A DNA stretch of 64,000 nt from Thauera sp. Its GTDB lineage: Bacteria > Pseudomonadota > Gammaproteobacteria > Burkholderiales > Rhodocyclaceae. The notes beneath the pieces are model-generated. The model did not search any database and had not been told where the DNA came from. It saw only the letters and a program-made list of their open reading frames with translations. How positions within the stretch are numbered: the first letter of the stretch is position 1; each line of letters opens with the position of its first letter. Where the stretch lies: the NCBI GenBank assembly GCA_017302295.1, contig JAFLDS010000014.1, positions 1 through 64,000 on the forward strand. The letters are read 5' to 3'. Shown in pieces: positions 1-64,000 of this stretch. A program made the position numbers and the translations under genes.

Positions 1-110
1 AAAAAGACGATATTATAGAGGTAAGAATTGATGATATTGGGGCTGAATCAAGCGGAATAGGAAGATATAACGGCGAATATGTGGTTTTTGTACCTAAAAC
101 AGTACCGTGC
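1..110 (+). CDS. AT-rich fragment encoding a TRAM-like domain, probably foreign or assembly artefact
   Basis: The frame beginning at base 3 is open to about base 107. It reads as an RNA-binding TRAM domain of the kind found at the N-terminus of 23S rRNA uracil-5-methyltransferases (RlmD/RumA family): acidic beta strands, then [18 protein letters not shown]. Codons are AT-rich (ata, aga, tca, gaa), unlike everything after about base 110. The start lies outside the window. On the other strand the same bases interrupt dnaE2. I read it as a join of two unrelated sequences near bases 104-113. A real insertion cannot be excluded. Confidence 0.5.
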
Positions 111-2693
111 GGCGAGGCCGCGCACCATGCGCAGCCCCAGGCGCACGGCCGGCTGCGCAGCATCGCGCGTGGGCTCACTTGCCGTCTCACTGACAGTTTC
201 TCCCCGGGCTGCCTCCAGCGTACAGTCGCATTCGCTCGCATTGACGTCGGGCGGGCGCACTTCCACGCCGTGGCGGCGCGCATCCTGGATCAGTTGTGAC
301 GGTGAGTAGAACCCCATCGGCTGGCTGTTGAGCAGGCCGCACAGAAAGGCGGCCGGCTCGAAGCACTTCATCCATGCCGACGCATACACCAGCAGCGCGA
401 AGCTGGCCGCGTGCGACTCCGGGAAGCCGTAGCTGCCGAAGCCCTCGATCTGGCGGCACAGGCGCTCGGCGAAATCGGCTGCGTAGCCGTTGTCGTCGAG
501 GCCCTGCATCAGTTTCGCGCGGTAGCGCTCGAGCTCTCCCTTCCGCCGCCAGGCGCCCATCGCGCGCCGCAGCTGGTCGGCTTCGCCCCCGGTGAAGCCG
601 GCGGCGACCACCGCGAGCTGCATGACCTGCTCCTGGAAGATGGGTACGCCCATCGTGCGGGCGAGCACGTTGCGGATTTCAGGGCGCAGATCGGCGAGGG
701 GATCTTCGCCGCGGGCGGCGCGGGTGCGCGCCTCGAGGTAGGGATGCACCATGCCGCCCTGGATCGGCCCCGGTCGCACGATGGCGACCTCCACCACCAG
801 GTCGTAGAACGTCTTCGGTTTCAGCCGCGGCAACATCGTCAGCTGGGCGCGCGATTCGACCTGGAACACGCCGATCGCATCGGCCTGCGACAGCATCCGG
901 TACACCGCGTCGACTTCGCGCGGGATGCTCGCCAGTGTCAGCGGCGTGCCGCGCCACGCCGAGGCCAGCGCCAGGCAGCGGCGCAGCGCCGACAGCATGC
1001 CGAGCGCGAGCACGTCCACCTTGAGCAAGCCCAGGGTGTCGAGGTCGTCCTTGTCCCACTGGATGACGGTGCGATCGGCCATCGCCGCATTCTCGACCGG
1101 CACCAGCTCGTCGAGCCGGCCGCGGGCGATGACGAAGCCGCCGACGTGCTGTGACAGGTGGCGCGGAAATCCGATCAGCTCCTCGGTGAGCGCCACCAGT
1201 CGGCGCACCACCGGGCTGGCCGGGTCGAGCCCGGCTTCCTGCAGGCGCTCGGGCAGGATGTGGCGGCCGTCGAACCAGAAATGGTCGCGCGTCAGACGCT
1301 CGATCTGAGCCTCGGAGAGGCTGAGTGCGCGCCCGACGTCGCGCAGCGCGCTGCGCGCCCGGTAGCTGATCACTGTGGCGGCCAGCGCGGCACGCTCGCG
1401 GCCGTACTTGCGATAGATGTACTGGATGACCTCCTCGCGGCGGTTGTGCTCGAAATCGACGTCGATGTCAGGCGGTTCGTTGCGTTCGCGCGAGATGAAG
1501 CGCTCGACCAGCATGATGCCGAGCGTGGGGTCGACCTCGGTGATCCCCAGCGCCCAGCACACCACCGAGTTGGCCGCTGAGCCGCGTCCCTGGCACAGGA
1601 TGCCGACGCTGCGCGCGAAGCGCACGATGTCGTGCACCGTGAGGAAATAGGCTTCGTAGCCGAGTTCGGCGATGAGGGCCAGCTCGTGCTCGATCTGTGC
1701 GCGCACCCGGGGCGGTGCGGGGTCGTCGGTTGCGGCCGGGGGAAGTGCGCTCGGGGAAGGCGAGGCCACACTGAGCGCGTCGTGACCGGCAGCCGGGAGC
1801 CGACGGTAGCGCCAGGCCAGTCCGCCTTCGACCAGACGGCGTAGCCAGGAGGCTGCGGTTTCGTCCGGCGGCACCAGTTCTTCGGGGTATTCGTAGCGCA
1901 GCTCGTCGAGGCTGAACGTGCACCGGGCCGCGACCTGTAGCGTCTCGGCCAGCAGGGCAGGCGGGTAGCGCTGCGCCAGAGCCTCGCGGCTGTGCAGGCG
2001 ACGCTCGGCGTTGGGAGCGAGCTGCAGACCGGCCTCGGCGACGCTGCAATGCAGCCGGGTCGCGGTCAGCACGTCGGCGAGCGGGCGACGGGCCGCATCG
2101 TGCATCAGCGCACCGGTGGCGGCCACCACCGGCAGGCCGGCAGCGCGCGCGATGCGGCGCAGCAGGGTGAGGCGCGCGCGGTCGCGGCCATCGAAGATCA
2201 CCGTGGCCGCCATCCAGCAGCGTTGCGGGAAGAGCGCCGCCAGCCATCGCGCTTCAGCGCGCACCGCCTCGGGGTCGGGGAGCCCGGTGGGCGTGATGAG
2301 CAGGGCCAGGCAGCCCGACAGGCCGTCGGGCGAGGCCGCCTCGAGCAGGGCGCGGTCGGCCCGGTAGTCACCCTTCGCCGCGGCGCGCCGTGCCGATGAG
2401 ATCAGGCGCGACAACTGCCCGTAGCCTTCCCGGTTCGTGGCCAGCAGCACGAGGCAGGGGCCGTCGGCAAGCCGGAGCTCGCTGCCGATGATCAGTTTGG
2501 GCGCGTTTTCCGGCGGAAGCTCGCGCAGCGAGCGATGCGCCCGCACCACGCCCGCGAGCGAGCACTCGTCGGTAATCGCCAGTGCGGCGTAGTCGTATTC
2601 GGCCGCCCGTGCGACGAGCTCCTCGGGGTGAGAGGCGCCGCGCTGGAAGCTGAAATTGCTCAGACAGTGGAGTTCGGCAAACTGGGGGAACAT
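111..2693 (-). CDS. dnaE2: Error-prone DNA polymerase III alpha subunit DnaE2, 3' end missing
   Basis: Catalytic subunit of the SOS mutagenic polymerase used for damage-tolerant synthesis, normally acting with ImuA and ImuB. The product starts with a PHP domain ([12 protein letters not shown]) and carries the polymerase signature [16 protein letters not shown] with its catalytic acidic residues, then [18 protein letters not shown], typical of DnaE2 rather than DnaE1. The start is the ATG at 2693, matching the family N-terminus; longer in-frame starts at 2720 and 2774 would run through the LexA box. About 861 codons remain, against roughly 1,050 residues expected from memory of the family. The reading frame continues to base 48 only through unrelated AT-rich sequence, so the C-terminal part is lost at the junction. 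No imuA or imuB lies next to it. Confidence 0.93.
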
Positions 2694-2700
2694 TCTTGAA

Positions 2701-2716
2701 CTGTAAAAAAATACAG
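2701..2716 (-). promoter_or_regulatory. LexA (SOS) box of dnaE2
   Basis: CTGTATTTTTTTACAG on the minus strand is a full CTG-N10-CAG LexA operator. It lies 7 bases upstream of the dnaE2 start codon, so binding would block the promoter or the early transcript. It predicts DNA-damage induction of dnaE2 independently of an imuAB promoter. Confidence 0.85.
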
Positions 2717-2871
2717 TCATTGAGGCAAGCATCTTCTTGATGCCTGTGCGGTGCCAGATTGCGTGTCGCGCCACGCCTGCTTACAAGCTTTGCGCTCGAC
2801 GGGTTCCCCATCCAGCCCCTTCCCCGGCACAATGCCGCCCTTGCCGCCATGGGCCAGTGCCCCATCACCCG

Positions 2872-4128
2872 ATGCGTTACGAACTTCTCGTTGGTCTGCG
2901 TTACACCCGTTCCCGCAAGCGGGCGCAGGGTCGCAACCGCTTCATTTCCTTCATCTCGCTGGTGTCGATGCTGGGCATCGCGCTCGGCGTGGCGGCGCTG
3001 ATCGTCGTGCTGTCGGTAATGAACGGTTTTCAGGAGGAATTGCGCACGCGCATCCTGGGCGTGGCCTCGCACGTGCAGTTGCAGGGCATCAGCAGCGGCG
3101 TGACGGCGTGGCAGCAGGTTGCCGAGGAGGCGAGCCGCCACCCGTCGGTCAGGGCAGCGGCGCCCTATGTGCAGGAGCAGGGCATGCTGTCCTTCGACGA
3201 CGTGGTACGCGGCACGATAGTGCGCGGCGTGATCCCGAGCGAGGAGGACAAGGTGGCCGACTTCGGCCAGCACATGAAGGCGGGCGCCTTCGATGCCTTG
3301 CAGGCGGGGCGTTTCGGCATTGTGCTGGGGCGAGACCTGGCGCTGGCGATGCGGGTGGGCCTGGGCGACAAGGTGACGCTGATCGCGCCGCAGGGTCTGG
3401 TCACGCCGGCGGCGGTGCTGCCGCGGGTCAAGCAGTTCGAGGTGGTCGGCGTGTTCGAGGCCGGCATGTACGAATACGACTCGGGCCTCGCGCTCATCCA
3501 CCTGGCCGACGCGCAGGCGCTGTACCGCATGGGCGAGGAGGTGAGCGGCGTGCGCCTCAAGCTCGACGATCTGTTCGCCGCGCCGCGGGTGGCGCGCGAG
3601 CTCGCGGCGACGCTGTCCATCCCCGATCTGATGGTGAGCGACTGGACGCGCAGCCACGCCAACTTCTTCCGCGCGGTGGCGCTGGAGAAGACGATGATGA
3701 CGCTCATCCTGTTTCTGATCGTGGCGGTGGCGGCCTTCAACATCGTGTCGACCCTGGTCATGGCGGTGCAGGAAAAGTACGCCGACATCGCCATCCTGCG
3801 CACGCTGGGCGCGAGCCCGGCCTCGATCATGGCGATCTTCGTGCTGCAGGGAACGGTCATCGGCCTGGTGGGCCTGGCCGCTGGCGTGATCGGCGGGTTG
3901 CTGATCGCGCACAACCTGGATGTGGTGATCCCGGCGCTCGAGGCGGTGACCGGGATGACGCTGTGGAACAAGGAGGTCTATTACATCAACGAGTTGCCCT
4001 CCGAGGTGTTGTGGAGTGACGTGACCAGCATCGTGTCGGTGTCTTTCGTGCTGACCCTTGCGGCGGCCTTGTATCCGAGCTGGCGCGCATCCAAGGTGAA
4101 TCCGGCGGAGGCCTTGCGCTATGAGTGA
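2872..4128 (+). CDS. lolC: Lipoprotein-releasing system permease LolC
   Basis: Inner-membrane permease of the Lol ABC transporter, which extracts outer-membrane lipoproteins and passes them to LolA. The 418-residue product begins [17 protein letters not shown], followed by a first membrane helix (about 24-46), a long periplasmic domain, and three C-terminal helices with the FtsX-like segment [12 protein letters not shown]. The ATG at 2872 was chosen because the family starts there; the longer frame has no support. The gene overlaps lolD by 8 bases, so the two are translationally coupled. Only one permease gene is present, so it may form a homodimer or pair with a LolE encoded elsewhere. Confidence 0.92.
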
Positions 4129-4846
4129 GACTTTGATGACCGTGAACGACGACACCCAGGCGGAGGGGCGCGAGCCGATCCTGGCGTGCCAGGGCCTGGA
4201 GAAGCGCTTTCGCGAGGGCGTCGATGCGGTTCAGGTGCTGGGCGGAGTGAGCCTGACGGTGGCGCGCGGCGAGCGGCTGGCGATCGTCGGCGCGTCGGGC
4301 TCGGGCAAGAGCACCTTGCTGCACCTGCTGGGCGGGCTGGACGTGCCGAGCGCAGGTTCGGTGCGGCTGATGGGCAGGGATTTCTCCACGCTTTCGGAAA
4401 CGGACCGTGGGCGGCTGCGCAATTCGGCACTGGGATTCGTGTATCAGTTTCATCACCTGCTCCCCGAGTTCACCGCACTCGAGAACGTAGCGATGCCGCT
4501 CTACATCCGCCGCATCCCGCGTGCCCAGGCCGACGAGCAGGCGGCGGCGATGCTGCGCGAGGTGGGGCTCGGGCACCGGCTCGACCACACGCCGGGCGAG
4601 TTGTCGGGCGGCGAGCGCCAGCGTGCGGCGATCGCGCGTGCGCTGGTGAGCCAGCCGGCCTGCGTGCTGGCCGACGAACCGACCGGCAATCTCGATCGGC
4701 GCACGGCCGAGGCGGTGTTCGACCTGATGCTCTCGCTCAACGAGCGGCTGGCCACCAGCTTCGTCATCGTGACCCACGACGAGTCGCTCGCGCGACGGGC
4801 TCAGCGCACCCTCCGCCTGGACGATGGGGTACTCGCCGGTGCGTGA
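4121..4846 (+). CDS. lolD: Lipoprotein-releasing system ATP-binding protein LolD
   Basis: Cytoplasmic ATPase that powers LolC-dependent lipoprotein release. The 241-residue product has a Walker A motif GASGSGKST (about residue 60), a Q-loop region with [16 protein letters not shown] that is characteristic of LolD and related MacB-type ATPases, the ABC signature LSGGERQR, and Walker [18 protein letters not shown] ribosome-binding site (4107-4111) lies inside the end of lolC. The overlap with lolC and shared strand indicate one operon. Confidence 0.95.
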
Positions 4847-4992
4847 ACGGCGTCACGGTCGCGAGCCCGTTCCGGCGAGATCGAGAGCGTGAGGCGGCAG
4901 AAGTTGATTGCGATCATTAAGTCCGGCGAGCCGATACCGATAATTCCGTGTCACCTCGATCTGGCGCCCGCATCAATCCGGGCGAAAAAATC

Positions 4993-7017
4993 ATGCGCTT
5001 CCTGTTCAAGCCGGCCATCAGTCTCCTTGACCGTCTGAGCTACCCGCTCAAGTTCGGGCTCATCGTGCTCGTCTGCGCGGCGTCGGCCACGCTGTTGCTG
5101 TCCGGGTTGTTTCTGAAGCTGCGCCACGATGTCAGGCTCACCGAGCAGGAAATCGCGGGCCTCGAACTCGTGGATGCCGGCGTGAAGGTCACGCTGCTCG
5201 TTCAGCAGCACCGCGGCCTTTCAGCCGGGATCCTGGGCGGAAGCGCTGCACTGGCGCCGGACTTGAAGGAAAAGGCGGCAGCCGCGGGCGCCGCGGCCGC
5301 GCGGATCGATGCGCTGCTCGCCGCCAATGCCGACTGGCAGGCGGTGCGTCCTGCCTGGGCAGAGATCAGCGCGCGTCTTGGTCCCTTGCTCGCCAAGGGG
5401 CTGGACATGGGGGCAGCGGAGAACTTCGGTGCCCACACGACCGTCGTCGAGGCCTTGTTGAAATGGCTGCGTGATGTCGGCGATGTGTCCAGCCTGTCGC
5501 TCGATCCCGATGCCGGCAGCTACAACCTGATCGAGCCGCTCCTCAATGGTCTTCCCGAGCTGACCGAACGCCTGGGACGCTTGCGTGGTCGCGGAACCGG
5601 GCTGCTGGCGCGCGGCTCGCTGACGCGCGAAGACGAGCACGCGATCGTGGCGCAGCTGGCCGATCTGGCCCGCACGCAGGCTGTCGTTGCCGATCGTTTG
5701 GAGCGTGCGGCGGCGGCCAATCCCTACCTCGCCGACCGCCTCGCCCGCGCCACTGCCGAGATCGAAACGGCTGTGGGACGGCTGCGCGCGAGCACGAAAG
5801 ACGAGATCCTCGGGCAGCGCTTCCAGATCGAACCGTCCGCCTTCTTCGCCTTGGGCACGGCCGCCATCGACACGGTCGTCGGCCACCTGAACGGAACCGT
5901 CCGGCCGGACGTGCTCAGCCTGCTCGAGGCACGCAAGGACAGGCTGGAGGCGACGCTGCGCTGGCAACTCGCCGTATCGCTGTTCAGCATGCTGGTCGCG
6001 GCCTACCTTTTCATCGCGGTCTATCTGTCGATCGTGCGCTCGGTGCGGGAGCTGTCCGAGGGCGCGCAGCGCATTGCCGGCGGCGATTATTGCTCGCGCG
6101 TGACTTTCTCGGCCCGCGACGAGCTGGCGGAGGTCGCCGATCGCTTCAACGTCATGGCGGAGCAGGTTGCGCAACTGATCCGCGAGATTCAGCAGGACGC
6201 TGCGGAAGTCGGCCGCTCGGCGACCGAGCTGTCGGGTTCTGCCCGGCGCGTGTCGCAAGGCTCGGACGACCAGACCGCCGCTGCGGCTGGCGTTGCCGAC
6301 GCGGTCGAGAAGATGACTGCGATGGTCGATGACATTTCGCGCCACGCGGGCACGGCGCAGGAGCTTGCCGCCGCGTCGGATCGGCTGTCGGTCGAGGGTG
6401 CGGAGGTGATGCGACGCTCGGTGACGGAGATGGAACGCATTGCCGAGGCGGTCGACCACTCGGGCGAGGCGATCCGGGAGCTCGGCGAGAAATCGCGCGA
6501 GATCAGCACTATTATCGGTTCGATACGCGAGATTGCCGATCAGACCAATCTGCTGGCACTCAACGCGGCGATCGAGGCCGCCCGTGCGGGCGAAAGCGGT
6601 CGCGGTTTCGCCGTCGTGGCGGACGAGGTGCGCAAGCTTGCCGAGCGCACGGCGCGGGCGACCGAAGAAATCGCCGGAATGGTGCATGCGATCCAGAACG
6701 GTACCGGGCGGGCGGTCGAGACCATGCAGCGCGGCGTGCAGCGCGTGCGCGATGGCGTCGAACTCAGCAACCGGGCTGGCGAGTCGATGGCCCAGATCAG
6801 TGCGGGCGCGCAGCAGGTGCTCTCCGCGGTGAGCGACATCTCGTCTGCCCTGCGCGAGCAGAGCAGCACGAGCAATGCGATCGCACACAATGTCGAAGGC
6901 ATCGCGCAGATGGCCGAAGCGAATAACCTGGCCGTCCGGGAAACTGCCTCGACCGCCTCGCGTCTGGAGGACTTGGCCACCAAGCTGCGCAAGCAGGTCG
7001 AGCGCTTCAGGGTCTGA
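4993..7017 (+). CDS. Methyl-accepting chemotaxis protein
   Basis: Membrane chemoreceptor that signals to CheA/CheW. The start at 4993 gives 674 residues. There is a membrane helix near residues 18-38, a periplasmic helical sensor region of about 290 residues, a second helix near 325-350, a HAMP domain ([16 protein letters not shown] through FNVMAEQV), and a cytoplasmic coiled coil whose hairpin tip near 515-560 carries the conserved [18 protein letters not shown] signature. The ligand is unknown; I see no recognised Cache or PAS sensor. An in-frame start at 4948 exists but is less likely. Stand-alone gene, with no che genes nearby. Confidence 0.93.
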
Positions 7018-7028
7018 GGGCAGGGGCG

Positions 7029-7577
7029 TCAGCGCGCGGCGGTGCGCCGGCCCTGACGCCGACGCCAGTTGCGGATGAGCCAGACGCGCCAGGCGGCCTT
7101 GACGGCGAGGTAGCCCGTCAGCGAGAGCAGGGCCGCGAGCAGCACGAGGCCCAGCGCGAGCGGCTTGCCCAGGCCGGCCATCCAGTCGATCACTTCGCCG
7201 ATCCATGCGGCCAGGTTCATGCCGGCCATCTCCGGCGGTGCGGTAAAGTGTGCGCCGCCGTTGCCCATGACCAGGTTGCCGATCTCGAAGGCCACGACGT
7301 AAAGCGGCACGATCGTGATCGGATTCGAATACAGGGTGCACAGCAGGGCGAGCGGCAGGTTGACGCGCAAGACAACGCAGCAGAGCGCGGCCCCGAACAT
7401 CTGCAGCGGGCCGGGAATCAGGCCACAGAACAGGCCAACCGCGACGGCGCCGGCTGCGGAGTGCCGGTTCAGGTGCCACAGCCGCGGATGCAGCAGCGTG
7501 CCTTCGAACGGGCGCAGCCAGCGATTCGCGCGGATCGTGTCGTGGTTGGGTAGAAATTTCTTCAGTTGTTGTCGCAT
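7029..7577 (-). CDS. DUF2062 membrane protein
   Basis: Predicted inner-membrane protein of 182 residues belonging to the DUF2062 family. It shows the family pattern: a polar N-terminus, then AVAVGLFCGLIPGPLQM and helices around LALLCTLYSNPITIVPLY. Two or three further helices follow and the C-terminus is basic. Its function is not established; members often sit beside glycosyltransferases or competence genes. It is convergent with the chemoreceptor and divergent from comEC, with about 90 bases between its start and comEC. Confidence 0.85.
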   Translation of the reverse strand: MRQQLKKFLPNHDTIRANRWLRPFEGTLLHPRLWHLNRHSAAGAVAVGLFCGLIPGPLQMFGAALCCVVLRVNLPLALLCTLYSNPITIVPLYVVAFEIGNLVMGNGGAHFTAPPEMAGMNLAAWIGEVIDWMAGLGKPLALGLVLLAALLSLTGYLAVKAAWRVWLIRNWRRRQGRRTAAR

Positions 7578-7666
7578 GCCTGTCTCGCGCTCGGAATTCT
7601 AGCAGTGCGCCCATCTGCCGGGTTGCGCTTGCGGATATGACATGGGGATTGGCATGATGCCAGTCC

Positions 7667-10057
7667 ATGAGAGTTCTGCTCGTCCTTTTCGCCTGCGGCG
7701 TGTGGTCGTTCCAGCAGCAGCCGGCGCTTGTCCCGCATCCCTGGCTGACGGGCGGATGGTGCCTATTGACCCTCTGCGCAGCGATCGCGTTCCGCTGGCG
7801 ACACCGCGCGCGAGGCGGCCAGGGTGTCGCGCCTCCGTGCATTCGGGCGAATTGGCGTTGGCGGCTCGTCCTTGCGGTGGCGGTCTTCGGTGCGGGGTTC
7901 CTGTGGGCAGCGCAGCGCGCCGAGTGGCGCCTGGGCGACGAGCTTGCCATGGGACTCGAAGGCGATGACCTCACCCTGACCGGACGCATTGCAGAGCTGC
8001 CGCAACAGCTCGACGAGGGCGTGCGCTTCACCTTCGCTCCCGATGGTGAGAGCGCATCCATCCCGCGGCGCATCCAGGTGTCCTGGTACCGGCCGCGGGA
8101 GGCGGGTGCCGAGGTACTCAAAGTCCGCGCGGGCGAACGCTGGCGCTTCGTACTCCGGCTGAAGCGTCCGCACGGGTTCGTTAATCCGGACGGCTTCGAT
8201 TACGAGGCCTGGCTGCTGGAACGCGAGCTGCGCGCCACCGGTTACGTACGTGGCGGAGCGCGGCTGCTGGACGACGAGCCGCGCACTTTCCTTCACCGCG
8301 TAGATCGGGTGCGGGGCGACATCCGCAGCCGCTTCGAGGGGGCGCTCGGCGACGCGCCCTACGCAGGCGTCCTCATCGCGCTCGTCATCGGCGATCAGCG
8401 CGCGATTCCGGTTGCGCAATGGGAAACGTTCCGCCGCGCGGGCCTGACGCACCTCATCGCTATATCCGGAATGCATATATCGCTCGTCAGCCTCCTCGCC
8501 GGCTCCTTGCTCGGCCTGGTGTGGCGGCGGGTGCCGGCGCTGCTGCTGCGGGTTCCGGTGCGCAAGGCGGCAGCGCTGGCCGCGCTGGTGGCGGGGACGG
8601 CCTATGCCCTGCTTGCCGGGATGGGGATCCCGGTGCAGCGCGCTTTGATCATGCTGGCGGTGATCGCGCTGGCGATGCTGGCGGGTCGGTCGCTTGCGCC
8701 GTCGCGCGTGCTGTTGTTGGCGCTCGGGGGCGTGCTGCTGGCCGATCCATGGGCGGTGCTCGCGGCCGGTTTCTGGCTCTCGTTCGCTGCGGTGGGGGTG
8801 ATCCTGTTCGTGCTCGGCGGCCGTCATGGCATGCGGCGCGGGCGCGGCGGGTGGCGCGCGGCGGTTGTGACGCAGCTCGGCATCACGCTTGCGACTCTGC
8901 CGCTGCTGGTTGCCCTGTTCCAGTCCTTCTCCGTCGTGTCGCCGATCGCCAATGCGCTGGCCATTCCGGTCGTGAGTCTGCTCGTCACGCCCCTCGCGCT
9001 GCTGGCCGCAGCCGTGCCGCTGGATTTCCTGCTGCTGCTCGCGCATTGGCTGATGGAGACGCTGATGTACGCAATCGACTGGCTGGCAGGGTTCGACTTC
9101 GCGCTGTGGCGCCAGGCGGCGCCCCCTGCCTGGCTTGTTCTGGCGGGCTGTATCGCCGCCGTCGTCGCGCTGCTGCCGCGCGGCATGCCGGCGCGGGCTG
9201 CCGCAATTTCCGTCTTCATCGGGCTCTTGTCGTGGCAGCCGGCGCGACCCGGCGAGGGTGCGTTCGCCGCCACCGTGCTCGATGTCGGGCAGGGTCTGTC
9301 CGTGCATCTGCAGACTCGCTCGCACGACCTGCTGTTCGACGCCGGGCCGCCCTATGGGGATGTCGCCGATGCGGGGCAGCGGGTGGTGCTGCCCTACCTG
9401 GCGGCGAGCGGCGTTGGCGTGCTGCATCGGCTCGTGCTGTCGCATGACGATGCGGATCACGTGGGCGGGGCGCACAGCGTGCTGAACGGACTGAAGGTGG
9501 CTTCAGTCCTTGCCGGCGAGGACGATCGCGGCGGTCTGTGGCGCGCCGCGATCGACGAGGCGACGGCGGTCACCTCGTGCACTGCAGGCCAGCACTGGAC
9601 GTGGGATGGCGTGCGCTTCGAGGTTCTCCATCCCGCTCCGGCCGGCAGGCGGGCGCGCCGCAACAACGACCAGTCGTGCGTGCTGCGGGTCGTCGCCGAG
9701 GGCGGTTCCCTGTTGCTGGTGGGCGATCTTGAAGCCCGTGGCGAAGCGGGCTTGCTGGCGCGATACGGTGCCGAAGCGCTGGCGAGTTCGGTGGTGGTGG
9801 TCGGTCACCACGGCAGCAGGTCGTCTTCGTCTCCAGCCTTCGTCGACGCGGTGCTGCCTGAGGCGGCGGTGCATTCCGCCGGCTATCGGAACCGCTTCGG
9901 CCATCCCGACCCGGCGGTGTGGGCGCGGTGGACGCAAGCCGGTGCGAGGAACTGGCGCACCGACAGCCAGGGCGCCATCGGCATCCGCGTGGACACCGAC
10001 GGCGTGCGGGTCGAAGCTGAGCGCCAGCAGCGGCCGCGTTACTGGCATGGGCACTGA
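7667..10057 (+). CDS. comEC: DNA internalisation competence protein ComEC/Rec2
   Basis: Inner-membrane channel that carries single-stranded DNA into the cytoplasm during natural transformation. The 796-residue product has N-terminal helices with a soluble OB-like region (about 60-200), a polytopic Competence domain with the motif LTHLIAISGMHISL near residue 265, and a C-terminal metallo-beta-lactamase domain with SHDDADHVGG near residue 590 and VVVGHHGSRSS near 710. All three domains look intact, so the protein is probably functional. A large reverse-strand open frame through this gene is a composition shadow. No other com or pil genes are close. Confidence 0.93.
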   Translation: MRVLLVLFACGVWSFQQQPALVPHPWLTGGWCLLTLCAAIAFRWRHRARGGQGVAPPCIRANWRWRLVLAVAVFGAGFLWAAQRAEWRLGDELAMGLEGDDLTLTGRIAELPQQLDEGVRFTFAPDGESASIPRRIQVSWYRPREAGAEVLKVRAGERWRFVLRLKRPHGFVNPDGFDYEAWLLERELRATGYVRGGARLLDDEPRTFLHRVDRVRGDIRSRFEGALGDAPYAGVLIALVIGDQRAIPVAQWETFRRAGLTHLIAISGMHISLVSLLAGSLLGLVWRRVPALLLRVPVRKAAALAALVAGTAYALLAGMGIPVQRALIMLAVIALAMLAGRSLAPSRVLLLALGGVLLADPWAVLAAGFWLSFAAVGVILFVLGGRHGMRRGRGGWRAAVVTQLGITLATLPLLVALFQSFSVVSPIANALAIPVVSLLVTPLALLAAAVPLDFLLLLAHWLMETLMYAIDWLAGFDFALWRQAAPPAWLVLAGCIAAVVALLPRGMPARAAAISVFIGLLSWQPARPGEGAFAATVLDVGQGLSVHLQTRSHDLLFDAGPPYGDVADAGQRVVLPYLAASGVGVLHRLVLSHDDADHVGGAHSVLNGLKVASVLAGEDDRGGLWRAAIDEATAVTSCTAGQHWTWDGVRFEVLHPAPAGRRARRNNDQSCVLRVVAEGGSLLLVGDLEARGEAGLLARYGAEALASSVVVVGHHGSRSSSSPAFVDAVLPEAAVHSAGYRNRFGHPDPAVWARWTQAGARNWRTDSQGAIGIRVDTDGVRVEAERQQRPRYWHGH

Positions 10058-10137
10058 GCGTATCGCGCCGTGTCGTGGCCGCAGCCGGCTGGCGACGATG
10101 CTAGACTCGGGCACCGACCTGCGAGGTGCCCCAGTCC

Positions 10138-11052
10138 ATGACCCTGATTTCCGACCTTCGCCGCACGTTCGAACCTGAAAAGCCGCCGCGCGGCCTGCGT
10201 GAGCGCTCCGTGCAGTGCATGGGACCGCATGGGCTGCATCGCATGGCCTACACCGAGTGGGGCGAGCACGACAATCCGCGGGTGGTGGTCTGCGTCCATG
10301 GCCTGACGCGCAACGGGCGCGATTTCGATGATCTGGCGCGTGCGTTGGCCGCCGACTATCGCGTCATCTGTCCGGACGTGGTCGGCCGTGGCCGCAGCGA
10401 CTGGCTGGGCGTGAAGACGGACTACGGCTTTCCGGTCTATGTGCCGGACCTGATCACGCTGATCGCGCGGCTCGACGTGGAGTCGGTGCATTGGGTCGGC
10501 ACCTCCATGGGCGGGCTGATCGGCATGCTCATCGCCAGCCAGCCGCACACGCCGATCACCCGCCTCGTGCTCAACGACGTCGGTCCCGTCATCACCGCGG
10601 CGTCGTTGCAGCGCATTGGCGAATACGTCGGCAAGGCGCCGGTGTTTGCGTCGATGGCTGCGGCCGAGACTTACATACGTGAAGTCAGCGCGCCGTTCGG
10701 GCCGCTCACCGATGCACAGTGGCGTCACCTCACCCAGTACTCGGTGCGCCCGGTGCAGACCGAGACCGGCACCGGCTTCGCGATGATCTACGATCCGGGC
10801 ATCGGGGACGCCTTCCGGGCTGCGCCGGTCCAGGAGGACGTCGATCTGTGGGCCATATACGAGCGCATCGCCTGCCCGACGCTGGTCCTTCGCGGTGCGG
10901 AGTCGGATCTGCTCGAACGCGCGACGCTGGAGCAGATGGCAGCACGCGGCCCGCGCGCCAGAACGCTGGAATTTGCGGGCGTGGGGCATGCGCCGATGCT
11001 GATGGATGAAGCGCAGATCGAGGCTGTGCGGGACTTTCTGCTGACTGCCTGA
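10138..11052 (+). CDS. Alpha/beta-fold hydrolase
   Basis: Cytoplasmic hydrolase of 304 residues with the canonical fold. The oxyanion region is VVVCVHGLTRNGRDFDDLAR, the nucleophile elbow is GTSMGG (serine near residue 122), a late aspartate lies in LRGAESDLL, and the catalytic histidine is in GVGHAPML near the end. The substrate cannot be told from sequence; the closest look is to esterase or C-C bond hydrolase types. The ATG at 10138 is preferred over an in-frame GTG at 10126. The next gene starts 10 bases downstream, suggesting co-transcription. Confidence 0.88.
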   Translation: MTLISDLRRTFEPEKPPRGLRERSVQCMGPHGLHRMAYTEWGEHDNPRVVVCVHGLTRNGRDFDDLARALAADYRVICPDVVGRGRSDWLGVKTDYGFPVYVPDLITLIARLDVESVHWVGTSMGGLIGMLIASQPHTPITRLVLNDVGPVITAASLQRIGEYVGKAPVFASMAAAETYIREVSAPFGPLTDAQWRHLTQYSVRPVQTETGTGFAMIYDPGIGDAFRAAPVQEDVDLWAIYERIACPTLVLRGAESDLLERATLEQMAARGPRARTLEFAGVGHAPMLMDEAQIEAVRDFLLTA

Positions 11053-11061
11053 GAGCGCGTC

Positions 11062-11769
11062 ATGGTTTCATCGATCTTCGCCGTAATCAGCTATTCGGAT
11101 ACGTTCGCACTTTTCTGGTTTCTCGTCGCGTGGACGGGTTACGGATGGTTTTCCGAGCACAGCCGCTGGGCGCGGCACGGACTGGCAGACGTGGGCGACC
11201 GTCACCGGCTTGCCTGGGCATGGCAGATGTTGCGCCGCGAGGTGCGGATGCCCGACGCTGCCCTGGTGGGTAACCTGATGCAGAGCGTGTCCTTCTACGC
11301 CAACACCACCATCTACATCATCGCGGGCGTGCTCGCGCTGCTCGGCACGCTCGATCAGGTCATTAGTTTCACCGAGGATTTGCCCTTCGCGCGCGAGACC
11401 TCCCGCGCGCTGTGGGAGATCAAACTGGTGGTGCTGTTCGCGGTCTTCGTGTTCGCCTACTTCAAGTTCACCTGGGCGCTGCGCCAGTTCAACCTCCTCT
11501 CCATCCTCATCGGCAGCACGCCGGTGATCAAGGACGGTGACGGCAGCGATCCGAAGGAGGCCGAGATTGCCGCGCGCCGGCTGGGCAGGATCAATTCGCT
11601 CGCTGGCGACGAGTTCAACCGCGGCATCCGCGCCTACTACTTCGGCCTCGCCGCGGTGGCCTGGTTCGTCCAACCCTGGGTGTTCGTCGCACTGACGACG
11701 ATGATCGTCATCGTGCTCTACCGGCGCGACTTCACCTCACCGGCGCTGGTTGCGTTGCGCGACGACTGA
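11062..11769 (+). CDS. DUF599 family membrane protein
   Basis: Integral membrane protein of 235 residues of the DUF599 family. It has a hydrophobic N-terminal helix (FALFWFLVAWTGYGWF), two central helices (about 75-95 and 125-145), and a C-terminal pair (residues about 190-225) separated by the family segment LAGDEFNRGIRAYYFGLA. Function is unknown. It follows the alpha/beta hydrolase by 10 bases and precedes convergent rsgA. Confidence 0.85.
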   Translation: MVSSIFAVISYSDTFALFWFLVAWTGYGWFSEHSRWARHGLADVGDRHRLAWAWQMLRREVRMPDAALVGNLMQSVSFYANTTIYIIAGVLALLGTLDQVISFTEDLPFARETSRALWEIKLVVLFAVFVFAYFKFTWALRQFNLLSILIGSTPVIKDGDGSDPKEAEIAARRLGRINSLAGDEFNRGIRAYYFGLAAVAWFVQPWVFVALTTMIVIVLYRRDFTSPALVALRDD

Positions 11770-11801
11770 GGGCGCGTCGGGCGAGGGGATTTTCGCGCCG
11801 C

Positions 11802-12731
11802 CTACCAGCCGGGATTGAGCCGCTTCGCCTCGGCGATTTCGGTCCGGATGACGCGGTAGTGCTCGAAGCGCCGCGGGCTGATCGCTCCCGATTCGACCGC
11901 CGCGAGCAGGGCGCAGCCCGGTTCCGTCTCGTGGCGGCAGTCACGGAAGCGACATCGGCCCAGGAAAGGGCGGAATTCCACGAAGCTCTCCGCGAGCTCC
12001 TCGGCGCTCAGGTGCGCGAGGCCGAAGGCTTGCAGCCCGGGGCTGTCGATCAGCCATCCATCCCCGGCTACCGTCCCGCCCAGCGCATAAAGGCGGGCGA
12101 AGGTGGTGGTGTGTTTGCCGGTGTCCAGCGCCGTCGAGATCTCGCGCGTGGCAGCGTTCGCTTCGGGGATCAGCGCATTCGTCAGCGTGGATTTGCCCAT
12201 GCCCGACTGGCCGACCAGAATCGACCGCGTGCCGGCCAGGCGCTGGCGCAGGTTGTCCGCGCCTGCGAGCGCCGACAGCTCGACGACCTCGTAGCCCAGC
12301 GTCCGGAAAGGGGCGAGCTGGGCGCGCGCCTGATCCAGGCGGTCGGTCAGGTCCGCCTTGTTGAGCACGATGAACGGGGTGATGTCCTGGCTCTCGGCGG
12401 CTGCGATGCAGCGCGAGATCAGCAGGTCGGAGAAGCCGGGCTCGGTGGCGACAACGATGGCGACGTGGCTCAGGTTGGCGGCGATCAGCTTCTCGCGGAA
12501 GGCGTCCGAGCGCCACAGTAGGTTGCGACGTGGCAGCAATGCTTCGATGACACCCTGGCCTTCGCCGGCCGGCAGCACCTTCACTTCGTCGCCGCAGGCG
12601 TAGCTGGTCTTCTTGCCGCGGGTGGTGCACTGCAGCCGTTCGGATGCGGTGGCCACCTCGTAATGGCGACCGAACGAGGCGACGATGACGCCGTCCACGC
12701 CATCGCCGCGCTTGCCCTTGGGCCGGCTCAT
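11802..12731 (-). CDS. rsgA: Ribosome small-subunit-dependent GTPase A
   Basis: GTPase that checks late maturation of the 30S subunit. The 309-residue product has an N-terminal OB fold, then a circularly permuted GTPase domain: NKADL (G4) near residue 120 comes before the P-loop GQSGMGKST (G1) near 173. A C-terminal zinc-binding segment (CRFRDCRHETEPGC near 257-270) follows. All of these are family hallmarks. Its ATG shares one base with the stop of the upstream M48 peptidase gene (TGATG), so the pair is translationally coupled. In many betaproteobacteria the orn gene is also close, as here. Confidence 0.95.
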   Translation of the reverse strand: MSRPKGKRGDGVDGVIVASFGRHYEVATASERLQCTTRGKKTSYACGDEVKVLPAGEGQGVIEALLPRRNLLWRSDAFREKLIAANLSHVAIVVATEPGFSDLLISRCIAAAESQDITPFIVLNKADLTDRLDQARAQLAPFRTLGYEVVELSALAGADNLRQRLAGTRSILVGQSGMGKSTLTNALIPEANAATREISTALDTGKHTTTFARLYALGGTVAGDGWLIDSPGLQAFGLAHLSAEELAESFVEFRPFLGRCRFRDCRHETEPGCALLAAVESGAISPRRFEHYRVIRTEIAEAKRLNPGW

Positions 12732-13990
12732 CAGCGCAGCGCCTGCAGTCTGGCCACGCGCAGTGCGGCTGGCGGGTGCGAGTCGAAGAAGCGCGAATAC
12801 AGCGGATCGGGCGTCAGCGTGGAGGCGTTGTCGCGATAGAGCTTGACCAGGGCCGCAACCAGGTCGGCAGCGCGCGTCTGGCGCGCGGCGTAGGCGTCGG
12901 CCTCGTACTCATGCACGCGCGACCAGTAGCTGGCGAGCGGCGACAGCACGAAGGTGAACGCGGGAAGAACGAGGAAAAACAGGGCGAGCGCGGTCGCCGT
13001 GTCGGTGGCGCTGGCGCCGAGGCCATGGAAGAACCAGGCCTGCTGCATGAGCCAGCCGAGCAGCGCGAGCAGGCCCAGGGTCATCGGCGCAAGCAGCGCC
13101 ATGCGCTTGAGGATGTGGCGGTGGCGGAAGTGGCCGAGCTCGTGGGCGAGCACGGCCTCGACTTCTTCCGGGCTGAGCTTGTCGAGCAGGGTGTCGAAGA
13201 AGACGATGCGCTTGGCGGCGCCAAAGCCGGTGAAATAGGCGTTGCCGTGCGCCGAGCGGCGGGAGCCGTCCATCACGAACAGACCTTTCGATTGGAAGCC
13301 ACAGCGCGCGAGCAGGGCTTCGACGCGGGCCTTGAGCGCGGGGTCCGCAAGCGGGGTGAACTTGTTGAACAGCGGGGCGATGAAGGTGGGCCAGATCAGC
13401 ATGACCAGCACGTTGAAGAAAAGCCAGAAGGCCCACACCCAGAACCACCATAGGTCGCCCATCGCGCCCATCAGCCAGAGCACGAAGGCGAGCAGCGGCA
13501 AGCCGATCACCGCCGCGAGCGCCGCTTCCTTCGACGTGTCGGCGACGAACAGGGCGGCGGTCATGCGGTTGAAGCCGAAGCGCTTCTCGATGCCGAAGGT
13601 GCGGTACAGCACGGCGGGCAGGTCCACGACCCAGCCGATCACCGAGATCGAGGCCAGCAGGGCAACCCCGTGCGCGAGACTTCCCGCGCTGAAGACCGCC
13701 GCCCACGCCGAGTGCAAGGTCTGCAGGCCGCCGCCGAGCGTCAGCGCCAGCACCAGCAGCGCACCGACCAGCGTCGCCGTCATCGCCAGTCGGGTGCGTG
13801 CCTGGGTGTAGTCGGCGGCGCGCTGGTGTGAGGGCAGGGGGATCGCAGTGGCAAAGGCTGCCGGAACCTGGTCGCGATGGGCCGCAACGTGGCGGATCTG
13901 GCGGCGCATCAGCACGGTCTTCATGACGACGCTGGAAATCAGCAGCGCGACGAAGGCCAGGCTCAGGATGCTCGCGTGGTCGAAAGGCAT
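12731..13990 (-). CDS. M48 family metallopeptidase (Ste24-like)
   Basis: Membrane zinc endopeptidase of 419 residues. It has helices at the N-terminus (about 8-28) and around 70-90, 105-125, 155-175 and 180-200, then the zinc site AHELGH near residue 280 and a downstream glutamate in EYEADAYAARQT. This layout matches Ste24/CAAX-type M48B proteases. The bacterial substrate is unknown, possibly misfolded membrane proteins. It is coupled to rsgA by a one-base stop/start overlap and reads away from orn. Confidence 0.92.
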   Translation of the reverse strand: MPFDHASILSLAFVALLISSVVMKTVLMRRQIRHVAAHRDQVPAAFATAIPLPSHQRAADYTQARTRLAMTATLVGALLVLALTLGGGLQTLHSAWAAVFSAGSLAHGVALLASISVIGWVVDLPAVLYRTFGIEKRFGFNRMTAALFVADTSKEAALAAVIGLPLLAFVLWLMGAMGDLWWFWVWAFWLFFNVLVMLIWPTFIAPLFNKFTPLADPALKARVEALLARCGFQSKGLFVMDGSRRSAHGNAYFTGFGAAKRIVFFDTLLDKLSPEEVEAVLAHELGHFRHRHILKRMALLAPMTLGLLALLGWLMQQAWFFHGLGASATDTATALALFFLVLPAFTFVLSPLASYWSRVHEYEADAYAARQTRAADLVAALVKLYRDNASTLTPDPLYSRFFDSHPPAALRVARLQALR

Positions 13991-14218
13991 GTTTGCTCGG
14001 TGTAAAGGGCTTGCAGTGAACGAAGCAGGCTGGAGGGGCTTGCAGTGGAAACCGGATGATGCGCGGGCTGCAGGGATCCGCGTCTGCGCCGTTCGGGACG
14101 ATGCGCGTGAAACAGGATGCCTGCCCGATGTGACACAATCGCGCCGCTGAAGGTTTCCCTTCGTCGGCTATCGGCCGGAAACCCTCTTTCTATGGGCATT
14201 GCAGACAGGCGCAAAATT

Positions 14219-14767
14219 ATGGCACAGGACTCGAAGCACCTGATATGGCTGGACATGGAGATGACCGGCCTGGAACCCGACCGTGACCGCATCATCGAGA
14301 TCGCGGTGGTCATCACCAACGAGCAGCTCGAAACGATCGCCGAGGCGCCGGTGATTGTCGTCCATCAGCCCGACGAAGTGCTCGACGGCATGGACGACTG
14401 GAACAAGAGCACTCACGGCAAGTCGGGCCTGATCGAGCGCGTCCGCGCATCGACGGTGAGCGAGGCAGAGGCCGAGGCGCAGATGATTGCCTTTCTGCAG
14501 GAGTGGGTGCCGGCGCGCACTTCCCCGATGTGCGGCAACTCGGTGTGCCAGGACCGACGCTTCCTCGCGCGCTGGATGCCGAAGTTCGAAGCGTGGTTTC
14601 ACTACCGCAACCTCGACGTGTCCACGTTGAAGGAGCTCGCCAAGCGCTGGCGCCCGGCGGTGTACGGCGCGCTGTCGAAGAAGGGCGCGCACACCGCGCT
14701 GTCGGACATCCAGGAGTCGATCGACGAGCTGCGCCACTACCGCGACAACTTCCTGCGCCTGGATTGA
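14219..14767 (+). CDS. orn: Oligoribonuclease
   Basis: 3'-5' exoribonuclease that degrades di- to pentaribonucleotides, including pGpG from cyclic-di-GMP turnover. The ATG at 14219 gives 182 residues, starting [18 protein letters not shown] with the first DEDDh acidic pair. Further motifs are [14 protein letters not shown] and [14 protein letters not shown], the latter holding the catalytic histidine and last aspartate. Length equals the family norm. Longer starts upstream lack family similarity. Confidence 0.96.
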
Positions 14768-14819
14768 AGGCTGGCCAGGTACGCCATCCGGCGACAGCCC
14801 GGCCCGAGCTTGGGCATCC

Positions 14820-16466
14820 TCAGCCGGGTGTGCGCCGATAGAGGCGGAAAGTCTCCAGCTGCTTGCCACCGCCGCGGCGATAGTCCCAGATCACGCGCCA
14901 CTCGGGCGCCAGCTCAGTCGTGTCGATGCGGCGGTTGTCGTGCACGAGCAGCAGCGAGCAGGGCGTCGAGTCGTCCTGCACCGGGACGGTGCGGATGCCG
15001 GCGAAGTAGTCGAGAGAGCTGCGCAGCGCGTCGGGTAGCCCGGTCGTCGCGATGCAGTCGACGACCTCGCCGGCGACCGCGCCTTCCAGCGACTTCATCA
15101 CCGGCCGATAGCTGCGCCCGTGATCGAACCAGGGCATCAGCAAGGTAACAGCCAGGCACCAAAGCATTGTCATGCCCAGGGCCCAGTTCGACGGACTGCG
15201 CGACGAGTTGCGCGGCAGGCGCCAGACGAGCAGCAGCCAAAAGACGGTGATCAGGACGCCGATGGACAACTGCATTGCGCTGCCGTGCAGGACGAAATCC
15301 GGCGCAACGCGGTTTGCATGGCGGGCGAGCCCGGGAGGCCACGAGTAGGCCTGCGCGGTCCAGGCGAGCCAGATGAGCAAGCCGAACACCGCGAAGGTCA
15401 TGACCCCGAACCAGTCGAACGCGTTGGCTGCGCCGCGTCGCAGCGTCGGCACGCCGCCGGCCGCCAGCAGCGCCAGCGGCGGGAGCAGCGGCAGCATGGA
15501 GCTGGGCGAGAGTTCGCCGGTGAGGCTGACCCAGGCCAGCGTGAGCACCGCCGAAAGCAGCGGCAGGAGCAGCGGGAGGGCGCCGAGCTGGCGTCGCCCG
15601 CGCCACAGCGCCCAGAGCGCGATCGGCCACAGCGGCCAGGTGAACCAGCCCAGGAGCTCGACCAGCTTGTTCAGGTCGCGTGCCGCGATCGGTCCGGAAG
15701 CCAGCTCGCGCCAGGTCGTCTTGAGCCAGAGCGCATAGGCTTCCGGCTGCAGCAGATGGATCGCGACGGGCCATAGCGCGCCCAGGCCGAGCGCGATCGA
15801 CAGTCCGAGCAGCAGTCCGCCGCTGGCATGGGGTGTGCGGCAGTCGCGGCTCAAGGTCAGGGCCAGCGGCAGCAGAGGCATGGTCAGCAGCGCGGCCGGC
15901 ACGCCGCCGGCAAGAAAGGCGAGCGCTGCGCCGATGCCGGCGGTGATGCTGCCCTTGGCGGGCTGCTGCGGCACTTTCGCCAGGCCGTAAAGGGTCAGCG
16001 CCAGCATGGCGACCACCGCGATCATGGGCTGGGTCTCGTGCGCATGCAGGACGAGCCCCAGCGTGCCGAGCGTCAGCATGGCGGCGGGGGTGCGCGCTGG
16101 CCGGCCATAGAGTGACTCCGCTGCGCGCGCGGTGCAGTAGACAGTCGCGGCGGTGAACAGGGCCGTGGCGATTCGGGCACCGTCATGTGGCGCAAGGACG
16201 GGGCTGGTGGCGAGCGCGGTCAATGCCGCGAACCAGTAGTACAGCGGAGGGTAGGCGGCGAACGGTTCGCCCGCCAGCTGGGGAAACAGCAAACCTTCGC
16301 CGCGCAGCATCGACCACACCGGCCCGAAGTGGCGCGCGTCGTCGCCGCGCCAGGGATCGTGCCCGGTCAGCCCGACGAGCAGATACAGGCCGACCAGCAG
16401 CGTGATACCCAGGGTGCCGTAGATGCGGCGCTGCAGCAGGGAGGTCGGTCGGGGATCGGTGATCAT
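14820..16466 (-). CDS. GT39/ArnT-like membrane glycosyltransferase
   Basis: Polytopic inner-membrane protein of 548 residues related to the GT39/ArnT dolichyl- or undecaprenyl-phosphate sugar transferases. The first loop contains GHDPWRGDDARHFGP with the catalytic-type aspartate, and YPPLYYWFAAL follows, a pattern of this family. Around 11-12 hydrophobic helices follow, then a soluble C-terminal domain of about 120 residues ending in ETFRLYRRTPG. Such enzymes transfer a lipid-linked sugar to lipid A or other periplasmic acceptors; the acceptor here is unknown. It stands alone and is convergent with orn. Confidence 0.85.
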   Translation of the reverse strand: MITDPRPTSLLQRRIYGTLGITLLVGLYLLVGLTGHDPWRGDDARHFGPVWSMLRGEGLLFPQLAGEPFAAYPPLYYWFAALTALATSPVLAPHDGARIATALFTAATVYCTARAAESLYGRPARTPAAMLTLGTLGLVLHAHETQPMIAVVAMLALTLYGLAKVPQQPAKGSITAGIGAALAFLAGGVPAALLTMPLLPLALTLSRDCRTPHASGGLLLGLSIALGLGALWPVAIHLLQPEAYALWLKTTWRELASGPIAARDLNKLVELLGWFTWPLWPIALWALWRGRRQLGALPLLLPLLSAVLTLAWVSLTGELSPSSMLPLLPPLALLAAGGVPTLRRGAANAFDWFGVMTFAVFGLLIWLAWTAQAYSWPPGLARHANRVAPDFVLHGSAMQLSIGVLITVFWLLLVWRLPRNSSRSPSNWALGMTMLWCLAVTLLMPWFDHGRSYRPVMKSLEGAVAGEVVDCIATTGLPDALRSSLDYFAGIRTVPVQDDSTPCSLLLVHDNRRIDTTELAPEWRVIWDYRRGGGKQLETFRLYRRTPG

Positions 16467-16608
16467 GCGTGGTGTGAGCGGGCTCGGCGGGTTGATCGAT
16501 GGCAGTGTGCCGATTCTAGAGCCTGTGCGGTGCCCGGCGCATCAGCGCGATGCCCGCGGCACCAGCTTCGCGGGCCATGGTGGCGTGAGCGCGCTGCGCG
16601 TGGAAAAC

Positions 16609-16634
16609 AAAAAAGGCAGCCGAGGCTGCCTTTT
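16609..16634 (-). terminator. Rho-independent terminator after rpmE
   Basis: An 8-bp stem (AAGGCAGC with GCTGCCTT) and a 4-base loop, with an A run on the plus strand that becomes the U tract of a minus-strand transcript. It lies about 45 bases downstream of the rpmE stop. Confidence 0.85.
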
Positions 16635-16678
16635 CCGAACGCGCGCCCACCGGGGGCGCCACGTGTCGCAAGGACGGA

Positions 16679-16897
16679 TCAGCTGCGGCCCTGGACGTTG
16701 CCGTACTTCTGGCGGAAGCGCTCGACGCGACCGGCGGTATCGACGATCTTCTGCTTGCCGGTGTAGAACGGGTGGCAGGCCGCGCACACTTCGACGTGCA
16801 GCTCGGGCTTGGAGATCGTGGAACGGGTCTTGAACACGTTGCCGCAGGAGCAGGTCACGTTCACTTCGATGTACTTCGGATGGATGTCCGCTTGCAT
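16679..16897 (-). CDS. rpmE: 50S ribosomal protein L31, zinc-binding (C+) form
   Basis: Structural protein of the large ribosomal subunit, at the bridge to the 30S head. The 72-residue product begins MQADIHPKY and carries the cysteines of the zinc form (CSCG near residue 16 and [12 protein letters not shown] near 37). It is therefore the zinc-containing paralogue that zinc-starved cells normally replace with the C- form. No Zur box was recognised. A good terminator follows the gene. Confidence 0.97.
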
Positions 16898-17001
16898 GGC
16901 TGTTTCCTGGTTCGTGCGGGCGGCGAATGTGACCGCCCTGATTTGAAGAATCCGGGATTATCCGCGCCCTTGTCAAACAAGGCAAGTCCCCGCTGATGCC
17001 G

Positions 17002-17035
17002 GAGAGCGCGCGATCGAATACAATCGCGCGCTCTC
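17002..17035. repeat. Perfect 13-bp inverted repeat upstream of dusC
   Basis: Arms GAGAGCGCGCGAT (17002-17014) and ATCGCGCGCTCTC (17023-17035) are separated by 8 bases (CGAATACA). A TACAAT -10-like hexamer sits across the loop and right arm. It lies 36 bases upstream of the dusC start, so it could be an operator or a stable hairpin in the leader. It is not followed by a T tract, so it is not an intrinsic terminator. Confidence 0.75.
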
Positions 17036-17070
17036 GTAACGACCCGGCTGGCGGGCAGGAGAACAACGAG

Positions 17071-18081
17071 GTGCGTCTGCTGCTGGCGCCAATGGAAGGT
17101 TTGCTCGACGATGTGCTGCGCGCGGTGGTCACGCCTCGCGGCGGGTATGACTACGCCGTCACGGAGTTCGCGCGGGTGTCCGGCACCCTGCTGCCCGAGC
17201 GTTTTTTCCGCCGCCTCGCCCCTGAACTCGACAGCGCCGGCCGCACGACAGGCGGTACGCCGGTGCGGGTGCAGCTGCTCGGCTCGGATCCGTCGTGCAT
17301 GGCCGACAACGCGGCGCAACTTGCGCGCCTCGCGCCCGCCGGTATCGACCTGAACTTCGGCTGCCCTGCGCCCACCGTCAATCGCCATCGCGGCGGGGCG
17401 GTGCTGCTGGACGAACCCGAGCTGGTACATGCCATCGCGCGCGCCGTCCGGCGTGCCCTGCCCGACGGAATGCCGCTGTCGGCCAAGATGCGGCTGGGCG
17501 TGAACGACGCGGGGCGTGCGATCGAGTGCGCGCACGCGCTGGCCGATGGCGGCGCGCAGACGCTGGTCGTGCATGCGCGGACCAAGCGCGACGGCTACCG
17601 TCCCCCGGCGCACTGGGTGTGGGTTGGTCGCATCGCCGATGCGGTGCGGGTGCCGGTGGTGGCCAACGGCGAGGTGTGGTCCGCCGCCCAGTGGCAGCGG
17701 TGCCGGGCCGAGTCGGGCGTCGCCGACGTGATGCTCGGCCGCGGCGCGGTGGCCGACCCCTTCCTTGCGTCCCGCATTCGCGCCGGAGCGCTCGACGAGC
17801 CCGACGAGGCCTTGCGGGAGGCCGAATGGGCGGTCCTGAAGGAAATGCTCGGCGATTTTCGCGAGCGCGTGCTGCGCAAGGTCGCCGTCCGCCATGCGCC
17901 GGGGCGCATCAAGCAATGGCTCAACCTGCTGCGGCGCAACTTTCCCCAGGCCGAACTGCTCTATGGCCGCATCCGCGGCCTGGCCCGGCTGGCGGACATC
18001 GATCGCGTGTTTCTCGCCTCCGGCATCCGTATCGCCCCGGTTCTCCCGCCGCTTCAAACGACGCTCAGGAAGGCTGCATGA
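17071..18081 (+). CDS. dusC: tRNA-dihydrouridine(16) synthase DusC
   Basis: FMN enzyme that reduces U16 in the tRNA D-loop. The product (336 residues) opens RLLLAPMEGLLDDVLRAV, contains the catalytic cysteine in DLNFGCPAPTVNRHRGGA (near residue 98), HARTKRDGYRPP, a phosphate-binding VANGEVW, and RIKQWLNLLRRNF, all DusC-type motifs. I chose the GTG at 17071 because it is preceded by AGGAGA at 17057-17062 and fits the family N-terminus; an in-frame ATG at 16996 would add 25 unrelated residues. It overlaps the next gene by an ATGA. Confidence 0.92.
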   Translation: MRLLLAPMEGLLDDVLRAVVTPRGGYDYAVTEFARVSGTLLPERFFRRLAPELDSAGRTTGGTPVRVQLLGSDPSCMADNAAQLARLAPAGIDLNFGCPAPTVNRHRGGAVLLDEPELVHAIARAVRRALPDGMPLSAKMRLGVNDAGRAIECAHALADGGAQTLVVHARTKRDGYRPPAHWVWVGRIADAVRVPVVANGEVWSAAQWQRCRAESGVADVMLGRGAVADPFLASRIRAGALDEPDEALREAEWAVLKEMLGDFRERVLRKVAVRHAPGRIKQWLNLLRRNFPQAELLYGRIRGLARLADIDRVFLASGIRIAPVLPPLQTTLRKAA

Positions 18082-18749
18082 GCTACGCGAACTCCACCAT
18101 TCCGGTCAGCGCCCAGCAGGGCGTCCATGAGAATCTGGCGCGCGTCGTCGCCCGGCATCTGGCCGAACCCTTCCGCAAGCCGATCGCCGATTACAACCGC
18201 AGCGCCCTCGACGTGTCGCTGGCTGGGTGGGACGGGCAGGCGCCGCTGATCCTCGACGCGGGCTGCGGCGTCGGTCACAGCACGATACAGCTCGCCCGCG
18301 CGCATCCGGAGAGCTGGGTCATCGGCGTCGACCAGTCGGAGGATCGCCTGCAGCGCCGCAAGCCTTATCCCGATGCGCTGCTGCCGCGGAATATGGTGTT
18401 CGTGCGCGCAGACCTGGTCGACTACTGGCGTCTGCTCGACGAGGCCGGCCTGCGGCTTGCGCGGCACTACATCCTTTATCCCAATCCGTGGCCCAAGATC
18501 GGGCATCTGGCGCGACGCTGGCATGCGCATCCGGTTTTCCCGTGGATTCCGCGCCTCGGTGGGCGCCTCGAGTGTCGCAGCAACTGGCGCGTCTATATTG
18601 AAGAGATGGCATTTGCGCTGGGCCTCGCGGTGGGGCGGGAAGTGCCCTGGGAAGCGTTCGAGGCGTCCGTGCCTCTGACACCGTTCGAGCGCAAGTATCG
18701 TGATTCGGGCCAGGTGCTGTACCGGCTCGTCATCGACCTCCCGGCCTAG
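18078..18749 (+). CDS. TrmB-like SAM-dependent methyltransferase
   Basis: Class I methyltransferase of 223 residues. Motif I is LILDAGCGVGHSTIQLA (near residue 57), followed by VIGVDQSEDRL. The segment YPNPWPKIGHLARRWHAHP resembles the FPDPWPK signature of TrmB, the tRNA guanine-46 N7 methyltransferase, but downstream sequence diverges. Its start overlaps the dusC stop (ATGA), so the two are coupled and may both act on tRNA. Whether it is the genuine m7G46 enzyme or a paralogue with another substrate cannot be settled here. Confidence 0.85.
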   Translation: MSYANSTIPVSAQQGVHENLARVVARHLAEPFRKPIADYNRSALDVSLAGWDGQAPLILDAGCGVGHSTIQLARAHPESWVIGVDQSEDRLQRRKPYPDALLPRNMVFVRADLVDYWRLLDEAGLRLARHYILYPNPWPKIGHLARRWHAHPVFPWIPRLGGRLECRSNWRVYIEEMAFALGLAVGREVPWEAFEASVPLTPFERKYRDSGQVLYRLVIDLPA

Positions 18750-18815
18750 ACCGAGATTCCGCTTGCCCCGGCGCGCCCGATGGGCCACGCTGCAACCCAT
18801 TTCCGGAGATCGAAC

Positions 18816-19595
18816 ATGAATGAGTCCCTTGCCGCCGGCGCGCCCGCCGAGAATCCGCTGCTGATGAGCGACGAGGCCTTCGAGGCGCTCGAGGAAATCC
18901 TGACGTCGGACATCGTTCCCGAGGATTGCATGGATCTCGAGATGCTCGATGGTTTTCTCGCCGGCGTGCTGCTGTCGCCGCAGGTGATTCCAGTCGACCG
19001 CTGGCTGCCGGCGGTGTGGTCGGCGCACGAGGACGGCGTGAGCTTCGGTTCCGGCAGCGGCGTGCAGCGGGCGATCCGGCTCGTGCTGTCGTATTACAAC
19101 GAGATGGCGACTACGCTCGGCCTGGACGAGGAGGAGGAAGCCTGCTGGGAGCCGTTCTGCTTCGCCATTTCGGACGGCGATACGCTCAAGCTGGGTGACG
19201 AATGGATCGAGGGCTTCGCCCAGGGGCTCGAGCTGTGGCCGCAGGGCTGGGAGCAGGGGCTGTCGGAAGACAGCATCGAGGCGGTTCAGGCCACGCTCGA
19301 CGAAGTGCTCGCGCCCTGGCGGCCGGTCGAAAGCGACGAGGAAGGCGGGCCGGACGGGCCCTCGCTGGCCGACGGCGAAGCCGACGACGAAATCCGCCTG
19401 GGGTGGCTGGCCGCAGTGGGCGAAGGCGTCAACGACATCTTCTCGCACTGGCGAGATGTCGGCCTCGCCGCGCCGCAGCCGGTGGCGATCGAGTTGCCGC
19501 AGACGGTGGCGAAGAGCGGTCCGGGGCGCAATGATCCCTGCCCGTGCGGGAGCGGCAAGAAGTACAAGAAGTGCTGCGGCGCCCTGAACGGCTGA
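18816..19595 (+). CDS. YecA/UPF0149 family protein with C-terminal SEC-C motif
   Basis: Cytoplasmic protein of 259 residues. Residues about 20-190 form the UPF0149 helical domain ([20 protein letters not shown] is a family signature), with an acidic linker. The C-terminus [18 protein letters not shown] is a zinc-binding SEC-C motif like that of SecA. E. coli YecA/AscA of this type binds ribosomes and works beside SecA; the same role here is inference. The ATG at 18816 follows GGAG. The YkgJ-type gene starts 8 bases after its stop, so they are likely co-transcribed. Confidence 0.9.
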
Positions 19596-19603
19596 GGGTG
19601 TCG

Positions 19604-19933
19604 ATGCGTGAGGATCATTGCACCCGTTGCGGGGCGTGCTGCGCGGCGTTCAGGGTCGATTTCCATCACTCCGAGCTGGCCTCGGCGATGACGGATGGCG
19701 TGCCGGACGCGCTCGCCGTCCAGGTGACGGCGACGCTGCGGCGCATGCGCGGTACCGACGAGGCGCCAGCACGTTGCGTCGCGCTGCACGGCGAAATCGG
19801 CACTGCGGTGCGCTGCTCGATCTATCCGAGCCGGCCGTCACCGTGTCGCGACTTCGCGCCCTATGCCGCACTGGGTATCGGCGACGATGCCTGCAACCGC
19901 GCGCGAGCAAGACACGGCCTGCCGCCGCTCTGA
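19604..19933 (+). CDS. YkgJ family cysteine-cluster protein
   Basis: Small protein of 109 residues with the CxxCxxCC start (HCTRCGACCAAF) and a second cysteine set in RCVALHG, RCSIYPSRPSPCRDF and DACNRAR. This matches the YkgJ/UPF0153 family, predicted to bind zinc or an iron-sulfur cluster. Function is unknown. It lies 8 bases after the YecA-type gene. A truncated relative follows directly downstream in the same frame. Confidence 0.88.
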   Translation: MREDHCTRCGACCAAFRVDFHHSELASAMTDGVPDALAVQVTATLRRMRGTDEAPARCVALHGEIGTAVRCSIYPSRPSPCRDFAPYAALGIGDDACNRARARHGLPPL

Positions 19934-19963
19934 GCGCTCGAGCTATCGGCGCCATCATTTCCA

Positions 19964-20164
19964 CCGCGACGGTGCTCGGCATTGGGCGGAACGGTGGGGG
20001 AGCAGGTCGCCTGCACGATCTACGAGAACCGGCCGACACCGTGCCGTGAATTCCCCGCCTATCTGGAAGACGGCACGCCCAACCCTAAATGCGATGAACT
20101 TCGCGCCACCATCGGTTTGCCTCCCTTGTCGCTTCAAGCCATGCCCTGGCCGACTGCGGCTTAG
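19964..20164 (+). pseudogene. Remnant of a second YkgJ-type gene (C-terminal half)
   Basis: After the stop of the intact YkgJ-type gene the same frame stays open and encodes RRCSALGGTVGEQVACTIY, then ENRPTPCREFPAYLEDGTP and GLPPLSLQ. This is the second half of another YkgJ-family protein, only moderately similar to its neighbour. The N-terminal CxxCxxCC half is missing and no good start codon or ribosome-binding site is seen; a TTG at 19982 is possible. It looks like the residue of a tandem copy or a decayed paralogue. Confidence 0.65.
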
Positions 20165-20189
20165 TTCATCGCCCCAATGTGAGGGGCGT

Positions 20190-21086
20190 TCAACGTGGAA
20201 GGCCGACCGCGGCAAGCACCGCTAGCGGTCCGGCAGCGCGCAATTCGTCGATCTGTTCCTGATTGCGGGCGAACAGAGAGCCGGCGTAACCGAGCGAGTT
20301 GACGGAGACGTGCCCCCACTTTTCGCTGCGGCGGGGTACCAGCATCAGCCATTCGCGCGTCACCAGCAGGTTGTAGGGCGGCATCGGGTCGTTGGGCGGC
20401 GGTAGCCACAGGGCGGACCAGGCGTCGGCAAAAGCCCTGTGCAGCATCGGCCCGGCTCGCTCGGGCGCCGCCCAGGCATGGGTGTCCAGATGCACGAAGA
20501 CGTGGCGCCAGGGCAGTCCCGGATGTACGACCGTCTCGCCGACCGACGCCAGCGGAAGCCCGTGGGCGAGTCCGCCGGGCGCATCGAGCCGGGGTTCGTC
20601 ATCGTCGTCGCGCACGTGCGGAACCCATTGCAGGTGCTTGTGCGGCTGGCTGGCACCCGCCTCGGTGCCTCCGTTGTAGAAGCCCAGCCCGCCATGCGGG
20701 CCGATGACCCGCGCCAGCGCGACGAAATCGGCACGGGTGAGCGGGGCCGACTGTGATTCCCATGCGCGGGTGACGATCAGCAGGTGGTGCTCGATCACCG
20801 GAAACTTGTTCAACACGACCAGGTGCGCATCGCCGAGCGTGCCCACCGTCAGCTCGGGCTCGGGCGGCAGGAAGGGATTGAAATCCGGGTCGCGCCTGCT
20901 GACCGTGGCGACGCGTGCTTGATCCTTGAGCGCGAGCGACGAGACCCAGCGCACGGAAAACGTGAATCCACCATCCTCGATCGCGGTGCGATTCGTCCGG
21001 ATCGGGAGCAGAACGCCCGATGCCAGCGCTTTGCGCGTGGTGGTGGCGCTTTGCTCAAGCAACTTGCCGTGGATCAGGCTGGTCAT
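20190..21086 (-). CDS. ATP adenylyltransferase-like protein (Ap4A phosphorylase II family)
   Basis: HIT-superfamily enzyme of 298 residues. The active-site motif is QPHKHLQWVP near residue 157, preceded by FPVIEHHLLIVTR, as in Apa1/Apa2 diadenosine tetraphosphate phosphorylases, and the C-terminal domain has YNLLVTREWLMLVPR. It would split Ap4A into ADP and ATP, lowering a stress alarmone. The start MTSLIHGKLL at 21086 fits family length; longer in-frame starts up to 21161 overlap the promoter region of the divergent S4 gene. Confidence 0.87.
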   Translation of the reverse strand: MTSLIHGKLLEQSATTTRKALASGVLLPIRTNRTAIEDGGFTFSVRWVSSLALKDQARVATVSRRDPDFNPFLPPEPELTVGTLGDAHLVVLNKFPVIEHHLLIVTRAWESQSAPLTRADFVALARVIGPHGGLGFYNGGTEAGASQPHKHLQWVPHVRDDDDEPRLDAPGGLAHGLPLASVGETVVHPGLPWRHVFVHLDTHAWAAPERAGPMLHRAFADAWSALWLPPPNDPMPPYNLLVTREWLMLVPRRSEKWGHVSVNSLGYAGSLFARNQEQIDELRAAGPLAVLAAVGLPR

Positions 21087-21188
21087 CGGTACAGGGCGCG
21101 GGAGACAATGGGCCGATTCTGACATGGTCGGGGCGCAATCAGGCGACCGGGCCGGTCGCATCCTTCAAACCGGAACGAGACCTCCACC

Positions 21189-21410
21189 ATGCCCATCACT
21201 TTTGCCGTACGCGGCGATTACATACAACTCGACCAACTGCTGAAGGCGGCGAACCTCGTGACGTCCGGCGGTGCTGCGCACGCGGCGGTCGAGGAGGGGC
21301 TGGTCAGGGTGGACGGCAAGCTTGAGAGCCGCAAGCGGGCAAAGCTGCGGCCCGGCCAGGTCGTCCGCTTCGACGGCCAGGAGGTCACCCTCGTGGCCGC
21401 CGCGGACTGA
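21189..21410 (+). CDS. S4-domain RNA-binding protein (YbcJ-like)
   Basis: Almost the whole 73-residue product is one S4 RNA-binding domain: YIQLDQLLKAANLVTSGGAA followed by VRVDGKLESRKRAKLRPGQVV. This is the compact YbcJ/YaaA form found in many bacteria, thought to bind structured RNA or ribosomes. It is divergent from the Ap4A phosphorylase-like gene and convergent with the GST gene 8 bases beyond its end. Confidence 0.9.
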   Translation: MPITFAVRGDYIQLDQLLKAANLVTSGGAAHAAVEEGLVRVDGKLESRKRAKLRPGQVVRFDGQEVTLVAAAD

Positions 21411-21418
21411 AGCGCTTC

Positions 21419-22024
21419 CTACTTCAGCAGACCTTCGGCGCGCATTGCCGCCTGCACGGCGGGACGCGCGCCAACGCGTTCGCGGAACGCCTGCAGCGCG
21501 GGCCAAGGCGACAGGTCGATGTTGACGAAGCCGCACCAGCCAAGCACGGTGAACAGATAGGCATCCGCAACCGTGTAGGTATCGCCCATCAGGTAGGGGT
21601 GGGCGGACAGACGCTCTGCGACGGCGTCGAAGCGGCGCTTGATGTTGTCCAGCGCAGCGTTCTTCCATTCGTCGCCGGCGCCGCGGAACAGCGGTGTGAA
21701 GGACTTGTGCAGTTCGGTCGAGATGAAATTCAGCCATTCCTGCAGGCGCGCGCGCTCGAGCGTGCCCGGCGCGGGCGCAAGCTTCGCTTCCGGATGCAGA
21801 TCGGCGATGTACTGGATGATGGCGGGGCCTTCGGTCAGCAATTCGCCGTTGTCCAGTTGCAGGGCCGGCACGTAGCCTTTCGGATTGGTGGCGAGAAAAT
21901 CCTCGCCGTTTTCCATTTTCTTCGCCCGCAGATCGACCTTCATCAGCGCGGGATCGACACCGGCCTCGCGCAGCACGATGTGGGGTGAAAGCGAGCAGGC
22001 GCCGGGGGAGTAGTAGAGCTTCAC
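21419..22024 (-). CDS. Glutathione S-transferase
   Basis: Cytosolic glutathione transferase of 201 residues. The N-terminal thioredoxin-like domain opens KLYYSPGACSLSPHIVLREAG, the beta-class pattern with cysteine and serine near residue 9, and contains the cis-proline region GYVPALQL and LTEGPAIIQYIAD. The helical C-terminal domain includes YLMGDTYTVADAYLFTVLGW. I chose the GTG at 22024, preceded by AGGAGA, over an ATG 11 codons upstream. Substrate not predictable. Confidence 0.92.
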   Translation of the reverse strand: MKLYYSPGACSLSPHIVLREAGVDPALMKVDLRAKKMENGEDFLATNPKGYVPALQLDNGELLTEGPAIIQYIADLHPEAKLAPAPGTLERARLQEWLNFISTELHKSFTPLFRGAGDEWKNAALDNIKRRFDAVAERLSAHPYLMGDTYTVADAYLFTVLGWCGFVNIDLSPWPALQAFRERVGARPAVQAAMRAEGLLK

Positions 22025-22134
22025 GCAGGGTCTCCTTGTGTGGAATGCGGGTGCCATGCCCTTCGTTCAGGCATGACGAGGCGGCTTTTGAAGCCGCCGG
22101 TTGTTTAGACGATTGGGATGCGGAGTCGCCGACA

Positions 22135-23871
22135 TCATGGCAGATCAGGCGCGCGCCGGGGGCGTTGGGTTGTCGACAGCTTCTCCCAGATCCACCCGCC
22201 AGGCAGGTCGGTGCCGGTCAGCACGTAGTTCAGCGTCTGTTCGTTGGCGATGGTGAGCGCAAAGCGGCTGCGGACGCCGGGCCGGCCTGCGATCAGGATC
22301 TCGTCGCCGGGGCGCAGGGGGGTGTCACCGTCGGGTACGGCGCGATGATCATCGGCATCGCGGTCGAGGTACAGCACTTCGCAGTCGAGCGTCTCGGTCC
22401 GGTCGTCGGGCGAGCGCAAAAGCATCGACAGCGTGATCGTCTCGCCCCGCATCAGCCGCCGGTAAAGCGCCGGGGCCGAGATCAGATTGATGCGTTCGCT
22501 CCATACCTCGGGAACGTCCCAGCCGAGGCGCGAGGTCAGGCGTTCGAACAGCGCGGTGGACCAGCCCGGGTCGCCGCGCCGCAGCACGTTGAGGAAGGGC
22601 ACCAGCAAGGGCGTGCTGAGGATGGCCAGGCATTCATGACCAATGATCTCGCTGGGAATGACGTTGATGTCGGCGTCGTAAGCCTCGAACAGGGCGCGGT
22701 TGGCGTACTGGTTCTGGCGCAGGATCACGAACAGCGAGGGGTTGAGTTCGCGCGCGGCGACCGCGATCGACAGATTGTCGATGTCCGAGCGCGTCGCGGC
22801 GACGATGCCCGCCGCGGACATCACGCCCGCCTGGCGAAGGGCATCTGCGCTCGTCCCCTCGCCATGCACCCAGCGGTGGTCGAGGTCGTCGGGTGGGTCG
22901 CGATCGACGATGGTGACCGGAACATCCTCCGCGTCCATGGCGATTACCACCTGCTGGCCGAAGCGGCCATGCCCGCACAGGATCCAGGGCCCGCGCGGCG
23001 GGTTGCGGAAACGTTCGACGGTGGTGCCCGGCAGGCCGGTCAACCAGTTGGTGAGTTGCCAGGCCGCCGGCGCGTGCAGGGCGAGCGCCAGCAACTCGGC
23101 GAATTCCTGGAACGGGTTGATGATATGGCGCGTACCGAAGGCTGCCATCGTCGCGGCGGTCTCCGGGCGTTCGGCGCGGCACAGCACCGGAATCTTCGGC
23201 GCGAGCAGGCGCGCTGCGATGGCGATCGCCAGATTGCTGTCGTCATCATTGGTGAGGGCGATCACGCCGATGCAGTTCCGGTGGGTCAGGCCGGCGAACT
23301 TCAACGTTTCGGGGTTGCGCGCGTCGGCATCGATGGCCGGGACGTCGGCCGCGTAGCCCTGAAGTTCGATCTCGCCCACCTTGCCGTCCTCCAGTTCGAT
23401 GACGACGGCCCGATGACCCAGGCGATCGAGCGCGTCGCACACCAGGCGCCCGGTTTCGCCATAGCCGCACACGAGGTAGAAGGGCTCGCGCAGCCTGCGC
23501 ACCGCCCGCGAGAAGCGTTCGAGGTCGAAGGCCTGCTGCAGGTTGCGGTCGGACAGCAGCGAGAACACGCTGCCCAGCGTGTAAGCCCAGCCAATCACCG
23601 ACAGATAGATGCAGACCGTCACCCACAGCCGCTGTTGGTCCGAAAACGCATACGGAATCTCGCCGAACCCGATCGTCGTCGCCGTGTAGCTGATGAAGTA
23701 GAAGGCGTGGAAGAAGCTGAGGTACTGCACCTTGCCGTCGGCATCCACGCCCGGCGCGAGCGTCAGGCCGAGCACCGAGATCGAGATGATGACGATCAGC
23801 AGGATCAGCGGCGAACGCATCCTGCGCAGGATGAGAAAGAAGATGCTGTGGTGGCGTGGCAGCGGAGTCAT
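22135..23871 (-). CDS. Potassium channel with two TrkA-N (RCK) domains
   Basis: Ion-channel protein of 578 residues. The N-terminus has one helix (ILLIVIISISVLGLTL), a pore loop with selectivity filter TTIGFGE (about residue 70), and a second helix, the two-TM/pore design. Two NAD-binding RCK domains follow: CGYGETGRLVCDAL near residue 140 and CGHGRFGQQVVIAM near 298, then a TrkA-C-like end. It would pass potassium (or another cation) gated by nucleotide or ligand binding. The downstream gene on the same strand continues past 33 bases from its start region, see the DUF6394-like protein. Confidence 0.88.
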   Translation of the reverse strand: MTPLPRHHSIFFLILRRMRSPLILLIVIISISVLGLTLAPGVDADGKVQYLSFFHAFYFISYTATTIGFGEIPYAFSDQQRLWVTVCIYLSVIGWAYTLGSVFSLLSDRNLQQAFDLERFSRAVRRLREPFYLVCGYGETGRLVCDALDRLGHRAVVIELEDGKVGEIELQGYAADVPAIDADARNPETLKFAGLTHRNCIGVIALTNDDDSNLAIAIAARLLAPKIPVLCRAERPETAATMAAFGTRHIINPFQEFAELLALALHAPAAWQLTNWLTGLPGTTVERFRNPPRGPWILCGHGRFGQQVVIAMDAEDVPVTIVDRDPPDDLDHRWVHGEGTSADALRQAGVMSAAGIVAATRSDIDNLSIAVAARELNPSLFVILRQNQYANRALFEAYDADINVIPSEIIGHECLAILSTPLLVPFLNVLRRGDPGWSTALFERLTSRLGWDVPEVWSERINLISAPALYRRLMRGETITLSMLLRSPDDRTETLDCEVLYLDRDADDHRAVPDGDTPLRPGDEILIAGRPGVRSRFALTIANEQTLNYVLTGTDLPGGWIWEKLSTTQRPRRAPDLP

Positions 23872-23904
23872 CGCCGGGGCAGCGGAGCGTGTCGGACGAA
23901 CGGG

Positions 23905-24288
23905 TCAGCGGCGCTGCATGATCGTTTCGGCGATCAGGATGATGACCGAGACGACGTTGGCGAACAGCGCACCGCCCGACAGCGACACGACTCTGGCAAC
24001 CATTTCGGGCGTGACCCCGTCGGGTGACACGTGCGCCGCGTAGCCCCAGACCATTGCTGCGGCGATCAGCTGCAGGTCGGCCACCAGACTAGTGGAAAGG
24101 TGAACCGCGCCGATCTGCGTGCGATCGCCGAACTTGAGCACGGTCGCGATCAGGCTGACGACAAGCGCCGCGAACAGCTCATAGACGTCGTGGTGAAGCG
24201 GATTGTCGAGCTCACCGACAAAGAAACCGAAGTTGAGCGTTGCGGCCAGGACGATGAAGAAACCGAAGATGACTTTTTCGAGGTTCAT
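23905..24288 (-). CDS. Small polytopic membrane protein (DUF6394-like)
   Basis: Protein of 127 residues with four predicted helices: FGFFIVLAATLNFGFFVG, the segment around LFAALVVSLIATVL, LIAAAMVWGYAAH, and LFANVVSVIILIAETIM. I think it belongs to the DUF6394 family but could not check. It lies directly upstream of the RCK potassium channel on the same strand, 33 bases apart, so it is probably co-transcribed and may be an accessory of that channel. Function unknown. Confidence 0.75.
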   Translation of the reverse strand: MNLEKVIFGFFIVLAATLNFGFFVGELDNPLHHDVYELFAALVVSLIATVLKFGDRTQIGAVHLSTSLVADLQLIAAAMVWGYAAHVSPDGVTPEMVARVVSLSGGALFANVVSVIILIAETIMQRR

Positions 24289-24373
24289 GTTGTGCTCTTC
24301 TTGTGGCGTGTTCGCTCGACAGCCGTTTGCAATCGATTATATGCGCGGCAACGGTGTCGATGGCCGCAACGCC

Positions 24374-24760
24374 TCATTCGTGGAGGTCGCCGTCCACGTA
24401 GAACCAGCGTCCGTCCTCGCGCACGAAACGGCTGGTCTCGTGCAGGCGCTGTGCGCGTCCGCCAACCCGGTAGCGCGCGACGAATTCCACTTCGGCGTGG
24501 TCCTCGTCGATGGGGCGGTGCGCCCGCAGCTGAAGACCGATCCATTTCGGCCGAGGCTCTTCGCCAAGGTCGAGCTCGGCCGGGCGCGTGCTCGCATGCC
24601 AGGATTCGAGCAGCCATCCCGCCTCGCCCAGCACGAAGGCGGTGTAGCGCGACCGCATCAGCGCTTCGGCCGTTGCGGCGCACCGTTCGCCGCGGATGAC
24701 GGGCTGGCAGCAGACGGTCAGAGGTTTGCCGGAACCGCAGGGGCAGGGAAGGGTCTTCAT
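24374..24760 (-). CDS. YchJ family protein (UPF0225) with SEC-C motif
   Basis: Protein of 128 residues beginning [20 protein letters not shown], an N-terminal zinc-binding SEC-C motif, then the YchJ NTF2-like domain with ALMRSRYTAFVLGEAGWLL and ETSRFVREDGRWFYVDG. The ATG at 24760 is chosen because it starts the family; the reading frame extends 58 codons upstream without similarity. Function unknown. It is divergent from acnB, with about 250 bases between the two starts. Confidence 0.88.
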   Translation of the reverse strand: MKTLPCPCGSGKPLTVCCQPVIRGERCAATAEALMRSRYTAFVLGEAGWLLESWHASTRPAELDLGEEPRPKWIGLQLRAHRPIDEDHAEVEFVARYRVGGRAQRLHETSRFVREDGRWFYVDGDLHE

Positions 24761-24934
24761 GGGTGAGCCATCGCCGAAGGAGCCGCGATTCTGCACTAAA
24801 GGCGCGCAGATGGCGGCGGTGCGACGCATTGTGGAAACGCTGACCGACCGCATTCGAAGGCGTAAAATGCGCCCGCTTGCCACGTTACGACGGACTTTTC
24901 TGCTGCACTGCACCGCAAGTCTTATAAAAGACAT

Positions 24935-24940
24935 ATAATC
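24935..24940 (+). promoter_or_regulatory. Probable -10 element of the acnB promoter
   Basis: A consensus TATAAT occurs 70 bases upstream of the acnB GTG in a short AT-rich patch of an otherwise GC-rich intergenic region. No clear TTGACA-like -35 is seen at 16-18 bases, so an activator may be needed. Confidence 0.5.
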
Positions 24941-25010
24941 GAGTCCGTCCCGTTCGGGCGATCCCCGTCCGGAGCCCTGATCACCGCCACGAAATAGTGA
25001 GGAAGTCGCC

Positions 25011-27608
25011 GTGCTTGAAGCCTACCGTGCCCATGTCGCCGAGCGTGCCGCCCTTGGCATCCCGCCGCTGCCCCTGTCGAAGCAGCAGACCACCGAGCTG
25101 GTCGCCCTGCTGAAGAATCCCCCCGCTGGCGAGGAAGCCTTCCTCGTCGAACTGCTCACCTACCGCGTGCCGGCCGGTGTGGACGATGCCGCCAAGGTGA
25201 AGGCCGAGTTCCTGGCCAAGGTCGCCAAGGGTGAAGAGGCCTGTGGCCTGGTGTCGCGTGCCAAGGCCACCGAGCTGCTCGGCACCATGCTGGGCGGTTT
25301 CAACATCAAGCCGCTGATCGATCTGCTCGGCGACGCCGAAGTTGGCGCGGTCGCGGCCGAGGGTCTGAAGAAGACCCTGCTGATGTTCGATTACTTCCAC
25401 GACGTCAAGGAACTGGCGCAAAAAGGCAACGCCAACGCCAAGTCCGTCATGCAGTCGTGGGCAGACGCCGAGTGGTTCACCAGCCGCCCGGAAGTGCCGG
25501 CCTCGCAGAAGCTCACCGTATTCAAGGTCACCGGCGAAACCAACACCGACGACCTGTCGCCCGCGCCGGACGCCTGGTCGCGCCCCGACATCCCGCTGCA
25601 CGCGCTGGCCATGCTGAAGAACCCGCGTCCGGGCATCACCCCGGAAGAGCCGGGTGTGCGCGGCCCGGTCAAGTTCCTCGAAGACCTGCGCGCCAAGGGC
25701 AACCTGGTCGCCTACGTCGGTGACGTGGTCGGCACCGGCTCCTCGCGCAAGTCCGCCACCAACTCGGTGCTGTGGTTCACCGGCGAGGACATCCCCTTCG
25801 TTCCGAACAAGCGTTTCGGTGGCGTGTGCCTGGGCTCCAAGATCGCCCCGATCTTCTTCAACACCATGGAAGATGCCGGCGCGCTGCCGATCGAGATCGA
25901 TTGCGGTCAGATGGACATGGGCGACGAGATCGAGCTCAAGGTCGATCACGCCACCGGCAAGGTCACCGCGCTCAAGAACGGCGCCGTGATCTCCGAATCG
26001 CAGTTGAAAACCCTGGTGATCCTCGACGAAGTGCGCGCCGGTGGCCGCATCCCGCTGATCATCGGTCGTGGTCTCACGACCAAGGCGCGTGAAGCGCTGG
26101 GCCTGCCGGTGTCGACGCTGTTCCGTCTGCCCCAGGCCCCGGTCGACAGCGGCAAGGGCTTCTCGCTGGCGCAGAAGATGGTCGGCCGCGCCTGCGGTCT
26201 GCCTGAAGGCCAGGGCATCCGTCCGGGCACTTACTGCGAACCGAAGATGACCACCGTCGGCTCGCAGGACACCACCGGCCCGATGACCCGCGACGAGCTG
26301 AAGGACCTCGCCTGCCTCGGCTTCTCCGCCGACATGACGATGCAGTCGTTCTGCCACACCGCGGCCTATCCGAAGCTGGTCGACGTCAAGATGCACCGCG
26401 AGCTGCCGAGCTTCATCAGCACGCGCGGCGGCGTGTCGCTGCGTCCGGGCGACGGCGTCATCCACTCCTGGCTCAACCGCCTGCTGCTGCCCGACACCGT
26501 CGGCACCGGCGGCGACAGCCACACCCGCTTCCCGATCGGCATCTCCTTCCCGGCCGGCTCCGGTCTGGTGGCCTTTGCCGCGGCGACCGGCGTCATGCCG
26601 CTGGACATGCCGGAATCGGTGCTGGTGCGCTTCAAGGGCACGCTGCAGCCGGGCGTCACTCTGCGTGACCTGGTCAACGCGATCCCGCTGTACGCGATCA
26701 AGCAGGGCCTGCTGACGGTCGAGAAGAAGGGCAAGAAGAACATCTTCTCCGGCCGCATCCTCGAGATCGAAGGCCTGCCGGATCTCAAGGTCGAACAGGC
26801 GTTCGAGCTCACCGACGCCTCGGCCGAGCGCTCCGCCGCCGGCTGCACGGTGCATCTGAACAAGGCGCCGATCGTCGAGTACATGAACTCGAACATCACG
26901 CTGATGAAGTGGATGATCGCCAACGGCTACGACGATGCCCGCACGCTGCGCCGCCGCATCAAGGCGATGGAAGACTGGGTCGCCAACGGCGAGTTGCTGG
27001 CCGGTGACGCCGATGCCGAGTACGCCGCGGTGATCGAGATCGACCTCGCCGACATCAAGGAGCCGATCGTCGCCTGCCCGAACGACCCGGACGACGTCAA
27101 GTTCCTGTCCGAAGTCGCCGGCGACAAGATCGACGAAGTCTTCATCGGCTCTTGCATGACCAACATCGGTCACTTCCGCGCCGCGGGCAAGGTGCTGGAC
27201 GGCAAGTCCGACATCCCGACCCGCCTGTGGATCGCCCCGCCCACCAAGATGGACGCGATGATCCTCAACGAGGAAGGCTACTACGGCGTGCTCGGCAAGT
27301 CCGGCGCGCGCATGGAGATGCCGGGCTGCTCGTTGTGCATGGGCAACCAGGCGCAGATCCGCAAGGGCAGCACCGCGATGTCGACCTCGACGCGCAACTT
27401 CCCGAACCGCCTCGGCATCGACACCCGCGTGTATCTTGGTTCGGCCGAGCTGGCCGCAGTGTGCGCGCTGATGGGCAAGATCCCGACGGTGGAGGAGTAC
27501 ATGGCGCAGGTGGAAGTGGTGAACAAGAAGGCCGCCGACATCTACCGCTACATGAACTTCGACCAGATCGAGGAATTCCGCTCGGTCGCGGATACGGTGG
27601 AAGTCTGA
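25011..27608 (+). CDS. acnB: Aconitate hydratase B
   Basis: Bifunctional aconitase B/2-methylisocitrate dehydratase of the citric-acid and methylcitrate cycles, with a 4Fe-4S cluster. The 865-residue product begins with the AcnB-specific HEAT-like domain ([20 protein letters not shown]), then the swivel domain, then the catalytic domains. Cluster cysteines lie in [15 protein letters not shown] near residue 711 and [11 protein letters not shown] near 770-773. The start is GTG, with a GAGGAAG ribosome-binding site. Length matches the family. A terminator follows, so acnB is a single-gene unit. Codon use is strongly biased, as expected for a highly expressed gene. Confidence 0.97.
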
Positions 27609-27661
27609 GTCGGTAAACGACTGAAAGGCCAGGACGGCCGGGCGGCCGTCTTCCAGTTCGA

Positions 27662-27689
27662 CCCCTCGCCAGGAATGGCGGGGGGTTTT
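27662..27689 (+). terminator. Rho-independent terminator after acnB
   Basis: A 10-bp stem (CCCCTCGCCA with TGGCGGGGGG, one G-U pair), loop GGAA, then TTTT and a second T run. A weaker hairpin (GACGGCC/GGCCGTC, 27633-27650) lies just before it. Confidence 0.8.
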
Positions 27690-27762
27690 GCTTTTGCGTC
27701 GGCGCCCGCCAGCGTGCCCCGCGTCACAGAGGCTGTTCCCCGTCGGCCCAATCGAGCACAGG

Positions 27763-28035
27763 ATGACTCAGCATCAACCCAATAACCCGCTGCACGGTCT
27801 CACGCTCGAGCGCATCCTCACCGAGCTGGTCGAGGCCTTTGGCTGGCCGGCGCTTGGCCGGCAGATCAGCATTCGCTGCTTCAACCACGAGCCAAGCATC
27901 GCCTCAAGCCTGAAGTTTCTGCGGCGCACACCGTGGGCGCGGGAGCAGGTCGAGGCGCTCTACCTCGATATGGCGCAGTCGCGCGGTGGCGTGAGCGCAC
28001 AACGGGGCGGAACGGGTACGCCGACGCAAAGGTGA
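27763..28035 (+). CDS. VF530-like DNA-binding protein (DUF2132)
   Basis: Small protein of 90 residues. The conserved block [20 protein letters not shown] and [20 protein letters not shown] defines the VF530/DUF2132 family, whose Vibrio member has a DNA-binding-like fold. The tail after residue 70 is low-complexity and not conserved. The ATG at 27763 matches the family start. The arfB gene begins 7 bases after its stop, with a ribosome-binding site overlapping that stop, so the pair is likely an operon. Confidence 0.85.
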
Positions 28036-28041
28036 TCGCCG

Positions 28042-28446
28042 ATGGACGCCCGCTTCGCCCTCGTGCCGGATGAGATCGAGATCACCGCCATCCGTGCGCA
28101 GGGGGCAGGCGGGCAGAACATCAACAAGGTGTCGAACGCGGTGCATCTGCGCTTCGACATCGCCGCGTCCAGTCTGCCGGAGGACATCCGGCTGCGCTTG
28201 CTTCGGTTGCGCGACCATCGCATCAGCAAGGACGGCGTCGTGATCATCAAGGCGCAGAAATTCCGCAGCCTGGAAAAGAACCGGGCCGAGGCGTTGCGCC
28301 GCCTGGAGGAACTGATCGAATGCGTTGCGGCGCCGCCCAAAGCCCGCCGCGCCACACGGCCGACGCGCGCGTCCGTCGCCCGAAGGCTCGAGGGCAAGGC
28401 GCAGCGCGCCTCGGTCAAGATGCTGAGGGCGAAAGTGAGCGACTGA
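28042..28446 (+). CDS. arfB: Alternative ribosome-rescue factor ArfB (peptidyl-tRNA hydrolase)
   Basis: Release-factor-like protein that frees ribosomes stalled on non-stop mRNA. The 134-residue product has the catalytic GGQ loop in [20 protein letters not shown] (near residue 25) and a basic C-terminal tail rich in Arg and Lys that enters the empty mRNA channel in the known ArfB/YaeJ structures. Length equals E. coli ArfB. It lacks the codon-recognition domains of RF1/RF2. Confidence 0.93.
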
Positions 28447-28527
28447 GGGCAGGGCGCCTATTGATGATCCGCCCGCGCGAGGGCGCACCGTTCGAATACG
28501 CCAGAAGGAGTGAATGGCGCAGCCCAA

Positions 28528-29244
28528 TCAGCCCACGTCTGCCACCGATATCGTGATCCACGCCGCCCCGGGACGCTTCGCCACCGTGATTTGCCCGGAC
28601 TCCAGCCGGTAGGTCAGCTGGCAGTGATGCCTGGGGTTGGAAAGTACGCCGGGGTTGAAGATCGCCATGTTTTCGCCGGTGCGCCTGCGAACCGACTGGA
28701 TCAGAAGACCCGGGTGCCCCTCGCGATGAATCCGCGCCCCTACTGACTGGGGGAAGGCGTAGTCGGACGGGTGCAGCAGTTCGCCATACTCGACCGTGGC
28801 CTTGCGGAAATCCAGCAACGCGGCACCGCAGGCCACCAGGTAGACCTTGCGCTCGGCGATCACCGTCTCGCGATCGAACCCCGCATCGCACAGCAAGCCT
28901 CGATACCAGTGGTAAGCCGACTCGTAGACCGTCGTCTCGACCGATTCCGATCCGTACCACACGCCGTAAGAGCCGTCGGAAAACCGGCTCGCCTGCCAGT
29001 GCCTGAACGGCCAGAGGATGGCGCTGAACCAGGCGGCATCCTCGAATGGCCGGTCGATGATCGGCGTGTCCGAGCGATACGACGGCGGCCGGACTTCGGC
29101 CTCAACCGTCTGCGCCAGCAGCCACTCTGCCGGGTCGTCGCTCAGGTCATCGAACAGATCCTGCGACTGTCGCAGCGACACGATATTCCTCGCCACGTCC
29201 TGATGAACGTCGGTCAGCGTGACGCGAGCGAACAGCGACTTCAT
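28528..29244 (-). CDS. RES-domain toxin
   Basis: Toxin of a RES/Xre type II toxin-antitoxin system. Known RES toxins degrade NAD+ and resemble ADP-ribosyltransferases. The 238-residue product shows RES-family features: LFARVTLT near the start, [20 protein letters not shown] in the middle with a conserved Gly-Tyr-Glu pattern, and LLIQSVRR near the end. At this length it is of the larger RES type. It lies 13 bases downstream of the antitoxin gene, the usual order. Confidence 0.85.
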
Positions 29245-29257
29245 TCAGCAGCTCGAC

Positions 29258-29653
29258 TCAGACGCCACGGGCGCGATCGAGATAGCCCCGCACCATCAGC
29301 AGCCCGGCAAAGCCCCATTCCTTCACCACCTCGACCGGGGTCAGGTTGTCGAATGCCTTGTTGCGGGTGCTCATCCAGCGATAAGCCAGATCCCGGTTCT
29401 GCGGAAACAGCAGTCGCAGGTTCTTGTGGATCCCCAGCAAGTGGCCCACCCGGTCGTACTGGTCACGGCTCGTCCCGATCGGCTTGCCGCTGCGGTAGTT
29501 CGACAGCGCCGCCCTGTTGCTGGCCGCGATGCCCAGCAATGCCGCCTGGTCTTCGGTGCTCAACTTCCAGTGATCAAGCAGGGCCATGACCATCCTGGCC
29601 AGCGCACCGCGGTCCTCCGATGCGCTCACTTCACGCTCGGCAACCGCGCTCAT
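29258..29653 (-). CDS. Xre/MbcA/ParS-type antitoxin
   Basis: Antitoxin of 131 residues partnered with the RES toxin. The N-terminal part has an Xre-like helix-turn-helix ([12 protein letters not shown], then ALSNYRSG), and the C-terminal half is the toxin-binding MbcA/ParS domain ([16 protein letters not shown], then [17 protein letters not shown]). Start ATG at 29653 is preceded by GAGGAGAG. It probably represses its own operon through the inverted repeat at 29675-29692. Confidence 0.87.
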
Positions 29654-29674
29654 GGGGCTCTCCTCGTCATGGGG

Positions 29675-29692
29675 TGCTCAGTAGCTTGAGCA
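29675..29692 (-). promoter_or_regulatory. Inverted-repeat operator of the RES/Xre module
   Basis: TGCTCA-GTAGCT-TGAGCA has perfect 6-bp arms and lies 22 bases upstream of the antitoxin start. It overlaps a TATGCT -10-like hexamer read on the minus strand, next to an AT-rich stretch. This position fits antitoxin autorepression. Confidence 0.55.
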
Positions 29693-29874
29693 TAGTTTTT
29701 TGTGTTGAAGAAAACAAGAAGTGGTGGAATAAAAACAGAATGGGCTGCCCCCTCGCGATTCACGCTCGCAGACGGCAGGGGCACCGCACGCGCTGGACCG
29801 GCTTCGGGCCCGCGTCGCTCAGTACTGACGGCCTTGCCGTACACGCGGCTGGCGCAGATCACGTCCAGAACCTG

Positions 29875-32475
<2,601 letters not shown>

Positions 32476-32507
32476 TCGCTCGTCCTGGATGGTGGGGCTG
32501 CGCCGAT

Positions 32508-32687
32508 CTACCGCACGACCGGAACGGCCATCAGATAATCGTAGAGCTTGTCGGCAAGGGCCGCGCGCTGGTCGGGCAGGTCGACCGCAGCGGCACGGCC
32601 ATGAAGGAAAGCGGCCACCGCCATGAGGAGCAGCGCGACCACATTGCGAGGCTTGCCGAAGGCAGCCGACCAGATTCGATTCATCAT
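32508..32687 (-). CDS. Small single-span membrane or secreted protein upstream of mgtA
   Basis: A 59-residue frame beginning MMNRIWSAAFGKPRN, with one hydrophobic helix (VVALLLMAVAAFLHGRAAA) that could be a signal peptide or membrane anchor, and a short amphipathic tail. Not recognised as a known family. It ends 32 bases before mgtA on the same strand, so it may be co-transcribed with it. The reading frame extends further upstream but without a credible start. Confidence 0.45.
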   Translation of the reverse strand: MMNRIWSAAFGKPRNVVALLLMAVAAFLHGRAAAVDLPDQRAALADKLYDYLMAVPVVR

Positions 32688-32760
32688 GACTCGCTGCTCC
32701 CGTAGCGGCCTATAGTGAGTACATGACCGGCAATCGCCGGGCGTCATGTGGAGCACGATC

Positions 32761-32889
32761 ATGAACAAGGTAAGGAAAAGCAACAAGGAGCCCAAGAAGC
32801 AATCCCTCCTGACCCCCAAGGAAAGGAAGGCCTCGAAGCGCGCCCGGAAACACGCTCACGACGCGGTGCCGCTGATCACCCCGCGGTGA
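32761..32889 (+). CDS. Lysine/arginine-rich small protein
   Basis: A 42-residue frame, MNKVRKSNKEPKKQSLLTPK followed by a strongly basic helix-like stretch and the tail VPLITPR. A TGGAG ribosome-binding site lies 7 bases upstream, and a TATAGT hexamer at about 32711. About 40 per cent of residues are Lys, Arg or His, suggesting nucleic-acid or ribosome binding. I have a general memory of similar short proteins in related bacteria but cannot name a family. It is divergent from the mgtA unit. Confidence 0.55.
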   Translation: MNKVRKSNKEPKKQSLLTPKERKASKRARKHAHDAVPLITPR

Positions 32890-33018
32890 GACTGGACTGG
32901 CCCGCATGATGCGTGGAAATGCACGGTTTTGCGCCAATCCGGCCACGCATCCGCGGCCAGGATGTACGGATGAAGCGTGTCGGAATGACTGCTCGAGGAC
33001 GCGCGCCCTAGCCGGTCT

Positions 33019-33402
33019 TCACCGGCCGCTCCCATAAGGGCGGGTCAGTACTTCCAGGAAGTGCCCGTCCGGATCGTCGAAATACATCCCGCGGCCCCCG
33101 TCACCGTGGTTGATCTCGCCCGGTCGCGACCGTCCCGGATCGGCCCAGAACGGCAGGCCACGCCTGCGAATCCGGTCGAAGACCTGATCGAACTCGGCTT
33201 CGCTGATCAGGAAGGCATAGTGCTGCGACGCGATCGGCGCGTCGGTATCGAGGAAGTCGAGGCTGACGCCGTTGTCGACCTCGACCACCACGAATGGGCC
33301 GAAACGCGTCGGCGGCGGAAGCCCCAGAATGCCGGTGAGGAATGCGGCCGACAGATGGCTGTCGCGGGTGTGCACGATGGTGTGATTGAGGTGGACGGCC
33401 AT
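33019..33402 (-). CDS. VOC family protein (glyoxalase/bleomycin-resistance fold)
   Basis: Protein of 127 residues with the vicinal-oxygen-chelate fold. The N-terminal module is LNHTIVHTRDSHLSAAFLTG with a metal-ligand-type histidine; the C-terminal module ends GRGMYFDDPDGHFLEVLTRPY, holding the usual Asp-Pro-Asp-Gly-His-x-x-Glu ligands. Substrate unknown; candidates are a dioxygenase, isomerase or antibiotic-binding role. The start ATG at 33402 matches the family; upstream frame is not conserved. Confidence 0.87.
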   Translation of the reverse strand: MAVHLNHTIVHTRDSHLSAAFLTGILGLPPPTRFGPFVVVEVDNGVSLDFLDTDAPIASQHYAFLISEAEFDQVFDRIRRRGLPFWADPGRSRPGEINHGDGGRGMYFDDPDGHFLEVLTRPYGSGR

Positions 33403-33659
33403 GGCATCGTCCTCGTTGCTGGGGTGGGCGAGTTCTACCTGAACGGGTTTCCGGTTGCCCGAGGGCCAAGGGTGTGCCCGGCAAGTCGATCTCGCCATGC
33501 CTGCGGGGCTGCGTCGATGGCTCTCTTTTTCAATGGACAGCAATCCGCGTTGCCGGTTCGGTGGCGCGTGGAGCGAAAGCCCCATGGACGCCAACGCAAG
33601 GCACAATAAGGCCGAGCCGGACGTTTCCGGATAGCACTTGAGCCAAGGATGAGAAAGCC

Positions 33660-33887
33660 ATGAATTCCGATCTCGATCAGCGTATCAGCTTCAACCCCCG
33701 CCAATGCGGGGGGCAAGCCTGCATCCGCGGGCTGAGAATCCGGGTGGCCGACATTCTGGAAATGCTTGCCCAAGGCGTCGAGCAATCGGAAATCCTTGCT
33801 GACTTCCCTGACCTGGAAGCGGCGGACATCATGGCCTGCCTGCATTTCGCCGCGAAACGTGCGGCGATTGCGAGACTGGCAGCATGA
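33660..33887 (+). CDS. DUF433 antitoxin
   Basis: Antitoxin-like protein of 75 residues. Family motifs are RISFNPRQCGGQACIRGLRI and EILADFPDLEAADIMACLHF, the latter a helical DNA-binding-like region. DUF433 proteins pair with DUF5615 PIN-like toxins, as they do here, with a 4-base ATGA overlap to the next gene. It is preceded by a GAGAAAG ribosome-binding site. Confidence 0.87.
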   Translation: MNSDLDQRISFNPRQCGGQACIRGLRIRVADILEMLAQGVEQSEILADFPDLEAADIMACLHFAAKRAAIARLAA

Positions 33888-34225
33888 TCTTCTGGGTGGA
33901 CGCCCAACTACCACCCGGGCTCGCACCGTGGCTGACCGAGGCTTTCAGCGTCGAGGCATACTCGATGCGCTTTCTTGGACTGCACGATGCCGAAGATGGG
34001 CAGATTTTCGATCGCGCGCGGGGCGCGGGTGAGATCGTGCTGATCAGCAAGGACAGTGACTTCATCGAGTTGATTGCACAGCGTGGTACGCCGCCGCGAC
34101 TGCTCTGGGTGACCTGCGGAAACGTGACCAATCGGCGTTTGCGCGAGGTGTTCGGCCGCCTGTTTGTCGACGCCATCGCCTTGCTGCAGGCAGGCGAGCA
34201 AATCGTCGAACTCGGCGACGCGTGA
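33884..34225 (+). CDS. DUF5615 PIN-like toxin
   Basis: Putative ribonuclease toxin of 113 residues with the DUF5615/Mut7-C PIN-like fold. It starts IFWVDAQLPPGLAPWLTE, has AEDGQIFDRARGAGEIVLIS and KDSDFIELIAQRGTPPRLLW; the acidic residues in VDAQ, KDSDF and the C-terminal half form the expected metal site. It overlaps the antitoxin gene by 4 bases. It lies 184 bases from the end of the Dnd-type operon, which reads toward it. Confidence 0.86.
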   Translation: MIFWVDAQLPPGLAPWLTEAFSVEAYSMRFLGLHDAEDGQIFDRARGAGEIVLISKDSDFIELIAQRGTPPRLLWVTCGNVTNRRLREVFGRLFVDAIALLQAGEQIVELGDA

Positions 34226-34409
34226 GCAGGCGTTCGATTGAAGGCGCTCGCGATTAGCCTCGCGTGTTCGTTGTTGCGTGGGATGTTTCGAACCGGAGTG
34301 CTGTTCATGAGGGCGGATTGTTGGGTTTCGTTACGCAGGAGGAACCCGTAGGGTGAACTGGACTGCTGCACGTTGAATGCGCAACAGGACATCCTTATTA
34401 CGGACGAAC

Positions 34410-37001
34410 TCAGGGCGGCCAGATGAAATCCCGGAAAGTCTTCGGCGTCATCGTTCGTGGGTAGCGTATGGCACCGGCCCGACTCGGGAGGATTGCGGTA
34501 ATCTGCTGACAATGTTCTGGCCCGTAGCTCAAATGAATCGGTCTTTCCGGGCCGTACACATACATCCGGTCGAATGGCAGATTCTCCGCGATCCACCTCG
34601 CCACTTCGAGCATGTCTTCATCGTCGACGATCAAATCGACCGCCGCGCCAAGCCGAGTACAAATCGGATTTCCAAGTCGGTTCAGCTCGCAGGCAGCATG
34701 CTGGTCCAGGGCGGGTGCAATGCGTGCGGAAATTTCGCGGGTGAGAGCCGGACCGGCGAAGCCATAGGTCAACCGGACCATCCCGAAGTAGTCGATGATC
34801 GGTGTGATGAGGCGGGTGGCGAGTGCGTGCAGCGCGTTGTAGCTGTCCGGATTGCGTGGACGGTTGTCGACCCGCGTGCGTTGCCACGTTTCCCCGCATT
34901 CGATGAAGTCGCGATAGGTGAAATGAGGGCCGCATGCGAAATCGAGTTCAGGTATGTCCTGGGCGGGGCGCAGCGCAAAGTCTTGGATCACGAGACGCAG
35001 CAGCGACAGGGCAGCGTCCAGTTCTGCGATGGGTGGTCCGTATGTTCCGGGGTCAAACAGTTCGAGGGCGCTAAGGGATTCATCGAAGGCTGACTGTTCG
35101 GCGAAGCGTGGCCACTCTTCGTTGATATACCGCGACTTGTCATACAGCGGAGGGGGTAAGACGGAATGTTCCCCGTAATAGAAGAAGTCGATTTCCTGAG
35201 TGCGCAGCTTCACCTTGATGCGCTCTGTCATCAGCGGAATCGGTTTTCCATCGAAGTCATCGAACTTCAGCAGGCTGAGCTTGCCGGAACGGATATGGAC
35301 TTTCACGACGTCGACGCGGTCGAGATCACCGTACAGCATTGCGCCGCAGCCGACGTAGATTCGAAGCAGTGGGGGCAGGCGGGATATCAGTGAGCATGCG
35401 AGCTGGAGGTAGTCGCTGGGCACGTGATAGCCGAGCCCCTGTTCGCTCGCCGTTTGGCTAGCGGCGTCGAGCAGGGCCGGGTGCGCTGCATCCTGCAATG
35501 CCTGCCGGGCGGCAAGGAGAGCCGTCGTGTAATCGCCGAAATGGGTCTTGATGTCGCGCTGCAAGGCCGTGTCGAGTTGGCGATAGGGCTTGTGTTTGCC
35601 AAACAGGCGCAGGGCCAGAAAGACGAGGAGATCATCCCGGCGCTCGTTCGCCGCCTGAGCGAGGGCCTGCCTGTCGCAAACTGCCGCCGCAATGCGGAGG
35701 GCTCGCTTCCATGAGCCGAACGCAGAAATTGCCTCGGCGGCACGAGGAAACTCGTCGCATTGCGGCTCGCGGCCAAGATCGATGCAAGTGGACCATAGCG
35801 CGTCGAGCAGTTCGCGATGTTCGGCGACAAGCTCGTGCAGCCTCGATGATCGAACGCGATCTTGACGCGGAGGACGTGATGTCCGTCGTGCATATGACCC
35901 TGCGCGCAGGTGCGGGCCACGCCGTCGGCGTTGGCACTCGAAGAGGAAGCGTTGCTCGGCAGACTTGTCGGCAAAGACGAACAGGATCCCCGGCGCGACC
36001 GGAATTGCCTCGGTATCGAGGACCGTTTCGACGAACTCCTTGAATTCTGTCTGGGTAAAGTACTTCTGAAAGGTGTTGCGCTGCGTGCGATAACCATCCC
36101 GGAAGGGACGACCGGCCGGCGGTGTGCTTCCGTACAGCATCACGGAGACCACGAGGACCGTTCGTGCCAGGTCGAATGCGCCGTGCAGGGCTGCGATCCG
36201 TTCATCGAAGTCCTCGATGACGTTGATGACGAAACCGAGATTGACGATATCGGCGGAGGTGCGGATGCCATCGGCTGCGTAATAGGGGTCCCAACCGCTG
36301 GCCGAATAGTGGTTTCCCCGCAGTGTCCGCAGGTCATCGCCGCGACCGCAGCCATAGTCGAAGAAGCTGCGCTCGGGATCGAGCAGACCGTGCCGTGCCA
36401 GGGCCTGAATCGGTGCTGACAGGCCGCTGCGGCTGAGGGCCGTGCGGTGACGTTCGATCGCGTCACCGTCCAGAATGGCTTCCTCGTCCATATCGACTGC
36501 GTTGCCCAGCGGCACCATTTGATGGTCGTCGAGTTGGTAGCCGGCATGGCTGATACGAGCGTCCCAAGCCCGACGAAAGCCGATCAGATGCGGATCCTCG
36601 AACAGCCCGAGGGCCTCGGCCTGTTCGGTCAGTTGGGAAAACCGAGTGAAATCGGGATGATCGGGCGGAAGCAGTCGTTCCTTGCGATGCAGAATGGGCG
36701 GGTTTAGCGATGACTCGTAGCTGCGATAGGACACAATCCCTTCACTAACACGGATGTGCCAGGCCTCACGCAGTTCCGGAAATGCCGCGGTGAAGAAATC
36801 GGGATAGTGCAGGGCCGAAACAACGCCCGCGATCTCGTCGATCTTGAGTACATTTGCCGTCGCGTCGGCGTCTGGGCAGACCGCCAACGCGGTGGTGGCA
36901 AGCGTGCGAAGCGTGTCCGGCAACCGTGAGATCGCCAAGCGGTGAATATAGATGCGGCCCGCGACGACTTTGCCGACGGCGCCCGTTGCCGGCGCCTCCA
37001 T
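34410..37001 (-). CDS. DNA phosphorothioation-associated putative methyltransferase with C-terminal M15-peptidase-like domain
   Basis: Last gene of the Dnd-type operon, 863 residues. Residues about 95-370 match the Dnd-associated putative methyltransferase family: RKERLLPPDHPDF, then SAM motif I FFDYGCGRGDD (213-223), then VNLGFVINVIED (253-264). A helical middle region (about 390-500) and a conserved block around LRIYVGCGAMLYGDLDRVDV follow. Residues 687-825 look like a Peptidase_M15_3 domain: FTYRDFIECGETWQRT, GMVRLTYGFAGPAL, GAAVDLIV with the ligand-type aspartate at 789, LPFDRMYVY and PIHLSY with a histidine at 823. The first zinc histidine is replaced by threonine (782), so it may bind rather than cleave. 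Its ATG shares one base with the previous stop (TAATG). Confidence 0.85.
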   Translation of the reverse strand: MEAPATGAVGKVVAGRIYIHRLAISRLPDTLRTLATTALAVCPDADATANVLKIDEIAGVVSALHYPDFFTAAFPELREAWHIRVSEGIVSYRSYESSLNPPILHRKERLLPPDHPDFTRFSQLTEQAEALGLFEDPHLIGFRRAWDARISHAGYQLDDHQMVPLGNAVDMDEEAILDGDAIERHRTALSRSGLSAPIQALARHGLLDPERSFFDYGCGRGDDLRTLRGNHYSASGWDPYYAADGIRTSADIVNLGFVINVIEDFDERIAALHGAFDLARTVLVVSVMLYGSTPPAGRPFRDGYRTQRNTFQKYFTQTEFKEFVETVLDTEAIPVAPGILFVFADKSAEQRFLFECQRRRRGPHLRAGSYARRTSRPPRQDRVRSSRLHELVAEHRELLDALWSTCIDLGREPQCDEFPRAAEAISAFGSWKRALRIAAAVCDRQALAQAANERRDDLLVFLALRLFGKHKPYRQLDTALQRDIKTHFGDYTTALLAARQALQDAAHPALLDAASQTASEQGLGYHVPSDYLQLACSLISRLPPLLRIYVGCGAMLYGDLDRVDVVKVHIRSGKLSLLKFDDFDGKPIPLMTERIKVKLRTQEIDFFYYGEHSVLPPPLYDKSRYINEEWPRFAEQSAFDESLSALELFDPGTYGPPIAELDAALSLLRLVIQDFALRPAQDIPELDFACGPHFTYRDFIECGETWQRTRVDNRPRNPDSYNALHALATRLITPIIDYFGMVRLTYGFAGPALTREISARIAPALDQHAACELNRLGNPICTRLGAAVDLIVDDEDMLEVARWIAENLPFDRMYVYGPERPIHLSYGPEHCQQITAILPSRAGAIRYPRTMTPKTFRDFIWPP

Positions 37002-38530
37002 TAAACACTGAGTTGTGTCGCAATGTCTTCAGCGCGGATATTGTACGAATGGGCGCGGATTCCGCGACCATCGCCACCCCGGAAGATCATGTCTCCAGCC
37101 CCCTGCAGACGTTCGGCTCCAGCTTCGTCCATGATGATTTTCGACTCCGCAGCACGTGCCACCCTTAGCGCGATACGAGCGGGGCAGTTCGTGCGCAGGA
37201 GACCGGAAAAGGTTTTCGCCTCTGGACGTTGTGTTGCAAGGATCAGATGAATCCCGGCCGCACGCGCCTTCTGCGCCAACAGGACCAAGCGCTCTTCGTT
37301 CGTCTTGTCCTGCATGACCAAGTCTGCCAATTCGTCCACAGCAACGATAATCCATTCGCCGCGATAACCTTTTTCACGCGCACTCGCCAGATCCTTGACC
37401 CCTAGTTCCGCAAACCTTGTGTAGCGAGCTTCCATTTCCTCGACAAGCTGGTCGAGCAGCGTTGTTGCCGCCGTGCTGTCGGTCGCCACTTCGCCGAACA
37501 GCAATGGGTAGTCGCGCCAAGCGGCGAACTCGACCTGCTTGGGGTCAATCAGTGCGAAACGAAGTGGGCGACGATCACCATACGACAGAAGGCTCAACAG
37601 CAAGGCATTGAGACAAACGCTTTTGCCGCTTCCCGTGGTGCCGCCGATCAGGAGGTGGGGCGCGCTGGCCAAGTCGAACATAAGCGGCTTGCCGTCAATC
37701 GTGACGCCTGGGCTAACGGGCAGACGCATTGCAACAAAATCGAAGCCAGCCGCAGCACGGGCGAAATGAGTGACGTCGACGGTTTGCCATGCTTCTTTCG
37801 GGCGGGGCTCGTCGAGGAAACAGGTTTTCGGTTCGTTGGCGTTGCTCAGGCTCAGCGTATTGCCGATACCCAGCGCAAAGCCCAGTTCGTCGAGCCGGCT
37901 TTCGAGCGCTCTGCGGTCAGTCGCTTTGGCAAGAAAGAGCTTGTAGCGATTGATTCTGGGACCAGCGAATGTCTCGCGGATCTCCGCAGTCACTCCGTTC
38001 TGCCGTAGCAACTTCAGAATGGCGTCCTGTTCCTCGTCGTCGATTTTCCGCGGGCCCAGTTCGTCAGCAATGCCGCCGTCGACTACTGAAAGTGGCGACG
38101 TCTGTTCCGGCAGGTTGGCCTTGCGGGCAAGGATCTCCAGAAAGCTCTTGAAATCGTCGCCAGCTTCATTTCGATCATCCGTCAATAGTCGGATGCCGCG
38201 GTGCCAGTGGTCGCGTACCAGCTTTTGCAGCGCCTCGAGAGTGAACGTTTCTTCGCCGCGGCGCCGCAAAAGTTCCCCGAACAGACCAATCCAGAGAAAA
38301 TTGCAGCTATCTTCGTCGCCGAAGAGTTGCAAGCCCTTGATCGCAGAGCCTTTTGCGTCAGGCGCCGCCTCGGGGAAGGATTCGAGCCCGAGCGAGCGAC
38401 CGAGGGCCAGTCGTATGATCTCGTAGTTGCTTTCCGCGCCGACGAAGCTCTTCAGATCCTTGGCAGCCTGGTCGGCTTCGCGGCTGCTCGAATAAGACGC
38501 AGTAAGAATATCGCTGATGCTGTTCATCAT
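37001..38530 (-). CDS. DndE-like domain fused to FtsK/SpoIIIE DNA translocase motor
   Basis: Product of 509 residues. Residues 1 to about 125 resemble DndE, the small helical protein that binds nicked DNA in phosphorothioation (SYSSSREADQAAKDLKSFVG, NYEIIRLALGRSLGL). Residues about 160-290 resemble the FtsK beta domain (FAGPRINRYKLFLA). Residues 290-509 are the alpha/RecA domain: Walker A GGTTGSGKSV (296-305), FALIDPKQVEF, Walker B IIVAVDELADLV (394-405), KARAAGIHLILATQRPEA and GAGDMIF. No N-terminal membrane part and no KOPS-binding gamma domain. It overlaps dndD by ATGA and the methyltransferase gene by one base. Confidence 0.87.
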   Translation of the reverse strand: MMNSISDILTASYSSSREADQAAKDLKSFVGAESNYEIIRLALGRSLGLESFPEAAPDAKGSAIKGLQLFGDEDSCNFLWIGLFGELLRRRGEETFTLEALQKLVRDHWHRGIRLLTDDRNEAGDDFKSFLEILARKANLPEQTSPLSVVDGGIADELGPRKIDDEEQDAILKLLRQNGVTAEIRETFAGPRINRYKLFLAKATDRRALESRLDELGFALGIGNTLSLSNANEPKTCFLDEPRPKEAWQTVDVTHFARAAAGFDFVAMRLPVSPGVTIDGKPLMFDLASAPHLLIGGTTGSGKSVCLNALLLSLLSYGDRRPLRFALIDPKQVEFAAWRDYPLLFGEVATDSTAATTLLDQLVEEMEARYTRFAELGVKDLASAREKGYRGEWIIVAVDELADLVMQDKTNEERLVLLAQKARAAGIHLILATQRPEAKTFSGLLRTNCPARIALRVARAAESKIIMDEAGAERLQGAGDMIFRGGDGRGIRAHSYNIRAEDIATQLSV

Positions 38531-40584
38531 GCGGTTCCAGCAAAATAACGATCGGCAACCGCCTCGGTTCTTCCGACACCATGTCCCATTTGTGCGTGCT
38601 GCAATAGATAGCTTTTTGCTACGTGCTTACCGAGGCGGGCAAATTCGATTGCGCCGATTTCCTTGTCTTGCGCAAGCAGGATGACCTGCCGTGTTCCGTC
38701 TTCTGTCCAGTAGTCGAGCAGATTCTTGCAGTGCGTTTCGGACAATCGGGCAAGTGGCGTGTCCACGATCAGCGGCACGTTGTAGCCGGTAACCTCGGCC
38801 AAGGCTCCAACCAGTGATAGCACGAATAGCTGGGACTCGCCCGAAGATTTGGGGAGATGGATCTCACTTCCCTCGTGGCTGAAAAGAACTGCCTTGCCGT
38901 CGTTCTGTATCTCGATGCGCGCCACCTGGTCCTTGTGGTGAAGGCGTCGGAAGAGCCGCGTTGTCGCGTCCGAAAGCGCCCTCAGCTTCAGTTCGAACAG
39001 TGCGGGCAGGAGGTCATCGATCATGGCGACGACCCGTTCGGCACGCTGCGCGGCGATGCGCTCGGGATGCCCCTCGACCAGTTTCTTGCGCTCCCGTTCA
39101 TAGGTTGCGCTGAGCTGCGATATATCGGCGTTCAGGGCGATCAGCTCGTTATCCTTTACATCGATCAGGCCGCGCAACTCCTCGAGGCGGAGCTGGATCG
39201 ACGTCAGCATAGTTGACAATTGCTCTGCTTCAGCGGAGCGATCGGTGCCGTCGGCGCCTTCCAGCCGGATGCGTTCCTGCTGAAGACGCCACCTTTCGTG
39301 TATGGCCTCATCCAACTTGATGGCAAGGGTACGCAGTGCGCTGCCCGAAACCCGGATGCGTTGGCGCATGTCGGCGAGCTTGCGGCGTTCATTGGTTTGC
39401 AGGTAGCGATGCCAATGAAAATCCGCACAGCCTGACGGTCGCGGCGAGTAGAGGCTCTCCCAAGCCTCGGCCAGAGTCCGCTCGAGTGAGTCGCGCGCAC
39501 CGGGAAGATGGCAGACGCCGGCAATCCAGGCCGAGTTGAAGAACGTGTCGTGAAACTTCTGCCAGCGCGGCTGTTGCTCGTCACGGAAGTGCTCCCACGA
39601 CGACAGCGTGTCTTCCTGTTCGAGTGCTTCGGTGAGAGCGTCGTGCAGTTGTCGTCTGACGAGCTGCAGCGGTAACGCGGTCGACATCATCTTCCGCAAC
39701 TGGGTACGGTAATGGTCTTCATCCTGCTCGGCGCGCGCACTCGCTTCGACAACGTCGGCAACGGTACGGGCATCGCTGCCCTGAGCCAGATCGCGGAGTT
39801 GCCGCGTCAGGCGTTCGCGTTGTTCACCGCCGCGCTGGAACTCGGTCTGGAGCTCATGGAGTGCTTCGGCGAGTTCGTCACGTCGGGCGGTTTTCTGGGT
39901 GAGCTGCTCTCCCAGTTCGCTGACGCGTTCCTCGTCTACCCCGCCCGCTTGACGCAGTTTTGCCGTGCTGTATTCCGCCAGCTTTTCCCGTAGTTCCCGC
40001 ACCAATACCACACCGAGAAGGTTTTCGAGGCCGGAAAGGATCCAGCGGGTACGATCTTCATCAGCCAGGACCGCAATCTTTTCACCGTCGAAGAAGAAGA
40101 ACGGCGCGAGCCACGGGGGAACCGCGTAACTGGAAAGCAACGCGGGCAGCATGACTTCCGGCCGCCCGGTCCAGGTGCTGCTGCCAGCACCCTGGGTTTC
40201 TATGACGAGACGCTGCGAATCGTACTTTCCGCTGCTGTTGAAGAACCACTTGCGGGTGATGCGAAGGCGCCCCTTTTCCGGGCGTGTGATTTCGATGGAC
40301 ACTTCCATCCGGTCGTCGCCGTTACGTAACGCATGCTTGTAGAAGGCAGTTTCGAGGAAATGACCATAGCCACGCGCATGCAGCCCCGCACGGTCGAGTG
40401 CGCGATGGCTTACTGCCTCTTCGCCGTATAGTCCGACGTAAACGGCTTCGAGAAGTGTGGTCTTGCCATAGCCGTTGATACCGCCCACCAGGACGAGGTT
40501 TCTGCCCCTGGCCGGTTGTGGAAACTCGAAAACCTGGTTTTGATAGCTCTTGAAGTTGCGGAGCGCAATGCGGGAGATCCACAT
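38527..40584 (-). CDS. dndD: DNA sulfur modification protein DndD (SMC-like ATPase)
   Basis: ATPase of 685 residues that supports sulfur insertion into the DNA backbone, probably by nicking or opening DNA. Walker A is GGINGYGKTT (34-43). FFFFDGEKIAVLAD near residue 165 is a DndD hallmark. Long coiled coils flank a central region (about 190-270 and 400-530). The C-terminal ATPase half has the signature SSGESQLFVLSLVGALAEVT and Walker B PLIVDTPLARL. Four bases separate it from the upstream 76-aa gene, and it overlaps the DndE-FtsK gene by 4 bases. Confidence 0.92.
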   Translation of the reverse strand: MWISRIALRNFKSYQNQVFEFPQPARGRNLVLVGGINGYGKTTLLEAVYVGLYGEEAVSHRALDRAGLHARGYGHFLETAFYKHALRNGDDRMEVSIEITRPEKGRLRITRKWFFNSSGKYDSQRLVIETQGAGSSTWTGRPEVMLPALLSSYAVPPWLAPFFFFDGEKIAVLADEDRTRWILSGLENLLGVVLVRELREKLAEYSTAKLRQAGGVDEERVSELGEQLTQKTARRDELAEALHELQTEFQRGGEQRERLTRQLRDLAQGSDARTVADVVEASARAEQDEDHYRTQLRKMMSTALPLQLVRRQLHDALTEALEQEDTLSSWEHFRDEQQPRWQKFHDTFFNSAWIAGVCHLPGARDSLERTLAEAWESLYSPRPSGCADFHWHRYLQTNERRKLADMRQRIRVSGSALRTLAIKLDEAIHERWRLQQERIRLEGADGTDRSAEAEQLSTMLTSIQLRLEELRGLIDVKDNELIALNADISQLSATYERERKKLVEGHPERIAAQRAERVVAMIDDLLPALFELKLRALSDATTRLFRRLHHKDQVARIEIQNDGKAVLFSHEGSEIHLPKSSGESQLFVLSLVGALAEVTGYNVPLIVDTPLARLSETHCKNLLDYWTEDGTRQVILLAQDKEIGAIEFARLGKHVAKSYLLQHAQMGHGVGRTEAVADRYFAGTA

Positions 40585-40588
40585 GCGC

Positions 40589-40819
40589 TTACTCCGGACT
40601 CGCCATCAGGATGTCGTCGATGTCTTCCGTCAGGCCTCTACGGCGCTGCTTGTGCGCGTGCTCGCGATACGCCGCGACGAGACGTGCGAGTTGATCCTCG
40701 GCCACATGATGTTCGCCAAGATGGCGGATCACGACTGCATAGGCGTCGGGGTCGTGCCACAAGGGGAGATCGTCCACATCGTGCTCGATCGCGATGTTCA
40801 GATGGTTACTCAAGGGCAT
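40589..40819 (-). CDS. DNA-modification-system-associated small protein
   Basis: Acidic protein of 76 residues, starting MPLSNHLNIAIEHDVDDLPL and ending EDIDDILMASPE, predicted helical, with AYAVVIRHLGEHHVAEDQLA in the middle. It sits between dndC (14-base overlap) and dndD (4-base gap). I recall a family of small proteins in this position annotated as DNA modification system-associated, and this fits by size and place, but I could not verify membership. Function unknown; an adaptor between DndC and DndD is a guess. Confidence 0.7.
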   Translation of the reverse strand: MPLSNHLNIAIEHDVDDLPLWHDPDAYAVVIRHLGEHHVAEDQLARLVAAYREHAHKQRRRGLTEDIDDILMASPE

Positions 40820-41909
40820 ATTCCTGCTGGTTTTGCTGTATGAGGTCTTCCGCCCATATGCGGCGGATGGTTTCGATCTCCGCGTCGCTGATAAGGCGCG
40901 CGCCGTAGGCCTGTTCGGTTTCCTGCAGGCGTTCGAGGATCATTTGACGCGCCGCGATGGTGAAGGGACCGGGTACCAGACGTCCGTTGGCGACCGTGAG
41001 CTTGCCGGAGCGGCGGCGTCCCTGGCGGAGGCTGAGTTCGTTTCGGATAGTCTTGAGCCAGTCGCGAAACTCGATCAGCGGGGCGTACTGAGCGTTGCCG
41101 CTGTCGACGAAACCTTGCAGGCTCTTGTCCTTCTCCACGACGGTGCAGGTCCAGCAGCCGAAGCGGCTTGAATTGGTGCCACACCCGGGCGCGTCATCCT
41201 GTGACAGCACAATGGGGCATTCGCCGCCGGCTGCGTCGCGGTAGAGCTTGATCAGCCGGCTGTTGTCGCCACCCCAGGCTGGAGGGTAGGTGGCGAGGAG
41301 TTCCCAGACCTCGTCAGTCGTGAGGTCGACGATTGGTCGGTAGATGTAGGCGCCTGTGAGGTCGTTGTGCGGGTGCAGGCGCGAGTCCTCGTGGTTCTCG
41401 TATCCGTCTATCCGGCGACGACGAACCTCCGACTCGTCACGCCGGACGCCGAGCAGGATGATTGCGGCCCCGTTTTCGGCAACCTGGTTGCGAATGTAAC
41501 GGCTGGTCGGCTGGATCTTCAGACGGTCTGTACACCAGCGCATCTGCTGGTTCGGACTGGGGTAGCCCTTGCCGATGAGGAGAGCCCAGAAAGTCTGGGT
41601 ATCGTCAGGGGTCGTTGTCGCAACCGTGATCGGCAGGTCGTGAACACGCGTCCCGTCCTCGATTTCCTTCAGGGACTGCTTGAGGTGCGATACGACAAGG
41701 GGGCTTTCGACCAGTGTGTCGTTGGCGACGACGTGAACCTTGCGCAGCAGACGGCTTGGCGCGATGTCCATCAGCGCGGCGAATACCGCCTGGGCGACCA
41801 GGGTGCTGTCCTTGCCGCCGGAGAAGCCGATGATCCACGGGTGGTTCTGCGCCGTGGAGAGGTACTCGGCACGGATTTCGGCGACGAGGCTTGAATAGTT
41901 GTCCTGCAC
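40806..41909 (-). CDS. dndC: DNA sulfur modification protein DndC
   Basis: ATP pyrophosphatase of the PAPS-reductase type that activates DNA for sulfur transfer. The 367-residue product has the PP-loop SGGKDS (30-35), RWCTDRLKIQP, DESEVRR, and the cysteine cluster GCGTNSSRFGCWTCTVVEKD that holds the 4Fe-4S centre in DndC. Start: a GTG at 41909 preceded by TAAGGA is better than a TTG at 41939. It needs a cysteine desulfurase; no DndA is nearby, so IscS is the likely donor. First gene of the operon. Confidence 0.92.
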   Translation of the reverse strand: MQDNYSSLVAEIRAEYLSTAQNHPWIIGFSGGKDSTLVAQAVFAALMDIAPSRLLRKVHVVANDTLVESPLVVSHLKQSLKEIEDGTRVHDLPITVATTTPDDTQTFWALLIGKGYPSPNQQMRWCTDRLKIQPTSRYIRNQVAENGAAIILLGVRRDESEVRRRRIDGYENHEDSRLHPHNDLTGAYIYRPIVDLTTDEVWELLATYPPAWGGDNSRLIKLYRDAAGGECPIVLSQDDAPGCGTNSSRFGCWTCTVVEKDKSLQGFVDSGNAQYAPLIEFRDWLKTIRNELSLRQGRRRSGKLTVANGRLVPGPFTIAARQMILERLQETEQAYGARLISDAEIETIRRIWAEDLIQQNQQEYALE

Positions 41910-41959
41910 GGTTTCCTTACACGCCGGTTTGCTGCCCAAATGTGGCAGTTGGCGAAGTG

Positions 41960-42025
41960 AACTGAAAATCCATAACAGTTTAAACCGATATTTAACTTCG
42001 ATGCGCCCGGAAACTTAACTTCCGG
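41960..42025. promoter_or_regulatory. Shared dnd/regulator promoter region with inverted and direct repeats
   Basis: The 119-base gap between dndC and the divergent HTH gene holds three ordered elements: an inverted repeat AACTG-N11-CAGTT (41960-41980); a direct repeat TTAACTTC at 41992-41999 and 42015-42022 (23 bases apart, about two helical turns); and a perfect inverted repeat CCGGAA-N7-TTCCGG (42007-42025) ending 3 bases before the HTH start codon. The last could be an autoregulatory operator, since it would cover the HTH ribosome-binding region. Which protein binds is inference. Confidence 0.55.
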
Positions 42026-42028
42026 TTC

Positions 42029-42430
42029 ATGAACGAGAAAGCTGAGTTCGGTGTCCGGTTGTGCAAGGCGATGCAGACGCAAGGCGTACCGCTGCGTCCC
42101 AGCGTGCTTGAGCGGGAGTTCAATCGGCGCTACTGGGGAAAGCCGATTACGCTGCAGGCTGTGCGACGCTGGATGCGTGGGGAAGCCATTCCGTCGCAGG
42201 ACAAACTTCAGGTGCTGGCGGAATGGCTCAAGATCGAGCCGCAGGTGTTGCGCTTCGGAGAGCAAGCAGTCCGCTCGGCACAGGTTGCACACCAGCGTTG
42301 GGAGGCGTTGAGCTATGCGGAACGCGAGACTCTCGACGCTTTCCTTCAACTACCGATCGAGCATCGACGAGTCGTGCAGCAGGTGATTGAGGCTTTCCGC
42401 TTGGCGTATTCGAAGGACGCGTCGTCATAG
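42029..42430 (+). CDS. Helix-turn-helix regulator divergent from the Dnd-type operon
   Basis: DNA-binding protein of 133 residues. Residues about 8-75 form a lambda-repressor-like or Cro-like helix-turn-helix (LCKAMQTQGVPLRPSVLERE, PITLQAVRRWMRGEAIPSQD, LQVLAEWLKIEPQVLRFG). The C-terminal helical part (YAERETLDAFLQLPIEHR) may dimerise. It faces away from dndC across 119 bases that contain repeats, so it probably controls itself and the operon. In canonical dnd clusters DndB does this job; none is present here. Confidence 0.83.
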   Translation: MNEKAEFGVRLCKAMQTQGVPLRPSVLEREFNRRYWGKPITLQAVRRWMRGEAIPSQDKLQVLAEWLKIEPQVLRFGEQAVRSAQVAHQRWEALSYAERETLDAFLQLPIEHRRVVQQVIEAFRLAYSKDASS

Positions 42431-42547
42431 AGGCGTCTGCTTGCCGAACCGGACCGTTCCGGCAATGAGGCGCAACAAGAGTCGGAGCAGCGCTCCAGGT
42501 CGAGACCGAAATTGTCGGCCTGGAATCTCGTCTGAACGCCTTGGAAC

Positions 42548-42931
42548 TCAGCCGGCCAGCCGGCTTCCCAATTCGATAACCTCGCCAGGAACCTGTCGTT
42601 GTTTCCCGCCGCCAAGAGCAATGCTCTCGAGCAACCGGGAAACGACCGCTTCCAGCGGCAGCGACACACCAAAATGCAGCGTTCTGCCATCCTTGAAAAT
42701 GGCCAGCGTCGGGAAATTGTCGACATCGATGTCGCCGACGATGTCCGCATCGTCCTCGATGTCGGCCCACGCGAACAGCATGTCGGGATGTGCGGCGGCG
42801 ATGCGCTCCAGCATCGGCCGGAACTCGCGGCAGGTGCCGCACCAATCGGCGCAAAACGCGATCACTAAGAGCGGGTCGTCGGTGAGGCGGGGGTGGCCGG
42901 GGAGGGCGGCGACCGGGAGAAGGGTAGACAT
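42548..42931 (-). CDS. Thioredoxin family protein
   Basis: Cytoplasmic redox protein of 127 residues with a thioredoxin fold. The active site is ADWCGTCREF (cysteines 31 and 34), so the dipeptide between them is Gly-Thr instead of Gly-Pro. The cis-proline is in VDNFPTLAIF. An extra hydrophilic C-terminal tail of about 25 residues is present. Similar small thioredoxins serve as general reductants; the partner is unknown. It reads in the same direction as rlhA, from which it is separated by 20 bases. Confidence 0.9.
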   Translation of the reverse strand: MSTLLPVAALPGHPRLTDDPLLVIAFCADWCGTCREFRPMLERIAAAHPDMLFAWADIEDDADIVGDIDVDNFPTLAIFKDGRTLHFGVSLPLEAVVSRLLESIALGGGKQRQVPGEVIELGSRLAG

Positions 42932-42951
42932 TGTGTAAGCACGCGCGCCGA

Positions 42952-44943
42952 TCAGGCTCCCGTGTGCGCTACCTTGTCCGTCGCCGCCTTGCTAGGAAAG
43001 AAACTCACCTTCTGCGCCACCACCGCATCGCGCATCTTGGCGATATGCGGCTTCATCGCGCCGACGACGTGCATCTCGCAGCGCTTGCAGTCGAAGCGCA
43101 GGGTCAGGGTTTCGTTGCCGTTGACGAGCTGCATCGGGTCGGGGCGGATGCCTTTCACTTCCTTCGGGCACAGGTTGAAGCTGTAGCGCAGGCAGTGCTT
43201 GGTGATCATCAGCGACACGTCGTCGCGCTCCTCGTTCGCCTCGTAGGCGGCGTCGATGAGCTTGACGCCGTGCTTCGCGTAGAAGGCGCGCGCCGGGTCG
43301 TTGAGGACGTTGGCGAGGTAGCTCAGCGCGTCCTGCGGATAAGGCACCGGCGGTTCGACCGCGGCGGAGCGCGGCGGGCGGACGTGGGCCTTCAGGCGGG
43401 CGGCTTCGAGCTGCTCGACGGCGTCGCGGCGCAGCGCATTGAGCTGCGAGGCGGGGAGGAAGGGCGCTGCGGCCACGTCAAGCGCGATGTGGCCGGCGGT
43501 GAAGATCGTGTTGCCAAGCTTGGCGATGTGCTCGTGCAGCGTGGCGAGCGCGCGTTCCACGTTCTGCGCCGGCTCGTGTGCGGCGGCGAGGCTGGCGGTG
43601 GCGGTGACGCCGTCCTCGTCGGTGAAAGTCAGCGCAAAGCCGTCGGCGGTGGCGAAGAAGCGCGCGTCGACGCGTATGCGGCGCTCGGCGGATTTCTTTT
43701 CCAGCGCGCGTTCGAACTCGTGGTCGTGATTGCGGAACAGCGAGGTGCCGGGGACGAGGTCGGCGGGCAGGGGTTCGGACGGGAAGATGCGGTCGATGCC
43801 TTCGCCGCCGCCGTTGGCCTCGGCGCGGTTGACGCGCAGGCCGGTCAGCTCGCCCTTGGGGTCGTACCAGGTGAGGCCGTCGGCGTTGTGGATCGGCGCG
43901 GCGGCTTCGACGTCGAAGAACTTGCGGCCCTTGGTGTCGATCTTCGTCACCCGGCCGATCGGTTCGCCGACGAACTTGGGCGACTCGAAGGCCTCGATGC
44001 CGTGGTGGCGGTCGTTGGCGAAGTAGTCGGTGTACCCACGGTTGAAGGTCTTGTCGGCCTGTGGCGTGAACAGGAAGGTGCTGCGCCCGCTGGAAGCGCG
44101 GCGATACACCGGGCCGTCCGCCTCGGGGTGCTCGATGATTTCGTCGAGCAGCGTGCGGTAGTGCGCGGTGATGTTCTTGACGTAGGAGAGGTCCTTGTAG
44201 CGGCCCTCGATCTTGAATGAGCTCACGCCCGCCGCGGCCAGTGCGCGCAGGTTGGCGCTCTGGTTGTTGTCTTTCATCGACAGCATGTGCTGGTTGCTGG
44301 CGATGGTGTTGCCGTCCTTGTCCTTCAGGTCGTAGGGCAGGCGGCAGGCCTGCGAGCATTCGCCGCGGTTGGCGCTGCGCCCGGTGTGGGCGTGGCTGAT
44401 GTAGCACTGGCCGGAGTAGGCCACGCACAGCGCGCCGTGCACGAAGTATTCGAGGTAGCAGTCGGTCGCATCGGCGATCTGGCGCACCTGCTGGAGCGTC
44501 AGCTCGCGCGCCAGCACGATCTGCGAGAAGCCCACGTCCTGCAGGAAGCGCGCCTTGCTCGCGTCGCGGATGTCGGTCTGGGTGCTGGCGTGCAGCTGGA
44601 TCGGCGGCAGGTCGAGCTCCAGCAGGCCCATGTCCTGCACGATGAGCGCGTCGACGCCGGCTTCGTAGAGCTGCCACACGAGCTGGCGCGCGGGTTCGAG
44701 TTCGGCGTCGTGCAGGATGGTGTTGAGCGCGACGAAGATCTCGGCGTGGTAGCGGTGCGCGTGCGAGACCAGGCGAGCGATGTCGGCAACGGTGTTTTCT
44801 GCCGACGAGCGCGCGCCGAAGGACGGGCCGCCGATGTACACCGCGTCCGCGCCGTGGTTGATCGCCTCGATGCCGATGTCGGCCGTCTTGGCGGGGGCGA
44901 GGAGTTCGAGGACCTTGCGGTCGCGGGAGGTTGCAGTGCTCAT
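42952..44943 (-). CDS. rlhA: 23S rRNA C2501 hydroxylase RlhA (U32 peptidase family)
   Basis: Product of 663 residues of the U32 family. E. coli RlhA (YdcP), about 650 residues, hydroxylates C2501 of 23S rRNA; the shorter TrhP (YegQ) acts on tRNA. The N-terminal half has ELLAPAKTADIGIEAINHGA, NHGADAVYIGGPSFGAR, and the cysteine set in HGALCVAYSGQCYIS and GECSQACRLPY, which binds an Fe-S cluster. A long C-terminal extension with CPKEVKG and cysteine pair CKRCEMHVVG supports RlhA over TrhP. The start at 44943 is the family start. Confidence 0.88.
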   Translation of the reverse strand: MSTATSRDRKVLELLAPAKTADIGIEAINHGADAVYIGGPSFGARSSAENTVADIARLVSHAHRYHAEIFVALNTILHDAELEPARQLVWQLYEAGVDALIVQDMGLLELDLPPIQLHASTQTDIRDASKARFLQDVGFSQIVLARELTLQQVRQIADATDCYLEYFVHGALCVAYSGQCYISHAHTGRSANRGECSQACRLPYDLKDKDGNTIASNQHMLSMKDNNQSANLRALAAAGVSSFKIEGRYKDLSYVKNITAHYRTLLDEIIEHPEADGPVYRRASSGRSTFLFTPQADKTFNRGYTDYFANDRHHGIEAFESPKFVGEPIGRVTKIDTKGRKFFDVEAAAPIHNADGLTWYDPKGELTGLRVNRAEANGGGEGIDRIFPSEPLPADLVPGTSLFRNHDHEFERALEKKSAERRIRVDARFFATADGFALTFTDEDGVTATASLAAAHEPAQNVERALATLHEHIAKLGNTIFTAGHIALDVAAAPFLPASQLNALRRDAVEQLEAARLKAHVRPPRSAAVEPPVPYPQDALSYLANVLNDPARAFYAKHGVKLIDAAYEANEERDDVSLMITKHCLRYSFNLCPKEVKGIRPDPMQLVNGNETLTLRFDCKRCEMHVVGAMKPHIAKMRDAVVAQKVSFFPSKAATDKVAHTGA

Positions 44944-45004
44944 CGGCGAAAACGTGCGCAAGCGCTTGATCGGAAAGGCCGCAATGATACCGCGTCTGCC
45001 CGCT

Positions 45005-45358
45005 TCAGGCGGTTCGACGTGTGCCCCGCAACGTGACCGGCAGCAGGATGGCGACACCGATGGCGTCGGCGATCCAGTCCAGCGGGTCGCCGACACGGTA
45101 GCCGGTGAAGGACTGCGCTACCTCCATCGCTGCCCCATAGGCGAGCAGTCCGAGACCGAGGGCGAAGGCGCTGCGCGGCCAGGCGGACAGCCCGAGCAGG
45201 GCCAGCGCGGCGAACAGGAGCGCGTGCTCGACCTTGTCCTGCCACGACACGATCTGCACGATGTCGGGCGCGGGAAGCAGCGCGAGCCAGAACACGGCGA
45301 CAAGTGCGGCGACGAAAATGAGGCGAAGCGGGAACCGAAGGGCGGGGCTGGTAATCAT
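45005..45358 (-). CDS. VanZ-like membrane protein
   Basis: Protein of 117 residues with four predicted helices (FVAALVAVFWLALLP, HALLFAALALLGLSAWP, ALGLGLLAYGAAMEVAQS, DAIGVAILLPVTL). DKVEHALLFAAL and YRVGDPLDWIADAIG are VanZ-family features. The first VanZ gave low-level teicoplanin resistance; chromosomal homologues have no assigned role. An ATG at 45358 is preferred over TTG at 45361. It is divergent from the sugar dehydrogenase gene, whose start is 68 bases away. Confidence 0.8.
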   Translation of the reverse strand: MITSPALRFPLRLIFVAALVAVFWLALLPAPDIVQIVSWQDKVEHALLFAALALLGLSAWPRSAFALGLGLLAYGAAMEVAQSFTGYRVGDPLDWIADAIGVAILLPVTLRGTRRTA

Positions 45359-45425
45359 CAATGGTGCTCGATGTGGATGCGTACGTTGGTGGGTGCCTTG
45401 CTGTCGATTCGACGGGAGAAACGTG

Positions 45426-46565
45426 ATGCGAGTTTGTCGTTCCTTGCTGTTTGCCGCCAGTGCGGCGTGTTCGCTGCTGCTGGCTGCGGGCGTGGGCGCT
45501 GCCAGTGTGACCGTCCAGACGGAGGCTGGCGCGCTGCGCCTGACCGAAGTCGCGCAAGGGCTGGAGCATCCGTGGTCGCTGGCCTTTCTGCCCGATGGGC
45601 GGATGCTCGTGACCGAGCGTGAGGGCCGCCTGCGTGTGGTGACGGCTGCCGGAGCGCTTTCGCAGCCGCTGGGCGGGGTGCCGAGAGTGCATGCAGTCGG
45701 GCAGGGCGGGCTGCTCGACGTGGTGCTGAGTCCGGACTACGCGACCGATCAGCGCATCTACTTCTCGTTCGCACAGCCCACGGACAAGGGCGCGCGCACG
45801 GCCGTCGCGCGTGCGCGACTCAACCTCGAGGCGCTGAAGCTGGAGGACGTGCAGGTGATCTTCACCCAGCGCGACGATCCGTCGGGCGGCGGGCATTTCG
45901 GCTCGCGCCTCGTGTTCGCGCGCGACGGCAATCTGTTCGTGACCCTGGGCGACCGCTATAACCACCGTGATCGCGCGCAGGACCTGGGCAGTCATCTGGG
46001 CAAGGTAGTGAGGATCCGGCCCGATGGCGGCGTGCCGGCGGACAACCCCTTCGTGAGGCGGGCGGGGGCCTTGCCCGAGATCTGGACCTACGGCCACCGC
46101 AACGTGCAGGGCGCGGCGCTGAACCCGGCGACCGGTGTGCTGTGGACGCATGAGCACGGGCCGCAGGGCGGGGACGAACTCAACATTTCGCGCGGCGGTC
46201 GCAACTACGGCTGGCCGGACATCACCTTCGGCCGGGAATACGTCACCGGCTTCCGGATCGGCGAAGGTACGGCGCGCGCCGACGTCGAGGCGCCCGTCAA
46301 GCAATGGACGCCGTCGATCGCGCCGTCGGGCATGGCTTTCTACACCGGCGATGCCGTGCCGAGCTGGAAGGGTAATGTGTTCGTCGGCGCGCTGAAGTAC
46401 CAGATGCTGGTGCGCCTGGTGCTGGACGGCGACAAGGTGGTCCGCGAGGAGCGTCTGCTGGCCGACCAGGGCAAACGCATTCGCGACGTGCGCCAGGGGC
46501 CGGACGGCCGGCTGTGGCTGCTGGACGATACCGACGGACGCATCCTGCGGCTGGATCCGCTGTGA
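45426..46565 (+). CDS. PQQ-dependent sugar dehydrogenase-like protein (YliI/Asd type)
   Basis: Periplasmic six-bladed beta-propeller of 379 residues. A signal peptide runs to about residue 26 (LLFAASAACSLLLAAGVGAA). Family motifs are LEHPWSLAFLPDGRMLVTER, GGLLDVVLSPDY, TLGDRYNHRDRAQDL, YGHRNVQGAAL, WTHEHGPQGGDELN and NYGWP, as in soluble aldose dehydrogenase. It would oxidise sugars with PQQ; whether this organism makes PQQ cannot be seen here. A hairpin terminator follows. Confidence 0.9.
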   Translation: MRVCRSLLFAASAACSLLLAAGVGAASVTVQTEAGALRLTEVAQGLEHPWSLAFLPDGRMLVTEREGRLRVVTAAGALSQPLGGVPRVHAVGQGGLLDVVLSPDYATDQRIYFSFAQPTDKGARTAVARARLNLEALKLEDVQVIFTQRDDPSGGGHFGSRLVFARDGNLFVTLGDRYNHRDRAQDLGSHLGKVVRIRPDGGVPADNPFVRRAGALPEIWTYGHRNVQGAALNPATGVLWTHEHGPQGGDELNISRGGRNYGWPDITFGREYVTGFRIGEGTARADVEAPVKQWTPSIAPSGMAFYTGDAVPSWKGNVFVGALKYQMLVRLVLDGDKVVREERLLADQGKRIRDVRQGPDGRLWLLDDTDGRILRLDPL

Positions 46566-46580
46566 CCTGCGACCCCTTTG

Positions 46581-46600
46581 GGGCCGCCCGCAGGCGGCCC
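46581..46600. terminator. Hairpin terminator between convergent genes
   Basis: GGGCCGCC-CGCA-GGCGGCCC is a perfect 8-bp stem lying between the stop of the sugar dehydrogenase gene and that of the HDOD gene. The T tract is weak, so termination in either direction is likely but not certain. Confidence 0.6.
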
Positions 46601-46601
46601 T

Positions 46602-48254
46602 TCAGGCTGACTGCTTGATCGCGAGCAGCGCCTGATTGCGCAGGGTGCGCAGCAAGGCAAGTTCGCGTTCGCCAATTGCGATATCCCCGGCGTGGTCCTT
46701 GTCGGCGTAGATCAGCGCCACCGGCGTGCCCTTTAGCGTGAGCGGGAGCAGCACGAAAGTCTGCGAGGGCAGCGCCTTGCGATACCACTCGGGGATGCGC
46801 CGGGCGATGTGCGGCTCGTCGATGTCGTCGATCAGCACGTCGGCGCCCTTGGCGGTGGCAACGTTGAACACGTTGTCCGGCTGGGTGGCGAGGCTGAAGC
46901 GCAGGCTCCTCGTCAGTTTCTCGACTTCGGGGCCGAAGCCGAAGCGGCCGGTCATCGTGTTCGTGCGCGCGTCGCGGATGCACAAGACCACGTGCTTGAA
47001 GCACATCGCCCGGTACATCGTCTCGAGGGTGATGCGCAGGATGTCGTTGAGCTTGAACCCCTCGAGCAGGGCGTTGCTGATGTCCTGGATGCCGGCGGTG
47101 AGCACAGCCTGGGCGTCGACCGGCCGAGCGTCCGTATCGCCCGCATCATCGAGGGTGTCGGCGCCGCGCTCGCTCAGTTCCCCCGGCAGCAGTTCGTGAT
47201 CTGCTGGTGCGGCCGCGTTCTCGGCGGCGTTGAGGTACTGGTGGACGTGCCGCCCGATGCGCATGTCGCCCAGATCCACCTGGATGACCCGGGCCAGATC
47301 GTCGAGCTCATCGATCGATCGCGCCAGCGCCTCGCGCACGCCCTCGTCGGTGACGGGCACCGCGTCGACGAAGCGGCCGGCGATCTGCCGTATTGCCTGA
47401 TCGCGCTCGGCGGCGGGCAGCAGCGCGACCGCGTCGCACAGTTCGTTGGCGCAGGCCGACAGCGCGCGCAGCCTGCCCTCATGCGTGTCGGGCCGGCGCA
47501 CCGGCCCCTCTGCGGGCTTGCGCATGCTGTCCACAAGCACAGGCGGAAAGCCCCAGGCCTGGGCGAGGCCGGTGCCCAGTTCCTCGAAGCTCACCCCCAG
47601 CACCTGTTGCGCGGCGATGTCCTCGCGACAGCCGGTCTGCCGGGTCACCCGCCGGATGTCCTCGGTTTCCTGCGGGAAGTAGTACTGCGACAGCAGCCGG
47701 CCCAGGTTGTGGAACACCGAGCAGATGTAGGCCTGCTCCAGATCGCGCATCTTCAGCTTCTGACCGATCTCGCGTGCCAGCAGCCCGGCGAGGCAGGCGC
47801 GCAGGAACTCCTCCTTGAGGTGGGCGGCGTTGTCCTTGTCCTGCAGATGCTCGAACAGCAGCACGGTGATGGCGATATTGCGGACCGCATCGAAGCCGAG
47901 CACGATCACCGCGCGCGAGACGGTGCTGATGCTGCTGCCGGTGGGCCGGTAATGCGCCGAGTTGACCAGCCGCAGCAACTTGTTGGTGAGGGAAAAGTCG
48001 CGCAGGATCAGGTCGGACAATTGCGCGACGCTTTCGGATTCACTCGTGGTGATGCGGTTGATCGCCACCACCGAGGCCGAGAGGGCAGGGAAGTCGCCGC
48101 GGTGCCGCATGCGGCGCAGCAGGAACTCGAGCGCTTCATGACGCGGCGAAGCGGCGGGCGACGATGCGTCGTCCAACCCGTCGGACACGCTCGCCTCCCG
48201 TTCCCGCAGCGGGGCATTTTCCGGACGTGGCGGGTTGGCGGGTGGCTGCGGCAT
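46602..48254 (-). CDS. HDOD and GAF domain signalling protein
   Basis: Cytoplasmic signalling protein of 550 residues. A disordered proline-rich N-terminus (about 1-45) precedes an HDOD domain (about 50-250): FPALSASVVAINRIT, FSLTNKLLRLVNSAHYRP, ISRAVIVLGFDAVRN-like and VFHNLGRLLSQYYFP. A C-terminal GAF domain (about 390-545) contains MTGRFGFGPEVEKLTRSLRF and LLPLTLKGTPVALIYADKDH. HDOD proteins often act in cyclic-di-GMP and motility signalling. The target here is unknown. Start ATG at 48254 chosen from the family layout. Confidence 0.87.
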   Translation of the reverse strand: MPQPPANPPRPENAPLREREASVSDGLDDASSPAASPRHEALEFLLRRMRHRGDFPALSASVVAINRITTSESESVAQLSDLILRDFSLTNKLLRLVNSAHYRPTGSSISTVSRAVIVLGFDAVRNIAITVLLFEHLQDKDNAAHLKEEFLRACLAGLLAREIGQKLKMRDLEQAYICSVFHNLGRLLSQYYFPQETEDIRRVTRQTGCREDIAAQQVLGVSFEELGTGLAQAWGFPPVLVDSMRKPAEGPVRRPDTHEGRLRALSACANELCDAVALLPAAERDQAIRQIAGRFVDAVPVTDEGVREALARSIDELDDLARVIQVDLGDMRIGRHVHQYLNAAENAAAPADHELLPGELSERGADTLDDAGDTDARPVDAQAVLTAGIQDISNALLEGFKLNDILRITLETMYRAMCFKHVVLCIRDARTNTMTGRFGFGPEVEKLTRSLRFSLATQPDNVFNVATAKGADVLIDDIDEPHIARRIPEWYRKALPSQTFVLLPLTLKGTPVALIYADKDHAGDIAIGERELALLRTLRNQALLAIKQSA

Positions 48255-48422
48255 GTCGGTGTCGATCGGATTCAGTGAGAAGGACGTGAGGCGGTATATC
48301 CCGCCCGTGCGCGGGGCACGCAAATTATTGCACAGGGCCTGGACGGACGGCCTTGAGGCAACGAGTCCCTGTCATCCTTTCATGGCATGATCGTGAGGAC
48401 TTCCGAAACTTGAAGCGGTACG

Positions 48423-48791
48423 ATGGAAAGCCCATACAAAGGCAAGACCGGCCTGCGCCGTGTCTGGAACGCATTGCACTATTCGCTGGACGGACTGAAG
48501 GCCGCCTACCGGCACGAGGACGCGTTTCGCCAGGAGTTCTGGCTTGCGGTGGTGTTGGTGCCGCTTGCGCTGTGGCTCGGCGACTCGGGGGTCGGCAAGG
48601 CGCTGATGGTGGCCAGCGTGTTGCTGGTGCTGATGGTGGAACTGCTCAATTCGGCGATCGAGGCGACGGTGGATCGCATTTCGCTGGAAAACCACCGGCT
48701 CGCGAAACGTGCCAAGGACATTGGCAGCGCCGCCGTGCTGCTGAGCCTGTGCAACGTCGTGCTGGTATGGGCGCTGGTGTTGCTGGCCTGA
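48423..48791 (+). CDS. dgkA: Diacylglycerol kinase DgkA
   Basis: Trimeric inner-membrane enzyme that phosphorylates diacylglycerol, recycling lipid left by membrane-derived oligosaccharide synthesis. The 122-residue product has three helices (AVVLVPLALWLG, ALMVASVLLVLMVELL and AAVLLSLCNVVLVWALVLL) and the catalytic signature ELLNSAIEATVDRIS. Length equals E. coli DgkA. Stand-alone, convergent with mepK. Confidence 0.95.
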   Translation: MESPYKGKTGLRRVWNALHYSLDGLKAAYRHEDAFRQEFWLAVVLVPLALWLGDSGVGKALMVASVLLVLMVELLNSAIEATVDRISLENHRLAKRAKDIGSAAVLLSLCNVVLVWALVLLA

Positions 48792-48868
48792 GCGCTGCGG
48801 ACCGGGGGCGCCTCGCCGCGGCGAAGTGCCGCGGTCCGGTCGAAGTGAAGCGCGCGCTTGATGGCGGC

Positions 48869-49444
48869 TCAGGCGGTACCTGGGCCCCAGGCGCGCACGG
48901 TGCCGGTATCGACATGAACGAAATCGGATTCGGGGTAATAGCCGACGCCGCCCAGGCCGAGTTCGATCGCGGCGTCGCGCAAGCGGGTGGTGGCGACACC
49001 GGGCATGCGGATGTCGATGGCGCGGCCGTCCATGTGCAGGCTGCGCTTGGCGACGCCGCCGCCGCCGGTCTTGCGCAACATGTCGTTGGTGGCGGGCGAG
49101 CGGTAGGCGGAGATGATCTCGAAAGTTTCTCCGCCGCACGCGATCTTCAGCGCGTGAAGAATGTCGAACAGCTGTGGATCCATCACCTGGGCTTCGCCGG
49201 TGCGGAAGTCGCGCAGGAGCCAGTTGATGCGCTGCAGGGCGGGAGGAATGTAGCTGCGCCCGTCGTGGTAGGCGAGTTGCAATCTTTCGTCGGTGTGGGT
49301 ATGCCGAAAGGAAAGGTGGCGCTCGGCGATGTCGAAGCGCGCAGCGCGGGCACTCACGGCGTGAAGCCCGAGGGGGGCGGTGGCAAGGCCCTTCAGTAGA
49401 AGGCGACGCCGCGGCAGGATCTGGTCAGGAGTACGGTGACGCAT
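48869..49444 (-). CDS. mepK: YcbK/MepK-type murein endopeptidase (M15A)
   Basis: Periplasmic peptidase of 191 residues. The N-terminus LPRRRLLLKGLATAPLGLHA contains a twin-arginine-like signal. The M15A zinc site is visible in ISAYRSPATNDML, SLHMDGRAIDIRM and SDFVHVDTG. E. coli MepK cleaves 3-3 (mDap-mDap) cross-links made by L,D-transpeptidases. The start ATG at 49444 overlaps the reverse-complement ATG of the divergent ldtD frame (CATG). Confidence 0.88.
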   Translation of the reverse strand: MRHRTPDQILPRRRLLLKGLATAPLGLHAVSARAARFDIAERHLSFRHTHTDERLQLAYHDGRSYIPPALQRINWLLRDFRTGEAQVMDPQLFDILHALKIACGGETFEIISAYRSPATNDMLRKTGGGGVAKRSLHMDGRAIDIRMPGVATTRLRDAAIELGLGGVGYYPESDFVHVDTGTVRAWGPGTA

Positions 49445-51140
49445 GAATATTTCGCTGTCGGTACAAGGACTTGAAGGCCGCATCGTAAACGATGGGGCGA
49501 TATTTTTGTGCAAAAATTTTCACGCATGGCGGCGCCTGCTTGCCGGCGTGGTGATGGGTGTCGCGCTGCAGGTCAGTGCGACTGCGCAGCCGCCAGCCGA
49601 AGGAGGCGGTCAGGCCATTGACGACGCAGTGGTGCAGGCCATCGCGCAGAGGCTTGCCGCTGTCGCGGCGACGGGCAGCGGTCCCGAAGCCATCCGGGCC
49701 TTCTACGAGGGGCGCGGTTTCCGGCCGCTGTGGCTTGAAGCCGGCAGACGCAACGAACTGATCGCCGCTATCGACGACAGCCGGGCCGACGGCCTTGAGC
49801 CATCCGACTACCGCATCGACCATCTGCGCGAGCTGAGCGTTCAGGGGACGTCCGACGCAGCGTTGCTGGCCGCGCGTGACCTCACGTTCACCGAATCGCT
49901 CGCCCGGCTGGCGCGGCATCTTTCGCACGGCAAGGTCAATCCCGCGTCGCTTTACTCGATCTGGAACTTCTCCCCGCCTCCCGACCCGCTCGAGCTCGCG
50001 CTGCGTCTTCAGCGCGTGGTCGATGGCGGATCGCTGCGGGCGGCCGTCGCTGCGCAGGCGCCGCAACTCGACGCCTACCGGGGGCTGAAGGCTTCGCTTG
50101 CCCGTCATCGAGCGATCGAGGCCGCGGGCGGCTGGGGCCGCATTGCGCCGGGGCCGTCGCTGCGACGCGGCGACCGGGGCGCGCGTGTCGCTGCGGTGCG
50201 CGCGCGGCTGGCCGCGAGTGGCGACCTCGACGCGGCGACCCCATCGCCGAATGGCGGGACGGCGGATCACTTCGACGAAGCGCTCGCTGCCGCGCTCGCA
50301 CGTTTCCAGCAACGGCACGGCCTCGCGCCGGACGGGGCAGTGGGCAAGGACACGCTCGACGCGCTGAATGTGAGCGTGGCGGAGCGGATTGCGCAGATTC
50401 GGGTAAACCTCGAGCGCGTGCGCTGGGTGGCGGCGGATTACCAGCCTGACGTGCTTATGGTGGACATTGCCGGATTCAAGGCCGAGCTGAGGATGGCGAA
50501 CCAGCCGGTGTGGAGCACGCGCGTGGTGGTGGGCCGGCCGTCGCGCGAAACGCCGTCGTTGCTCGACAGCGTGCAGCATCTGGTGCTGAACCCGAAGTGG
50601 GTGGTGCCGCCGACCATTCTGCGCGAAGACGTCATTCCCGGCATGCGGCGCAACCCGGCGTATTTGAGCTCCCACCGGCTGCGCCTGGTGGATCGTTCCG
50701 GCAATACGGTGGACCCCGCCGCGGTGGACTGGCACGACCAGGGTGGTGGTTTTCCCTATCAGGTCGTCCAGTCGGCGGGGGCGGATGGGTCGCTGGGGCA
50801 GATCAAGTTCGCCCTGGGCAACCGCTACGCGATCTATCTGCATGACACGCCATCGCGGTCGCTGTTCAAGCGTCCGGCACGGGCCTACAGCTCGGGGTGC
50901 GTGCGGGTGGAGAATCCGCAGGAGCTGGCGCTGCTGTTGCTCGACGACCCGCAGCAATGGAGTGCGGATGCGCTCAAGGCTGCGATCGGCACCGGCCGCA
51001 CGCGCACCGTGCCGGTCAATCGCGAGATTCCGGTGATGCTGCTCTACTTCACCGCCGAGGCCGATGCCAGCGGTGCGGCCGCGTTCCGCAAGGACATCTA
51101 CCAGCGCGATGCGCGGGTGCTCTCGGCCTTGTCATCTTAG
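49443..51140 (+). CDS. ldtD: L,D-transpeptidase (YcbB/LdtD type)
   Basis: Periplasmic enzyme that forms 3-3 peptidoglycan cross-links. From the N-terminus: a hydrophobic segment (RLLAGVVMGVALQVSATA), a scaffold domain (AIRAFYEGRGFRPLWLEA), a peptidoglycan-binding domain (ARFQQRHGLAPDGAVGKDTL), and a YkuD catalytic domain with LYLHDT-type IYLHDTPSRSLF and YSSGCVRVENP, including the active-site cysteine. The start is uncertain: ATG at 49443 gives 565 residues but overlaps the divergent start of mepK; a TTG at 49506 or a later start near the signal peptide is possible. Confidence 0.88.
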   Translation: MNISLSVQGLEGRIVNDGAIFLCKNFHAWRRLLAGVVMGVALQVSATAQPPAEGGGQAIDDAVVQAIAQRLAAVAATGSGPEAIRAFYEGRGFRPLWLEAGRRNELIAAIDDSRADGLEPSDYRIDHLRELSVQGTSDAALLAARDLTFTESLARLARHLSHGKVNPASLYSIWNFSPPPDPLELALRLQRVVDGGSLRAAVAAQAPQLDAYRGLKASLARHRAIEAAGGWGRIAPGPSLRRGDRGARVAAVRARLAASGDLDAATPSPNGGTADHFDEALAAALARFQQRHGLAPDGAVGKDTLDALNVSVAERIAQIRVNLERVRWVAADYQPDVLMVDIAGFKAELRMANQPVWSTRVVVGRPSRETPSLLDSVQHLVLNPKWVVPPTILREDVIPGMRRNPAYLSSHRLRLVDRSGNTVDPAAVDWHDQGGGFPYQVVQSAGADGSLGQIKFALGNRYAIYLHDTPSRSLFKRPARAYSSGCVRVENPQELALLLLDDPQQWSADALKAAIGTGRTRTVPVNREIPVMLLYFTAEADASGAAAFRKDIYQRDARVLSALSS

Positions 51141-51192
51141 CGACATCGAAACGTAACTGGAGCGTCGCTTTCGCCGCCTAAGCTGCGGCGAC

Positions 51193-52428
51193 ATGAAGAC
51201 GCTCGAATTCACTGCCGAGGAACTCTGCCTCGAGCCCAGACTGCGGATTGCGCTCGTTACCGAGACGTATCCGCCTGAGGTCAATGGCGTCGCGATGACG
51301 CTGCAGCGCATGGTCGACGGCCTGCTGCGACGTGGCCACCGCGTGCAGCTGATCCGCCCGCGCCAGGCGGGCTCCGACATCGCGCAGCGCGACGGCGACT
51401 ACGAGGAAATGCTGTCGCGCGGCTGGAAGCTGCCGCGCTACGACGGACTGCGCTTCGGGCTGCCGGCGAAGTCGGCGCTGGTGCGGGCCTGGGGCCGGCA
51501 GCGTCCCGATCTGGTGCATGTGGCCACCGAGGGGCCGCTGGGCTGGACGGCGATCTCGGCGGCGAAGAAGCTGCGCCTGCCGGTCACCTCCGACTTCCAC
51601 ACCAACTTCGACCACTACAGCGAGCACTACGGCGTGGGCTGGCTGCGCCAGCCGGTGGCGGCCTACCTGCGGCGCTTCCACAACCGGACCGCCTCCACCT
51701 TCGTGCCCACGGCGGAAATGGCGCGCGCCCTGCGCGCGCTGGGCTACGCTCAGGTCGAGGTGGTGTCGCGCGGCGTCGATACCCGGCTTTTCTCGCCCAC
51801 CCGGCGCAGCGTCGCGCTACGCGCCGAATGGGGTGTCGGCGACGATGGCCTGGCGCTGATCAGCGTCGGCCGGCTTGCGCCGGAGAAGAACCTGCAACTC
51901 GTGATGCGCGCTTATGCAGCGGTGCGCGAGGCGCGGCCGTCGGCGCGGCTGGTGGTGGTGGGCGACGGGCCGATGCGCGATGCGCTGGCGCGCGAGTGCC
52001 CCGACGCCGTGCTGTGTGGCATGCGCACCGGCGAAGATCTGGCGGCGCACTACGCCTCGGCCGATCTGTTCCTGTTTCCCAGCCTCACCGAGACCTTCGG
52101 CAACGTCACGCTTGAGGCGATGGCGAGCGGGGTGTGCGCGGTGGCGTACGACTACGCGGCGGCGGCCGAGGTGCTGCGCGATCTCGAGAACGGGCTCAGT
52201 GTGCCGTGCCGCGACGAAGCCGCCTTCATCGAGCGCGCGGTGCGGGGGGCCTGCGACGACGGGCTGCGCCGCCGCCTTGCCGAGCGCGCCCGCGCCAGTG
52301 CGGAACTGATCGACTGGGAGCGGGTGAACGATCACTTCGCCGGCGCCCTGGTGCGCGTGTGGCGAGGCACGGATAATCCGGCCGCGGGACTTGGAGCCGA
52401 GCGCACGCTTGGCTGGGAGCGGCGATGA
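51193..52428 (+). CDS. GT4 family glycosyltransferase
   Basis: Cytoplasmic or membrane-associated retaining glycosyltransferase of 411 residues. N-terminal acceptor domain: ALVTETYPPEVNGVAMTLQR, then DFHTNFDHYSEHYG. C-terminal donor-binding domain: SVGRLAPEKNLQLVMRAY, LVVVGDGPMRDAL and the E-x7-E motif in PSLTETFGNVTLEAMASG. This resembles glycolipid alpha-mannosyl- or glucosyltransferases (MgtA/SQD2-like). The downstream phosphoesterase gene starts 4 bases before its stop. Confidence 0.9.
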   Translation: MKTLEFTAEELCLEPRLRIALVTETYPPEVNGVAMTLQRMVDGLLRRGHRVQLIRPRQAGSDIAQRDGDYEEMLSRGWKLPRYDGLRFGLPAKSALVRAWGRQRPDLVHVATEGPLGWTAISAAKKLRLPVTSDFHTNFDHYSEHYGVGWLRQPVAAYLRRFHNRTASTFVPTAEMARALRALGYAQVEVVSRGVDTRLFSPTRRSVALRAEWGVGDDGLALISVGRLAPEKNLQLVMRAYAAVREARPSARLVVVGDGPMRDALARECPDAVLCGMRTGEDLAAHYASADLFLFPSLTETFGNVTLEAMASGVCAVAYDYAAAAEVLRDLENGLSVPCRDEAAFIERAVRGACDDGLRRRLAERARASAELIDWERVNDHFAGALVRVWRGTDNPAAGLGAERTLGWERR

Positions 52429-53270
52429 AGAAAGTCCGCGCGGTCTTCATTTCCGACGTGCATCTGGGCACGCGCGCCTGCCAGGCGGATCGCCTGCTGG
52501 CCTTCCTGAAGGAGTACGAGTCCGAATATCTGTACATGCTGGGCGACATCATCGACTTCTGGTCGATGAGCCGAAGCATCCAGTGGGCGGGCGCGCACAA
52601 CACCGTGGTGCAGAAGGTGCTTCGGCGCGCACGCCACGGTGACAAGGTGTTCTTCATTCCCGGCAACCACGACGAGGCGCTGCGCGAATACGCCGGCATC
52701 GCCTTCGGCGACATCCGGGTCGAGAGCGAGTGGGTGCACGAGGCCCTGGACGGGCGTCGCTACTGGCTCATCCACGGCGACGAGTACGACCAGGTCACCC
52801 GCCACCATCGCTGGGTCGCGGTGCTCGGCGATGTGGCCTACAACGGTCTGGTCCGCATCAACCACCTGCTGTCGCGCGTGCGGCGCGCGCTGCACATCCC
52901 CGGCTACTGGTCGCTGGCGGGCTACGCCAAGCAGAAGGTCAAGCGCGCGGTGAGTTTCATCTTCGACTTCGAGGACGCGGTCGCGCATGCCACCCAGCAG
53001 CGAGGCCTGGATGGCGTGATCTGCGGCCATATCCACTGGGCTGCGGACCGCCGGATTGGCGCCATCCACTATCTGAACTGCGGCGACTGGGTCGACACCT
53101 GCAGCGCGATCGTCGAGCACTTCGACGGCCGGATAGAAGTCGTGCAATGGGGCGTGCAGGCAGCGCCGCAAGCCGCGACGGCGCTGGAGGCGCCTGCGGC
53201 GCAGCCGGTGGGGCAGGCGGCATTCCATGCGGATCGGGGCCCGATGGACGAGCCGGTGATTTCCCCCTAA
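52425..53270 (+). CDS. LpxH-like metallophosphoesterase
   Basis: Calcineurin-type phosphoesterase of 281 residues related to UDP-2,3-diacylglucosamine hydrolases. Metal motifs are ISDVHLG, MLGDIIDFWSM, FIPGNHDEAL, LIHGDEYDQ and CGHIHWA. Length is above LpxH (about 240). A helical insert around RINHLLSRVRRALHIPGYW may bind membranes. It overlaps the GT4 gene by ATGA, so the two probably act in sequence on a lipid-linked sugar. True LpxH for lipid A may be elsewhere. Confidence 0.88.
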   Translation: MKKVRAVFISDVHLGTRACQADRLLAFLKEYESEYLYMLGDIIDFWSMSRSIQWAGAHNTVVQKVLRRARHGDKVFFIPGNHDEALREYAGIAFGDIRVESEWVHEALDGRRYWLIHGDEYDQVTRHHRWVAVLGDVAYNGLVRINHLLSRVRRALHIPGYWSLAGYAKQKVKRAVSFIFDFEDAVAHATQQRGLDGVICGHIHWAADRRIGAIHYLNCGDWVDTCSAIVEHFDGRIEVVQWGVQAAPQAATALEAPAAQPVGQAAFHADRGPMDEPVISP

Positions 53271-53389
53271 CATGCCCTCGCGTTCTTGACGAGCCGGTCG
53301 GGAACGCGAGAAGACAAACAAGCAATAACGACAATCGAACCCCGCCGGCCGCACGCCGCTGCAGCCGGCGCCGGGTGAGGAGACACAAC

Positions 53390-55999
53390 ATGCATACCCT
53401 GATCCGGGCGCCGCGCTGGCGGAGCCCGTTACTTGTCATGGCTGTCGCCTTGATGGGTCCGACCCTCACGTCCTCCCCGGCCGCTGCCGAAACGGCCGTG
53501 CGCCCCGCAACCGCGGCGCAAAAGGTCAGCTCGGGCACAGTGACGATACGCCGCGATTCATTTGGTGTGCCGCACGTCTATGCCAGCTCCGAATTCGGTC
53601 TGTTCTACGGCTACGGCCACGCCGTGGCGCAGGACCGACTTTTCCAGATGGAGATGGCCCGCCGCAGCACCCAGGGCACGGTTGCCGAGGTGCTGGGCGA
53701 CAAGTTCCTGGCCTTCGACAAGACGACTCGCGCCAACTATTGGCCGGCCTCCATCCACGACCAGATCGCGCGCCTGCCGAAGGCGGACCGCGACATCCTC
53801 GAGGGCTACGCGGCGGGCATGAACGCCTGGCTGGCGAAGGTGAAGGCCGACCCGGAGAAATGGATGCCGAAGCAGTTCCGCGACTTCGGTTTCGAACCGT
53901 CGCCGTGGACGGCTTTCGACGTGGCGATGGTGTTCGTCGGCACGATGGCGAACCGTTTCTCCGACTTCAATACCGAGCTCGACAACCTCGCCCTGCGCAC
54001 CGCCCTGATCGACAAGCACGGCGAAGCCAAGGGCAAGGAGATCTTCGATCAGCTGAAGTGGATCGTCGATCCCGAGACGCCGACCACCATCGCGCCGGAA
54101 GAGGGCGAATATGCGGTGAAGGTGGCACAAGCCGCGGCGCAACCCGATACCGCGGACGAATCGCCGAAATACGCGCTGCCGCGCTACGACGATGTCCCGC
54201 CGAGCTTCGCGCGCCTCGCCAAGACGCCTGACGGTGCGCTCGCCGGCGGATCGGTCGAGGCGCAGCGCGAGCTGCTGCTCGCCGAGCTCGGCACCCTGGG
54301 CATGACCGGCCAGGCCGGCTTCCCCGCGGCGAGCAACATGTGGATCATCGGCCGCAAGCTTGCCCGCGGCGCCAACTCCATCCTGCTCAACGGTCCGCAG
54401 TTCGGCTGGTTCGCGCCGGCCTACACCTACGGCATCGGCCTGCACGGTGCTGGCTTCGATCTGGTCGGCAACACACCTTTCGCCTATCCGAGCGTGCTGT
54501 TCGGCACCAATGGCAAGATCAGCTGGGGCTCCACCGCGGGGTTCGGCGACGGCGTGGACATCTTCGTCGAGAAGCTCGACCCCGCCGATCCGACGCGCTA
54601 CCAGCACAAGGGCGAGTGGCGCACGATGGAAAAGCGCAGCGAAACGATCGCGGTGAAGGGCGGCGAGCCGGTCACGCTCGACGTGTTCCGCACGGTGCAC
54701 GGTGTGGTGGTCAAGTCCGACCCGGCCAAGGGCGTGGCCTACGCCAAGCAGCGCACCTGGGACGGGCTGGAGTTGCAGTCGCTGATGGCGTGGACGCGCA
54801 AGGGCCAGTCGCAGAACTGGGCGCAGTGGCTCAAGCAGGCCGAGCGCCACGCGCTGACGATCAACTGGTACTACGCCGACGCCGAGGGCAATATCGGCTA
54901 CGCGCACACTGGCAAGTATCCAGTGCGCAAGGCGGGGCACGATCGCCGCCTCCCGGTACCGGGCACGGGGGAGATGGACTGGGACGGCGTGCTCGGCTTC
55001 GACACCAACCCCAAGGTCTACAACCCGCGTCAGGGCTACATCGCCAACTGGAACAACCCGCCGATCAAGGGCTACCCGAATCCGGACATGATCTGGCTGT
55101 CGTGGGGTGCCGCCGACCGCCAGCACGAGCTCGAGCAGCGACTGCGCGCGAAGGGGCCGATGGACGCCGAAGGCATGTGGAGCCTGCTGGAGCCGACCAG
55201 CCTCGCCGACGTCAACGCGCGCTACTTCCTGCCGGTTCTGCAGCAGGCGGTGGCAAGCCTGCCGGCCGATGACGCGCGCAAGGCGCTGGTTGCCGCGCTG
55301 CAGAACTGGGACGGCATGAACGCCGACCGCAACCGCGACGGCTTCTACGACCATCCGGCACCGGCGATTCTGGACGCGTGGCTTGCCGCGATGCTGAAGG
55401 CGACCTTCGCCGACGAGGTGCCGGCCGACTTCATGCGCTACTTCGGTGCCACCGGCTACCCGACGCCGGAGCGTCCGCCGGCAGGGTCGATCAATATTCA
55501 GGTCGGCACCAAGCTGCTGTACCAGGTGCTGCGCGGCAAGTCGGCAAGCGTGCCGCAAAAGCACGACTTCCTGAACGGCCGCGAAGCGCTCGACGTGGTG
55601 CGCGAGGCGCTCGGCCAGGCAGCGGAAACGCTGGCCAAGAGCTACGGCGGTACAGCTCCGGCTGGCTGGAAGGTGCCAGTCGCGCGTCTGCGCTACTTCA
55701 CCAACAACTTCATGGGCGTGCCGCAGGCGCTCGACGTGGAGGTGGCGCAGACGCATGTGGTGATGAATCGCGGCACCGAGAACAACATGATCGCGCTCGG
55801 CCGTGGCCCGGTGCGGGCATGGGACGTTCTGGGCCCCGGGCAGAGCGGCTTCATCGACATGCAGGGCATGCGCTCGCCGCACTACGCCGATCAGCTCGAG
55901 CTGTTCGACACCTTCGGCCGCAAGACCTTGCCGTGGTCGGCGCAGGACGTGCGCCGCGACACGCAGTCGGTGGAGCAGCTGCAACTGCCGAGGCGCTGA
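53390..55999 (+). CDS. Penicillin acylase family protein (S45)
   Basis: Secreted Ntn-hydrolase of 869 residues. Signal peptide to about residue 34 (RWRSPLLVMAVALMGPTLTS). The alpha chain contains SFGVPHVYASSEFGLFYGYG and AQDRLFQMEMARR. The autocatalytic site lies at FPAASNMWIIG, with the N-terminal nucleophile serine near residue 315 of the precursor. The beta chain has GAGFDLVGNTPFAYPSVLFG and WGSTAGFGDGVD. Members cleave penicillin G, acyl-homoserine lactones or other amides; which applies is unknown. Start ATG at 53390 is preceded by GAGGAG. A strong terminator follows. Confidence 0.92.
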   Translation: MHTLIRAPRWRSPLLVMAVALMGPTLTSSPAAAETAVRPATAAQKVSSGTVTIRRDSFGVPHVYASSEFGLFYGYGHAVAQDRLFQMEMARRSTQGTVAEVLGDKFLAFDKTTRANYWPASIHDQIARLPKADRDILEGYAAGMNAWLAKVKADPEKWMPKQFRDFGFEPSPWTAFDVAMVFVGTMANRFSDFNTELDNLALRTALIDKHGEAKGKEIFDQLKWIVDPETPTTIAPEEGEYAVKVAQAAAQPDTADESPKYALPRYDDVPPSFARLAKTPDGALAGGSVEAQRELLLAELGTLGMTGQAGFPAASNMWIIGRKLARGANSILLNGPQFGWFAPAYTYGIGLHGAGFDLVGNTPFAYPSVLFGTNGKISWGSTAGFGDGVDIFVEKLDPADPTRYQHKGEWRTMEKRSETIAVKGGEPVTLDVFRTVHGVVVKSDPAKGVAYAKQRTWDGLELQSLMAWTRKGQSQNWAQWLKQAERHALTINWYYADAEGNIGYAHTGKYPVRKAGHDRRLPVPGTGEMDWDGVLGFDTNPKVYNPRQGYIANWNNPPIKGYPNPDMIWLSWGAADRQHELEQRLRAKGPMDAEGMWSLLEPTSLADVNARYFLPVLQQAVASLPADDARKALVAALQNWDGMNADRNRDGFYDHPAPAILDAWLAAMLKATFADEVPADFMRYFGATGYPTPERPPAGSINIQVGTKLLYQVLRGKSASVPQKHDFLNGREALDVVREALGQAAETLAKSYGGTAPAGWKVPVARLRYFTNNFMGVPQALDVEVAQTHVVMNRGTENNMIALGRGPVRAWDVLGPGQSGFIDMQGMRSPHYADQLELFDTFGRKTLPWSAQDVRRDTQSVEQLQLPRR

Positions 56000-56027
56000 T
56001 CGCGGAAGGTCGTCCTGCAGGGCGATG

Positions 56028-56059
56028 ACGGGCGGGCCTTGGCGGTCCGCCCGTTTTTT
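56028..56059 (+). terminator. Rho-independent terminator after the acylase gene
   Basis: Stem ACGGGCGG (56028-56035) with CCGCCCGT (56047-56054), loop of 11 bases, followed by a T6 run, 29 bases after the stop codon. Confidence 0.85.
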
Positions 56060-56180
56060 CTAGCCCTTCACTTTGCGCCCGGCCGGATGAGGGCCCGTTT
56101 CGCAATGGCCCGCACGGTGCCGAAAGTCCGGCCACATCAGTTAGCATCACAGCTTTAGTCCATCGCTAGCGGAGCTGACT

Positions 56181-57311
56181 GTGCCTGGCTTGTTATCCAA
56201 CGTCGATCCCGACGGGCTGCTCGAATACTCGGTCGTCTATACCGATCGCGCGCTCAACCACATGTCGCAGCGTTTCCAGGGCGTGATGCGCGACATTTCC
56301 GCGATCCTCAAGCAGGTTTACAACGCAAAGTCGGTCGCGATCGTGCCGGGCAGCGGCACCTTCGGCATGGAGGCGATCGCGCGCCAGTTCGCCACCGACA
56401 TGAAGTGTCTCGTCATCCGCAATGGCTGGTTCAGCTTCCGCTGGACGCAGATCCTCGACGCGGGACGTATCGCGTCCGAGCAGACGGTGCTGAAGGCACG
56501 CCGCATCGCCGATGCGCCGCAGTCGCCGTTCGCGCCGGCGCCGATCGAGGAAGTGGTGGCGGTGATCCGCGAAAAGCGGCCCGATGTCGTCTTCGCTCCG
56601 CATGTCGAGACCGCCTCGGGCATGTTGCTGCCCGACGAATACTTGCGCGCGGTAGCCGCGGCGGTGCATGAGGTGGGCGGGCTCTTCGTCCTCGACTGCA
56701 TCGCCTCCGGAACCATTTGGGTGGACATGGCCGACATCGGTGTCGACGTCTTGGTCAGCGCGCCGCAGAAGGGCTGGAGCGGCTCGCCATGCTGCGCTTT
56801 CGTGATGCTGGGCGAGCGGGCGAGGGCGCGCATCGACGAAACGACCAGCACCAGTTTCGCCTGCGATCTGCGCAAGTGGCTGCAGATCATGGAAACCTAC
56901 GAAGGCGGCGCGCACGCCTACCACGCCACGATGCCGACCGATGCGCTGGCCAGCGTGCGCGATGTGATGAAGGAAACCGAAGCCTATGGCTTCGACAAGG
57001 TGTGCGCCGAGCAGCGCGAACTCGGTGCGAGCGTGCGTGCGGCACTCGAGGCGCGGGGCGTGCGCAGCGTGGCGGCGCCGGGTTTTCAGGCACCCAGCGT
57101 GGTCGTCAGCTACACCGAAGATCCTGACATCCAGAACGGCAAGAAGTTTGCCGCGCTGGGCCTGCAGGTGGCGGCGGGTGTGCCGCTGCAGTGCGACGAA
57201 CCCGCCGACTATCGCACCTTCCGCATCGGCCTGTTCGGTCTGGACAAGCTGCACAACGTCGAGCGCAGCGTGAAGTCTTTCGAGCAGGCGCTGGACAAGG
57301 TGCTGGGCTGA
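56181..57311 (+). CDS. Class V aminotransferase (alanine-glyoxylate/serine-pyruvate type)
   Basis: PLP enzyme of 376 residues. Key features are [53 protein letters not shown] and the PLP lysine in [13 protein letters not shown] (near residue 197). This matches serine-pyruvate/alanine-glyoxylate aminotransferases, which move amino groups among serine, alanine and glyoxylate. Starts at GTG 56181 after GGAG. It precedes purT by 17 bases, so they form an operon. Exact substrate unknown. Confidence 0.9.
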
Positions 57312-57328
57312 GGGTCAGGAGAACGCAG

Positions 57329-58528
57329 ATGAGATTCGGAACTCCCCTTTCGCCGAGCGCGCTCAAGGTCATGCTGCTGGGTTCGGGCGAACTCGGCAAG
57401 GAAGTCATCATCGCGCTGCAGCGCCTGGGCGTGGAAGTGATCGCGGTCGACCGTTACGCCGATGCGCCGGGCCATCAGGTCGCGCACCGGGCGCACGTCA
57501 TCTCGATGACGGACGGCGCAGCCTTGCGCAACCTGATCGAGCAGGAACGCCCGCACCTGATCGTTCCCGAGATCGAGGCGATCGCCACCGACATGCTGGC
57601 CGAGGTCGAGGCCGAGGGCCTGGCGGAGGTCATCCCCACCGCCCGCGCCGCGCGGCTGACGATGAATCGCGAGGGCATCCGCCGCCTCGCCGCCGAGGAA
57701 CTGCGCCTGCCGACCTCACCCTACCGCTTCGCCGACTCGCTCGCGGAACTGCAGGCGGTGATCGACGACGGCATTGGTTACCCGTGCATCGTCAAGCCGG
57801 TGATGTCCTCATCGGGCAAGGGACAGTCGATGCTGCGCGGCCCGGACGACGTGCAGAAGGCCTGGGATTACGCTGCCGCGGGCGGCCGGGTGAACCAGGG
57901 CAGGGTGATCGTCGAGGGCTTCGTCGATTTCGACTACGAGATCACGCTGCTGACGGTGCGCGCGCGCGACGCGAGCGGCGAGGTGCAGACCTATTTCTGC
58001 GAACCGATCGGCCACGTCCAGGTGTCCGGCGATTACGTGGAGTCGTGGCAGCCGCAGCCGATGAGCGCCGCGGCGCTGGCCGAGTCGCGCCGCATCGCGG
58101 CCGCCGTCACCGGCAACCTGGGCGGGCGCGGCCTGTTCGGTGTCGAGTTGTTCGTGAAGGGCGACCAGGTGTGGTTCTCGGAAGTCAGCCCGCGGCCGCA
58201 CGACACCGGGCTCGTCACCTTGTGTTCGCAACGCTTCTCCGAGTTCGAACTGCATGCGCGCGCCATCCTCGGCCTGCCGGTGGATACGGCGCTGCGCGAG
58301 CCGGGTGCGTCAGCCGTGATTTATGGTGGCATGGAAGCGACCGGCATCGCTTTCGAAGGGGTGGCCGAAGCGCTGGCGGTTCCGCGCAGCGATCTGCGCC
58401 TGTTCGGCAAGCCCGAGTCCTTCGTCAAGCGCCGGATGGGCGTGGCGGTGGCCAACGGGGCGTCGGTCGACGAGGCGCGCGAACGCGCCAAGCTCGTCGC
58501 CAGCCGCGTGAAGCCAGTGGCAGGGTAG
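57329..58528 (+). CDS. purT: Formate-dependent phosphoribosylglycinamide formyltransferase PurT
   Basis: ATP-grasp enzyme of 399 residues that formylates GAR with formate and ATP in purine synthesis, bypassing the 10-formyl-THF-dependent PurN. Motifs are [59 protein letters not shown], and [16 protein letters not shown]. Start ATG at 57329 is preceded by AGGAGAACGC. Longer in-frame starts overlap the aminotransferase. Linked to that gene in an operon. Confidence 0.95.
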
Positions 58529-58728
58529 CAACTGGCGGGAGCCTCGGTCGGGTCGAAACACGCCCCGTTCAGGCTGTCCTTTTGACAGCGGGGCAGCGAC
58601 CGGTCGGCGGCTTCCCGTCGATTGCGTGCGCCACGCGGGCAACGCGCGGGCCCATACGGTGATTCCCGTCTTGTTCCGTGGCTGCGCGTTGAGGTATGTT
58701 CCGGGCTCTTTTTTCCCCAGGCCTGGCC

Positions 58729-59997
58729 ATGTCCGGATTCGCTGCAACCGCACCAGAGCTCGTCGCCACCGTGATCTTCGCGATCGCGGTGCTGCACACC
58801 TTTTCGACCAAGTTCTTCGCCAAGCTCGCACACGTTCAGCCGCGCCATGCGGGTTTGTGGCATCTGCTGGCGGAAGTCGAAGTGGTGTTCGGCTTCTGGG
58901 CCTTCATCCTGATCATCGCGCTCTTCATCCTTTCCGGGCAACAGGCGGCAGTCGGCTATCTGGATGGGCGCAACTTCACCGAGCCGATGTTCGTGTTCGT
59001 GATCATGGTGATCGCGGCCAGCCGCCCGATTCTGAACACCGTCATCGGCGTGGTGCGCCTGCTCGCCGCGGCCGTGCCGATCCATCGGGCGGTCGCGATG
59101 TTTTTCCTCATCCTTACGGTCGTCCCGCTGCTCGGCTCCTTCATCACCGAGCCCGCTGCGATGACCTTGGCGGCGTTGATGCTGCGTGAGAATTTCTTCC
59201 AGTACCAGCTTTCCAACCGCCTCAAGTACGGCACCCTCGGGCTGCTGTTCGTGAATGTGTCCATCGGCGGCACGATGACCCACTTCGCTGCGCCGCCGGT
59301 GCTGATGGTGGCCGGAAAGTGGGGCTGGGACACCCTCTTCATGTTTTCGCACTTCGGCTGGAAGGCGGCTGCGGCGGTCGTCTTCAATGCGCTGGTGCTG
59401 ACCTGGTTCTTCCGCAAGGAGCTGGCCGAGCGCGGGCATGTGCATGGCGAATCCGGTGCGCTGAAAGTGCCGCCGGTGGTGGCCGGCATCCATCTCCTGT
59501 TTCTGGTCGGCGTGGTCGTGTTCGCGCATCACCCGGCGGTGTTCATGGGGCTTTTCCTGTTCTTCATCGGCTACACGGAAGCGTACAAGGAGCATCAGGA
59601 CCGCCTGATCCTGCGCGAAGGCCTGATGGTCGCCTTCTTCCTCGCCGGGCTGGTGGTGCTCGGCGGCCTGCAGCAGTGGTGGTTGCAGCAGACCCTGGTG
59701 GGGGTCGAACCGACGCTCCTTTATTTCCTGGCCACGGCGCTCACCGCAATCACCGACAACGCAGCGCTCACCTACCTGGGCTCGCTGGTCGAAGGTGTGA
59801 CCCCCGAGTTCAAGTACGCACTGGTTGCGGGCGCGGTGACGGGCGGCGGCCTCACCATCATCGCCAATGCGCCCAATCCGGCCGGCGCGACGATCCTGAA
59901 GTCGAGCTTTCCCGACGAGTCGATCAGCCCGCTCGGTCTTTTCCTTGCCGCGCTGCCACCAACCTGCGTGGCGATCTTCGCCTTCCAGGCTTTGTAG
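58729..59997 (+). CDS. Putative Na+/H+ antiporter family membrane protein
   Basis: Polytopic membrane protein of 422 residues with about 11 helices. Segments such as EVVFGFWAFILIIAL, FITEPAAMTLAALMLRENFF, and ITDNAALTYLGSLVEGVTPE match the putative Na+/H+ antiporter family once listed as DUF1504 (PF07399). Acidic and asparagine residues in the helices (ITDNAAL, ANAPNPAGATIL) suit ion coupling. Transport has not been shown for close relatives as far as I know. The ATG at 58729 is chosen; an in-frame ATG at 58696 would add 11 residues. It stands alone with a strong terminator. Confidence 0.85.
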   Translation: MSGFAATAPELVATVIFAIAVLHTFSTKFFAKLAHVQPRHAGLWHLLAEVEVVFGFWAFILIIALFILSGQQAAVGYLDGRNFTEPMFVFVIMVIAASRPILNTVIGVVRLLAAAVPIHRAVAMFFLILTVVPLLGSFITEPAAMTLAALMLRENFFQYQLSNRLKYGTLGLLFVNVSIGGTMTHFAAPPVLMVAGKWGWDTLFMFSHFGWKAAAAVVFNALVLTWFFRKELAERGHVHGESGALKVPPVVAGIHLLFLVGVVVFAHHPAVFMGLFLFFIGYTEAYKEHQDRLILREGLMVAFFLAGLVVLGGLQQWWLQQTLVGVEPTLLYFLATALTAITDNAALTYLGSLVEGVTPEFKYALVAGAVTGGGLTIIANAPNPAGATILKSSFPDESISPLGLFLAALPPTCVAIFAFQAL

Positions 59998-60031
59998 GCG
60001 ACCCGCGCTTCTTTTCCTTTCACGCATCCCG

Positions 60032-60071
60032 GCGGGGTCGGCAGCGAGGCTGCCGACCCCGCGCTGTTTTT
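60032..60071 (+). terminator. Strong Rho-independent terminator
   Basis: Perfect 14-bp stem (GCGGGGTCGGCAGC with GCTGCCGACCCCGC), loop GAG, then TTTTT after four bases. It insulates the antiporter gene from the contractile injection operon. Confidence 0.9.
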
Positions 60072-60357
60072 GGGGATGCAGTCACCACGTCGCCGGTTCT
60101 GGGGCAGCACTGACCCGCTTGGGCGGGCGCCGACCCAGACGCCCGTTGCTGCGGTTTCGTGAAGGATTTCACGGCCCGGTGCTGCCATTGCGGACTTGGG
60201 TGCCCGTCCCGGCCGGGTAGAAACCGACCCACCCGCGCCGAGGCGGCGGCGGTCTCCTTCGCTGCGCAAGCCGCGCGTGACAAGGCTTTCAGGCGTGTAC
60301 AGGCAACCAGGCCCGGCTCTTGCATCAAGCGGGAATACAGAACCCGGAGCCGGCGCC
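60072..60357 (+). other. Leader region of the contractile injection operon
   Basis: About 286 bases without a supported gene. Open frames pass through (for example GTG at 60159), but none resembles a protein. A short palindrome GTGAA-GGAT-TTCAC lies at 60159-60172. The promoter of the following operon should be here, but no consensus pair was recognised. Confidence 0.4.
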
Positions 60358-60612
60358 ATGTTCGATGGCAACCTCTCGAGGGTGACGCGGGCGATCGAGC
60401 ACTACTTTGCCTGTCATCCGGAAGCCGCAGACAGTGCCGAGGGCATTGCGCGCTGGTGGCTTGCGGACGAGGGCGTGGAGGCGTCGCAGGACGAGGTCGA
60501 GGCAGCCTTGAGCGATCTGGTGCAGCGCGGGCGGGTGACGGCGCGGCGCATGCCCGATGGGCGCCGGATCTATGCCTGGGCGCTGCGCAAGGGTTCGAAC
60601 GGCACGCACTGA
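60358..60612 (+). CDS. Small winged-helix-like protein at the head of the injection-system operon
   Basis: Protein of 84 residues, MFDGNLSRVTRAIEHYFACH followed by ADSAEGIARWWLADEG, EDVEAALSDLVQRG-type and a beta wing VTARRMPDGRRIYAWALRK. This looks like a winged-helix fold, so it could be a regulator of the operon. Longer in-frame starts exist but the conserved-looking part begins at ATG 60358. It lies 23 bases before the DUF4255 gene. Not recognised as a named family. Confidence 0.65.
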   Translation: MFDGNLSRVTRAIEHYFACHPEAADSAEGIARWWLADEGVEASQDEVEAALSDLVQRGRVTARRMPDGRRIYAWALRKGSNGTH

Positions 60613-60635
60613 ACGAAGGGGAGCGGGGCGGGACG

Positions 60636-61223
60636 ATGGCGAATGTATTCGGTGTCCACTCGGTCGGCAGTTCGATAGCGACCTTCCTGCGAAACACCTA
60701 TCCGGCCGAAATCGCCGGCGAGGCCATGCCGGGCTGCGAGTTCAGCCTGATGAGCGCGGGACAGCTTGCTGGCGACGTCGAGGAGGGCAACCGCATCACG
60801 CTGTTCCTGTATCGCATCTCTGTAAACGAGCACAGCCGCCAGAGCGCGCACCTTCGGGCGGGCGATGCCGGAGCGGGTCCGCTCGGGCTGGATCTGCATT
60901 ACCTGATGAGCGCATGGGGCATGACGCCGCATGAGGAACAGGTGGCGCTGACTTGGGCGCTGCGCCAATTGCACCAGTTTCCGGTGCTCGACGCCTCGTC
61001 GCTGTCGCCGGAGGCGGGCTGGGCGGCGGACGAAGTGATCCAGATCGTGCCTTCCGAGCTTTCCACCGAGGATCTGATGCGCATCTGGGACGCCCTGACG
61101 CCGTCCTACCGCCTGTCGGTGTCCTGGGTCGCGCGCCTGGTGCGCATCGACCCCGATGCCGACGCCGCGGAGTTCCGGCGCGTGGTGGCCAGCCGTTTTG
61201 CCTTCGGCGAGGAGGCGCGATGA
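60636..61223 (+). CDS. DUF4255/Pvc16-like tail-cap protein of a contractile injection system
   Basis: Protein of 195 residues with the DUF4255 (Pvc16 N-terminal) domain: SIATFLRNTYPAEIA, ITLFLYRISVNEHSRQ, LGLDLHYLMSAWG, EEQVALTWALRQLHQFPVLD. In Photorhabdus virulence cassettes and Serratia antifeeding prophage, the Pvc16/Afp16 protein caps the tube and sheath. It overlaps the next gene by ATGA and precedes sheath and tube genes, which confirms the context. Confidence 0.87.
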   Translation: MANVFGVHSVGSSIATFLRNTYPAEIAGEAMPGCEFSLMSAGQLAGDVEEGNRITLFLYRISVNEHSRQSAHLRAGDAGAGPLGLDLHYLMSAWGMTPHEEQVALTWALRQLHQFPVLDASSLSPEAGWAADEVIQIVPSELSTEDLMRIWDALTPSYRLSVSWVARLVRIDPDADAAEFRRVVASRFAFGEEAR

Positions 61224-62050
61224 GCGTGAAGGAGCTGCGCGAACTGGAGCGGCTGGAGTGGCGGGTGCTCGGTGCGCTGCGCCCCGTCGATGGCGTGACT
61301 GGCATGCCGCTTCGCAGCGGCGCCGCAACGGTGACGCTCGAAGCCGATGGCGCGCGCATCGTGCGCAACCGCAGCGGTCTGTACGTGATCCACGAATGGC
61401 CGGTCCTGGCGGCCCATGGCGCAAGCTTCGCCGAGCCCCCCGATGCGCCCGCGGTAGGCAGCGAGTCGCTCGAGGTGGTCATCCGCGACCTGTCGGGGCG
61501 CTACCTGCCGCGGCGGGTGACGCTGGCCCTGCCGCGCGATCCGGACCCGGAGGCCGATGCGGCCCAGTCCCTGTTCGTCCCGGTGGATGTGCCGCTGTAT
61601 CCGTCGCCGACCGCCGACCTCGGGACCAACTGGTGCGCGCTGCGCGTCAGCGTTTCGCGCACCGTCGGCGGCAATCCCGGCGGCGATGCTCTGGGTGGTG
61701 CGCTGCTGCGCGTGGTGTCAGCCGGGGCGGTGCTGGCGCGTGGCCTCACCGACTGGCGCGGCGAAGGGCTGGTGCCGGTGGCTGGCGTGCCGGTGACGAC
61801 CTGGTCGGAGGACGCGGATGCGGTGATCGTCAGCACGATCGCCGCGACCGTCGAGGTGGTCTTCGACCCGGCACTCGGCACTCGCACGCCGCAGTCCGAC
61901 GTGGCTGCGGGGCGCAAGCCGGCGCGGCTGCCACTGGCGGATCCGGACGATCTCGAACAACGCCGTGCCACGCTGCCCCGGGCACAGCGCAACGTGAGCC
62001 TCGCTGCGCGGGGCGCCCTGCATCTGAACCTGGGCCTCGACCTGCCATGA
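61220..62050 (+). CDS. Unrecognised beta-rich protein in the injection-system operon
   Basis: Protein of 276 residues, not assigned to a family. The N-terminal part (VLGALRPVDGVTGMPLRSGA, VIHEWPVL, LEVVIRDLSGRYLPRRVTLA) reads like an Ig-like or carboxypeptidase-regulatory beta sandwich. The middle has a region with SLFVPVDVPLYPSP. The end is rich in Arg and Ala. It is translationally coupled to the DUF4255 gene, so it is likely a structural or assembly part of the particle. Confidence 0.7.
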   Translation: MSVKELRELERLEWRVLGALRPVDGVTGMPLRSGAATVTLEADGARIVRNRSGLYVIHEWPVLAAHGASFAEPPDAPAVGSESLEVVIRDLSGRYLPRRVTLALPRDPDPEADAAQSLFVPVDVPLYPSPTADLGTNWCALRVSVSRTVGGNPGGDALGGALLRVVSAGAVLARGLTDWRGEGLVPVAGVPVTTWSEDADAVIVSTIAATVEVVFDPALGTRTPQSDVAAGRKPARLPLADPDDLEQRRATLPRAQRNVSLAARGALHLNLGLDLP

Positions 62051-62127
62051 CACCGGAGTCCATGCGTCGTAGTCCATTTTTCTGGGCGTGAACAAGGCCC
62101 AGCACGCTCGATGAAAGGAGACCCACC

Positions 62128-63885
62128 ATGCCCGAGTACCTCGCACCCGGCGTCTATGTAGAAGAGACCAGCTTCCGCGCCAAATCCATTGAAGGCGTGG
62201 GCACCAGCACGACCGCCTTCGTCGGTCCGACCCGCAAGGGGCCGTTCCGTGCCGATGAGGACGAACAGGAAGTGCCCGAGCTGCTCACCAGCTTCGGCGA
62301 CTTCGAACGCATCTATGGCGGCATCTCGGACCTTGCGCTGAGCGGCACCGACCCGCGCACGAACTACGTTGCGCATGCAGTCCGCGCATTCTTCAACGAG
62401 GGCGGCTCGCGTCTGTATGTGTCGCGGGCGGTGGGCGCCAACGCGGCCACTGCCAGCGTTGACGTCACCGCCGACGGCACGGCGGCGGCCGAGGCGGTGA
62501 GCTTCGTCGCGCGCTTCCCGGGTTCGCTCGGCAACGGCCGCATCATCGCGCGCGAAGTGCTCGCGCCGGTCGCGCTGCCGGCGATGCACAACGCACCCAC
62601 AGGCAGCTTGCTGGTCACCGGCACCGGCGGTGCGACGGCCTATCACCTGAAGGTGGGCAGCGAGTGGCACCCGGCCACCAACCCTGCGGATGCGGCCGAG
62701 TCGGCAGTGACGCTCGCGGGTCTGACGCCGCGCCTCGTCACCCTGCTGGTGGTGGCGGCCGACGCCGACGGCGAGAACCTGAGCTTCGAGGGCATGGGCT
62801 TCGACCGAACGCACCCGGCCTGGGTGGGGCACGTCATGTCGGCCACGCCCGCACGCCGCGCCGAGCATCTGCAGAATCTGTTCGCGATCGCCATCGGCGG
62901 CAACGTCAGCGCGCTCGAACTGCGCAATGCGCTGTTTGCCGGCGCGGCGGCGAACGCCGCGGGCGAACTGGAGCGCAGCTTCACCCTCGCCGACGGCGCC
63001 GATGGCGTGGCACCGACGGCGAGCGCCTATGCGCTGGCGCTCGGTGAGCTGGCAAGCCTGGAGGATGTGTCCATTGTCGCCGCGCCGGGGTCGTCGGCCT
63101 ATTCCGAGGCACAGGCGGTCAACAACCTGCTGATCTCGCATGCCGAGTCACGCCGTGCCTACCGCATCGCGGTGCTCGACCTGCCGCCGGCGCAGATCCC
63201 GGGCCAGGCGCGCACGCTGCGCGGCTTGATCGATTCGCGCTACGCGGCGGTGTACTACCCGTGGGTGGTCGTGCCCAACCCGCTGGCGCGGCCGGGGCGC
63301 GAGGACATTCCGCGCGAATTGGCGTTGCCGCCGTCGGGTTTCGTCACCGGCATCTACGCGCGCAACGACGTCGAGCGCGGCGTGTGGAAGGCGCCGGCCA
63401 ACGAGGTGGTGCGCGGCGCGCTGCGTTTCGAGCTGGACATCAACTTCGCCCAGCAGGAAATGCTCAACCCGATCGGCGTGAACTGCCTGCGCTACCTGTC
63501 GGGGCGCGGTTTCAGGGTGTGGGGCGCGCGCCTTGCCTCCTCCGACCCCGAATGGAAGTACGTCAACGTGAGGCGCTACTTCAACTACCTGGAGTCGTCG
63601 ATCGACCGCGGCACGCAATGGGCGGTGTTCGAACCCAACGGCGAGCGGCTGTGGGCCAACGTGCGGCAGACGATCTCGGACTTCCTCTACAACGAGTGGC
63701 GCAACGGCGCGCTGCTCGGCACCAAGACCGAGGAAGCCTACTTCGTGCGCTGCGACCGCAGCACGATGACCCAGAACGACCTCGACAACGGTCGGCTGGT
63801 GTGCCTGATCGGCGTGGCGGTGATCAAGCCGGCCGAATTCGTCATCTTCCGCATCGGCCAGAAAACCGCCGATGCCAGTGCCTGA
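62128..63885 (+). CDS. Contractile tail sheath protein
   Basis: Sheath subunit of 585 residues. It starts PEYLAPGVYVEETSFRAKSI with TAFVGPTRKGPF, and ends with the conserved sheath C-terminal domain (VNVRRYFNYLESSIDRGTQW, VFEPNGERLWANVRQTISDF, IGVAVIKPAEFVIFRI). This is the phage-tail-sheath type of eCIS and phage tails. The middle region (about 150-330) is less conserved and may decorate the particle surface. A GAAAGGAG ribosome-binding site precedes it. Confidence 0.94.
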   Translation: MPEYLAPGVYVEETSFRAKSIEGVGTSTTAFVGPTRKGPFRADEDEQEVPELLTSFGDFERIYGGISDLALSGTDPRTNYVAHAVRAFFNEGGSRLYVSRAVGANAATASVDVTADGTAAAEAVSFVARFPGSLGNGRIIAREVLAPVALPAMHNAPTGSLLVTGTGGATAYHLKVGSEWHPATNPADAAESAVTLAGLTPRLVTLLVVAADADGENLSFEGMGFDRTHPAWVGHVMSATPARRAEHLQNLFAIAIGGNVSALELRNALFAGAAANAAGELERSFTLADGADGVAPTASAYALALGELASLEDVSIVAAPGSSAYSEAQAVNNLLISHAESRRAYRIAVLDLPPAQIPGQARTLRGLIDSRYAAVYYPWVVVPNPLARPGREDIPRELALPPSGFVTGIYARNDVERGVWKAPANEVVRGALRFELDINFAQQEMLNPIGVNCLRYLSGRGFRVWGARLASSDPEWKYVNVRRYFNYLESSIDRGTQWAVFEPNGERLWANVRQTISDFLYNEWRNGALLGTKTEEAYFVRCDRSTMTQNDLDNGRLVCLIGVAVIKPAEFVIFRIGQKTADASA

Positions 63886-63902
63886 GCGAGGGGGACTGAA
63901 TC

Positions 63903-64000
63903 ATGGCTGAACGCATCACGCCCTATGGCGCCTTCAACTTCGTCGTCAATTTCGATGGCGGCGAGGAATTCGGCGGTTTCTCCGACGTGTCGGGCATCGG
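63903..64000 (+). CDS. Tail tube protein, 3' end outside the window
   Basis: The 32 codons present begin MAERITPYGAFNFVVNFDGG and continue with EEFGGFSDVSGIG. This is the N-terminus of T4 gp19-like tail tube proteins (Pvc1/Afp1 type). The operon clearly continues beyond the window with further tube, spike, baseplate and ATPase genes to be expected. Confidence 0.88.
   Translation, partial: MAERITPYGAFNFVVNFDGGEEFGGFSDVSGI

Follow-up and report, generated by a model that had tools for sequence, protein, structure and literature searches.

The window analysed here is a stretch of 64,000 nucleotides of Thauera sp. DNA, and its positions 34410-41909 carry five genes on the minus strand in the order dndC, a gene for a small protein resembling the Sp-DndD family, dndD, dndE-FtsK and a gene for a TIGR04096 methyltransferase (MTase). 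All five genes that an initial annotation had placed there were recovered at the same positions by profile matches (NCBI TIGR and Pfam). The junctions in gene order are -14, +4, -4 and -1 bp, which bears out the idea of one coupled operon; the accompanying remark that no overlap or gap exceeds 4 bases is correct for three of the junctions (+4, -4 and -1) but not for that between dndC and the small protein gene (-14). At the last junction the start of the MTase gene overlaps the stop of the motor gene by a single base.

The stretch that holds the operon has a GC content of 0.599, compared to 0.665 and 0.672 in the 20 kb flanks. This low-GC stretch is absent from the corresponding site in three of the seven congeners compared, and a fragment of the MTase gene is retained in two further ones. 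From the empty site in two congeners the extra DNA extends approximately over 33423..42629, a segment that also contains a DUF433/DUF5615 pair. A divergent HTH gene (42029..42430, plus strand; HTH_3 E 0.0018, below gathering) is located 119 bp upstream of dndC and could possibly encode a regulator of the operon. Promoter and terminator scans of the locus gave no excess over shuffled sequence, and an Rfam search of the locus returned no match. The operon contains no recognisable restriction gene, and a scan of its proteins and of flanking ORFs found none of dndF, dndG and dndH and no PbeA HKD-helicase. In the host genome IscS was matched above cut-off on contig C51, unlinked to the operon, while DndB gave no match; DUF4007 gave none either, in a search where the control was equally silent.

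Proteins of the four-gene core

The dndC gene (40806..41909, minus strand) starts with GTG and encodes a PP-loop sulfurtransferase of 367 residues scoring 365.5 bits with TIGR03183 (cut-off 290.4). It carries the SGGKDS motif, and the residues C126, C231, C243, C252 and C255 are invariant in a 10-row alignment, so that the PP-loop and the conserved cysteines of a Dnd sulfurtransferase are both in place. Its identity to the DndC proteins of nine further loci with a small protein gene is 59-64%; a PDB search with DndC gave no match. The small protein itself (40589..40819, minus strand, 76 residues) matches PF20306 with E 8.4e-6 and 26.3 bits, just short of the gathering score of 27.2, and shares 29-36% identity with its counterparts in locus L075 and the plasmid cassettes L185-L187.

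The dndD gene (38527..40584, minus strand) encodes a Rad50/SMC-like ABC ATPase of 685 residues, which scores 227.4 bits with TIGR03185 (E 3.3e-67), below the cut-off of 245.85. In a tree of ABC ATPases its clade, which has 100/98 support, also holds L075 and L185-L187 and is separate from the CxC/PbeC side. The CxC/CxxC motif is confined to the 7 rows of the PbeC-side clade and does not occur in residues 151-550 of the window DndD. It is by its position outside the CxC clade that we assign the protein to DndD, the NCBI cut-off being missed (227 vs 246 bits).

The fourth gene, dndE-FtsK (37001..38530, minus strand, 509 residues), was characterised by Pfam, an alignment of 13 fusions, motifs and a PDB profile. 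Its DndE domain (approximately residues 16-121) reaches 25.6 bits with PF08870 against a gathering score of 25; among related fusions the same profile gives 35 bits for L249, 31 for L075 and 24.8 for L167, and no match at 0.01 for L185 and L244. A weak FtsK_alpha-like region (approximately residues 165-222; E 0.006, below gathering) is followed from residue 267 by the FtsK motor, matched by PF01580 with 144 bits and by FtsK in the PDB profile search at 1.8e-90. The motor motifs GTTGSGKS at 297, VDELADL at 398 and ATQRP at 432 are intact, and the key residues of Walker A and Walker B are invariant in 13/13 aligned fusions, as for an FtsK/SpoIIIE motor. The proposed fusion of DndE to a translocase motor is supported, the motor being of alpha-beta type; since the protein stops soon after the motor, a gamma domain would not fit. 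The Dnd core of C, D and E was likewise recovered, with DndC above its cut-off, DndD below its own and DndE barely reaching the gathering score.

Such fusions are not new. PMC10853773 reports HerA/FtsK domains joined to DndE, with an ATPase related to DndD alongside, and refers to a clade-3 HerA/FtsK. In our tree of FtsK domains, from which row L204 was left out and which carries a long-branch warning, the 13 DndE-FtsK rows group with one housekeeping FtsK, apart from 6 DndH domains; this speaks neither for nor against the clade-3 grouping of that paper.

Distribution of the core and of the methyltransferase family

In each of the 14 loci collected (the window, L075, L185-L187 and L242-L250) dndC, the small protein gene, dndD and the dndE-motor gene are contiguous. 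As the 13 loci besides the window hold the four genes in identical order, the arrangement is not due to chance, and the first four genes of the operon are a recurrent cassette. The motor is of the FtsK type in 10 loci and HerA-like in 4. A DndE-like N-terminus is present in all 14, although a search of 14 sequences recovered it weakly (E 2e-6 to 1e-3) in L242, L244-L246 and L248. Three of the loci are plasmid cassettes with annotated dndC, small protein, dndD and FtsK genes, from B. glumae (L185), Aureimonas (L186) and R. phaseoli (L187).

The fifth gene behaves differently. Only the window has a TIGR04096 MTase within the operon (1/14 core loci), and none of the nine order-level genomes with this DndC type gave a match to the family at 1e-40, so the writer can do without the MTase, and the two could be neighbours by accident. 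These loci do not establish the five-gene set as a type of system. Fusions lie near a TIGR04096 MTase in L097, L109 and L121 (FtsK) and in L075 (HerA-like), with L086 as a weak further case. The probe class 'DndE-FtsK' scored 0/80 in MTase neighbourhoods, as its hits were outscored by those of other probes. The literature searched contained no experimental description of the five-gene combination.

The TIGR04096-type family is widespread, with at least 541 matching stretches in a GTDB scan, and no assigned substrate was found for it in the papers searched. Among the best 80 GTDB relatives, which are not independent (many are Methylococcaceae) and are given as raw counts, 28 have a cysteine desulfurase near the MTase, and in 18 it lies immediately upstream on the MTase strand. 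For the 44 loci among them with 5 kb on both sides of the MTase, a gene of phosphorothioate (PT)-synthase type is near in 19, and a gene of this or a named FGH/PbeA type (named Dnd/Ssp/Pbe probes) in 26. The number linked to PT genes becomes 33/44 when cysteine desulfurases are counted, which double as housekeeping genes and weaken this form of linkage, and 36/44 when an unnamed protein trio is also included; 18/44 are devoid of a named Dnd/Ssp/Pbe probe and 8/44 of any probe. The family is found beside Dnd loci (L051, L059, L115 and L117) as well as Ssp-type loci (L044, L045 and L125). The Massilia plasmid L188, considered as a case of an MTase separate from PT genes, was dropped, as the plasmid carries a dndD match in addition to the MTase.

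A mobile PT-linked MTase gene may simply have landed behind the four-gene core and have no joint function with it. Besides the single occurrence among the core loci, a Piscinibacter plasmid copy (L190) whose surroundings, up to 10 kb away, hold no gene annotated as a PT gene speaks for this, as does an MTase of Thauera linaloolentis that is 58% identical and lies next to another kind of locus, desulfurase-dndB-dndC-dndD. We nevertheless regard it as rather unlikely, given the one-base overlap with the motor gene and the overall tendency of the family to lie near PT genes.

Domains of the methyltransferase

The MTase gene (34410..37001, minus strand) encodes 863 residues matching TIGR04096, 'DNA phosphorothioation-associated putative methyltransferase', with 567.3 bits (curated cut-off 150). 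Its N-terminal domain (residues 8-178; 36468..36980, minus strand), with NPPILHRKE at 100, and its middle domain (residues 520-672; 34986..35444, minus strand) are two copies of a duplication, as found by hhalign (Prob 98.3, E 1.9e-14). The SAM domain (approximately residues 178-360) contains DYGCGRGDD at 215, GWDP at 236 and NLGFVINVIE at 254, and the SAM motif is invariant in a 49-row alignment.

The MTase was initially suggested to place a second mark, and a DNA base methyltransferase acting at or near PT sites would agree with the SAM-dependent fold indicated by motif I, with weak Methyltransf_23 matches in 36/49 members at 0.01 and with an HNH_repeat at 396-438 scoring above gathering. 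However, this repeat is found in just 4/49 members, and the PDB profile search with the SAM domain yielded nothing better than E 0.083, its weak matches being to class-I methyltransferases such as TehB. Furthermore, [DNS]PP[YFW], motif IV of the DNA amino-methyltransferases (m6A/m4C), occurs in the SAM region of 0/49 members, and the window protein has no PC[QN]. The motif evidence disfavours a second mark in the m6A/m4C sense, short of exclusion, and we consider base methylation improbable.

The C-terminal domain (residues 675-863; 34413..34979, minus strand) is M15_3-like on the basis of alignments. Pfam PF08291 matched 0/49 members at 0.01 and the window domain not even at E 1, and the PDB profile search gave no support for M15; yet tblastn against phages found proteins annotated as M15/Peptidase_M15_3 (best 3e-7), which are PF08291 by Pfam. 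The candidate metal ligands H768, D789 and H823 are invariant in the 49-row alignment and aligned with H, D and H of four phage Peptidase_M15_3 proteins, which we take to be the metal ligands there. The peptidase-like domain of the initial annotation is therefore upheld.

The MTase could also be the effector of the locus, in place of the AAA_21 ATPase and DUF4435-like protein of related FtsK-type operons, and its overlap with the motor gene would fit such a role. Judged by eye from size and sequence, an AAA and DUF4435-like pair follows the motor in 8/10 dndC-dndD-dndE-FtsK loci of the other clade; by Pfam the first gene is AAA_21 (6.5e-18) in L167, and the second is DUF4435 in L167 (1.9e-5) and L173 (0.0087), both below gathering. 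L097 and L109 hold both the pair and the MTase, showing that they are not simple alternatives, and the MTase family also adjoins writers of several other kinds, which makes this role quite improbable.

We give still less credence to the small protein, DndD and DndE-FtsK being a Pbe-like restriction or scanning module (PbeB, PbeC and PbeD) with dndC as the sole writer part, since the better score of the PADLOC PbeC model PDLC02733 on DndD (573 bits vs 270 for the best DndD model) and a small protein-ABC-FtsK-AAA set following a separate desulfurase-dndC-ABC-dndE set in Mesorhizobium amorphae (L203) are opposed by the lack of CxC/CxxC in DndD and its position outside the clade of ATPases adjoining PbeA-like helicases, by the absence of a second dndD/dndE pair from the operon, by dndC adjoining the small protein gene in 14/14 core loci, and by the second ATPase of L203 falling in another clade of the ABC ATPase tree.

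Predicted function and related systems

The reading we prefer, and hold to be reasonably probable, is that the operon is a compact PT-writing cassette of the motor-fused kind to which a fifth gene has been added, coupled to it in translation and acting as an accessory in the sulfur/PT branch. The sequence itself shows the gene content, the coupling, the conserved motifs and the link between the MTase family and PT genes. Sulfur for DndC would be supplied in trans by the housekeeping IscS, sites would be chosen by the DndD/DndE part, the FtsK half of DndE would drive the complex along duplex DNA, and the small protein may tune DndD. The MTase, with its domain resembling a zinc site, would be brought to DNA or to the complex by the duplicated domains, helped in the window protein by the HNH-type repeat. 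Rather than a base by the usual amino-methyltransferase chemistry, its SAM domain may methylate the PT group, a partner protein or an intermediate in the persulfide state. A specific form of this, in which the fifth protein would S-methylate the PT of DNA, or cap the sulfur while it is being transferred, in a two-step backbone modification, and the M15-type domain would remove or read the mark, is compatible with the family adjoining both Dnd and Ssp writers, often directly following a cysteine desulfurase and being devoid of the amino-methyltransferase motif; we nonetheless regard it as a long shot.

In a four-gene writer whose DndE is fused to an exchangeable motor, of FtsK or HerA type on one dndC-small protein-dndD backbone, the question of whether PT writers scan for the sites chosen by DndD/DndE becomes testable by a single point mutation. 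An operon that couples the PT-linked MTase to such a small writer also offers a good setting for identifying the substrate of the MTase by mass spectrometry.

The C-terminal domain of the MTase shares the aligned H, D and H with the phage Peptidase_M15_3 proteins, and its DQH motif lies at the phage SQH; it differs by a 14-residue insert, by the absence of an acidic residue at the Glu of LEFY and of the Trp of the WIH motif, and by not being recognised by Pfam. Shorter TIGR04096 members (L038-L040 and L045-L047) do not have this domain. The family is shared with the TIGR04096 protein of Rhodococcus qingshengii RL1 (PMC8416521); the window MTase differs in sharing its operon with a Dnd core that has a fused motor.

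The order small protein-ABC ATPase-DndE is common to PbeABCD, from which the operon differs by having dndC and by being devoid of the CxC motif and a PbeA-type helicase-nuclease. With Dnd (dndABCDE) it shares homologues of DndC, DndD and DndE, the DndC motifs being complete, whereas dndA and dndB are absent, DndE carries an FtsK motor, an extra small protein is present and DndC is short (367 residues). The plasmid cassettes L185, L186 and L187 have the same order of dndC, small protein, dndD and FtsK, and differ in that their operons contain no TIGR04096 MTase and in that L186 and L187 have a TusA gene (Pfam-tested for L186) behind the motor gene.

The five-gene operon and its motor-fused core

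The minus strand of the window carries five consecutive genes, read from 41909 to 34410 in the order dndC, small protein, dndD, dndE-FtsK and methyltransferase, with junctions of -14, +4, -4 and -1 bp. By NCBIfam and Pfam profiles the dndC product matches TIGR03183 (DndC) above the cut-off at 365.5 bits and the methyltransferase matches TIGR04096 at 567 bits; the dndD product scores 227.4 bits with TIGR03185 (DndD), below the cut-off of 245.85, and the small protein 26.3 bits with PF20306 (Sp-DndD, gathering 27.2). The dndE-FtsK product matches both PF08870 (DndE, 25.6 bits, gathering 25) and PF01580 (FtsK, 144 bits). The operon of the initial annotation is real and was well described; the functions ascribed to the locus are inferred.

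Plasmids of Burkholderia glumae, Aureimonas and Rhizobium phaseoli (L185-L187) contain dndC, small protein, dndD and FtsK in the same order, annotated with a “DNA modification system-associated small protein” and a “DNA translocase FtsK”, and a Simkania MAG contig has the same four-gene order with a HerA-like motor. DndC was matched at 1e-40 in 19 of 399 order genomes, nine of which, the window aside, hold a window-type DndC (59-64% identity); the match in genome G632 was reported with an internal stop. The four genes are contiguous in all nine, with an FtsK-type motor in six and a HerA-type in three. Altogether the core is contiguous in 14/14 loci (the window, fetched locus L075, L185-L187 and the nine order loci), which is no survey rate because the loci were gathered through their DndC, DndD or a nearby methyltransferase. 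Ten of these motors are FtsK and four HerA-like, as tested with Pfam in the window, L075, L185, L244 and L249 and with phmmer in the remaining loci, and a DndE-like N-terminus is present in all 14, weakly so in L242, L244-L246 and L248. FtsK versus HerA-like on a common dndC-small protein-dndD backbone is a motor exchange. DndE-HerA-like fusions on this backbone lie at L075 14581-16116, L247 6712-8082, L249 7409-8944 and L250 7375-8907. A TusA sulfurtransferase gene directly follows dndE-FtsK in L186 (10587-10823) and L187 (10626-10829).

In a tree of 34 ABC ATPases the window DndD groups with those of L075 and L185-L187 (clade support 100/98), separate from the CxC/PbeC side and also from a second clade (10 rows) representing other FtsK-type operons. 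Of 18 additional DndC regions that were fetched, 7 contain an operon of this second kind. Such other-clade dndC-dndD-dndE-FtsK operons, followed by AAA_21-like and DUF4435-like genes, occur in L167, L169, L170, L172, L173, L184, L097 and L109. A Mesorhizobium plasmid (L203 2093-9636) carries two tandem ABC-ATPase/DndE sets, the second with a small protein and FtsK.

Neighbourhoods and domains of the methyltransferase

TIGR04096 was found above cut-off in 11/398 phylum genomes, 2/101 relatives and 4/399 order genomes. DndC and the methyltransferase share four phylum genomes (21 with DndC at 1e-10, 11 with the methyltransferase) and three order genomes (19 and 4), when the two samples are treated as identical, their handles agreeing. 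On the co-occurrence of DndE-FtsK fusion and methyltransferase, proposed as a check in the initial annotation, the methyltransferase is within the operon in the window and in 0/13 other core loci; L075 has one on the opposite strand.

A GTDB scan gave at least 541 methyltransferase relatives among at least 591 stretches, and neighbourhoods were counted in the best 80, which favours full-length, similar members. A cysteine desulfurase is nearby in 28/80, and in 18/80 directly upstream on the same strand within 150 bp. Neighbours further include DndC (12), SspD-type PAPS reductase (12), DndD (12), DndF/G/H-like (8, 8 and 9) and SspB/SspC-like proteins (8 and 9), clusters being named from Pfam/NCBIfam matches of representatives; the names DndF/G/H and SspC are ones we take to apply. 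Among the 44 loci well flanked (5 kb each side), a phosphorothioate (PT)-synthase-type gene is present in 19, such a gene or a named FGH/PbeA-type gene in 26, and one of these or a desulfurase in 33; the yardstick is any DndC match in only 21/398 genomes. Adding an unnamed trio of 1425, 295 and 1495 aa proteins gives 36/44, and 8/44 have none of the probes. In L081 (2-9748) and up to nine similar loci the methyltransferase adjoins this trio, of which the first is HerA-ended and the 295 and ~1495 aa members have no Pfam/NCBIfam match at 0.001; it is possibly an FGH-like system.

The methyltransferase is internally duplicated, its N-terminal and middle domains being the two copies (hhalign Prob 98.3, E 1.9e-14). 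Across 49 members (the window and 48 long ones hand-picked from L049-L129) the motif I core of the SAM domain is invariant, and [DNS]PP[YFW] occurs in 0/49. The C-terminal domain can be aligned with four phage Peptidase_M15_3 proteins and has in common with them H, D and H, the expected metal ligands. It lacks the Glu of the phage LEFY motif and the Trp that precedes the last His, which makes peptidase activity doubtful. In Pseudanabaena the M15_3-like domain is a separate gene adjoining a short methyltransferase and a DUF4007/PAPS-reductase locus, and in Leptolyngbya 1.3 kb separate it from the methyltransferase; this split versus fused arrangement supports a joint function. Geminocystis, Calothrix and two Nostoc records with the domain have no annotated methyltransferase in the 14-16 kb covered.

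Gain of the stretch within the genus

The GC content is 0.599 in 33423-42629 versus 0.665 and 0.672 in the 20 kb flanks. Twenty-six genomes of the genus were searched and seven sites fetched. The flanking glyoxalase-type and thioredoxin genes are 139 and 128 bp apart in G418 and G413, and G398 lacks the stretch along with part of the left flank. At the same place G403 and G410 hold a 3'-end fragment of the methyltransferase gene, with 88-92% identity over residues 739-829 and 786-829; the gene after it was judged by eye to be ABC-transporter-like. The C-terminal-domain fragments of two congeners at the same chromosomal site span L218 2368-2642 and L219 4004-4135. The last two sites match the right flank only, and L217 and L219 hold second matches to short flank pieces. 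The stretch was therefore acquired within the genus, where part of it was probably also lost.

The single DndC match in the host genome is the operon's own, IscS is on another contig, and DndB gave no match in this genome. A DUF433 and DUF5615 (PIN-like) pair at 33660-34225 (plus strand) is convergent with the operon just 3' of the methyltransferase gene, and a RES-domain gene (PF08808) lies at 28528-29244 (minus strand). The RES-domain family is frequent in toxin-antitoxin pairs.

Comparison with known systems

The initial annotation knew of no experimental description of this combination, and none was found in the literature searched, which covered few subscription papers and no preprints; DndE-FtsK systems and TIGR04096 likewise had no experimental description there. 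The accessible portions of PMC3226654, PMC8569181 and PMC12839542 do not describe a motor-fused core with the methyltransferase. PMC8416521 lists a PT-associated putative methyltransferase after dndABCDE, and PMC10853773 reports fusions of DndE with HerA/FtsK domains, next to an ATPase related to DndD. The motor-fused core is already known, and what is unusual here is that a PT-linked methyltransferase is coupled to it.
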